39,983 bases of DNA, from positions 57,456-97,438 of the forward strand of contig PAVV01000004.1 in the NCBI GenBank assembly GCA_002713185.1, written 5' to 3'. This document shows, in pieces, positions 1-39,983 of this stretch. Every line of letters begins with the position of its first letter. Positions within the stretch are counted from its first letter, which is position 1. The stretch is from Methanobacteriota archaeon. Its GTDB lineage: Archaea; Thermoplasmatota; Poseidoniia; Poseidoniales; Thalassarchaeaceae. The notes under the pieces were generated by a model that had not been told where the DNA came from, made no database searches, and saw only the letters and a program-made list of their open reading frames with translations. The translations under genes and the position numbers were made by a program.

Positions 1-1691
1 AGGGTCTGGCCCTTATCCATCAAAGGAACATGAGAGTGCCCCTCTTGGAGCCTCCTTCCAAGTGTTCCAGATGCCTGATATCCTACGAAGCAAAGTGTAT
101 TGCCAGGTTCAGGGGCCCAATATTTGAGATATTCAATAATTGGACCTCCGGTCATCATGCCACTAGTAGCTAGGACAATACAAGGACTGGGGTCGAGTAA
201 TATGGACTCACGGAGTTCCCTGGAGTCAACTTGTTTAAACCATGAAGAGTTGAATGGGTTTTCATCTCCGCCCTTGAGCATACTCTTCTTGAGTTCCCTG
301 TTGAGAAAATTTGGATGGCTTGAGTGAATGGCACTCGCTTCTGATATCATCCCATCTAGCCATACTGTAACTGGATTGACCTTACCCGACTTGAATAACT
401 CGTCAATAGCTAGCATAACTTCTTGTGATCGACCTACAGCAAAAACAGGGCAGAATATCTTGCCTTTTCGATTTAATGAGTCGGCAATAAGATCCTGTAA
501 TTCCTGACTAGCTTGCTGTCTAGTGGGTTGAATGCTCTGTGGAGAGCCATATGTGGATTCTATCACCAAAGTATCAACCTTGGGAAACCTAACTGTAGCT
601 GCATCGAATAACCATGATTTCTCATATTTTATATCGCCAGAAAATAGCAACCTATGTTCGGATTTCCCTTCACCGATTTGCATGTAAACACTAGATGAGC
701 CGAGAATATGGCCAGCGTTTTCCATGGTCATCTTGATATCCGGGGCGATGTCGGTTTTGTCACCCCAGTTTACATCTACCACATGCTTGATGCATTCCTG
801 TATATCTGCCTTAGAATAGGGCGGATCGTTACCCTCTGCCTGAGAGACCTTGATGTAGTCGATTTGCAGTAAAGTCATCAGATCTCTGGTCGGTGGGGTG
901 CAGTAAACGGGGCCTTTGTACCCATAACGGAATAATACCGGTAGCATCCCTATGTGGTCTACATGTGCATGAGTGATTACTACTGCGTCCAAGTTGTCAA
1001 GAGGTAGAAGTTCTGGGGCAGCGAAAAAAGGCTGAACCTCGTTGGCGTTGTTGGTGGGCTTTGCTCCTACATCGACCAAAACTTTTGATTCATTTGTTGT
1101 GACCAAATGCATTGCCCTTCCAACCTCTCTATATGAGCCAAGAGCTGAGACTCTGACCCATGATTCGCCCGGCCTCTGGGGCCTGTATATCCTAGTGCCA
1201 AATTTTCGCAGAAGGGACTTTCTATCATCGGCTAGCTCTTTCCTGTATCTTCGTATGTCATGCTGAGTTCTACTCTCTCTTGCTGGCGCCCTCTCTACTT
1301 TAACTAACCAACCAATTTCGTCTCTGAGGGTGTTTACGTGGACCCCCTTGGGACCCACGGCTGAAGATGGGTCATCGCATTCTAGAATTACCTCGCTTAG
1401 AGCTGGATCTAACCAGACATTTCTTACTTCGGCTTCTGGAGGGATAATTCGATTTACTGCATCATGCACTTCTTCCTCCGTAGAAAGAATATCACTGTGT
1501 GGACGGACTACTATCCTTCTTTTAATCGACTTGGCAATTTTAACTGTTAGATTTTCGCCGCCTCCGGAGAACTCCTTTGGATTATCGGTGATGATGGAAA
1601 TAGAACCCGCTTCAAGAGAAACATCGTAACTAATAGTATCGGGCACAATAGAGTTTACTTTCTTCTTGATTTCAGGCAGAGTTAGTCTCAT
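1..1691 (-). CDS. fttA: aCPSF1/FttA beta-CASP ribonuclease, 3' end cut by window edge
   Basis: Archaeal CPSF1 (FttA) is a metallo-beta-lactamase/beta-CASP nuclease that cuts nascent RNA and terminates transcription. My translation from the ATG at 1691 is open to the left edge, giving 563 codons. The first ~150 residues look like the family's KH-type RNA-binding domains. The zinc motif HAHVDH lies near residue 240, GDIKYE near 349, and the beta-CASP motif ATSGMMTGG follows near 510. The family is about 630-640 residues, so roughly 70 C-terminal residues lie outside the window. psmB ends only 57 bases upstream on the same strand, so the two may be co-transcribed, as they are in several archaea. 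A bacterial RNase J is unlikely because of the KH domains. Confidence 0.93.
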   Translation of the reverse strand, partial: MRLTLPEIKKKVNSIVPDTISYDVSLEAGSISIITDNPKEFSGGGENLTVKIAKSIKRRIVVRPHSDILSTEEEVHDAVNRIIPPEAEVRNVWLDPALSEVILECDDPSSAVGPKGVHVNTLRDEIGWLVKVERAPARESRTQHDIRRYRKELADDRKSLLRKFGTRIYRPQRPGESWVRVSALGSYREVGRAMHLVTTNESKVLVDVGAKPTNNANEVQPFFAAPELLPLDNLDAVVITHAHVDHIGMLPVLFRYGYKGPVYCTPPTRDLMTLLQIDYIKVSQAEGNDPPYSKADIQECIKHVVDVNWGDKTDIAPDIKMTMENAGHILGSSSVYMQIGEGKSEHRLLFSGDIKYEKSWLFDAATVRFPKVDTLVIESTYGSPQSIQPTRQQASQELQDLIADSLNRKGKIFCPVFAVGRSQEVMLAIDELFKSGKVNPVTVWLDGMISEASAIHSSHPNFLNRELKKSMLKGGDENPFNSSWFKQVDSRELRESILLDPSPCIVLATSGMMTGGPIIEYLKYWAPEPGNTLCFVGYQASGTLGRRLQEGHSHVPLMDKGQT

Positions 1692-1748
1692 AATAATTCT
1701 CCAGCTTACGCAGCTTTCCAAGAACAAGCCCTAGGGCTGCGAATTTTT

Positions 1749-2375
1749 TCAAAGAGATGAGATCAGAGCGGTAACTTCGTCTTCAGACAGTAGATTAAAA
1801 CCCGATTCTGCAGTTATATATGCCAGGTCCATACCATTTCCACTGGCTGCGTCTCTCTGCGCCGAAGCTAAGAGGGACTTAGCGGCCAGTGCTAAGGCAG
1901 CATCCTTGGACATGGAATCTTCAAATTGATCTTCAAGAACTCCGTACATGAAGGGGCTGCCTGACCCTGTTGCACAATAAACATCGGGAATGGATCCTCC
2001 AGCTGAATCAATGCTATACACACTTGGGCCTGAGTCGTCAATACCTACGATGAGTAACTGAACATAATGAGGCCTACCAGATAAAATATTAGCAGTAAGA
2101 GTTGCCGCACCTTTGACTGTCATAGGCTGATCTCTCTTGAGTTCGAAAAGCTTGAGTTCGGCGGCCAAGACTCTAGAAAGTGATTGTGCGTGACCTACTA
2201 GACCTGCCGTGGTTAGAGCAACGTTATCTGATATCCTGAAGAGTTTCTGGACCGACTTGTTTGCAATGAAGTGACCCATAGTAGCTCTGTGATCAGCACC
2301 GACGACAACTCCGCCATCATAGGTAATACCTACAGTGCTTGTACCGGTCTTTAGTGCGTTAGATGTTGTGTCCAT
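1749..2375 (-). CDS. psmB: Proteasome beta subunit
   Basis: Catalytic subunit of the archaeal 20S proteasome, an N-terminal threonine protease of the cytoplasm. A short propeptide ends in Gly before TSTVGI, where Thr becomes the nucleophile. The conserved Asp of GADHRAT and the Lys of NKSVQKLF follow, and GSGSPFMYG and ASGNGMD match the family. I prefer the ATG at 2375 (208 residues) over an in-frame GTG at 2384. A TATA-like box about 25 bases upstream points to a transcript starting near 2375, and a GGTGAT motif also sits just before that ATG. It is divergent from sepF and upstream of fttA. Confidence 0.95.
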   Translation of the reverse strand: MDTTSNALKTGTSTVGITYDGGVVVGADHRATMGHFIANKSVQKLFRISDNVALTTAGLVGHAQSLSRVLAAELKLFELKRDQPMTVKGAATLTANILSGRPHYVQLLIVGIDDSGPSVYSIDSAGGSIPDVYCATGSGSPFMYGVLEDQFEDSMSKDAALALAAKSLLASAQRDAASGNGMDLAYITAESGFNLLSEDEVTALISSL

Positions 2376-2399
2376 GTTAATCACCGGCGAGCTGCCGAC

Positions 2400-2409
2400 T
2401 AATATGTAC
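2400..2409 (-). promoter_or_regulatory. TATA-like box for psmB
   Basis: On the minus strand this reads GTACATATTA, centred about 27-30 bases before the ATG at 2375. That is the usual TATA-to-start distance in archaea, so the message would be leaderless or nearly so. Assigned by spacing and composition only. Confidence 0.35.
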
Positions 2410-2450
2410 TCGAAATCGACCCCTTATCAATGCGACGGGATGGGATGTTG

Positions 2451-2460
2451 AAAATATATT
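2451..2460 (+). promoter_or_regulatory. TATA-like box for sepF-zpr1
   Basis: AAAATATATT is the most AT-rich block in the psmB/sepF divergent gap. A start of transcription 25-28 bases downstream (about 2480) would exclude the ATG at 2467 and favour the ATG at 2527 for sepF. Confidence 0.4.
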
Positions 2461-2526
2461 AGAATTATGGGAGCTTGTATATCTTGGTGTAGAAGACATC
2501 AAGGCTTGACCATCTCTGCATTAATT

Positions 2527-2916
2527 ATGGGTAAGCGTGACGAGGGACCCAAATGGGTGGAAATGCCCAGTGTTTCAAACGAGGCATTTGGTAAACTTGA
2601 GCCAGGAGAAAACTATCATGACTTGGGGCTAAAGTATCCAGATGCCCCGGTTCCTAGGGATAACAGAGATATTATTGTACATAGAGCACAATTGAATGAT
2701 ATTTCTGGTGTTTCTCAATTAATGGATTGGGTTTCTGAAGGTGACATTGCGATTGTTGAGATGACGGAAATGATGGATAGGGATATGGAGCTCAAGCTAT
2801 CCGTAGGAAGGATTCAGGATTTTATTGAGGCAGATTTGAGGGGGCAATTAGTTAGGCTCGGAAATTCGAGATTACTCCTTTTGCCGCCGACCTTTTCTAG
2901 TAGACTCTTAGAGTGA
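2527..2916 (+). CDS. sepF: SepF-like cell division protein (DUF552)
   Basis: SepF anchors the FtsZ ring to the membrane in many archaea and Gram-positive bacteria. The C-terminal ~80 residues fit the SepF fold: a first strand DIIVHRAQ, then helix, WVSEGDIAIVEM, a helix containing VGRIQDFIEADLRG, and a last strand RLLLLPPTF. An in-frame ATG at 2467 would add 20 Cys/Arg-rich residues, but it lies before the predicted transcription start, so I chose 2527 (130 residues). No convincing amphipathic membrane helix is visible at this N-terminus, which SepF normally has, so the longer start is not excluded. zpr1 follows after 4 bases. No ftsZ is nearby. Confidence 0.72.
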   Translation: MGKRDEGPKWVEMPSVSNEAFGKLEPGENYHDLGLKYPDAPVPRDNRDIIVHRAQLNDISGVSQLMDWVSEGDIAIVEMTEMMDRDMELKLSVGRIQDFIEADLRGQLVRLGNSRLLLLPPTFSSRLLE

Positions 2917-2920
2917 AAAT

Positions 2921-3502
2921 ATGCAAACTAAAGTAGATGTTAGGTGTCCACAGTGTCACGTTGATGGTCAGGTCTCAATGTTGTCAATGAGCTCGGAAAT
3001 ACCCTACTTCGGAGAGCATACTCAAATTACTGTAATTTGTGACTCTTGTGGGTGGAAGCATACAGATTTTATACCATCGGATGGAGATAAGGTAGGATTT
3101 TGGTCAATACTCATCGATAGTCAAGAGAAAAACTCTGCTAGAATAATTAGGTCATCATCATGTACAATTAGAATTCCTGAGTTAGATCTGGAAGTATCCC
3201 CCGGAGGGTCATCTAGTGGTTATATCACAAACATAGAAGGAGTTCTTGTGCGTTTCACAGATGCAGTTAGATCAGTCATAAGAGATTTGGAAGAGGGGGA
3301 TCCTGATTTTCTAGCTGCACAAGACCTGCTCCATTCACTTCTGAGTACAATAGAAGGTTCTGACGTATTGACCCTAGAACTATTAGACCCCCGTGGAAGA
3401 AGCCAGATAATAAATGAAGATGCAGATTCTAGAGACCTGTATGAATGGGAGATTGCCACACTAAGCACAGGTCCGGACATCCCTGTTTTTGAAATAGACT
3501 AG
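2921..3502 (+). CDS. ZPR1-type zinc finger protein
   Basis: A 193-residue protein of the archaeal/eukaryotic ZPR1 zinc-finger family. The N-terminus has CPQC (residues 9-12) and a second pair CDSCGW (40-45). After these come the family's iPYFGEHTQI stretch and, further on, SSSCTIRIPELDLEV followed by YITNIEGVL, which match the ZPR1 beta domain. In eukaryotes ZPR1 binds elongation factor 1A and acts as its folding chaperone. The archaeal single-domain forms are little studied, so an EF1A role here is inference. GAGTGA before the ATG overlaps the sepF stop, pointing to coupled translation. Confidence 0.8.
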   Translation: MQTKVDVRCPQCHVDGQVSMLSMSSEIPYFGEHTQITVICDSCGWKHTDFIPSDGDKVGFWSILIDSQEKNSARIIRSSSCTIRIPELDLEVSPGGSSSGYITNIEGVLVRFTDAVRSVIRDLEEGDPDFLAAQDLLHSLLSTIEGSDVLTLELLDPRGRSQIINEDADSRDLYEWEIATLSTGPDIPVFEID

Positions 3503-4881
3503 AGTGCATCGGGTGCTAAGTATTCTGATAGTCGATCTTCCCACATTGCCCTTCTTTCTGATAGGTTTTGTAACCATTCAGTGGCCTTTTCGATGCATAT
3601 ATTTTTCAAATCACCAGCTAATAATCTTCCACTCTCGTAATCATTACGGATCTCTGCCAGAGCGAGGTCGTCATCTTCGAAAAAGAATTTCAGGTATTGA
3701 TATGCTACATCTATCGATATGTCTCCCCCCAATCTTCTGTGTTCTTCCACAGTAGGCTGTCCTCCACTTATTGCTCTCTTGACCTTCCTTTCCATTTGTT
3801 CGATTGAATCATCAAGGAAAATTGTTGATTCGGGTTTGGAAGAAGACATTTTATCTCCATTCATACCTACTGCAAATCTATGATATGTCGAACTAGGGGG
3901 CATCAGTCCAAGCCCTCCCATTTCCCTCTCATAAGATAGTAATTTCATCCTAATAATCGATCTATCTTGAATGGTTGCCCCGGGAATCTCAATTACCCCA
4001 TGTTTGGGGTTTGACCTTATGTCAGAGAATCCCAATTCAGAGATAGTATTCTCTATTTCTGTAAATACCATTTTCCTTGCAGACATATCCAAGGAACCAT
4101 CGTTGTTTATGCCGAAGTGATGTTGGTTGGTATCCTGAATTGAAAGAGCTATATTCAATCCACCGGACTTCCGAATTTTTACATTGAACCAATTTGTTTT
4201 TTGAGTGATGTCCCTAGTTAGTCTAAGATGTGGATCCTGATCAATTCCTACGGGGACCACTATTGGCCTAAGTCCGCCAAATTCATCGAGCTGCGGATGT
4301 ACTATATCGCCAACTTGAACCATGGGTGCCTGCAAATGTGACAAGCTTGTCTCCCCATGGAAACCGTATATGGATTCGAACTCAGATAGATTAGTCCTTT
4401 TGCCGAGAGTGAATGCGAGTTTTTGTACAACAGGTCTGGAACTTTGGAAGTATACGTTGGTCTTTTCGGGATCTAGTCCTAGTGCAGCATAATTGTGCAC
4501 ATATTCTCTAATTGCCGTTTCGCGACCCAATGATAATGAAGTTCCACGTGTAGCTAGCGCTTCTAAATCAGCTACAGCCACCGTCACGTCGGCTCCGTGT
4601 TCCTGAAACCATCGAACCTGTTCTATTACCATACTATGGCCTAAATGCATCTTTCCACTAGGCATCAAACCAGTGAGGGCCCCGAATGAGGCAGAACGAT
4701 GGATACGATCTATAACAACATCAAGATCTCTATGGGCAAAAACTACTCCTCTTCTATGAAGCATTCCTGGTTTTGGCAGAATGTCTGAATCTACGTTTGA
4801 GAGGCCGAATTGATCTATGATTCGAGCATAATCTGTAGACTGTTCGGAAGACCATGGATCAATCCTACCTGCATTATTCAT
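3499..4881 (-). CDS. trpS: Tryptophanyl-tRNA synthetase
   Basis: Class I aminoacyl-tRNA synthetase that charges tRNA(Trp). From the ATG at 4881 it has 460 residues. The HIGH-type motif is SGKMHLGH (HLGH at 79-82) and the KMSKS-type motif is GDKMSSSKPE in the C-terminal third. VVPVGIDQDPHLRLTRD between them is typical of archaeal/eukaryotic TrpRS. A TTG at 4905 would add eight residues but has no better signal. It meets zpr1 tail to tail with a 4-base overlap and diverges from the dehydrogenase gene at 4979. Confidence 0.95.
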   Translation of the reverse strand: MNNAGRIDPWSSEQSTDYARIIDQFGLSNVDSDILPKPGMLHRRGVVFAHRDLDVVIDRIHRSASFGALTGLMPSGKMHLGHSMVIEQVRWFQEHGADVTVAVADLEALATRGTSLSLGRETAIREYVHNYAALGLDPEKTNVYFQSSRPVVQKLAFTLGKRTNLSEFESIYGFHGETSLSHLQAPMVQVGDIVHPQLDEFGGLRPIVVPVGIDQDPHLRLTRDITQKTNWFNVKIRKSGGLNIALSIQDTNQHHFGINNDGSLDMSARKMVFTEIENTISELGFSDIRSNPKHGVIEIPGATIQDRSIIRMKLLSYEREMGGLGLMPPSSTYHRFAVGMNGDKMSSSKPESTIFLDDSIEQMERKVKRAISGGQPTVEEHRRLGGDISIDVAYQYLKFFFEDDDLALAEIRNDYESGRLLAGDLKNICIEKATEWLQNLSERRAMWEDRLSEYLAPDAL

Positions 4882-4978
4882 GGTCCGCGCTGGCAATACA
4901 CCCAATCAAAGCATCGATGAATATCATGTTAAATGTAATGATAGATACAAAGAATAACGATAGTCGTCTCCGCTAGAC

Positions 4979-6073
4979 ATGGTTTCGATTCATTGTTTTG
5001 GAGCCGGCCTAGTCGGCTCATATGTAATTAAAAAACTAAATTCAAGAGGTTTCAATGTTCATGCATACGATCCTGACCCGAGTAGAATATCGAATATTAA
5101 GGGAATCCAGATTCATTCAGTCCATTCAGGCGATGATCCAGTCGAATATCTAACTCAAAGAATCAAAGAAAATGATAATTTTGATTTTAATCCAGAAGAG
5201 GATATAGTGGTCAATATGCTTCCCGGAAGCATAGGCCATATCAGTACTTCTAAATTGGCAGAAAAACCATGGAGGGCGATTGATCTTAGTTTCAGCGAGG
5301 CTACTCCCGATAGTGTTGGCGAAAAGGCAAGGATAAATGGAGCTTCAATTCTTTGGGATACAGGGATAGCTCCAGGTCTTTCTAACATGCTTCTTTCGGA
5401 ATCGTACAAAGTACTTGGGCGTTTGAAAAATGGAATCATCAGAGTTGGTGGAAATCCTATTGAGCAGAATTCAGGATGGAGCTATATGGCTCCATTTTCC
5501 CCTTACGATGTTATATCAGAATATGCCAGACCTGCAAGAATCGTTAGAGATTCAAAGGTGGTTTCCTTGCCTGCCCTTTCAGAAAGGCATACCATAAATG
5601 TAGATGGAAAGGGCAAGATGGAAGCATTCCTTACAGATGGCCTTAGGAGTGTACTTTATTCAATTCCCTCTGAGGAACTTTCAGAATATACTGTACGATG
5701 GCCGGGGCATATACAGAAATTTATTGATCAAAGGAATGATGGGTCATTGGATATAGATTCTCTGATAGAACAATGGAAATACGATTCACAAATTCCAGAG
5801 TTTACCTGGATGGAAGTATTGGCCACAGGAAAAAACGGAACAAGGATCAAGTGGACCGTAGAGGACCATGGCGGTGTAGATGGGCATTCTATGGCGAGAT
5901 CAACCGGACTGGTAACAATTTCCTGCATAGAAGAATGGATAAAAAATCCCAAAATGATTGGCTTAGGAGTTTTTGCACCGGAAGATCTCCCCACACACAT
6001 AGTTGAGCGGATAATAGAAAGTATGAGGTTAGAAGGGGTTCAAATTAAAGGACCTGAGATACTAGACTCATGA
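4979..6073 (+). CDS. Saccharopine dehydrogenase-like oxidoreductase
   Basis: A 364-residue NAD(P)-dependent oxidoreductase. The Rossmann fold opens directly with HCFGAGLVGSYV, and DPDPSRI gives the second nucleotide-contact strand. NMLPGSIG, then WDTGIAPGLSNML and TVRWPGHIQKF, are hallmarks of the saccharopine dehydrogenase/lysine 6-dehydrogenase group. Candidate substrates are saccharopine, lysine or a carboxynor-polyamine, and the sequence alone does not decide. Neighbours (trpS and a secreted protein) give no pathway clue. It overlaps the convergent gene by 6 bases. Confidence 0.75.
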   Translation: MVSIHCFGAGLVGSYVIKKLNSRGFNVHAYDPDPSRISNIKGIQIHSVHSGDDPVEYLTQRIKENDNFDFNPEEDIVVNMLPGSIGHISTSKLAEKPWRAIDLSFSEATPDSVGEKARINGASILWDTGIAPGLSNMLLSESYKVLGRLKNGIIRVGGNPIEQNSGWSYMAPFSPYDVISEYARPARIVRDSKVVSLPALSERHTINVDGKGKMEAFLTDGLRSVLYSIPSEELSEYTVRWPGHIQKFIDQRNDGSLDIDSLIEQWKYDSQIPEFTWMEVLATGKNGTRIKWTVEDHGGVDGHSMARSTGLVTISCIEEWIKNPKMIGLGVFAPEDLPTHIVERIIESMRLEGVQIKGPEILDS

Positions 6074-7183
6074 GCTCTTTGAATTCATGTCTCTTCGTAT
6101 AAGATATGCCATAATTGCTGGTACCGCAATTAGAACTGTAACTGCTATTCCAGGTATGAAGATTCCAATTCCCTCAGTCTCAGGTCTCTCAATAAGCCAC
6201 GTGAAAACCAAATCAGAATTCTGAAAGTCTTGTGTCCAACGGAATAGGTTTGTGGTATGGTGCCCGGCTATTGTAACTGAATGGTGTAGGCCGTTGAATG
6301 TTTGAATCGGTAAGCTTTGTACATCTGTGGAAGCATTTTCCATATCAATAATGACTGATGACCCTGGTTTTTGTGTTACCAATACTCCGCCCTCAATTTC
6401 TCTCCAGCCAACTTGTAAATTTCGTATGTCTTTGGTTAATTCTGGAAAGGTTGTTCCAAAGGAGTCCTGAACAGAAATCAGCTTTTCATCGAATAGAATT
6501 TTCGTAGTACCTGGGACTTGCCAGTGGCTTTCACTTGCATCATATTGTGTACTGGAATTAATGAAAATTTTAGAGCTCTCTATGGAAACTTCTGTACCTA
6601 TGCCCGATAGACGGTGGAAGTACCATTCCCCCCAAGTTGTAAACCAGACCTCTTGCTGCTCGAGCCAGGTGACAACTTCGCCATCATCCCTTACTCTGAG
6701 ATCGTCAACTCTGGCTCTCCAATGAATGCTAACCAAGGAGTCTTGCTCTGCTGATTGGAGAAGTTCGATATCTGCAACTCCTTTTTCTAGACTTGCACCA
6801 TTTCTATGTACATAGAAAAGGCCGTCATTTCTTTCGGTAAGTAAATCTCCTACGATTAAAAATCCTGATTCAGTAAGTTCTAATGTTGTGGAATCGTCTA
6901 ATTTTCCACTAGGAAATCCGAAAGATACGGGATTCATACCCCATCTTGATGCATTTGTTTGATCGAGCAGATAGTCCTTACATGCACTGATTACCCATGT
7001 TTGTTCGAGTGTGTCGACCCCTTCGTAGCCGTAGCAACCGAATTCGTCACCATTCTCCAAGCGTTCGGGGCCTATGACATTGGAAAGCCATGTATCTGAA
7101 GACCACTCGGCGTAAACATTTGCTGTAAGTAGTGGCATGGAGATTAAAATAACCAGGAAGGGCCCAGTTCCTCTAACTGACAT
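6068..7183 (-). CDS. Secreted, C-terminally membrane-anchored protein of unknown function
   Basis: A 371-residue protein I do not recognise. It opens with a signal-peptide-like segment (GPFLVILISMPLLTANVYA), followed by a ~300-residue extracytoplasmic region rich in Trp, Thr and Ser. One hydrophobic helix (IFIPGIAVTVLIAVPAIMAY) then runs into LIRRDMNSKSS. The hydrophobic-helix-then-RR ending resembles a divergent archaeosortase tail, but a strict PGF motif is absent, so a plain transmembrane anchor is equally possible. The ATG at 7183 is preferred over an in-frame TTG at 7192. It is divergent from plsC. Confidence 0.7.
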   Translation of the reverse strand: MSVRGTGPFLVILISMPLLTANVYAEWSSDTWLSNVIGPERLENGDEFGCYGYEGVDTLEQTWVISACKDYLLDQTNASRWGMNPVSFGFPSGKLDDSTTLELTESGFLIVGDLLTERNDGLFYVHRNGASLEKGVADIELLQSAEQDSLVSIHWRARVDDLRVRDDGEVVTWLEQQEVWFTTWGEWYFHRLSGIGTEVSIESSKIFINSSTQYDASESHWQVPGTTKILFDEKLISVQDSFGTTFPELTKDIRNLQVGWREIEGGVLVTQKPGSSVIIDMENASTDVQSLPIQTFNGLHHSVTIAGHHTTNLFRWTQDFQNSDLVFTWLIERPETEGIGIFIPGIAVTVLIAVPAIMAYLIRRDMNSKSS

Positions 7184-7258
7184 GACTTGCAATGTGGGGC
7201 ATATCTATTCAACGTATTCAACTGTAAACTATGAAAAATAACACACCTAGCGGGAGGT

Positions 7259-8035
7259 GTGGCTCTTTCGGACCCGATGCTGGATGAGATTTCCTCATTC
7301 GTCGGTTTGGAGGGGACTGGAAAAAATTTCTCCACCCCAGTGATCTATAGGTTTTTGGAGAAGTATGTTCCTTCTTTGCTTAGATCTATAACTAACGTGC
7401 ATATCAGTGGCATTGACAAGGTTCCGATGAATGGTGCAGCAATTTTCTGCGGAAACCACTTGGGCAATCTAGATCCATTTCTAAAAATCCTTGTCGCACA
7501 GAGACCAATTCATTTTATGGCAAAAGAAGGGCATTTCGAAAAACAACCAAATAGATTTGTAATGATCTCCACCGGACAGATCCAGACTTTTAGGGAAAGA
7601 GGAGGTTTGGATGCGCTTGCTAGAGCTGTAGATGTTATAGAAAGCGGACACTGCCTCGGGATTTTTCCTGAAGGGACTAGATCTAGACGGGAAGAGAGGC
7701 CATTTTTGCAACCCGGAAAAACAGGATTTGCTAGATTATCCGCAAGATTTCCTAATGTCCCCATAGTGCCGATTGCTATTTCGTCGGGAGCCAGAGAATT
7801 TATGAAACCAGGGTCAAAGTTACCGAAGCCTTGGAAAAAGATTGAGATAACAGTTGGCGAACCTATTACTTTCGCTGAATGGATTTCCGATAAAGATGGA
7901 GGAAATAAAAACGAAGAATGGGTCAGGGAAATGTCTAATTTTGATGAAGAACGAAAAAAGGAAAATATGAAGGAATTGTATCGTAGATTTACAGATCAGA
8001 TGATGGAAACTCTGAAGTTTATGGGTGCCCCATAA
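7259..8035 (+). CDS. plsC: PlsC-type 1-acylglycerol-3-phosphate acyltransferase
   Basis: Membrane-bound acyltransferase of the PlsC family, which moves an acyl group onto a glycerophosphate backbone. The catalytic HX4D motif appears as NHLGNLDPF, the FPEGTRS motif follows in mid-protein, and VPIVPIAISSG matches the third block. Length (258) is normal. The start is uncertain: a GTG at 7259 directly abuts GGGAGG, which is too close for normal spacing, while the ATG at 7277 fits a TATA-like AAAAATA near 7233. Bacterial-type acyl esterification is unexpected in a typical ether-lipid archaeon but has been reported for Marine Group II genomes. Confidence 0.85.
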   Translation: MALSDPMLDEISSFVGLEGTGKNFSTPVIYRFLEKYVPSLLRSITNVHISGIDKVPMNGAAIFCGNHLGNLDPFLKILVAQRPIHFMAKEGHFEKQPNRFVMISTGQIQTFRERGGLDALARAVDVIESGHCLGIFPEGTRSRREERPFLQPGKTGFARLSARFPNVPIVPIAISSGAREFMKPGSKLPKPWKKIEITVGEPITFAEWISDKDGGNKNEEWVREMSNFDEERKKENMKELYRRFTDQMMETLKFMGAP

Positions 8036-8077
8036 ATCGCATCCTTGATGAACTAGTTTTCACTCAAGGTAATGAAT

Positions 8078-8872
8078 ATGCATCAGTATCTTGACTTTCT
8101 CAGGAAAATCTTAGATGAGGGCCAGGAAAAAACCGATAGGACTGGAACTGGAACCTTATCCATTTTCGGCCATCAGATGAGATTTGATTTAACAAAAAGA
8201 TTTCCTGCTGTTACAACTAAAAAGCTACACTGGCCTAGTATCATTCACGAGCTGCTATGGTTCCTTTCGGGGAATACTAACATCTCTTATCTAAGTGAGA
8301 ATAAAGTCAGAATCTGGAATGAATGGGCGGATGGAGAGGGCGAGCTAGGTCCCGTCTACGGTAAGCAATGGAGAAGGTGGGAGACAAAAGAGGGCGCAGT
8401 AATTGATCAAATATCAGAGGCAATCAGCCTTGTCAAAAAGAATCCAAGCAGTAGAAGAATTATCGTTTCCGCGTGGAACGTCGGCGAACTAAAGGATATG
8501 GCTTTGATGCCATGTCATGCATTCTTCCAGTTCTATGTCAACAAAGGAAAGTTATCTTGCAATCTCTATCAGCGTAGTGCCGATGCATTTCTCGGAGTTC
8601 CTTTCAATATCTCATCATACAGCCTACTTACGTGTATGATTGCTCATGTTTGCGACTTAGAGCCGGGTGAGTTTATATGGACGGGTGGAGATTGTCATCT
8701 CTATCTTAACCATCTGGAACAAGCAAGACTGCAGATTTCCCGAGAACCTCTTGATTTACCGAAATTGGTTCTAGATCCCACAATTACTGAAATAGACCAA
8801 TTCAAATATGAAAATATTTCCATTGAGGGATATACTCATCATCCACACATTTCAGCACCAATTTCGATTTAG
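8078..8872 (+). CDS. thyA: Thymidylate synthase (ThyA)
   Basis: Converts dUMP to dTMP using methylene-tetrahydrofolate. From the ATG at 8078 the protein has 264 residues, the same length as the E. coli enzyme, and the catalytic Cys in [10 protein letters not shown] falls at residue 146. [21 protein letters not shown] and GDCHLYLNH are all intact. AAGGT at 8066-8070 is seven bases before 8078 but only one base before the in-frame ATG at 8072, so 8078 is chosen. folA follows after 7 bases. The bacterial-style thyA-folA pair suggests transfer, as many archaea use ThyX. Confidence 0.96.
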
Positions 8873-8879
8873 TGATATC

Positions 8880-9389
8880 ATGAAGATAGCAATGATTGTG
8901 GCTATGGATGAAGAAGGCGCTATTGGCGATTCGGGGAGAATCCCTTGGAGGATCAAAAGTGATATGGAAAGATTCAGGAGTATTACGGTGGGTGATGGAT
9001 ATAATTCAGTAGTTATGGGAAGGAAGACTTGGGATTCATTACCTGATACATTCAGGCCGCTTCCTGAAAGAAACAATATTGTTATGTCAAGAGATACTAA
9101 CTGGTCTGAAGAAGGGGCTGAGACAGCACTTTACGTAGGTAGGGCGATAGAAATTGCATTCGCTGAAGGTAGTGATGAATGCTGGATAATAGGAGGGTCC
9201 CAGATTTATGAGATGTTCATTGATAGGGTAGAGGAGATTCATGTCACCAGAGTTCATACAAAATCCGACGGGGACGTATCTTTCCCCCATTGGGACAAGA
9301 CTGAGTGGTCAGAGGAAAAAATAGAGTCCAGAAATATAGACTCGGATAATGAATATGAGACGACTTACTCTATATGGACAAAGGTTTGA
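8880..9389 (+). CDS. folA: Dihydrofolate reductase
   Basis: Reduces dihydrofolate made by ThyA back to tetrahydrofolate with NADPH. At 169 residues it is typical. MDEEGAIGDSGRIPW is the substrate-binding loop, the acidic residue of KSDMERF matches the catalytic Asp, VMGRKTWDSLP is the cofactor-binding block, and WIIGGSQIY is the glycine-rich block. The reading frame extends upstream into thyA, but the ATG at 8880 starts exactly at the family N-terminus and has GTGAT just before it. It sits in an operon with thyA and probably the lipoprotein gene 25 bases downstream. Confidence 0.95.
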   Translation: MKIAMIVAMDEEGAIGDSGRIPWRIKSDMERFRSITVGDGYNSVVMGRKTWDSLPDTFRPLPERNNIVMSRDTNWSEEGAETALYVGRAIEIAFAEGSDECWIIGGSQIYEMFIDRVEEIHVTRVHTKSDGDVSFPHWDKTEWSEEKIESRNIDSDNEYETTYSIWTKV

Positions 9390-9414
9390 TTTGCTTAATG
9401 AGACTGGAGTCATT

Positions 9415-11175
9415 ATGAAATTACATATTTTAGTCGTCTTGATGCTGTTGTCTTGCTTATCTGCGGGTTGTACTGAATCAGAAATCGAAGAAATAGGACA
9501 GTCAATGGGATGCACGTATCAAGAAGCACTGAACTACAATGATTCTGCCACTATTGACGATGGATCTTGCATTTATCCTGATCCTCCTGAGCCAATATTT
9601 GGTTGTAAATATCCGGATGCTTTGAATCATAACCCATCCGCAACAATAGATGACGGGTCATGCAGGTACCCAGTTGTTGAGGATCCTGTTCCCGGATGCA
9701 TGTACTCTGATGCTTACAACTACGATATGAATTCCACAGAAGATGATGGTAGCTGCGTCTACGATACAGATGGTGATGGAATAATAGATGATTTTGAAGA
9801 GAAGGGTTGCACCGATCCCAATGCGAATAATCATAACTCATCATCGACGGATAACGATGGTTCGTGCGACTATGATCAAGATGACGATGGAGTATACGAC
9901 TGGGCAGAAACCGAAGGATGTACTGATAGCAATGCAACTAATTACGATCCTAGTGCCACAGAAAGTAACCAGACAATATGCGAATATCCCTATATCATGA
10001 CTCTGGAAGATATGCAGTCCCTCTTCCTAGGCCCCGAGGAATTGGTTCTTGGAGACATAGAAAATCAGACAGCTTTCATCAGGTTCGTTCAAGTTGATGT
10101 AAATACTGACCAAGAAGAAGGTCTTGAGGGGGATTCCAATGCCAATACCACTTCTGTAGAGATGATAATGGGCCATGATCCACTAAACGAAATTTTGTAC
10201 CAAAGTGTACTACTAAGATTCATGGGAGATATTTCCATGGATCAAACTACAGTTCAAGGCCCTGAAGGGATAAACTACCGAATAGGTAATTCTAATTCCG
10301 GTTCCTGGTACTATGCTAGGGATGAAATATACCAATATGAAAATCCATTCCAAGAAGAGGATGATGGTGAAGATGAGGGCTCAGGTAGCGACGGTCAAGA
10401 TGGGGAGGATGATGGCGAGGAAGGCGAAACACTCTGCGATATAGAAGGGCTAGACCCGTTAAATTGGGCGGATAATTGGGTGATTTCCTATGCTAATGGA
10501 GTTAATACTGCGGTAGGATCGAACCAAACTGATGAATTAGACATATACTTGGAATTTGTCGGAAATCCACCTGAACTGAGGTTCTTACAAGTTTCACAGA
10601 TAAATGGCATGTCTAGGTGCTCAATTGAGAATCTGGATATCGCGGAAATTAATATCGAAATCGATACCAGCCTTCCAAGGACTTCGATGACCATGAAGAT
10701 AGAGAATGAGGTGCAGGATGATTCGGGAAGTACTAGGACTTGGTCTGCAGACCTAGGACAAGAGCATTTCGAGGAAGTGAATCTGACAGAAATCGTCCTA
10801 CGCGTTTATACTGACGATGAAGATTCGGACGAAGATGGTAGTGGAAGCACTCTGATAACAGAAATGATTCTGAGCGAGCAAACCGCCACCCACACAGATG
10901 AGTGCTACCAATGGACGATGTCATGGGCTGACAATGACAACGACGGGTATGTCTCGGCTGGAGATGCTTACACCGTGACTAGGACCGAAAAGGTCATCGA
11001 TCAGTGTCCCGATGATGACGAATACAGGAACAAAGAGTTCCGGATTGAATTCTACGACCTGTGGGCAGACATGCCAACTGGAGGAGTTTTCACGCCAGGT
11101 TTCGGATTCTTTTCCGTGATTTCTGTGTTATTGGCATCATCGTTGCTGGTCGGTAGGAGAAATTCAGGCTGCTAG
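9415..11175 (+). CDS. Surface lipoprotein with DDGSC repeats, calcium-type loops and PGF-type C-terminal signal
   Basis: A 586-residue predicted lipoprotein. The ATG at 9415 has GGAG five bases upstream and begins a signal peptide ending in lipobox LSAGC (Cys19). Five repeats of about 35 residues follow, each starting GC and most ending DDGSC or close to it. DTDGDGIIDD and DQDDDGVYD resemble thrombospondin type 3 calcium-binding loops. A long acidic Asp/Glu/Gly stretch lies in mid-protein. The C-terminus has TPGFGFF, a hydrophobic helix and RRNSGC, the layout of a PGF-CTERM archaeosortase signal. The sequence reads as a calcium-binding, cell-surface protein with two anchoring signals. Its ligand is unknown. 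Confidence 0.8.
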   Translation: MKLHILVVLMLLSCLSAGCTESEIEEIGQSMGCTYQEALNYNDSATIDDGSCIYPDPPEPIFGCKYPDALNHNPSATIDDGSCRYPVVEDPVPGCMYSDAYNYDMNSTEDDGSCVYDTDGDGIIDDFEEKGCTDPNANNHNSSSTDNDGSCDYDQDDDGVYDWAETEGCTDSNATNYDPSATESNQTICEYPYIMTLEDMQSLFLGPEELVLGDIENQTAFIRFVQVDVNTDQEEGLEGDSNANTTSVEMIMGHDPLNEILYQSVLLRFMGDISMDQTTVQGPEGINYRIGNSNSGSWYYARDEIYQYENPFQEEDDGEDEGSGSDGQDGEDDGEEGETLCDIEGLDPLNWADNWVISYANGVNTAVGSNQTDELDIYLEFVGNPPELRFLQVSQINGMSRCSIENLDIAEINIEIDTSLPRTSMTMKIENEVQDDSGSTRTWSADLGQEHFEEVNLTEIVLRVYTDDEDSDEDGSGSTLITEMILSEQTATHTDECYQWTMSWADNDNDGYVSAGDAYTVTRTEKVIDQCPDDDEYRNKEFRIEFYDLWADMPTGGVFTPGFGFFSVISVLLASSLLVGRRNSGC

Positions 11176-11183
11176 TAGTAATA

Positions 11184-13373
11184 TTATCTTACTCTGGACC
11201 CGGTATTTATCTCACCATCCGTCGTTAGGACCTTTACCCCTCCCTCGCCGTCGTCTGCGGCTAGTATCATGCCCTCAGACATTACGCCCCTAAGCTTCCT
11301 TGGTTCAAGATTAGCAACGAATACTACGTTTTGTCCCACTAGTTCAGATTCCTTGTAATGCCCCTTTAGTCCTGCGCAAACAGTCCTTATGGAATCGTTG
11401 CCCTCATCAATCTTGATAACGAATAGTTTGTCAGCATTTGGGTGGTCATCAACTGAAATTATCTTCCCGGTCCTCATGTCAACCTTCATAAAATCTTCAA
11501 ATTCTATGTAATCACCCCGAATGTCCTTTTCCTCGTTGCCCGCGCCTCCACCATCTGATAAAGAACTCTCGGTTTCCAATATTTCTTCTAAGTCGAGTCT
11601 TCTGAAAAGAGGTTTGGGTGGTTCGTTGTTCCATGAGAGGTCAGATGATGTGTCCATGGAATCCTCCCATAATACAAGATCGATGTCATTTACGTTGCCC
11701 AACATTTTCCATAGCTTATCAGAAGAGAATGGGATGAATGGCCTCAAACAAACTGCTAGGCATGAGCATATTCTCCACGACAAGGACAGAGAGGCGAGAG
11801 AAGCCGATCTTTCTTTGGAATCCTGCTGATTGATGTATTTCCATGGAGCGGCTTCCTGTAGAACTGAGTTTCCTATCTGGGCGATCCCCATTATACTTCT
11901 GAGAGCCTCTTTGAAGCGCTGTTTCTCCATAGATGAAATTGCTGAGTCTATGTGCTTGTTTATCTCAGTGATGATATGTGTTTGGTTGGAAGGGTTGTCG
12001 AAATCCTGTAATGGATTTCCTTCCTTTGAATCTATTCTGTGTGTAAGAGTCATCACCCTGTGTACAAAGTTTCCGTACGTGCCTATGAGTTCGTTATTGA
12101 CTCTATCCACGTACTCTTCCCAACGGAAATCGGCATCATGTGTCTCTGGCATGTTAATTGAGAGGTAGTACCTAAGTGCATCAGCATCGTATCTTTCCAG
12201 ATATGAAGGAAGCCATACAGCATGTTTCCGGCTCTTACTGAATTGGCCGCCCTGAAGCAACAGATACTCATTCGCGCTTACATTATCTTCCAGAATTAGA
12301 TCCCCAGGTAATGAAAGATGAGAGATTTCTCCCTTATTGGATGCATTCAGTCCCATAAGTATCGCTGGCCAGATTATTGTATGGAAGGGTATGTTGTCCT
12401 TACCCATGAAATAGATGTGTCGAGTATTATCTCGGCCATCAGATTTCTTCCACCATTTCTCCCAGGCCTTTTCGCCGAGAGGATGCCCCGACTTTGACGC
12501 ATGTCTCTTGGCCCAGATCTTCGCACACGTGTAGTACCCTTGAACTGCCTCAAACCAAACATATACCCTTTTTGATTTCCAATCCTTACCTTCCAAGGGA
12601 ATCTCTATCCCCCATTCTATATCCCTGGTTACTGCCCTAGATCTTAACCCCATATCAAGCCAGTTTTTCGTCATCGCCCTTACATTGGGTTTCCAAACAT
12701 TCTGTCTTTCCGAGGAATGTCTTTCGAGTGATTCCTGAAAATCACCTAGCCTTAGAAAATAATGATTCGTGTCACGGACCTCGATGATTGAATCTGGACT
12801 CAACTTAGATCTTGGGTTCAGAAGCTCATGTGCCTCGTAAGTCGATCCGCAATTATCACACTGATCCCCTCGAGCTCCGTCTGATTTACACGTGGGGCAT
12901 TCGCCTTCCACATATCTATCGGGTAAAAATTTCGTACTTCCATCGTTGTTTATAGAGCAATACTGCTGCATGGTCTTACTTTCCAGAAAACCCGATTCTA
13001 GTAACTGCAGAAAGATTTCTTTGACCATCTCCTTGTGCAAATCATCACTAGTCCTATTATACAGAGCTCCTCCAAATTCTGGCCCCCTTGGATCGACTGG
13101 ATTAACCCATGAGCATCCTAAATCGGCTAGAGCTTTGGTATTTATTTCGTGATATTTGTCTACAACAAATTGGGGCTCGACTCCCATTTGTTCGGCTGTT
13201 AGGGTAATTGGGGTGCCATGTTCATCCGAACCGCTGCACATCAGTACCCTTCTTCCCCTAGCCCGCTCGTATCGATATTGAATATCGGCTGGTAGGCAAT
13301 TTCCTGCTACGTGTCCTAGATGTAGTGGGCCGTTAGCATAAGGCCAGGCCATGAAAATTGCTACATAGGACAT
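11184..13373 (-). CDS. metG: Methionyl-tRNA synthetase with C-terminal tRNA-binding domain
   Basis: Charges tRNA(Met). The 729-residue protein has HLGH at 18-21, a zinc knuckle with Cys 159, 162, 172 and 175, and the KMSKS-type loop QFSKSR at 377-382, where Phe replaces Met. Residues ~615-729 form an EMAP/Trbp111-like OB-fold (DFMKVDMRTGKI, HPNADKLFVIKID) fused to the core. Some archaea encode this domain as a separate protein. GGGTGA five bases before the ATG confirms the start, and a TATA-like CATAAATATCTA lies ~30 bases upstream. It converges on the lipoprotein gene with 8 bases between them. Confidence 0.95.
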   Translation of the reverse strand: MSYVAIFMAWPYANGPLHLGHVAGNCLPADIQYRYERARGRRVLMCSGSDEHGTPITLTAEQMGVEPQFVVDKYHEINTKALADLGCSWVNPVDPRGPEFGGALYNRTSDDLHKEMVKEIFLQLLESGFLESKTMQQYCSINNDGSTKFLPDRYVEGECPTCKSDGARGDQCDNCGSTYEAHELLNPRSKLSPDSIIEVRDTNHYFLRLGDFQESLERHSSERQNVWKPNVRAMTKNWLDMGLRSRAVTRDIEWGIEIPLEGKDWKSKRVYVWFEAVQGYYTCAKIWAKRHASKSGHPLGEKAWEKWWKKSDGRDNTRHIYFMGKDNIPFHTIIWPAILMGLNASNKGEISHLSLPGDLILEDNVSANEYLLLQGGQFSKSRKHAVWLPSYLERYDADALRYYLSINMPETHDADFRWEEYVDRVNNELIGTYGNFVHRVMTLTHRIDSKEGNPLQDFDNPSNQTHIITEINKHIDSAISSMEKQRFKEALRSIMGIAQIGNSVLQEAAPWKYINQQDSKERSASLASLSLSWRICSCLAVCLRPFIPFSSDKLWKMLGNVNDIDLVLWEDSMDTSSDLSWNNEPPKPLFRRLDLEEILETESSLSDGGGAGNEEKDIRGDYIEFEDFMKVDMRTGKIISVDDHPNADKLFVIKIDEGNDSIRTVCAGLKGHYKESELVGQNVVFVANLEPRKLRGVMSEGMILAADDGEGGVKVLTTDGEINTGSRVR

Positions 13374-13398
13374 GAAGTCACCCTTATGCCCGTAAAGT

Positions 13399-13410
13399 TA
13401 GATATTTATG
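13399..13410 (-). promoter_or_regulatory. TATA-like box for metG
   Basis: On the minus strand this reads CATAAATATCTA, about 26-37 bases before the metG ATG. Spacing and AT content fit an archaeal TATA box giving a very short leader. Inference from sequence only. Confidence 0.35.
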
Positions 13411-13504
13411 TCATGTTCGTTCGCACAGGCTCGGAGCCAAACGCTGTGGAAACCATCACTGGAGTATTCTCAAGTTCCTTTTCAGGCTCTGAGAGGCATT
13501 TTAT

Positions 13505-14563
13505 TTGACAGACTACACACTAATGATTGCATACGCTGTATTAGCTTTAGGTGCCTCGTTTCTATGTAGTATTCTGGAGGCAGTTCTCCTATCAACATCT
13601 CATGGACACATAGTTGCTCTGAAGGATACTCATCGAAGAGTTAGCGAGAGATGGTCAAAGTGGAAAGAAGACCCGGAGCGCCCCTTGACGGCAATATTGA
13701 CCCTCAATACAATCGCACACACTGTTGGTGCGCTAGGTGTGGGATCTGAGGTTGAGAATAACTTTGAAGGAGAATACGTTATTGCCGGATCTGCAGCGAT
13801 TCTGACTATAGCTATTTTATTATTGAGCGAGATTTTGCCTAAGACAATAGGCGCTCTTTATTGGAGACGTCTCACTGTTTCTACATATCACTCCCTCAGG
13901 GCTCTAATGTGGATTCTGTGGCCGATAGTTGTGATAATTGAGCTAATGAGGGCTCCCTTTCCTCAGGTTGAGACTGAGACCGTCACAAGGGACGAATTAT
14001 CTGTACTGGCGGATATTGCAGAAGAGTCGGACGTTATAGAGGAAGATGAAGAGGCAGTAATTCAGAATCTTTTGAAGCTCAGAGAAATGAAAGTATCGGA
14101 TATAATGACCCCAAGGGTGGTGATGACTACCGTAGATGCCGACAACTCCGTCAAGGAAGTAATGGATAGAATTCCTATTATGACACATGGTAGAATTCCT
14201 GTATTTCGGGACAATGTTGACAATATGGTTGGCTTGGTATTAAGAAGCGAAATCCTCAGGAAAGCCGCAGCTGATGATTTCGATCTAATAATGGGGGATA
14301 TTGCGAGGGAATTAGTTACGTGTGACGTCGATACATCTGTCGACAAGGCATTGGACATACTACTGGAGAATAAGGAGCAACTCATTGTTACTAAAGATCA
14401 GTTCGGGGGCACTGCCGGGTTGGTAACGATGGAGGATATTATTGAGACTCTGCTCGGGGTAGAAATTGTAGATGAGTCGGATCAGGATGCTATTGATGAT
14501 GGTTTTTTGCACGAAGATATGAGGGAGCTAGCTAAGATAAGATTTGACTCAGAGTCTGAATGA
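13505..14563 (+). CDS. CNNM/CorC-like membrane protein with CBS pair
   Basis: A 352-residue protein of the DUF21 (CNNM) family implicated in Mg2+ or other cation transport. Hydrophobic segments lie at about residues 7-28, 90-112 and 130-150, with the family's ILSEILPKTIGA motif between the second and third. The CBS pair starts with the conserved KVSDIMTPR and ends with LVTMEDIIETLLG. No CorC_HlyC domain follows, so this is the short form. The start is TTG at 13505, with GAGAGG eight bases upstream. The ATG at 13523 would cut into the first helix. Confidence 0.85.
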   Translation: MTDYTLMIAYAVLALGASFLCSILEAVLLSTSHGHIVALKDTHRRVSERWSKWKEDPERPLTAILTLNTIAHTVGALGVGSEVENNFEGEYVIAGSAAILTIAILLLSEILPKTIGALYWRRLTVSTYHSLRALMWILWPIVVIIELMRAPFPQVETETVTRDELSVLADIAEESDVIEEDEEAVIQNLLKLREMKVSDIMTPRVVMTTVDADNSVKEVMDRIPIMTHGRIPVFRDNVDNMVGLVLRSEILRKAAADDFDLIMGDIARELVTCDVDTSVDKALDILLENKEQLIVTKDQFGGTAGLVTMEDIIETLLGVEIVDESDQDAIDDGFLHEDMRELAKIRFDSESE

Positions 14564-14625
14564 AGAATTTCAGAATCATGAGATATCTGAAAATAAGCAC
14601 GATAGCGCCCCGATGACACAACTCC

Positions 14626-14633
14626 AAATATAA
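14626..14633 (+). promoter_or_regulatory. TATA-like box for photolyase gene
   Basis: AAATATAA lies 18-25 bases before the ATG at 14651. Normal spacing would start transcription near 14656, past that ATG, so the in-frame GTG at 14663 may be the true leaderless start. Confidence 0.35.
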
Positions 14634-14650
14634 CTCGGCCTTGAATCAGA

Positions 14651-16222
14651 ATGGTTGTTGTCGTGCGAGTAGCGATTGTATGGATGAGGAATATTCTCAG
14701 AGTTCACGACAATCCACTTTTGACTTGGGCTTCTTCCAGAGATGATTTGGACGCGGTTATCCCGTTAATTATCATGGATCCCGATAGAGGCTTTGGCAGT
14801 ACAAAACTCATGGGCAGTGCGCGGATGAGGTTCCTCCACGATTCACTTATCGATCTCTCCGATTGTCTGAGTAGGGATTATGGTGCTGATCTAACTATAC
14901 TCTCCGGAAGGGCAAAGGAGTTGATCCCTATGACCGTCAAAAGTCTGAATGGTATGGTTAAATGGGTACTATGCGATTACGTTCAGGATCCCGAAAGTAG
15001 GGAAGAAATCTACAGAATACATAGGTCACTATCTGATTTAGGAGTGAAAACGAAGGTCTTCCCCGCGGTCAACACATTACTAGATATAGAGGCCAACACC
15101 CAAGATGATGAATATGAAAATCCGAAATCCACAAAGGATATGGATAAGATACTAACAAGAAGTCTGGGGATTACTACTGAGGGATATCTAGTACCAAAGC
15201 CGCTCAAACCCATTGAGAAAATTAACTACTGTCAGGATCTCGTCAATAACCTGAATGGTTCTGATTTCCTAAGGGGGAGAATTGTGACAAGAAAATACTT
15301 AGCTACTTTCCCTGAACAAATTAATACTTTAGGACGATATTTTCCTGGAGGGGAATCGGAGGCTATTGACAGGCTTAGAAGAAAGGTCATAGAGAGGCCA
15401 GAATTCGTCAATCGATTCAGTAAACCTTCTACTGCTTCAACTAATGATCCGAACAATCCGCTGGAGCCATCGACCACGGGACTATCGCCTTATCTGAGCA
15501 CAGGTTGCCTCTCAATTAGGCTTCTGTGGGAGGAGTGCAGAAAGGCTAACGAAGGAAAGGAGCATACACAACCGCCGAAGTCGCTACAAGGTCAAGTTAT
15601 ATTCAGGGAGATGTTCTATCTCTTATCAAGATCAGTTGATAATTGGGATAATGATGTGGAAAACATAAACTGCAAGCCCATTTTATGGGGGGATTATGAT
15701 AAGGATATGCTGACGGCTTGGGAGGACGGTATGACTGGGTTCCCATTCATCGATGCGATGATGAGGCAGCTCGATGAGACGGGATGGATGCACCACCTTG
15801 GTAGACATGCTGTCTCGTGCTTCCTGACTCGAGGACAACTGTGGCAACACTGGAAGTACGGTAGGGACATATTTGAGAAGAAGCTTGTGGATTCGGACTG
15901 GGCAGTCAACAACGGAAACTGGCTATGGCTTGCTGGCGTAGCACCCTTCTCTATGCCCTATTACAGAGTATACAATCCATGTCCCGACTCAAAATCTAGT
16001 CTTAATGTTGAGACGGAAGAGGCTGAATTCATTAGACACTGGGTACCGGAGCTGGCATCATTCCCTTCGAAATTTATTTTCGAGCCGCATTTGGCTCCGA
16101 TCGAAGTGCAAAACACATCTGGATGCATCATAGGTCAGGACTACCCTTGGCCTATTGTTGATAGGAAAGAAAGTAGGAGATTGAATCTTAGTTTGTTCAA
16201 GGAAAGCCTAGAAAGAGAATGA
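14651..16222 (+). CDS. (6-4) photolyase / animal-type cryptochrome family protein
   Basis: A flavoprotein of the photolyase/cryptochrome family that uses blue light to repair UV lesions or to signal. The N-terminal Rossmann domain opens with IVWMRNILRVHDNP. The C-terminal FAD domain has TTGLSPYLSTGCLS, VIFREMFYLL, GMTGFPFIDAMMRQL and DWAVNNGNWLWLAG. The segment GWMHHLGRHAVSCFLTRG carries both His residues that are catalytic in (6-4) photolyases, and it is closer to the eukaryotic (6-4)/animal cryptochrome pattern than to CPD class I enzymes. Repair is therefore more likely than pure signalling. Start 14651 (ATG) or 14663 (GTG); length 523 from the ATG is normal. Confidence 0.88.
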   Translation: MVVVVRVAIVWMRNILRVHDNPLLTWASSRDDLDAVIPLIIMDPDRGFGSTKLMGSARMRFLHDSLIDLSDCLSRDYGADLTILSGRAKELIPMTVKSLNGMVKWVLCDYVQDPESREEIYRIHRSLSDLGVKTKVFPAVNTLLDIEANTQDDEYENPKSTKDMDKILTRSLGITTEGYLVPKPLKPIEKINYCQDLVNNLNGSDFLRGRIVTRKYLATFPEQINTLGRYFPGGESEAIDRLRRKVIERPEFVNRFSKPSTASTNDPNNPLEPSTTGLSPYLSTGCLSIRLLWEECRKANEGKEHTQPPKSLQGQVIFREMFYLLSRSVDNWDNDVENINCKPILWGDYDKDMLTAWEDGMTGFPFIDAMMRQLDETGWMHHLGRHAVSCFLTRGQLWQHWKYGRDIFEKKLVDSDWAVNNGNWLWLAGVAPFSMPYYRVYNPCPDSKSSLNVETEEAEFIRHWVPELASFPSKFIFEPHLAPIEVQNTSGCIIGQDYPWPIVDRKESRRLNLSLFKESLERE

Positions 16223-16289
16223 TGGCTTGACTCATCCTGTGTTCTATTTTATCCCAAGAATTAATGTAATTAACAGAATTAGGGGATTT

Positions 16290-16559
16290 ATGACCCGATC
16301 TAGGGCTAATGGAGAACATCCATGGTGGGAAAATAGCTTTACTCTTATTTCTGTAATTTTGGGACTCCCCATAGTCGGTTTGGCCACTATAGGATTATTA
16401 TCTCTACTTGGGGCAAATGCGACAGAGTTCCCCCCCATGTTGAATGCAGAGTTTTTTCTGGCTGATCTTGGCGTAAGAATTCTGACCCTCCCGATTGGAT
16501 TTTTCATTTTTCGAGCACTTTTGAAAAAGGTCGCTACAAAGGATGGTAACACCCAGTGA
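16290..16559 (+). CDS. Small two-helix membrane protein
   Basis: An 89-residue protein with two predicted membrane helices (around FTLISVILGLPIVGLATIGLLSLL and VRILTLPIGFFIFRALL) and a Lys-rich tail. I do not recognise a family. An AGGGG motif five bases before the ATG at 16290 supports this start, although the frame can extend to a TTG at 16227. It lies on the same strand as the photolyase and the next membrane protein. An antisense reading frame of similar size overlaps it and is judged a shadow. Confidence 0.55.
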   Translation: MTRSRANGEHPWWENSFTLISVILGLPIVGLATIGLLSLLGANATEFPPMLNAEFFLADLGVRILTLPIGFFIFRALLKKVATKDGNTQ

Positions 16560-16639
16560 CTATGTGAGAACAAATGCGAAAAAGAATACGCGAGTACTGA
16601 CGCAGATTCGTTTATTCAACGAGCTTTCGTGGACAATTC

Positions 16640-17953
16640 ATGCAGATGTCGGAGCAAACTAATCCTGGAATACAAAAAGCTCGGCAGTTTGATATTGATT
16701 GGCTTAGAGTCATCCTATTTGGATTACTTATTTGGTTTCACTACGCAGTCTTCTCACTTGATCAGATAGATGGTGAGGAAAACAACATGGACCTGCTCAA
16801 CATACCTCTTTTCATAGTTCTCGGAGTGATGCACCAGTGGAGGTTGGCGGCCTTGTTCGTCATCTCAGGCATGGGTACGGCATTCGCTTTTAGAAAAAGG
16901 ACTTTGAAGACCTATGTCAAAGAACGAATTGTTCGACTAGGTCTTCCGTTAATTTTTGTAACATATTTCCTTTTCTTCGGGGTTTTTTCGCCATTCAAAA
17001 CCCTGCTCGGTTTTTTCGTAATATTTCCCGGTGAGGAGGGTATGCCTTATGGGCACCTTTGGTTCGTCTATAATCTGCTAATTTATTCGATTCTTTTATC
17101 ACCTTTATTCGCCCATGTAAATAATCATCCAGAAGGAAGGATAGTTGAATGCGTTCGTTCAATTCTCAGAATTCGTTACGGAATGGGAATACTGATGATG
17201 CCATCAATAATCCTGGCAATTAATGGGATTTTGTTCAAACCATGGGCATTTGGTGAGGTTGGAATGTGGTGGGAATTCCCTCGCTATTTACTGTTTTTCT
17301 TGTTTGGATATTTACTGATTTCCGCTAAGGAAGAGTATTACGAAGCTTTGGAGAGGATTCGAGTTCCTATCACTATTGTCACACCCATTCTAGTAATCCT
17401 GTGGTGTTTATTGGAAGGTTTTTCTAAAGTACCTAATGTTATGCAAGGTGGTTGGGCCCAGGATGGTTACGCCCCGTTCACTCTCAGTACCACGATCGCT
17501 ACAATTGTCCAATCCCTGCATGCATGGTTTTGGTGCCTGTTAATCTTCAGTTGGGCATCCAAATTCCTTAACAAACCCAACAATTGGCTTTCCTATCTGA
17601 ATGAAGCCGTTTATCCGGCCTATATTGTACATTTCCACCTAACGTTCCTCCCAATCGGAATCTTCGGATTTCTTGGAATAGGTTACTATGCTGGGCTTTC
17701 AATTGGGACTATTTTGGTATTCATAGGCGTATTGATATGCTTTGAGAGTGCAAGACGTGCAGCCTATTTTAGAGCGGTTTTTGGAATGAAGGGGAATAGT
17801 GATGAGGTAGTGAAGATTTACCCATACAACGAAATGAAAAGTAGAAATCATCAGATCCTCTTTGCAGTACTTTGCCATATTATTACCGTATTAATGATAT
17901 TTGGACTAAATATTATGCTAATCAGCGGGGGTATTTTGTTGAATGAATCATGA
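16640..17953 (+). CDS. Acyltransferase family 3 membrane protein
   Basis: A 437-residue polytopic membrane protein with about ten hydrophobic helices. The opening RQFDIDWLRVILFGLLIWFHYAVF matches the acyltransferase_3/OpgC family, whose first helix carries an invariant Arg and a His. GHLWFVYNLLIYS carries the second conserved block. Such enzymes O-acetylate or succinylate sugars in cell-surface glycans. A role in modifying archaeal surface glycans or lipids is inferred. Starts at 16640 and 16646 are equivalent. The downstream gene is convergent. Confidence 0.8.
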   Translation: MQMSEQTNPGIQKARQFDIDWLRVILFGLLIWFHYAVFSLDQIDGEENNMDLLNIPLFIVLGVMHQWRLAALFVISGMGTAFAFRKRTLKTYVKERIVRLGLPLIFVTYFLFFGVFSPFKTLLGFFVIFPGEEGMPYGHLWFVYNLLIYSILLSPLFAHVNNHPEGRIVECVRSILRIRYGMGILMMPSIILAINGILFKPWAFGEVGMWWEFPRYLLFFLFGYLLISAKEEYYEALERIRVPITIVTPILVILWCLLEGFSKVPNVMQGGWAQDGYAPFTLSTTIATIVQSLHAWFWCLLIFSWASKFLNKPNNWLSYLNEAVYPAYIVHFHLTFLPIGIFGFLGIGYYAGLSIGTILVFIGVLICFESARRAAYFRAVFGMKGNSDEVVKIYPYNEMKSRNHQILFAVLCHIITVLMIFGLNIMLISGGILLNES

Positions 17954-17994
17954 TCTGGTGGGAAGGACAGAAAATTGAGCTAATTCAATAGATT

Positions 17995-18819
17995 CTAATT
18001 TTCGGAATCGGTTTCGGCTTCCTTTTCGGCCCACCAACCTTGGGCCTCGGTGTAATCACCTAGTTGCTCAAGCCTCTTGAGCCAGCCTTTTGCTTGGGCG
18101 GCCTTCTTTGTGCGAACCATCCATACACCACCATAAAGAGTATCCCACAGCCCTAGATTGTCCTTTTTCATTCTGTAGAACATGTAATCGATTAATGGGG
18201 GAAGAATCGATAAGAAGCCTAATGCTAGGAAAACCTTGCCAGCAGATGTTGAAATTCCTGTGGAGGGGACGAAGAAGAACATTATCAGGCCGAAAAGGAC
18301 TAATGGGAATGTAAGGCTCTTTAGGAAAATATACGAGAAATGCGGCACCTCTGAGCTTGAGTTGATGTATGTGGTTCTACTAACCCAATTACCCATGGTT
18401 CGAGATGTTTGTGAAGGCATGACTGCCACATTGAAGACAGTTAGTAAAAGCCCCAATAGAATAAGATATGTCAGGTCAGAAGTTGCCCCCCATGCAAATA
18501 GAGCTATTATCGGGACTGCCCAACCCCATGAAATAGTAAAGTCAGAAAATTTTCGTAGGGATTTCTGACCTTTAGACGCTTCTTCAAACCCATCTGGCAG
18601 AACCTTAGCGACTCTGACCTTTTTTTCTCTTGGTGGCTTTGGCTTCCTCTCCCTTCGTCTGCTCCTCCTTTTCTCTTTCTTAGGTTTTGCAGGAGCCACT
18701 GCAGCTGGTTCAGCTGCCTTTGGCTCCGGAGTAGGAGTCACGGGTTCAGGGGCCGCAGTCGTAGGTTTTTCTGACTTAAGCTGATCAGCCTTTTCTAACA
18801 AACCCAACTCATTCACCAT
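17995..18819 (-). CDS. Four-helix membrane protein with Pro/Ala/Lys-rich N-terminus
   Basis: About 274 residues. The first ~75 are low complexity, with Pro-Ala-Glu repeats followed by a very basic Lys/Arg/Pro stretch that should be cytoplasmic. Four hydrophobic helices follow (WAVPIIALFAWG, LTYLILLGLLLTVFNVAV, LTFPLVLFGLIMFFFV, VFLALGFLSILPPLIDYMFY). The C-terminus holds a short helical segment with WLKRLEQLGDYTEAQGWW. Family not recognised. The ATG at 18819 overlaps the end of the EF-hand gene by 11 bases, so the two are translationally coupled and probably work together. Confidence 0.65.
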   Translation of the reverse strand: MVNELGLLEKADQLKSEKPTTAAPEPVTPTPEPKAAEPAAVAPAKPKKEKRRSRRRERKPKPPREKKVRVAKVLPDGFEEASKGQKSLRKFSDFTISWGWAVPIIALFAWGATSDLTYLILLGLLLTVFNVAVMPSQTSRTMGNWVSRTTYINSSSEVPHFSYIFLKSLTFPLVLFGLIMFFFVPSTGISTSAGKVFLALGFLSILPPLIDYMFYRMKKDNLGLWDTLYGGVWMVRTKKAAQAKGWLKRLEQLGDYTEAQGWWAEKEAETDSEN

Positions 18820-19789
18820 ACCTTTCAGCAATTAACTTGTACAATTCAAAGTCCTGCGAATCAGTGAACCTGTTCATTACTGGCTCAGGCAAGTCAACAA
18901 GCAGTTCATTAACCATCGTGAAGAAACTACCCCTGACCGACCCTTCCGTGGAACCCGGGTCAGCACCAATTTCTTTGAATAATTCAAAGTCATCGGACTC
19001 AATGAAACTATTGGCAACGGAATCAGGCAGTTCTCCCAAAAGCCCGTTAACTACATTGAAGAAATGAGTGAAATCCTCATCATAGCTCCTGAAGCTGTCT
19101 ATAATACCATTCACGAATTCGTCAAAATCCAACGACCCAGAGTTGTCAGTATCTGCTTTATCGAAAAATTTCTGCATAGAATCCATATCTAACTCGTCTA
19201 TCTTTTCAGCTGAAACTCCAGTTTTTTCAGCAACCCTGCTGACAAAATCATCATCATCCATAGCTTCGAGAAATTCAGGGAGGGTCATCTCGGTGTTACT
19301 CGGGGTGGAAATTAGCTCTACTTTAGGCTTGATCGAGGTCAAATCATCTTGGTCTTTCTTCCTAAGCACTATAATCTCCCTATCTAAATCAGAACCAAAC
19401 CTATCAGCATACCTGTCCATCAAACTGTCGCCTTTGCCAGAAGATATCCTATTGATACGATTGTATATGCTATCTCTAGAATCGCTAGATACTGATGGAT
19501 CCGTCGTCTTCCTCATCTCCCATACAGATTTGAAGTCTGAAGGTGACTCAACAGGAGGGGGATCGAGTGTGTCTTCTAGCGAGCTTGCCGCATCCAAGAG
19601 GTCTCCATCACTAGCTGATTGTGGATTAAGACCGAATTGTGGAGGTAGTGGTTGATCTGGTGGAGGTAAATCGAATTCTGGTGGAGGAGGTGCATTGGGG
19701 GGGCTAGGAGGCATTATTCCCGGCGGTAGAGGGGGTAACTCGTCCAAAGCTTCTTCGAGAGAGTCTACGTCATCCAATGGGTCGACCAC
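18809..19789 (-). CDS. Proline-rich EF-hand protein with tandem C-terminal repeat
   Basis: A 326-residue soluble protein with no signal peptide. Residues 18-80 are proline-rich. Residues 213-224 (DTDNSGSLDFDE) form a textbook EF-hand calcium loop with acidic or oxygen ligands at 1, 3, 5, 9 and 12 and Gly at 6. Two copies of a ~34-residue helical repeat follow (243-276 and 289-322), both carrying a pattern like FF..VN.LL..LP..V...F and DDFEL/QDFEL. The start is GTG at 19789; no upstream ATG exists. The stop overlaps the membrane protein gene. A calcium-responsive regulator of that protein is a reasonable but untested guess. Confidence 0.7.
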   Translation of the reverse strand: MVDPLDDVDSLEEALDELPPLPPGIMPPSPPNAPPPPEFDLPPPDQPLPPQFGLNPQSASDGDLLDAASSLEDTLDPPPVESPSDFKSVWEMRKTTDPSVSSDSRDSIYNRINRISSGKGDSLMDRYADRFGSDLDREIIVLRKKDQDDLTSIKPKVELISTPSNTEMTLPEFLEAMDDDDFVSRVAEKTGVSAEKIDELDMDSMQKFFDKADTDNSGSLDFDEFVNGIIDSFRSYDEDFTHFFNVVNGLLGELPDSVANSFIESDDFELFKEIGADPGSTEGSVRGSFFTMVNELLVDLPEPVMNRFTDSQDFELYKLIAERYGE

Positions 19790-19809
19790 AACTTCTACTC
19801 GAGACCACC

Positions 19810-19833
19810 ATTATTCAATATTCTGTGAATAAT
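19810..19833. repeat. Inverted repeat ATTATTCA-8-TGAATAAT
   Basis: Perfect 8-base arms (19810-19817 and 19826-19833) flank an 8-base spacer in the gap upstream of the EF-hand gene. It overlaps the region where that gene's promoter should sit, so it may be an operator, or a hairpin in the RNA reading out of priS. Confidence 0.6.
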
Positions 19834-19848
19834 ATCCTCAATGCTTCA

Positions 19849-19870
19849 ATTATTGTGTGAAATCAATAAT
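19849..19870. repeat. Inverted repeat ATTATTG-8-CAATAAT
   Basis: Perfect 7-base arms (19849-19855 and 19864-19870) with another 8-base spacer, 39 bases from the first dyad and with closely similar arms. It lies just after the priS stop. The shared design suggests paired protein-binding sites, though AT-rich chance is possible. Confidence 0.55.
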
Positions 19871-19875
19871 GCGGA

Positions 19876-21078
19876 CTAACTACTTAGATTAGCCCAACCT
19901 TTCAAGCAAAGAAACATAGCCATTGATTCAGAAACCTCGATTTGGTCTCCTGCGTTGATTTCGAGGGATTCGTCATTGATTCTTGCTACCGCATCATCTA
20001 CGACGACATTTACCCTGAGGGATTCGCCACGAAATACAACCGCCTCCGAAAGTGGATCGAATGGATTGCTACAATCTGGGTCCAGCCGTGACAATGGAAA
20101 CTCTGTTACTCTCATACCTGACTTTCCATGGAGGCTACCTACCCAACGAATCACCCTCTTTGTGTCTACAGTTACTACCTCGTCAGTCTCTCCAGCGGTA
20201 CCCATTACTACGGAAGAGTCGCCCTTGACCAGTTCCCAGAATATTGGTGTACATTTTTCGCCGAATACCATTAACTCTGGGTTATCCTTCAGCCTATCTA
20301 TTCTATCAGGAGACTGTGCTAGCTCAGATAATTCTAGGATACTAGAAATCGAGGTTGACCTCAATGACACATTTGGTGAATTAGCCCTAGTGGTAAGGAT
20401 ATTATGAAGCTCCTTCGATGTTGAGGCCTTTTCTTTCCCGGGTGAAGAAAGTTTGGATAGTTTTTCTAGAGTGGAGTCGATTCCATCTAAGGCTCTATTT
20501 CCCCAGCCCGATTTAGCATGAATAGTAGATTGGATATCTATCCCTTCACCACGAATGTAGTTCACAATCTCCCTTCTAGCATTGGAATCTAGATGCATAG
20601 ATTTGGGATCCCTGATATGGATGTGAAATCCTCTGTGTCCGGAAAATGTTGTCTGCACATGTTCCTCCTTGAATCCGAACTCTGGTTCAAGGAACTCGTT
20701 CCAAAGTCGCCAAGCTTGACCTTGAATAGTCTCCATCATTAACGGAAAATCGTTATCGCTCACACCCGGAAGATGGTCTCCGTCCAAATCGAAAATAAGA
20801 TCGGCCCCGAGCCAACCCTTTTCTACCATTTTTCGTCTTGAAGGTTCTTGGTAGTATGCCGTACTGTGAAAGCATGAATGTGGCGATCTATTACGGAGAA
20901 ATGTGTGAAGAGCCGTCTTGTCTGGAAAAGATGTATGCCTTATCGGTGGAGCCCCTCCCCAAGGAATAAACATCCATTCGCGATTTCTTAATCTTGGAGG
21001 CACCCAAATAGATTCAACAGGGAGAGAATCGTAGTAGTCTGAAAACCGGAGAGCGAACCTGCTCCAGCCCTCGGCCAT
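19876..21078 (-). CDS. priS: DNA primase small (catalytic) subunit PriS
   Basis: Catalytic subunit of the archaeal/eukaryotic primase that makes RNA primers for replication. The catalytic aspartates sit in GADLIFDLDGDHL (Asp97 and Asp99 from the ATG at 21078). FSGHRGFHIHI gives the SGxRGxH motif, and DTKRVIRWVGSLHGKSG is the conserved late block carrying the Arg/His-rich site. Length from 21078 is 400 residues. A TTG at 21114, directly after the stop of the upstream small gene, would add 12 residues. The large subunit PriL is not in the window. Confidence 0.93.
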   Translation of the reverse strand: MAEGWSRFALRFSDYYDSLPVESIWVPPRLRNREWMFIPWGGAPPIRHTSFPDKTALHTFLRNRSPHSCFHSTAYYQEPSRRKMVEKGWLGADLIFDLDGDHLPGVSDNDFPLMMETIQGQAWRLWNEFLEPEFGFKEEHVQTTFSGHRGFHIHIRDPKSMHLDSNARREIVNYIRGEGIDIQSTIHAKSGWGNRALDGIDSTLEKLSKLSSPGKEKASTSKELHNILTTRANSPNVSLRSTSISSILELSELAQSPDRIDRLKDNPELMVFGEKCTPIFWELVKGDSSVVMGTAGETDEVVTVDTKRVIRWVGSLHGKSGMRVTEFPLSRLDPDCSNPFDPLSEAVVFRGESLRVNVVVDDAVARINDESLEINAGDQIEVSESMAMFLCLKGWANLSS

Positions 21079-21114
21079 GATGCCTATGTTTGCAGTCGGG
21101 AAATAAGTTTTCAA

Positions 21115-21309
21115 TCAATCTAGTTCCAAACCACCTACTTCCTTTCCCTCGGAAGAAGCAGAAGCGCCTGTTTTTTCTACATAGGCCTCCCAACATACGT
21201 ACTCATTATCCAAAACTATAGCCTCGGAAAACTTGAGTGCTTTTCCAGTAATGGCACAAACAGGACCTAATTGGCCGGAGGCAGTGGATAACTTGCTATG
21301 ATCTGGCAT
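21115..21309 (-). CDS. Small Cys-containing protein upstream of priS
   Basis: A 64-residue protein starting at an ATG and ending next to the priS start region. It contains CAITGKALKFSEAIVLDNEYVCWEAYVE, with one CxxTG unit and a second Cys about 20 residues on, like a small treble-clef or half-LIM fold. Only two Cys are present, so metal binding would need dimerisation. I do not recognise a family. Same strand and tight spacing suggest co-expression with priS. Confidence 0.5.
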   Translation of the reverse strand: MPDHSKLSTASGQLGPVCAITGKALKFSEAIVLDNEYVCWEAYVEKTGASASSEGKEVGGLELD

Positions 21310-21397
21310 ATTTTCGCCAATCTGTCATCATTATTCATGATTGCGTGGCAGAAATCACAAAGCAAATGCATTTCAACCAAACAGCAGCCCATAGCAC

Positions 21398-22252
21398 ATG
21401 GAAGATGTGAGTACCAAGATTACGATTGGGCATTCTCCCGATCCGGATGATGCATTCATGTTCCATGCACTTACTGAGGGATCATTCGATACACAAGGGA
21501 GAGTTTATGAGCATGCCCTGGTAGACATCGATACTCTCAATTCTCATGCGGAAAACGGTGATTTCGAAGTATCCGCATTGAGCATACACTCATTTCCAAA
21601 TGTTTCTGAAAAATATGCGTTGATGAATTGTGGTGCCTCGATGGGAGAGGGTTATGGCCCAATTGTAATTTCGAATAGGAAAATGTCTATCGAAGAATTA
21701 AGAGAATGTGTGATAGCGGTTCCCGGTAAGAGTACCAGTTCATATCTAGCATTACTATTGGCTATTGGTGAAGTCGAGGCTATAGAGGTCCCATTCGATG
21801 AGATTCTGCCAAAGGTAGTGAATGGTGAATTAGACGCAGGAGTAATAATTCATGAAGGTCAACTAACATGGAAAGCAGAGGGTGCCGAGCTAGTAATCGA
21901 TCTTGGCCTGTGGTGGAGAGAAGAAACTGGACTCCCCCTCCCACTTGGAGGCAATATAGTTAGGAGAGATCTCGGCATAGAATTGTGTGAATCCATATCT
22001 TCGGATATCAAGAAAAGTATCGAGTATTCACTGTCGAATCCAGATACGGCATTGGAATTTGCAAGGAAGTGGGGAAGAGGAATAGATTCAGAAACTAATG
22101 AGAAATTCGTAAGAATGTACGTTAACCAGAGAACCATAGACTATGGAGAAGATGGTAGAAAGGCCGTTAGGATGTTTCTCGAAAGGGGCAAGGAAATTGG
22201 TCTAGTGAGGGCGGACTTCGATACAGATAAAATTGAGTTCATAGGTGAGTGA
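21398..22252 (+). CDS. mqnD: 1,4-dihydroxy-6-naphthoate synthase (MqnD)
   Basis: Enzyme of the futalosine menaquinone pathway that splits cyclic dehypoxanthine futalosine to 1,4-dihydroxy-6-naphthoate. The 284-residue protein has a periplasmic-binding-protein-like fold. The opening GHSPDPDDAFMFHAL corresponds to the family's SPCPNDTFMF, VIIHEGQLT contains the catalytic-site His, and LGLWWREETGLPLPLGG is diagnostic. The ATG at 21398 is used. The downstream hydroxylase-like gene overlaps the stop by 8 bases or starts 4 bases after it. mqnA and mqnE lie just beyond on the opposite strand. Confidence 0.88.
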   Translation: MEDVSTKITIGHSPDPDDAFMFHALTEGSFDTQGRVYEHALVDIDTLNSHAENGDFEVSALSIHSFPNVSEKYALMNCGASMGEGYGPIVISNRKMSIEELRECVIAVPGKSTSSYLALLLAIGEVEAIEVPFDEILPKVVNGELDAGVIIHEGQLTWKAEGAELVIDLGLWWREETGLPLPLGGNIVRRDLGIELCESISSDIKKSIEYSLSNPDTALEFARKWGRGIDSETNEKFVRMYVNQRTIDYGEDGRKAVRMFLERGKEIGLVRADFDTDKIEFIGE

Positions 22253-22256
22253 TTTT

Positions 22257-22730
22257 GTGAGTGAAAAACCAGAAGTAAGCGAGTTTGGGTCTGTCGATCC
22301 GGCCCCCGCCAGTGAGTTCAAAGAAGTACCTAAATTACGGGAAATTTTGTGTGATGAGAACGAGAGAATGTTCCAAAGGATGAGGTCATTATTCGCCTTA
22401 AGAAATATCGGAGGGGGAGACTCTGTTGACGCTCTAGCAAAAGCCTTCGACTCTGACTCTGCCTTGCTCAAGCACGAGATTGCCTATGTTCTTGGACAGA
22501 TGCAAGATGATCGAGCGGTACCATGTTTGATAGAAAGATTGGAGGACCTAAAAGAAGATTTGATGGTTAGGCATGAGGCTGCAGAGGCCCTGGGTGCGAT
22601 AGGAAACAGGACTGCAATGTCTACATTGGAGAAATTCGTAGATGATGAAGAGCCAGTAATTGCGGAATCTTGCGAGGTTGCAATTGATCTCCTAAACTGG
22701 GTTTCGGGCAAGAAGCTTGATTATTCATGA
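22257..22730 (+). CDS. Half-length deoxyhypusine hydroxylase-like HEAT-repeat protein
   Basis: A 157-residue HEAT-repeat protein closely matching the C-terminal half of eukaryotic deoxyhypusine hydroxylase (DOHH) as I recall that sequence. Shared blocks include SVDPAP, RSLFALRNIGG, SALLKHEIAYVLGQMQ, MVRHEAAEALGAIG and ESCEVAIDL. The two His-Glu pairs (KHE and RHE) are those that bind iron in DOHH. The full enzyme has four such pairs, two per half, so this protein would need to dimerise to make a diiron site. The GTG at 22257 has GGTGA eight bases upstream; a GTG at 22245 is the alternative. Known DOHH substrates are eIF5A-type proteins. Activity here is inferred. Confidence 0.78.
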   Translation: MSEKPEVSEFGSVDPAPASEFKEVPKLREILCDENERMFQRMRSLFALRNIGGGDSVDALAKAFDSDSALLKHEIAYVLGQMQDDRAVPCLIERLEDLKEDLMVRHEAAEALGAIGNRTAMSTLEKFVDDEEPVIAESCEVAIDLLNWVSGKKLDYS

Positions 22731-22734
22731 TAAT

Positions 22735-23526
22735 TTACGTCAACCAGGAACCCTCGGTGGATATCCCGTAGACTCTGTCCAGGAAAAGATTGAGTCCGCT
22801 TATTGACTCATCCTCGAGCATATTGGATACTTCATACTCAAAGTATCTCTCTATCCTTTTTATGGACAATCCGACTTTTTTTGAGGCAGAGGCGATGACT
22901 GATTTCCTCACATCAGGATCTGATAAAAATTGATCATATTGAGCTATCATGACCTCACATGCTTCGTTTACTTTGTCTATCGGGGAGTCTTTTCTTGCAG
23001 CGAACACTCCGAAAACCATTGGGAAACCTGTTAATTTGGACCATTCCCTTCCTAAGTCCATCTTTACTAACTCAGGATACTGTAGAGATGCGGAAATTGC
23101 CCTATCTCCGATTATTAAGGCTCCATCGCATCTTTCCAGCATTGAATCGATGTCAGGACCCATCTCTACAAGTCTAGGATCTAGTTTTCTATTTTCCAAG
23201 ATCCAATGCATTAACATTCTAGAAGTAGAAGAATCGGATGGTAATGCGATATCTCTCATTGAGTCTATCTCCCTATTTCCGAAGAGAAGTACGGAACCAA
23301 CTTTTTCCCTACCGACTATTCCAATTTTTGGAAGAAGAACCAATTTGTCATGATGGAGTGCGAAATCGGCAGTGGGAATTGGGGCAGTAATACAGTCCCT
23401 CCTAAGTAAATGACCGGTTAACCATGATGGAGGGGCTGCCAAAACATTCCATTTTTCACCGATACCATGGAATACGGGATCACAATTGATGAATGATACC
23501 CTGCCCAATACTTCCTCCCAAGACAT
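22735..23526 (-). CDS. mqnA: Chorismate dehydratase (MqnA)
   Basis: First enzyme of the futalosine pathway, dehydrating chorismate to 3-enolpyruvylbenzoate. About 263 residues. GRVSFINCDPVFHGI is the family's opening, and PIPTADFALHHDKLVLLP, then VGSVLLFG, DSSTSRMLMHWIL, ALIIGDRAI and DLGREWSKLTGFPMVFGVFAA follow in the expected order. The ATG at 23526 starts one base after the mqnE stop, with AGTGAT just upstream. A GTG at 23535 is the alternative. It is convergent with the DOHH-like gene, 4 bases apart. Confidence 0.9.
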   Translation of the reverse strand: MSWEEVLGRVSFINCDPVFHGIGEKWNVLAAPPSWLTGHLLRRDCITAPIPTADFALHHDKLVLLPKIGIVGREKVGSVLLFGNREIDSMRDIALPSDSSTSRMLMHWILENRKLDPRLVEMGPDIDSMLERCDGALIIGDRAISASLQYPELVKMDLGREWSKLTGFPMVFGVFAARKDSPIDKVNEACEVMIAQYDQFLSDPDVRKSVIASASKKVGLSIKRIERYFEYEVSNMLEDESISGLNLFLDRVYGISTEGSWLT

Positions 23527-23527
23527 T

Positions 23528-24736
23528 TCAATCACTTGCCACTATGGGGAGGGACCGCTTGATATGTTCTGGTTTGGATTCTATGTTCTTGAATGAAGAG
23601 TATGTTGAGTCTCTCTTCACCGGACTTTGTCCAGATGAAGCTATCAGCCTTGCCAGTTTTTTTCCATCATAATCAACTCTAGTCTCACTGCCAGCTTCAT
23701 GCATTATTTCTTCGTGGCCAACTGTACCATCAATATCATCTGCTCCGGAATTTATCGCTATAGATGCAAGGTGATCACCAATATTCATCCTGTAGGCCTT
23801 GATATGGGGGATATTATCTAGCATTATCCTAGACAAAGAAATGACTCTAATTATTTCCTCAGCACTAGCTAGTTTAGCTTCTGGAAGTCTGGTGTTGTCC
23901 TTGAGGAAAGGATATGGGACGAAACACTGGAAGCCAGAGGATGAGTCCTGTTGGATCCGGAGTTTATCCAAATGAGTAACCCTGTCTTCGATTGACTCTA
24001 TCGTCCCGAAAAGCATTGTACAATTTGTTGGGATGCCCAGAGAATGTGCCATATCGTGAATCTCCAGATACTCTGAAGAAGTCTCTTTACCTCTACAAAT
24101 CCGATCACGAATTTTATCGACTAGGATTTCGGCACCGCCCCCTGGAAGGGAATCTAAACCAGCATTTCTCAGAATTCTGAGCGTTTCTAAAACTGTGATC
24201 CCGGACTTTGTCGAAAGATGTTTCACCTCAACGGCGGTTAGAGATTTAATACTGATACTTGGAAATTCCTTCTTCGACATCTCATATATTTTGACATAGT
24301 CATCAACAGTCCACTCTGGGTGAAGGCCCCCTACTGCGTGGACCTCATCTATTATATTTGAAAACGGACTAATTCTAGATATGAATTCCTCAGGCGATAG
24401 GGAGTAAGCATCGTCGCTTCTAGCGCCCCTTCTAAACGCACAGAATCGACATGCAAGTACGCATACATTGGTCGTATTAACATGGAGATTTTCGTTGAAA
24501 AATATATTTTTTCCGAATCTAGACATCTTAATTGAGTCTGCCAGAGACGCGAGCCCGGGGAGTGGAGCGTCTCTGTGTAACTCAACACCCAGCTCTCTAG
24601 GAATTCTTTTACCTTCCAGAATCAATGAAAATGTTTTGGAAAGTAATGGATCGTTTTCAACCGAAATTGGAACAGGAAATTCAGCTAGATTTGTACGCCA
24701 ATCGGCATCTGAGAAGTTTTCCTGTATCATAACCAT
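23528..24736 (-). CDS. mqnE: Aminofutalosine synthase (MqnE), radical SAM
   Basis: Radical SAM enzyme joining 3-enolpyruvylbenzoate to SAM-derived adenosyl to give aminofutalosine. The 402-residue protein has the cluster motif CVLACRFC (Cys92, 96, 99). EVHAVGGLHPEW, SLPGGGAEI, TMLFGTIES, LDNIPHIKAY and GADDIDGTVGHEEI fit MqnE better than MqnC or CofH; the GADDIDGTV block in particular is MqnE-like. It lies in an operon with mqnA. The ATG at 24736 is used; another at 24730 is equivalent. mqnC and mqnB are not in the window. Confidence 0.87.
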   Translation of the reverse strand: MVMIQENFSDADWRTNLAEFPVPISVENDPLLSKTFSLILEGKRIPRELGVELHRDAPLPGLASLADSIKMSRFGKNIFFNENLHVNTTNVCVLACRFCAFRRGARSDDAYSLSPEEFISRISPFSNIIDEVHAVGGLHPEWTVDDYVKIYEMSKKEFPSISIKSLTAVEVKHLSTKSGITVLETLRILRNAGLDSLPGGGAEILVDKIRDRICRGKETSSEYLEIHDMAHSLGIPTNCTMLFGTIESIEDRVTHLDKLRIQQDSSSGFQCFVPYPFLKDNTRLPEAKLASAEEIIRVISLSRIMLDNIPHIKAYRMNIGDHLASIAINSGADDIDGTVGHEEIMHEAGSETRVDYDGKKLARLIASSGQSPVKRDSTYSSFKNIESKPEHIKRSLPIVASD

Positions 24737-24833
24737 TTATTGCGAAGTAAAGGTATGATTTGAACCACTCTCTAAGTAGTTTAGAATTTTGACATTGAAA
24801 ACTATCAATAGCCACGAGTTGTCACTATGCTAT

Positions 24834-25661
24834 ATGGGGGACGTTGCGAGCCAGAGTCATGATGAGCTAACCGAAATGGCTAGATTATGTCGAATAGACA
24901 TCTTGAGGATGACGCATGAAGCTAAATCAGGTCATCCAGGTGGTTCACTATCAGCAATAGATGCCATGGTTGCACTTTACGGGACTGATTTTCGATTCGA
25001 TACCAGCAATCCCGATTGGCCTGATCGTGATCGGTTCATCATGAGTAAAGGGCATGCCAGTCCCGCAATGTACTCCCTCCTTCATCAGATGGGGGTTCTT
25101 GATGTAGAAGATATTCTTGGATTTAGGACTCTTGGTTCTGCATGTCAAGGTCACGTAGACATGGTCTGGACCAAGGGAGTTGATTTTTCAGCCGGAAGTC
25201 TGGGTATGGGGCTATCTTTCGGATTGGGCTGTTCCATTGCAGCAAAGATGGACTCCAGTGAAAGAAGGATTTGGGTAATGCTGGGGGATGGAGAGACTCA
25301 AGAAGGGCAAGTGTGGGAAGCAGCAATGGCATCATCGTATCACAATGCTTCCAACCTAAGGGTAATTGTGGATAGAAATAGAATTCAGAATGATGATTTC
25401 ATGGCGGTTCAGATGGAAGTTGGAGACATTGGAGAAAAATTCGCCTCCTTCGGCTGGAATGTTTTGGAAGTTGACGGTCACAACATCTCAGAACTTATTG
25501 AGGCAATAAACTGGGCAAATCAGAATGAGTCAGCGCCGAGTGCAATTATTGCTCACACCATAAAGGGGAAGGGAGTTTCATTTATGGAAGACAATCCCTC
25601 TTTCCATGGAAAGGCACCAAACGATGAAGAATTGAAAATTGCTTTGGAGGAACTATCATGA
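24834..25661 (+). CDS. Transketolase, N-terminal (TPP-binding) subunit
   Basis: One half of the split transketolase that archaea use in pentose metabolism. SGHPGGSLS and MSKGHASPAMYS are the substrate/TPP contacts, and the TPP motif runs from GDGETQEG to the Asn of DRNRIQND. The ATG at 24834 gives 275 residues, usual for this subunit. The frame extends to TTG at 24789 without homology support. It is coupled to the C-terminal subunit by a 4-base ATGA overlap, so equal amounts are expected. Confidence 0.93.
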   Translation: MGDVASQSHDELTEMARLCRIDILRMTHEAKSGHPGGSLSAIDAMVALYGTDFRFDTSNPDWPDRDRFIMSKGHASPAMYSLLHQMGVLDVEDILGFRTLGSACQGHVDMVWTKGVDFSAGSLGMGLSFGLGCSIAAKMDSSERRIWVMLGDGETQEGQVWEAAMASSYHNASNLRVIVDRNRIQNDDFMAVQMEVGDIGEKFASFGWNVLEVDGHNISELIEAINWANQNESAPSAIIAHTIKGKGVSFMEDNPSFHGKAPNDEELKIALEELS

Positions 25662-26614
25662 GTGCTCCGTCCGAGGGAGGGGCATCTAGGGATGGATATG
25701 GAAGGGGCCTCCTAAGATTAGCCAAAGACGAAAGGGTAGTTGTCCTAGAAGCAGATCTGGGCAAATCTACAAAGTCATGCCACTTTAGAGAAGGCTTTCC
25801 TGAAAGAACTGTATCCATCGGGATCGCAGAGCAGAATATGATGCTAGTAGCCGCTGGATTGGCTTCTTCCGGAAAAATCCCTTTTGCTAGCACTTTCGCC
25901 ATATTTACCGAGAGGGCTTTCGAACAAGTGAGGAATGGAATTGCAAGGCCGGGGCTATCAGTCCATATCTGTGGGAGTCATGGTGGCATTCACACTGGTT
26001 CTGATGGAAGCAGTGCTCAGTCTATCGAAGATTTGGGGATATACAGATCAATTCCAAAAATGACCATCCTCCACCCATGTGATGATTTTTCGGCAGAAGA
26101 GCTCACAGTAAAGCTACTCAATAACGAAGGTCCATCATATATGAGGACTGCAAGAAACAAAACATCTAGGATTTATGATGGGGATTCGGCTAGAAATTTG
26201 GAAATTGGTAAAGGTAGCACCATTATTGAAGGGAGGGATGTTGCAATAATTTCGTGTGGAGTAATGGTTGAACGGTCAATAGAAGCTGCAAGGATTCTTG
26301 AAGATGAGGGAATAGCCTGTTCAGTAATAGATATGCACACAATTAAACCTCTGGACTTGGAGCTATTAACTGACCTGGCAGAAAAATGTGGTTGCCTAGT
26401 TACAGCAGAAGATCACTCGGTAATTGGAGGACTCGGGAGTGCTGTTTCAGAGTGGACTGCAAAGAATAAACCGATTCCAGTTGAAATGGTGGGAGTGAAT
26501 GATAGATTTGGAGAAAGTGGTGGCACATCTGAGTTAATGACTATGATGGGATTGGATGCGATTTCCATATGTTCGGCCGTTAGGAAATGTATTAACCGTA
26601 AAAATATGCAATAA
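25658..26614 (+). CDS. Transketolase, C-terminal subunit
   Basis: Partner of the preceding gene, carrying the pyrimidine-binding and C-terminal domains. SIGIAEQNMMLVAAGLA holds the catalytic Glu that activates thiamine diphosphate. GSHGGIHTGSDGSSAQSIEDL is the conserved substrate-side block, and DMHTIKPLD starts the last domain. The 318-residue length is typical. GGAGG seven bases before the ATG is one of the clearest ribosome-binding sites in the window. Confidence 0.94.
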   Translation: MSAPSEGGASRDGYGRGLLRLAKDERVVVLEADLGKSTKSCHFREGFPERTVSIGIAEQNMMLVAAGLASSGKIPFASTFAIFTERAFEQVRNGIARPGLSVHICGSHGGIHTGSDGSSAQSIEDLGIYRSIPKMTILHPCDDFSAEELTVKLLNNEGPSYMRTARNKTSRIYDGDSARNLEIGKGSTIIEGRDVAIISCGVMVERSIEAARILEDEGIACSVIDMHTIKPLDLELLTDLAEKCGCLVTAEDHSVIGGLGSAVSEWTAKNKPIPVEMVGVNDRFGESGGTSELMTMMGLDAISICSAVRKCINRKNMQ

Positions 26615-26670
26615 TTGCGTTCATTATAGGGTTCATTTCATAGGGGTATTGATGCCGAGAATCTATCGTT

Positions 26671-27261
26671 ATGACTGATCCAGACGCAGTGAGAAGGCTT
26701 CTTTCGGGCGAGATTAACCCCGAGGAGATAGACGGTGATTCAAGTCTCTATTCCATGGCAGAGAGGATTTACGGTAGCGAAGCACTTGAAGAAATGGGCG
26801 TGTTAGCACCAGAGATTTCTACCCATGAGCCACTCCCTGAAGCTACTCCAATTACTAGTGATGTTAGCTTGCCTGATTTTCAACCAATTATTCCTTTGAA
26901 TAAGGCTATGGAGTCCTCAAAACGCGGAAGACCCAGATATGTGCTAATTATGATGGGCTTATTTGGTTCAATATTCGCACTCTACAATATGGTATTCGGA
27001 ATTGGATCTGTGCTATGCTCTACAGGCGTTGCGGATATGAGGGAGATATGTAATGACGACTACGGTCAAACTAAGCTTGTTTTCACGGAAGGTTACTCAT
27101 GGGATGGAATCCACCAGATTGAATCTTGGGTTAAGCCCATGGGCTCCCCTCTACTCGGGGATCTGATTTTGCTAGGACTTTGTTTATCATTGGTAGTTAT
27201 GGGCCTAGTTTGGAGAAGGCGCTCAGTACATCTTGGAGACGAACTGCCTCTTGCTGGTTAA
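26671..27261 (+). CDS. Two-helix membrane protein of unknown function
   Basis: A 196-residue protein. Residues 1-85 are acidic, soluble and probably cytoplasmic. A first helix (YVLIMMGLFGSIFALYNMVFGIG) is followed by a ~50-residue loop with two Cys (SVLCSTG and REICNDD) that could form a disulphide outside the cell. A second helix (LLGDLILLGLCLSLVVMGLVW) precedes RRRS. No family recognised. Its 3' end overlaps the end of proS by 39 bases, tail to tail. Confidence 0.6.
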   Translation: MTDPDAVRRLLSGEINPEEIDGDSSLYSMAERIYGSEALEEMGVLAPEISTHEPLPEATPITSDVSLPDFQPIIPLNKAMESSKRGRPRYVLIMMGLFGSIFALYNMVFGIGSVLCSTGVADMREICNDDYGQTKLVFTEGYSWDGIHQIESWVKPMGSPLLGDLILLGLCLSLVVMGLVWRRRSVHLGDELPLAG

Positions 27262-28740
27262 ATTGCCGGTAATAACACAAGGCTTATCGGAGTCAAATTC
27301 GCGATCAGATTCCCCAAGAAGAGTTAATCCAGTCTTCTTCTCGAGAATCTCGGCATCTGAGTCATTACCTGAAAATGGGAGCTCGTAAACTATTCCATCT
27401 TCGATTTTATCTTCGAATGAATCGTCATGAGGGATTTTCTCAAGAGGAAATGGTTTTACGAGTTGCGAAACCAATTTCTCAGCCCTTAATCTAAGTTCAT
27501 CTGAAACTGAATCCAATAGCTCAAAAATTTTGCTAGGGGCATCATCCAAGCTAACTTCCACTTTCCCCCCGGTCCTCAATGACACTATACATTTACCCGA
27601 AGAAAGGTCTCTTGGCCCCAACTCTACTCTCAGAGGGACGCCCTTAATTTCCCAGTCGAAGTGTTTTACACCCGGCCTGACATCTCTGAAATCTATTTCC
27701 ACCCTTAAACCGCGATTCGTCAGTCTCTCGGACAATTCTTCAACGGCAGCAGTTACATTTGGATCGGTGTGAGCTGCTATGGGCATTACAATTACCTGAA
27801 ATGGGGCAACTGATGGTGGCATTATTAGGCCATTATCATCGCCATGCATTCCTACTACGGCACCCAGTAACCTCTCTGACATTCCAAAAGTTGTCTGGTG
27901 GCAAGATTTGGTATTTCCCTCAGAGTCTTCGTAAGTTAGATCGAAGGCTTCGGCCCATTGATCACGATAGTGATGATAGGTTGCAACCTGAAGGGTACGC
28001 CCGTTGGGCATGACTACATCGGCTGCTTTGGTATACCAAGCACCCGGGAAAGTATCCCAAACAGGCCTTTTACACACTATGGAAGGGAGGCATAATTCTC
28101 GCAAAATCCTCCGAACCATTTCAGCGTCCTCTTCGATCTGCGAATCAGCACCATTTTGATCAGCGTGAACGGTATGTGCCTCAAAAAAATGAATTTCTCT
28201 AACTCGGATGAAGGATCTAGTTTGCTTTGTTTCATAACGGAAAGTATTGACGATTTGAAAAGTCTTCAGAGGTAAGTCGGCATGACTTCGCACCCAAAGA
28301 GAGAACATTGAATACATTGGCGTCTCGGATGTAGGTCTCAGAAACATGGGCACTTCTAACTCATTTTCACCACCATGAGTAACCCAATATACTTCTTTTT
28401 TGAATCCTGATTCTTCTTCATCTAATCTTAATTCCGAGGGATCTACTCCTGCCTCCCTTGCAGCCTTTAGCCTAGAAACAAGACTATTCTCTTTATCCAA
28501 TAGGTCTTCTGGAACTAGCAAAGGAAAGCGGTATTCCTGATGGTTTGTCCTTCGCATCTCAGACCTTGCAAGTGAATCAATGAGGCACATGGCCGAAAGG
28601 CCATACGGCTTCCAGACATCCATCCCCTTTATCGGATACCGCTTATCCACTAAATCGGCTATCTCGACGATTGATGGATACCATGAGTTAAAATCTGACT
28701 TTGGCGGGATTCCCCTTTTGGCCTTAGACGGTCTTGACAC
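27223..28740 (-). CDS. proS: Prolyl-tRNA synthetase (archaeal/eukaryotic type)
   Basis: Class II synthetase charging tRNA(Pro). The 505-residue protein has the archaeal layout without the bacterial editing insert. Motif 2 region: FQIVNTFRYETKQTRSFIRVREIHFFEAHT. GAWYTKAADVVMPNGRTLQVATYHHYRDQWAEAFD and SCHQTTFGMSERLLGAVVGMHGDDNGLIMPPSVAP follow as expected, then an anticodon-binding domain and the C-terminal zinc-domain region, ending in Tyr as in archaeal ProRS. The zinc domain looks Cys-poor. The start is GTG at 28740, with GGGG about eight bases upstream. coaBC ends 49 bases upstream on the same strand. Confidence 0.94.
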   Translation of the reverse strand: MSRPSKAKRGIPPKSDFNSWYPSIVEIADLVDKRYPIKGMDVWKPYGLSAMCLIDSLARSEMRRTNHQEYRFPLLVPEDLLDKENSLVSRLKAAREAGVDPSELRLDEEESGFKKEVYWVTHGGENELEVPMFLRPTSETPMYSMFSLWVRSHADLPLKTFQIVNTFRYETKQTRSFIRVREIHFFEAHTVHADQNGADSQIEEDAEMVRRILRELCLPSIVCKRPVWDTFPGAWYTKAADVVMPNGRTLQVATYHHYRDQWAEAFDLTYEDSEGNTKSCHQTTFGMSERLLGAVVGMHGDDNGLIMPPSVAPFQVIVMPIAAHTDPNVTAAVEELSERLTNRGLRVEIDFRDVRPGVKHFDWEIKGVPLRVELGPRDLSSGKCIVSLRTGGKVEVSLDDAPSKIFELLDSVSDELRLRAEKLVSQLVKPFPLEKIPHDDSFEDKIEDGIVYELPFSGNDSDAEILEKKTGLTLLGESDREFDSDKPCVITGNLTSKRQFVSKMY

Positions 28741-28789
28741 AATGGGTTCCCCAATGACCGGCGGCTTGAATCATTCGTTCAATTATTAC

Positions 28790-30007
28790 CTAATTCTCTG
28801 AAATTATTGATTCAAGAGTTTCGCATAACTCTTGAAGAGTAGTTATTTCCTGAACTTCATTATCGGAGAAAACAATTCTGCATCTAAGTGGCAATGATCC
28901 AGAGGCTTCGGAGATTAGATTTGCTATTACGGCATCCAAACCATATTTCGAGATCAGGTCATAAGCTCTAGGAATTAGGTGCTCCTCATCTGAGTCGTCC
29001 TCCAACTTGAAACCGATTCTCATTGAACCTGTGGTATACTTTGAGAGTTCGCCGAGGTGTTTTACTGAAGGATATAGTGTGAGATTCCATTCGCCAGTAT
29101 CACTTTTCCTCTTTCCTATTTCCTTTTGGGACTGATAATCAAGTATTGCTGCGGAATGAATCCACAAGCCCGGAGGATTGCTCGATGATGCCAAATCAAT
29201 ACAAAATTCAAGAATTCTGTCTGGGTCGGAAGTTTTTCTTATATCTGGCAATAAAAAACTTGGTTCGTACTTCGTCTCTCCCACCACACATATTACATCA
29301 TGGCCCATTCTGTAGAGGTATTCTGCGATTGACCAACCGGTCTTGCCACTAGAAGAGTTCTGGATAAAACGAATTGAGTCGATAGGTGATCTTGTGGCTC
29401 CAAGAGTTATCGCAATTCTAGTTCTTGCAGATAGTTTGGAGTTGATTATGTGGCAAAGTTTTGCAACTATTGAAACCGGATCAGGTTGTTTTCTCCTACC
29501 CTCGACTGAATCAGAAAGTAAGATTTCAACGCCTTTTTCAGTTACTGATTTCAGCAATTCGTCTGTTACAGGGTCATCAAAAAGATCGTTGTGCATTGAA
29601 GGAACAAATAGCATAGGAGTCTGATTTCCTGACGCGGCGGAAAGGGACATGAGTGCAGGAGAATCAATTATCCCATGGACAAATTTAGCGATGGTGTTCC
29701 TGGTCGCGGGTGCCAGTAGAACGCCATCGAAAGATTCTAATTGGGCCATTTTGTAATCCCATTCGTCGGTTACAGAGACTCCCCCAGCTCCCCAAGAAAC
29801 AGCTAATGGAGTAATTATTTTCTCAGCAGACTTAGTCAGAATCGGATAGACTGATCCGCCATATCTCCTAATTTCTCTAGAAATTTTAATTGATTCAGTT
29901 GCTGCTATTCCCCCAGAGATAACAAGGGCTATTCTTTTACCATCAAGACAGTCACTTATCCTGTCCACTCCGGTATCTTTGGTTTGATTCATTTCAAACA
30001 CCATCAT
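28790..30007 (-). CDS. coaBC: Phosphopantothenoylcysteine decarboxylase/synthase (CoaBC)
   Basis: Bifunctional coenzyme A enzyme. The N-terminal flavin decarboxylase domain has ALVISGGIAATESIKI and LLAPATRNTIAKFVHGI. The CoaB synthetase domain starts near residue 205 with ITLGATRSPIDSIRFIQNSSSGKTG and later has RIGFKLE. The usual active-site PAMN segment appears as PSMHNDLF, a mild deviation. The start is ATG at 30007 or 30004, and a TTG at 30016 is possible. GAGGT at 30019-30023 overlaps the thiolase stop, so translation is probably coupled. Confidence 0.9.
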   Translation of the reverse strand: MMVFEMNQTKDTGVDRISDCLDGKRIALVISGGIAATESIKISREIRRYGGSVYPILTKSAEKIITPLAVSWGAGGVSVTDEWDYKMAQLESFDGVLLAPATRNTIAKFVHGIIDSPALMSLSAASGNQTPMLFVPSMHNDLFDDPVTDELLKSVTEKGVEILLSDSVEGRRKQPDPVSIVAKLCHIINSKLSARTRIAITLGATRSPIDSIRFIQNSSSGKTGWSIAEYLYRMGHDVICVVGETKYEPSFLLPDIRKTSDPDRILEFCIDLASSSNPPGLWIHSAAILDYQSQKEIGKRKSDTGEWNLTLYPSVKHLGELSKYTTGSMRIGFKLEDDSDEEHLIPRAYDLISKYGLDAVIANLISEASGSLPLRCRIVFSDNEVQEITTLQELCETLESIISEN

Positions 30008-30021
30008 TGATCTCAATTACC

Positions 30022-31155
30022 TCAAAGAGATTCCAGAGCAATTGCCATCCCCATTCCCCCGCCAATACACATTGTCGCAATGGCTCTCCTTTTTCCAGTT
30101 CTTTTCAATATGCTTGCGGCTTTGCATGATATTCTTGCCCCAGATGCTCCGAGAGGGTGCCCGATGGAAATTGCCCCTCCGTCGACATTCACTTTGTCTG
30201 GATCAATTTCCAAATCCCTTACACAAGCAATACTTTGAGAAGAAAATGCTTCATTAATCTCGAAGATATCTACCTCAGATATGCTCCAACCAGTCCTTTC
30301 AAGGACTTGCTTAGTTGCTGAAATGGGCCCTAGCCCCATTAGATCAGGATTACAGCCAGTAACTGCGGATGAAATAATGGCTGCTAATGGATCCAACGAA
30401 TGTTTCTCTGCAAATTCTTCACTACAAATCAAAGCAAAGACCGCTCCATCAGTGAGAGGCGAGGCCGTTGCTGCTGTAACAGTCCCATTTTCAGAAAACG
30501 CTGGTTTCAGTTTAGACATGGACTCGAGAGAAGTTTCAGAACGGATACAGCCATCCTCAGCTATTTTTCCAGAATCAGATAAAATTGTAACTATTTCTTC
30601 ATCAAAGTGACCATTTGTAGCTGCATTAGAAGACTTATTATGAGATTCTAAGGCAAATATCTCCTGTTCCATTCTAGAAATAGAATACAAAGTAGCTACA
30701 TTTTCTGCAGTTTCCCCCATGTTGATGTATGCATCGGGATATTCGGCCTCCAAATTCGGATGTGGGCTCCAATTGAAGCCTCTCCTTTTCACTCTGGACA
30801 TGGACTCTATTCCTCCACTCAAAAAGCACTGGCCCCAACCGGAAGAAATACTGGAGGCGGCCGACAAAATTGCCTGCATTGAGGATCCGCAGAGACGGTT
30901 GATTGTAGAGCCGGGGACCTGATGTGGAAGTCCACTCAGGAAAGTCATCATGCGCCCAATGTTGTAACCCTGCTCCCCCTCGGGATATGCACATCCGACA
31001 ATTATGTCCTCGATTAGATTGTAATCAAAGTGAACCTCTCTTAGAAGTTCTCTTAGTACCTGAGAGGCCAATTCATCGGGCCTGACTGAAGAAAGCTGAC
31101 CCTTGTGAGCCCTTGTAAAGGGCGACCTCTTCCAATCTGCAATTACGGCCCTCAT
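30022..31155 (-). CDS. Thiolase (acetyl-CoA C-acyltransferase)
   Basis: Degradative/biosynthetic thiolase, 377 residues. The nucleophilic Cys89 is in NRLCGSSMQA, FEINEAFSSQ holds the Asn/Glu block, GGAISIGHPLGASGARI holds the catalytic His, and CIGGGMGMA holds the second Cys. The pattern is that of bacterial FadA/AtoB thiolases rather than the archaeal thiolase/HMG-CoA synthase pair, and no DUF35 partner is adjacent. Likely use is beta-oxidation or acetoacetyl-CoA formation. The stop overlaps the coaBC leader, linking a CoA-using enzyme with CoA synthesis. Confidence 0.92.
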   Translation of the reverse strand: MRAVIADWKRSPFTRAHKGQLSSVRPDELASQVLRELLREVHFDYNLIEDIIVGCAYPEGEQGYNIGRMMTFLSGLPHQVPGSTINRLCGSSMQAILSAASSISSGWGQCFLSGGIESMSRVKRRGFNWSPHPNLEAEYPDAYINMGETAENVATLYSISRMEQEIFALESHNKSSNAATNGHFDEEIVTILSDSGKIAEDGCIRSETSLESMSKLKPAFSENGTVTAATASPLTDGAVFALICSEEFAEKHSLDPLAAIISSAVTGCNPDLMGLGPISATKQVLERTGWSISEVDIFEINEAFSSQSIACVRDLEIDPDKVNVDGGAISIGHPLGASGARISCKAASILKRTGKRRAIATMCIGGGMGMAIALESL

Positions 31156-31223
31156 ATTTACTCGTCGGGCTATCAGGACATAACGATTGCCAGAAAATAA
31201 TTCAATTAGTGACCGAGGGGTTC

Positions 31224-31937
31224 ATGAATAATCTACCCCGGCGAAGTAACATGATTAGGGAATGCTCAGTGCATGGATATTTTTCAGATGATGACCTATG
31301 TCCGGCGTGTAATTCTGAAGGCAAGTTTGTTATGAGCACGAGAGAAAGAGATAGTATGGCAAGGAAACTAGCATTGGTACTAAGGCATGCGCCCGAAAAA
31401 TTCGATTTGGAAATGGATATTAACGGATGGATAGACGTCAGAGATATTGTCAGAAAATTCAAGGACGGAAGAAGAAGGCAACATTGGCTTAGGCCCCATC
31501 ATCTCTCAGCAATTTCTGAGACCGATCCCAAAGGCAGATATGAGGTAAGGGGCAACATGATGAGGGCTACATACGGTCACACTGTAGAAATTGAATTGGA
31601 TCTCCCTTCGACCGACATTCCCGACTCACTTTACTATCCATGCGATCCAGAAGAGTCTGGGAATTTACTAGATGTTGGAATCAGTCCTGGAGATAGATCC
31701 CATGTTCATCTATCTGCAAGCATCAGAGCTGCTGCTGAGGCTGGAAGATTTCATCACAAGGATCCTTCAATAATCGAAGTCGATACAGCTAGAATGGCGG
31801 CCTCTGGAGAGACAATTTGGCACGCTGGCGTAACTGTTTACTTGACTGACAGTGTAGCTGGAGAATATCTCTCATTAGTCGGGTCAGATGATCCCGAGCT
31901 CTCCTTACTCAGAGAAACTTGGCTCGAGGAAGAGTGA
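31224..31937 (+). CDS. kptA: RNA 2'-phosphotransferase KptA with N-terminal zinc ribbon
   Basis: Tpt1/KptA enzymes remove a 2'-phosphate from RNA with NAD+, making ADP-ribose 1''-2''-cyclic phosphate. RKLALVLRHAPEKFDLE gives the first Arg-His block, MRATYGHTVE corresponds to RAxQGHS, and HVHLSASIRAAAEAGRF and GVTVYLTDSV complete the fold. Before the core, ECSVHGYFSDDDLCPAC supplies a possible C-x2-H...C-x2-C zinc ribbon. GAGGGG three bases before the ATG at 31224 supports that start; GTG at 31209 and ATG at 31251 are alternatives. It ends exactly where the convergent gene ends. Confidence 0.9.
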   Translation: MNNLPRRSNMIRECSVHGYFSDDDLCPACNSEGKFVMSTRERDSMARKLALVLRHAPEKFDLEMDINGWIDVRDIVRKFKDGRRRQHWLRPHHLSAISETDPKGRYEVRGNMMRATYGHTVEIELDLPSTDIPDSLYYPCDPEESGNLLDVGISPGDRSHVHLSASIRAAAEAGRFHHKDPSIIEVDTARMAASGETIWHAGVTVYLTDSVAGEYLSLVGSDDPELSLLRETWLEEE

Positions 31938-32258
31938 CTAGAATTCGCCACAAACAGGACAAAATTCGAGATCATTTGACTTGATGGCTCCGCAAATGTG
32001 ACACTCTCCACTTTTCGAAATTGGTTTTACTTCAGAATTACTAGGTTTTCTAACAGGATTGGCCCTGTAAACAAATGGTGAGGAGGTTGATTTTTCTAAA
32101 TTCTCCAAAATTCCCCTGTATCTTATTGTTTCTGAAATGGCGATATCAATCTGTAAGAGCCGTCTTTCTCTCTCTCCTTTGTCCTCAATAGAGGATGCTT
32201 CGGCCAATTCTGACTGAAGCCACCTTTGGAATCTTTCGATCTCGGAAGTGCTCTCCAC
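31938..32258 (-). CDS. Small coiled-coil/zinc-ribbon protein
   Basis: A 106-residue protein with a charged, helical N-terminal half (residues 1-60, likely coiled coil) and a C-terminal zinc ribbon: CHICGAIKSNDLEFCPVCGEF, four Cys in two CxxC pairs. Such ribbons bind zinc and often nucleic acid or protein. No specific family recognised. The start is GTG at 32258, with GGTGGGG just upstream. It is divergent from the isopentenyl phosphate kinase gene, sharing the intergenic dyad. Confidence 0.65.
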   Translation of the reverse strand: MESTSEIERFQRWLQSELAEASSIEDKGERERRLLQIDIAISETIRYRGILENLEKSTSSPFVYRANPVRKPSNSEVKPISKSGECHICGAIKSNDLEFCPVCGEF

Positions 32259-32284
32259 AACCCCACCAACCAGTACTACTGATT

Positions 32285-32302
32285 AAAACTGTGTACAGTT
32301 TT
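32285..32302. promoter_or_regulatory. Dyad AAAACTGT-GT-ACAGTTTT, candidate operator
   Basis: Perfect 8-base inverted arms with a 2-base centre, lying in the divergent gap and ending three bases before the ipk TATA-like box. This is where an archaeal repressor or activator would meet the BRE/TATA. No upstream same-strand gene ends nearby, so a terminator is unlikely. Confidence 0.55.
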
Positions 32303-32305
32303 TTG

Positions 32306-32314
32306 AAAATATTA
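32306..32314 (+). promoter_or_regulatory. TATA-like box for isopentenyl phosphate kinase gene
   Basis: AAAATATTA, centred 34 bases before the ATG at 32344, would give a message with a leader of only a few bases. It directly follows the dyad at 32285-32302. Confidence 0.4.
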
Positions 32315-32343
32315 GAATATGAGAGTTGGGACCTTGCCTCAAT

Positions 32344-33141
32344 ATGGCCCCAAGAATTGTGATCAAGCTAGGTGGGGGATTGATTACAGATAAAGGCAAA
32401 ATGAAGACTTTTGATGAGGGAAGGATGGAAAACCTGGCTAAGGCAATATCTAATATTGCGGATCTAGGATTTGCGATAGTTTTAGTCCATGGAGCTGGAT
32501 CATTCGGACATCTGATAGCGAAAAAATGGGATATTGCAGGGGGATTGGAGTCTTCAATTTCTAAAGAACAAGGAAAGGCTGTCAATATGATTAGGTCTGA
32601 TATGCGCGAGTTATCAAATCTGGTAGCATCTAAGCTCGAAATAGAGGGTTTGTATAGCGAAAGCTTCCCTCCCTCTGAATGGGCAGAGGGTACTGGAACT
32701 GAATTCAAAGGTGAGTTGGGGATGTTCGAAAGGAGGGTTGACCAACCAATCCCCATAACATTTGGAGATGTAGTGGAAACTGGAAATGAGCAACAGTTTG
32801 GGATTCTATCCGGGGATGATCTGATGCTAAGAATCTCAAAGGATCTCCCAAGTGTGACTCATGCCATCTTCCTGATTGGCGATGCTGCGGGAGTAATGTC
32901 AGCACCTCCGGGTGAGGAGGGTTCTGAACTTATCGAACAATGGAGTAGCAATTCTCAAGCAAAGGCAAAACATGATGAAGAAATAGATGTAACAGGTGGT
33001 ATCTCATTGAAGATAGAGAGAGCAACCATGATTTCTGAATGCGTTGACAATGTATGGATAATTGATGGAAGAAAACCTGAAAGAATCCTCGAATTAATTG
33101 AGCATGGAGAAACCAGAGGCACTAGAATAGTGTACGGTTGA
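32344..33141 (+). CDS. Isopentenyl phosphate kinase
   Basis: Amino-acid-kinase-fold enzyme phosphorylating isopentenyl phosphate to isopentenyl diphosphate, the last step of the archaeal mevalonate pathway. The 265-residue protein opens with RIVIKLGGGLITDKG, has VHGAGSFGH with the catalytic His characteristic of this family, and has GILSGDDLMLRIS and VTGGISLKIE as nucleotide and Lys contacts. The ATG at 32344 fits the promoter; a TTG at 32326 is the alternative. The next gene, 33 bases downstream, encodes the enzymes that use its product. Confidence 0.92.
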   Translation: MAPRIVIKLGGGLITDKGKMKTFDEGRMENLAKAISNIADLGFAIVLVHGAGSFGHLIAKKWDIAGGLESSISKEQGKAVNMIRSDMRELSNLVASKLEIEGLYSESFPPSEWAEGTGTEFKGELGMFERRVDQPIPITFGDVVETGNEQQFGILSGDDLMLRISKDLPSVTHAIFLIGDAAGVMSAPPGEEGSELIEQWSSNSQAKAKHDEEIDVTGGISLKIERATMISECVDNVWIIDGRKPERILELIEHGETRGTRIVYG

Positions 33142-33174
33142 GTCTTCATATACGGACTCCATTCCCATCCATAT

Positions 33175-34863
33175 ATGGCGGATGGACTAGATGATCTCAA
33201 CAATCACGACTCGATACAGTCTGAGATGATGGGGGAAATGTGTCTAGTTGTAGACGAGAGTGACAAAGTTATCGGTTCCGCTACAAAATTTTCTTGCCAT
33301 AGCGGAGAAGGGGTTCGCCACAGAGCCTTCAGTGTCCTTATATTTGACAGAGAATCTAGATTACTAATTCAAAAAAGATCTAGTGAAAAAATTACATTCC
33401 CCGGAGTATGGGCGAACAGTTGTTGTAGCCATCCTCTTGACATTGAGTCTGAAAATTTTGGAGAAGTGGGTGCTGAAAACGCTGCAAAAAGGAAGCTGGA
33501 ACAAGAATTGGGGATATCTACGAGCGTAACGGATAGTTGGGACTTTCATCATATTGGAAGGATGGAGTATGCATGTCGATGGGACGATGATTGGATAGAG
33601 AGAGAGATTGATTACATCATGGTTGTTTTTGCCGATGTAGAGGTTGAACCCAATAGTAATGAGATTTCAGAAGTCAGATGGGTCAATGGAGAAGAGATTC
33701 AGAGCATGATGGAAGGCAGGGATGGATGGTCAGACCAGGTTATAGCCCCATGGTTTAAGCTAATTTGGGAAAACTACGCCATTCCAAACGAGTCCGTACC
33801 AGAATTGATGGCAAGTAAAAAAAGGGATGACATAATCTTCTGTGGGGAAGTAAGTATGAGTGGGAATTCTGTAATCCCTGGTCAGGCCCTTCTTGAGGCC
33901 CTTACCGAGCATCGGGACATAGTTGAGAGCGAGATTTTGGAGAGTATAAGCAAGATGTCTCAAAAAACATTATTTCGAGCAATGACTCATCTTTTCATGG
34001 GCGGAGGTAAGAGGCTCAGGGCGATACTACCAAGGCTAGTAGGAGAGGCAGTTGGAGGTGCGAATAATGGACACTACACCCTCGGAGCATCCATAGAAAT
34101 TATCCACAACTTCACGCTCATTCACGATGATATTATCGATCAGGACCCAATAAGAAGAGGCTTGGACGCAGTACATGTCGCTTTTGATGATGCTACGGCA
34201 ATCAATGCAGGTGATGCTATGCTTGCGGTAGGGTTTGAAATTCTCGCAGAATCTAAAGATATTCCACAGGAATATTTGGGCCAATTGATCACATCAATAG
34301 GCGAGATGGTCCGAAAAGTTGCAGCGGGACAGCAGGAAGATATTGAGTTTGAAACAAGAAAGGAAGTTTCGGAAGATGAGTACATCCGGATGATCGCTGG
34401 TAAAACTAGTGCTATGTTTGAGACATGTGCCAGAACAGGAGCGATACTATCGAAGGCAGATAGTGATACAGTCAAAAATATGGCTGAATGGGGGCTTAAT
34501 CTGGGCTTATGCTTCCAGTTGATGGATGATCTAATCGATATTACTGGGGATACCGAGACACTCGGTAAACCGGCAGGATCAGATATACTACAAGGCAAAA
34601 TGACACTGATTGCCATTCATGCTTTAAAATCAGAAGCTGAGCTTTATAATTTCAAAAAATTATTTGGTGAGGGCGAGGGGTCGGATAAAGATCTGGCAAA
34701 TGCCGTAAGAGAGCTAGAAGAGAGCGGATCTGTAGACTATGCCAGGGAAAGGGCACTACATCACCATTCGATTGCTCATTCTTGTCTGGACAAGTTAGAA
34801 GAAAGTAAGGCCGTAGATATCCTGAGAGAATTGACTGACTTCCAATTGATTAGGATTAGCTAA
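33175..34863 (+). CDS. Fusion: type 1 IPP isomerase + geranylgeranyl/polyprenyl diphosphate synthase
   Basis: One 562-residue frame with two enzymes. Residues ~20-205 are a Nudix-type IDI1: HRAFSVLIFD, catalytic Cys84 in NSCCSHPL, and metal-binding Glu in EREIDY. Residues ~230-562 are a trans-prenyltransferase with MGGGKRLR, first aspartate motif DDIID (318-322) and second DDLID (451-455), plus GKTSAMFE. The short linker (206-230) contains an A7 run at 33817-33823. IDI makes DMAPP from IPP and the synthase extends it, so the fusion could pass substrate directly. The product length (C20 likely for archaeal lipids) is not proven. It ends base-to-base against fusA. Confidence 0.9.
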   Translation: MADGLDDLNNHDSIQSEMMGEMCLVVDESDKVIGSATKFSCHSGEGVRHRAFSVLIFDRESRLLIQKRSSEKITFPGVWANSCCSHPLDIESENFGEVGAENAAKRKLEQELGISTSVTDSWDFHHIGRMEYACRWDDDWIEREIDYIMVVFADVEVEPNSNEISEVRWVNGEEIQSMMEGRDGWSDQVIAPWFKLIWENYAIPNESVPELMASKKRDDIIFCGEVSMSGNSVIPGQALLEALTEHRDIVESEILESISKMSQKTLFRAMTHLFMGGGKRLRAILPRLVGEAVGGANNGHYTLGASIEIIHNFTLIHDDIIDQDPIRRGLDAVHVAFDDATAINAGDAMLAVGFEILAESKDIPQEYLGQLITSIGEMVRKVAAGQQEDIEFETRKEVSEDEYIRMIAGKTSAMFETCARTGAILSKADSDTVKNMAEWGLNLGLCFQLMDDLIDITGDTETLGKPAGSDILQGKMTLIAIHALKSEAELYNFKKLFGEGEGSDKDLANAVRELEESGSVDYARERALHHHSIAHSCLDKLEESKAVDILRELTDFQLIRIS

Positions 34864-37071
34864 TCAATCTGTATACTGGGCCTCTCCAGGGATTTCTTCT
34901 TTCAAGCCCTTTCTCTCCCTAATTTCCCCCACTGTCTTATGGAAGAGATCGATGGGGACCTGCTCATAGCCAGCATTCTCAGTATTCCAAACTGCCCTCC
35001 CTTGGGTTGCGGCCCTGATATCGTTGGAGAAACCGAATGACTCTGCAACGGGCATTTTTCCAATTACACAGGTCACGTCTCCTTCAACAGGCATGTCCTC
35101 AATGACTCCCCTCCTTGTAATCAATTGTCTAGTAATACCACCCGCCCACTCAGTAGGAGCATCGATTCTAATTTTCTGGATTGGTTCAAAGAGGACTGAT
35201 TTAGCTCTGATAAGTGCACCCTTTATTGCATTCCTGACTGCGGGAATAGTCTGTGCTGGCCCTCTGTGGATTGCATCTTCGTGTAGCTTAGCATCTACTA
35301 GTCTCATCATCACCCCAGTGAGAGGTTCATCAGCAATTGGACCTTTTTTACAAACATCATTGAATGCTTCTATAATTAGTTCCCTAGTCTCGTGCAGATT
35401 CTGGATACCCTTTGTATCGTTCACCAGAACTGAGGTTGCATTAATTGCGTAAATTTTTCTCATTAGATCCTTGTCCATTCCAAACTCAGAAAATTTATTT
35501 CCGGTCTCCTTCGCATCTTTGGGTCGTACGGGACCATCCCCGAAATGACCCTCTCTGAGAGCATTCACTACATCTGCAGGAAGTTGTTCTACCTCGACAT
35601 AAAACCTATTATGTCTGTTTGGAGATTTCCCTTCGAATGGTCGACCTTTGTTGTCATCAGAAATTGATTCGCGATAAACCACGATCGGATTGCTCTGGTT
35701 GACCTTTATCCCCTGTTCTTCCTCGAGTCGATAAATCGTGATCTCCAGATGAAGCTCTCCCATCCCAGATAGAAGGGCCTCGCCTGTTTCTGAATTTGTT
35801 GAAACGGATAGTGATGCATCTGCCTTAGCAAGACCCCTCAGTGAATCGATGAATTTAGGTAGATCCTTCATAGATTTGGGCTCAATAGCTACTGTAACTA
35901 CTGGTTCTGAATAATGCCTAATGGCCTCGAATGGAGTAGCATCCTTCTCTTTGGAAATTGTTACTCCAGCGGCCGCACTTCTGACTCCTGTAAGAGCTGC
36001 TATATTGCCTGCTGAAACTCCCGGGACTTGTATCCTATCTCCGCCAACCATCATACTAACTTGCTGTACTCTCTCGGATTTTGCCGCACCTATCGCCCAA
36101 ACTGTTTCGCCCTGTTTTATTGTTCCAGAGTAAACCCTGCCTACTGCGACTTCTCCTGCATGAGGATCCATCCAAATTTTAGTGATCATGAGCGATAGTG
36201 GGCCGTCTGCGTCACAGCTAACCATTGATTTGCCTACATCTGTGTCTAATTCACCCTGCCAGATGTTTGGAATTCTGTACTCTTGAGCGATAAGGGGCGA
36301 TGGCAACTTCTCAACTGCCATATCTAGGAGGACTTCATGGACTGGGGCCTTTTTCGCTAATTCTTTTTGCTCCTCATTATTGCAATAGTCGAATATTTGT
36401 GGAAAATTTACCCCCGATTTCTGCATAAACGGAACTGTAATCCCCCAATTATGGTACGCTGAACCAAAAGCTACTGTCCCCTTAGCGACGTCTACCTGCC
36501 AATCAGATTTATGCTCATCTGGAGCAAAAGCTCTGATTAGCTTGTTTACCTTCTTTATCTGTCCCTGAAACCTTTCCATCATATCTTCAGGAGTTACCTG
36601 AAGTTCGTTGATTAGGCGATCAACTTTGTTGATGAATAGAACTGGTCGTACTTTTTCTTTCAAGGCCTGTCTCACAACCGTCTCGGTTTGTGGCATTGCG
36701 CCCTCTACTGCACACGTTAGGATGATGCATCCATCAACTGCCCTCATGGCACGTGTTACGTCCCCTCCAAAATCTACATGGCCTGGAGTATCGATCAGAT
36801 TGATCAGGTAATCCTCACCCTCTACGCTGTGCACCATAGAGGCACTTGCTGCATTAATGGTTATTCCACGAGCGCTTTCTTGGTCATCGAAGTCCAAAAC
36901 TCGCGACTTGCCTGCCAGCTCCTCCGACATCATGCCTGCACCAGCAATCAAGTTGTCTGAAAGTGTAGTTTTTCCGTGGTCAATGTGTGCCGCTATGGCT
37001 AGATTCCGAATTCTCTCTCTTTCATGCATTACCTCTGTGGCACGCTTAATATTGTCTTCCTTACGACCCAT
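34864..37071 (-). CDS. fusA: Translation elongation factor 2
   Basis: GTPase driving ribosomal translocation. The 735-residue length is normal for aEF-2. G1 is AHIDHGKTT (28-36), followed by the switch region RGITINAAS, DTPGHVDF and NKVDRL. Near the C-terminus DAIHRGPAQTIPA carries the His converted to diphthamide in archaea and eukaryotes. GGAGTGA five bases before the ATG supports the start. It is third in the rps12-rps7-fusA cluster, 91 bases after rps7. Confidence 0.97.
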   Translation of the reverse strand: MGRKEDNIKRATEVMHERERIRNLAIAAHIDHGKTTLSDNLIAGAGMMSEELAGKSRVLDFDDQESARGITINAASASMVHSVEGEDYLINLIDTPGHVDFGGDVTRAMRAVDGCIILTCAVEGAMPQTETVVRQALKEKVRPVLFINKVDRLINELQVTPEDMMERFQGQIKKVNKLIRAFAPDEHKSDWQVDVAKGTVAFGSAYHNWGITVPFMQKSGVNFPQIFDYCNNEEQKELAKKAPVHEVLLDMAVEKLPSPLIAQEYRIPNIWQGELDTDVGKSMVSCDADGPLSLMITKIWMDPHAGEVAVGRVYSGTIKQGETVWAIGAAKSERVQQVSMMVGGDRIQVPGVSAGNIAALTGVRSAAAGVTISKEKDATPFEAIRHYSEPVVTVAIEPKSMKDLPKFIDSLRGLAKADASLSVSTNSETGEALLSGMGELHLEITIYRLEEEQGIKVNQSNPIVVYRESISDDNKGRPFEGKSPNRHNRFYVEVEQLPADVVNALREGHFGDGPVRPKDAKETGNKFSEFGMDKDLMRKIYAINATSVLVNDTKGIQNLHETRELIIEAFNDVCKKGPIADEPLTGVMMRLVDAKLHEDAIHRGPAQTIPAVRNAIKGALIRAKSVLFEPIQKIRIDAPTEWAGGITRQLITRRGVIEDMPVEGDVTCVIGKMPVAESFGFSNDIRAATQGRAVWNTENAGYEQVPIDLFHKTVGEIRERKGLKEEIPGEAQYTD

Positions 37072-37162
37072 AGTCTCACTCCGATAAGATGCCGACCTGA
37101 AAACGGTTCATAAAGACGATTGAGTAGTTTACTTGATATGAGTTGAAGGGACGGTTTTTCCA

Positions 37163-37795
37163 TCACCTCGCCGAGGCAGCAATTCTTTCTACTTCATGCC
37201 TTTTTCCAACCGCAAAAGAGTTGACATCCCCCTCAGAAGCCTTTGAAATCTCTGAAATTATACCCTCAGTAAGAGTCTTCTTACTCTTCATAGTTGCTGA
37301 AGCTGCCCCTATTGCTAGGTTCCTCAGTGCAAGATCCAGCCGACGACTGGGGGAAGAGTCGACAGCCTTAGGTTGGCTCACTGCTCCTATTCTCACCCTT
37401 GTTGTCTCCTCACATGGAGCTGCTTCAGTTATAGCATCGATGAATTTCTGCAGAGGATTAACTCCGCTCTTTGAATTCATTGTATCGAAAGCATCTTCAA
37501 GGGATTTTGCACAATACTGCTTCTTGCCGCTGTACTTTCCTGATCTCATCAGATTATTGATGAATCTCTCAGTGACTGAAAGCTCCTGTTTTCCGAACCA
37601 TGCATTAGCGTGTCGGCCGCCAGTGTGAGGGGCACCTATCATCTTCAGATTGATGTATCGAGAAATTCCTGGGTCGCTACAAACTACTTCACTCGCGTCC
37701 CACTTCCCGAAAACCATAGTACCGATTCCTGCAATGGGTGCCTCTTCCTCTTCTTTCTCAATCGGAGTTTCAATGATTTCATCCTGTTCTTCCAA
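37163..37795 (-). CDS. rps7: 30S ribosomal protein S7
   Basis: Binds the 3' domain of 16S rRNA and helps form the decoding/E-site region. 210 residues with an acidic N-terminal extension (Glu-rich, residues 2-20) usual in archaeal S7. PHTGGRHANAWFGKQELSVTERFINNLMR, KSGVNPLQKFIDAI and AVSQPKAVDSSPSRRLDLALRNLA match the family. The start is TTG at 37795, with GGGGTGAT just upstream and no ATG in a sensible place. The gap after rps12 is only 11 bases. Confidence 0.95.
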   Translation of the reverse strand: MEEQDEIIETPIEKEEEEAPIAGIGTMVFGKWDASEVVCSDPGISRYINLKMIGAPHTGGRHANAWFGKQELSVTERFINNLMRSGKYSGKKQYCAKSLEDAFDTMNSKSGVNPLQKFIDAITEAAPCEETTRVRIGAVSQPKAVDSSPSRRLDLALRNLAIGAASATMKSKKTLTEGIISEISKASEGDVNSFAVGKRHEVERIAASAR

Positions 37796-37806
37796 CTAAT
37801 CACCCC

Positions 37807-38247
37807 TTACCTAACTGGCTTTTCCTTACGGCCACGGACCATTTCATCAAGAGAGACGCCATTGACTTTGATAACCTTGTACCTAACACCGGGAAGATCA
37901 CCATAAGAACGTCCCTTGCTCCCACCTATTCCTTCTACCATTACTTCATCGTGCTCATCAATGAATGATATTGCTCCGTCACCAGGTGCGAATGCGGTGA
38001 GTCTGTTACCAGTTCTAATCAAGCTAATTTTGACTGCCTTCCTAATTGCGGAATTTGGCTGTTTGGCTTCAAAACCTACTTTTTCTATCACGATACCCTT
38101 TGCCTGAGGACTACCTCTCAGTGGATCATGCTTCAGAACTCCGCCTTGTTTTCTCTTTGCTTGGCGATTACGAAACTGTCTTTCTTTCCAACGGTATCTC
38201 TTGCGATCTGACTTCATCTTCGAACCGGAGAATAGGCCTCGTCCCAA
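37807..38247 (-). CDS. rps12: 30S ribosomal protein S12
   Basis: Decoding-centre protein. 146 residues, normal for archaea. [42 protein letters not shown] and [17 protein letters not shown] are intact. The start is TTG at 38247: GAGGTG lies five bases upstream, and the residues that follow ([19 protein letters not shown]) align with the usual archaeal N-terminus, so the later ATG at 38217 would be too short. First gene of the translation cluster. Confidence 0.95.
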
Positions 38248-38285
38248 GTGTACACCTCAAAATGACGGCTTGGCGACCTCCCCCC

Positions 38286-38296
38286 CATTTATGATA
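38286..38296 (-). promoter_or_regulatory. TATA-like box for rps12-rps7-fusA
   Basis: On the minus strand this reads TATCATAAATG, 39-49 bases before the rps12 TTG. It leaves room for a short leader that includes the GAGGTG ribosome site. It lies in the divergent gap shared with the ubiD-like gene. Confidence 0.35.
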
Positions 38297-38379
38297 CTGA
38301 CGGGTGTAATGATGAATGTGACGTTCCAGAGTATGATTTTGAGCCAACATTCAAGCGGCTTAGTTTTTCAGGGGTTAAT

Positions 38380-39651
38380 ATGGGGTTCAGAGAACTCGTA
38401 GAAGACAGTATGATCATTGACCATCCGACCAGTGTGGATTCTCAAATTAGAGAGGTTTCAGTAGCTAACGGAAATGCACCTATTATCTTCAATAATATAA
38501 AAGAGGTTCCAGGCCATAGAGTAGCAATAAACATACTCACAAGGAAAAGACTCTGTGAATCGTTCGACATTTCTCCCGGAGAATTGATTGATATTCTTTC
38601 TTGGGCCATGGAAAATCCTGTTGAGCCGCAAATTGTCGATCCTAGTGAAGCTCCTGTATTGGAGAATACAATGGAGATCGCAGACCTTGAGAGGATACCG
38701 ATTCCATGGCATTATCCGGAAGATGGGGGGAGATACCAGTCTTCTTCTATAATCATTGCACAGTATGCAGGCCAGAGAAATACCTCTTTTCATAGACAAT
38801 TAACGAAAAATCACAGAGAGACTTGTGTGAGGTTAGTTCCTCGTCACCTAAGGACCATGGTGGATAGTGCAGAGGAGGCTGGCGAGGATGTAGACATCGC
38901 TGTGGTTAACGGACCTGATCCAGTAGTACTTCTTGCTGGAGCAATGTCATTCGATAAACCTCTGGATGAGTTGAAGGTTGCCGCCGCGCTTCACCAAAGG
39001 ATTTACGAAACCGACCTAAAAATTGTGGAATTAAGCAATGGCGTGTTCGTTCCTGCGGAGGCAGAATATGCCATGGAGGCAAGAATAACAGGGAGAAGAG
39101 GAGAAGAGGGCCCATACGTGGACATAACTGGCACAGTAGATGACATCAGGCTTGAGCCGATAATTGAGTATGATGCAATACACCATAGGAGTGAGCCTAT
39201 TTTCCATGCCCTTATCCCTGCCGGAGTTGAACACATGACTCTTATGGGGATGCCCAGAGCCCCCACTATCAAAACTGCAGTCTCAAAGGTAGTTGATTGC
39301 TCAGATGTTTACCTCACTGAAGGTGGCAGTGGTTGGCTTTCCTCGGTAGTACAGATTAACCCTAAGATAGAAGGTGATGGAATTAGGGCCATTCATGCAG
39401 CCTTAGACGGGCACAAATCGATGAAGCAGGTGATTGTTGTTGATAGAGACATAGATATTGCGGACCCTGCAAGAGTTGAGTGGGCCCTAATGACTCGCTG
39501 GCAGCCAGATAAGGATACGATCATACTTTCTGATCAGAAAGGATCGAGCTTGGACCCCAGTAGGTCCTCCGATGGAACCACGAGCAAAATTGGAATGGAT
39601 GCAACAATTGATCCAGGAATTGACAGGTCCCCTTACGAATCAGTTCTGTGA
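38380..39651 (+). CDS. UbiD-family decarboxylase, candidate anhydromevalonate phosphate decarboxylase
   Basis: Prenylated-FMN-dependent decarboxylase of the UbiD family, 423 residues. IPIPWHYPEDGGRYQSS, HRQLTKNHRETCVRLVPRHL and EARITGRRGEEGPYVDITG (the catalytic Glu region) match. In archaea a UbiD homologue decarboxylates trans-anhydromevalonate 5-phosphate upstream of isopentenyl phosphate kinase, and that kinase gene is 5 kb away. The alternative is the UbiD-type step of futalosine menaquinone synthesis, as mqnEAD are also in the window. AGGGG five bases before the ATG confirms the start. The flavin prenyltransferase UbiX is not present here. Confidence 0.87.
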   Translation: MGFRELVEDSMIIDHPTSVDSQIREVSVANGNAPIIFNNIKEVPGHRVAINILTRKRLCESFDISPGELIDILSWAMENPVEPQIVDPSEAPVLENTMEIADLERIPIPWHYPEDGGRYQSSSIIIAQYAGQRNTSFHRQLTKNHRETCVRLVPRHLRTMVDSAEEAGEDVDIAVVNGPDPVVLLAGAMSFDKPLDELKVAAALHQRIYETDLKIVELSNGVFVPAEAEYAMEARITGRRGEEGPYVDITGTVDDIRLEPIIEYDAIHHRSEPIFHALIPAGVEHMTLMGMPRAPTIKTAVSKVVDCSDVYLTEGGSGWLSSVVQINPKIEGDGIRAIHAALDGHKSMKQVIVVDRDIDIADPARVEWALMTRWQPDKDTIILSDQKGSSLDPSRSSDGTTSKIGMDATIDPGIDRSPYESVL

Positions 39652-39660
39652 GTTTTCTAA

Positions 39661-39983
39661 ATGGTAAAAAGAGATATGGAGATTTCAGATTCCCTTCAAC
39701 ATCCAAGAAGGAGTCTAGGTAATAGATATAGGAGCCAAGCAGAGAAATTCTTAAAATTACACAAGGAGAATAACTCGAACTTGGCTTGGGCAGAACAAAA
39801 TGCCCGACAGAGCGTACTTTATGATTTTACAAATGGCGATAATTGGAGAATCCTGATTAAAATTAAAGTTCAGATGAACGATACGAAAGGTGCTCTATCC
39901 GTTTTGGGGGACTTGTTTTCAGTTCTTGGTAGGGAGTCTGACCTAGTAATGCAGCTATCAGGGCAAGAAATCATCGAATCATG
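39661..39983 (+). CDS. Unrecognised protein, cut by window edge
   Basis: From the ATG at 39661, nine bases after the ubiD-like stop, the frame is open to the end of the window (107 codons). The first ~60 residues are polar and charged (KRDMEISDSLQ, RSQAEKFLKLHKEN). A segment NWRILIKIKVQMNDTKGALSVLGDLFSVLG follows, which looks like an alternating strand-helix unit, vaguely ACT-like. Too little is visible to name it. Spacing suggests co-transcription with the decarboxylase. Confidence 0.5.
   Translation, partial: MVKRDMEISDSLQHPRRSLGNRYRSQAEKFLKLHKENNSNLAWAEQNARQSVLYDFTNGDNWRILIKIKVQMNDTKGALSVLGDLFSVLGRESDLVMQLSGQEIIES

Follow-up and report, generated by a model that had tools for sequence, protein, structure and literature searches.

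The window analysed here, a stretch of 39,983 nucleotides, lies on contig C4 in a metagenome-assembled genome of the class Poseidoniia (Marine Group II; 1.35 Mb, 72% complete). It holds an intact open reading frame (ORF) for a protein of 157 amino acids, homologous to half of deoxyhypusine hydroxylase (DOHH) and encoded between mqnD and a convergent mqnA-mqnC pair (Table 1). The GTG start codon is preceded, 9 nt upstream, by a sequence resembling a ribosome-binding site, and a second in-frame GTG is found at 22245. An upstream stop codon closes the frame, and thus no N-terminal half is attached; a second half of DOHH was not found in the genome at its present completeness of 72%. When relatives were looked for across the contigs of this genome, the gene proved to be single copy.

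Table 1. Features of the half-size DOHH locus, in window coordinates
Feature	Position	Strand	Evidence
mqnD-like gene (futalosine menaquinone pathway)	21398..22252	+	PF02621, E 9.5e-68
AGGTGA, probable ribosome-binding site of the 22257 start codon	22242..22247	+	Read from sequence
Half-size DOHH homologue, four HEAT repeats	22257..22730	+	phmmer, AlphaFold, Foldseek
SVDPAP segment, residues 12-17; human linker just before C half	22290..22307	+	Alignment
His73-Glu74; human H56-E57 and H207-E208	22473..22478	+	Invariant in 48/48
Gly80; human G63 (by alignment) and G214	22494..22496	+	Invariant in 48/48
His106-Glu107; human H89-E90 and H240-E241	22572..22577	+	Invariant in 48/48

Among solved structures, human DOHH is by far the best match to the archaeal protein (phmmer E 9.3e-74); the best single domain of the other HEAT proteins shown reaches about 52 bits, versus 132 for DOHH. 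Human DOHH searched against the archaeal genome returned this ORF as its sole match (E 2.1e-38, 47% identity), making the two reciprocal best hits, and a profile built from 41 relatives recovered human DOHH with an E value of 7.3e-97. The first-pass annotation had proposed a half-size relative of DOHH, and both the kinship and the size are borne out by phmmer, the reciprocal search and the closed frame; homology to the DOHH lineage is as good as certain. It had further held that the protein matches only the C-terminal half of the enzyme, which is not so: the C half of human DOHH aligns with 132 bits and 47% identity, and the N half with 116 bits and 45%. The SVDPAP segment, the two His-Glu pairs (KHE and VRHE) and the ESCEVA tail that it had listed are all in the ORF, yet only SVDPAP is particular to the linker ahead of the C half.

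Pfam and NCBIfam label the ORF as HEAT_2 and HEAT_PBS, with NblB or CpcE appearing below threshold only (43.8 bits against a phycobilin lyase/NblB cut-off of 300, and 30.6 against 330). Taken at face value, these labels would describe a generic HEAT or phycobilin-lyase-like scaffold with no catalytic role. However, human DOHH itself receives the same generic HEAT labels from Pfam, which may explain how the archaeal gene was missed by annotation. The HEAT_PBS proteins (the phycobilin lyase CpcE, NblB and MTH187) have the HEAT fold and the generic labels in common with the ORF, but their matches in sequence and fold are far weaker than that of DOHH. A plasmid search returned generic Rhizobium HEAT proteins only, and the one examined lacks the paired His-Glu motifs. 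Given this and the gap between 52 and 132 bits, a non-catalytic scaffold is very improbable; best hits to generic phycobilin-lyase proteins, which the first-pass annotation had named as fatal to its proposal, did not materialize, human DOHH ranking first in both sequence and structure.

The AlphaFold model of the ORF (pLDDT 93, pTM 0.85) consists of eight helices forming four HEAT repeats, and its top Foldseek match is the human DOHH structure 4d4z (E 2.6e-11, TM 0.85-0.87 on the query). The alignment, with 47-48% identity over 144-147 columns, covers one half of the human enzyme, whose HEAT-repeat fold the model reproduces; the next-best matches, at E 2.8e-5, are designed HEAT proteins. Human DOHH and yeast Lia1 have HEAT repeats, the SVDPAP segment and an ESCEVA-type tail in common with the archaeal protein, at 45-47% identity. 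They differ in that a single polypeptide holds eight repeats, which form a symmetric dyad, whereas the archaeal protein is a single four-repeat half that, judged from its sequence, would have to dimerize.

The di-iron centre of human DOHH comprises H56, H89, E90, H207, H240 and E241, and the deoxyhypusine side chain is held by E57, E90, E208, E241 and two glycines, all established by mutagenesis (PMC9117371). One of these glycines is printed as G65 in that review; by our reading, the alignment points to the glycine of LGQ, residue 63 in the N half of the human enzyme. We aligned 46 dereplicated archaeal sequences with the two human halves (48 sequences in all). H73, E74, G80, H106 and E107 are invariant throughout, so that each archaeal chain has one set of iron ligands (H73, H106 and E107) and one set of substrate residues (E74, E107 and G80). 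Like each human half, the archaeal protein has two His-Glu pairs and the substrate glutamate and glycine, and the spacing between the histidines is 33 residues in every case (H73-H106, H56-H89 and H207-H240). Because a chain holds half of the full ligand set, two chains would be needed, which is the basis for proposing a homodimer. SVDPAP is invariant in 41 Poseidoniia sequences.

Of the 293 Poseidoniia genomes, 193 carry the gene; outside the class, it is present in nine genomes from six other Thermoplasmatota families, at 40-55% identity. Every intact archaeal copy is half-size; two apparently longer copies (L061 and L062) are frame read-through in high-GC DNA and not fusions. A collection of 84,980 species yielded 242 related stretches under the motif used. 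Among the best 80 of these 242, every stretch whose title names a group comes from Thermoplasmatota, almost always from Poseidoniales or Marine Group II; the remainder have generic archaeal titles. The relatives surveyed are those from Thermoplasmatota genomes and these best 80. A viral or phage origin was rejected, as no relative was found in IMG/VR or among phages. In comparisons with congeners, dS is saturated and dN is approximately 0.15-0.19 (L005 and L006, which are out of register, were excluded). Two one-residue indels distinguish the copies in the L054-L062 alignment, one before the first His-Glu pair and one before the second; at both, Poseidoniia, family f31 and the two human halves agree, and most non-Poseidoniia copies differ.

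Recognizable remnants of the gene persist in four Poseidoniia loci (L155, L157, L159 and L162), and possibly in a fifth (L163), in each case just after an intact mqnD and in its orientation. In L157, the first ~25 residues, including SVDPAP, are kept before the frame runs into unrelated sequence. No recognizable copy follows mqnD in L156, L158, L160, L161 or L164. Repeated loss in situ, with the flanking genes retained, shows that the gene is dispensable in Poseidoniia; in yeast, DHS (deoxyhypusine synthase) is essential and DOHH is not (PMC5178350).

The position between mqnD and mqnA, with mqnD adjoining the gene in nearly all Poseidoniia loci, might be taken to mark the protein as a menaquinone biosynthesis factor. 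Against this, the gene is kept without mqnD in L019, L113, L038 and L099, decays elsewhere while mqnD stays, and has unrelated neighbours outside Poseidoniia. Since each gene is lost without the other, we reject a functional link to menaquinone: the two-way uncoupling largely refutes it and makes such a role extremely improbable. As a separate observation, mqnD, and in some cases also mqnC, is missing from an otherwise conserved menaquinone cluster in L019, L032, L113 and L144, which suggests loss of the futalosine pathway there.

To place the archaeal protein relative to the eukaryotic enzyme, we compared it with the two human halves, which are 38.8% identical to each other. Mean archaeal identity is 44% with the N half and 47% with the C half, and for 45 of the 46 archaeal sequences the identity to both human halves is higher than that between the halves. 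At columns that distinguish the two halves, the archaeal consensus has the C-half residue 22 times and the N-half residue 15 times (p 0.32). In a maximum-likelihood tree with human as the sole eukaryote, the two halves do not group, but their branches are very long (~3 changes per column) and no suitable outgroup is available; a single clade of human halves is not rejected (p-AU 0.32).

These data bear on the suggestion, also raised in the first-pass annotation, that the gene is a horizontally acquired fragment encoding the C half of a eukaryotic DOHH. The slightly stronger C-half match, the occurrence of SVDPAP before only the C half in human and the ungrouped human halves would be in keeping with such a transfer. 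On the other hand, the excess of C-like consensus positions is not significant, a common clade of the human halves is not rejected, the archaeal proteins are close to both halves, and the family is deep in Thermoplasmatota and never full length. A fragment is accordingly disfavored, and we consider it improbable. SVDPAP may have been present ancestrally and then disappeared from the N half, or it may be a mark of C-half affinity. The nearness to both halves fits a form that predates the duplication, although the polarity is not proven; descent of the two-half enzyme from an unduplicated form represented by the half-size archaeal DOHH is likely but unproven.

The substrate pathway is present as well. 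A gene for aIF5A with the modification peptide PGKHGSAK, including the target lysine, is encoded on the same contig, and the genome has a canonical DHS gene; both had been singled out beforehand as a check on the assignment. The same peptide is reported to be modified in Haloferax, hypusine has been shown chemically in Sulfolobus acidocaldarius, and mostly deoxyhypusine was seen in the Euryarchaeota tested in older work (PMC5178350). We found no report of hypusine in Poseidoniia in the open-licence literature. A HEAT_2 search of control genomes gave matches in Haloferax and Methanosarcina and none in S. acidocaldarius; as the latter contains hypusine, the Sulfolobus hydroxylase is probably something other than a half-size DOHH.

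The reaction catalyzed by DOHH needs O2. Heme-copper oxidase subunit I (COX1) is encoded in all nine non-Poseidoniia Thermoplasmatota genomes that have the DOHH gene, compared with 68 of approximately 254 genomes overall. The hypergeometric probability of this co-occurrence is approximately 5e-6 at the genome level, 3e-6 for genera and 1.6e-4 for families; the totals at all three levels are estimated from genome numbering, and the genus and family levels remove relatedness only partly. An oxidase accompanying every non-Poseidoniia copy fits the O2 dependence of DOHH. The reverse does not hold, as many oxidase-bearing genomes lack the gene, including those of family f27, which may be Thermoplasmatales. 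Older work found deoxyhypusine, not hypusine, in Thermoplasmales (PMC5178350). Family f3 (same class) has COX1, and no DOHH copy was found in its genomes searched.

Taken together, homology, half size, fold, conserved residues, wide maintenance and the co-presence of aIF5A, DHS and an oxidase form the observed part of our reading, and we think it probable that the gene encodes an unduplicated protein of the DOHH lineage, acting as a homodimer in the hydroxylation of deoxyhypusine on aIF5A. Two identical chains would pair like the two halves of the eukaryotic enzyme, with a di-iron centre held by H73, H106 and E107 from both chains and the deoxyhypusine side chain held by E74, E107 and G80. DHS would build deoxyhypusine on aIF5A at PGKHGSAK, and the half-size enzyme would then hydroxylate it with O2. 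The homodimer, the iron, the substrate and the reaction are all inferred, and function on aIF5A in this form appears likely.

The protein could also be a DOHH-type di-iron HEAT hydroxylase with a different substrate, for instance another protein lysine or a polyamine. No neighbouring gene ties it to aIF5A or DHS in the loci compared, and the gene can be lost. The polyamine genes are unusual too: an AdoMet decarboxylase (SpeD-like) gene directly precedes a second, divergent DHS-family gene outside the window (G000:C7:28079-29371, minus strand; L002, L154), which keeps the SWGK lysine motif, and no spermidine synthase was found in the 72% complete genome, a combination that makes an alternative polyamine route possible. 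However, invariance extends beyond the iron ligands to the deoxyhypusine-binding residues, only one protein is known as a substrate of human DOHH, and an aIF5A carrying the target peptide is encoded here, so that a different substrate is unlikely.

Hypusine is known from some archaea, where the enzyme for the last step is described as missing and a DOHH is stated never to have been identified (PMC5178350, PMC6105217, PMC8153317), in agreement with the earlier remark that such an enzyme is not well established; DOHH has even been called absent from archaea and bacteria (PMC3306375). Our own survey of open-licence papers turned up nothing relevant on an archaeal DOHH, although one may have been described since in other literature. 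Human DOHH and yeast Lia1 are eukaryotic, whereas the half-size homologue is encoded in archaea.

If hydroxylation of aIF5A by the half-size protein is correct, it would supply the missing last step of hypusine formation for Marine Group II, which ranks among the most abundant archaea of the plankton. The protein would also offer a minimal homodimeric di-iron hydroxylase for study, with the natural losses in sister genomes as built-in controls, and allow a test of whether the eukaryotic enzyme originated by duplication and fusion. We regard as evenly balanced the broader scenario in which aerobic Thermoplasmatota retain an unduplicated homodimeric DOHH, the eukaryotic enzyme arose from it by duplication and fusion, and the last hypusine step is archaeal in origin and was repeatedly lost, alongside archaea that make deoxyhypusine only. 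A hypusine route with no separate DOHH has been proposed for Trichomonas vaginalis, whose bifunctional DHS/DOHH, as cited in PMC6105217, is built on the DHS fold and is unrelated to the archaeal half-size protein.
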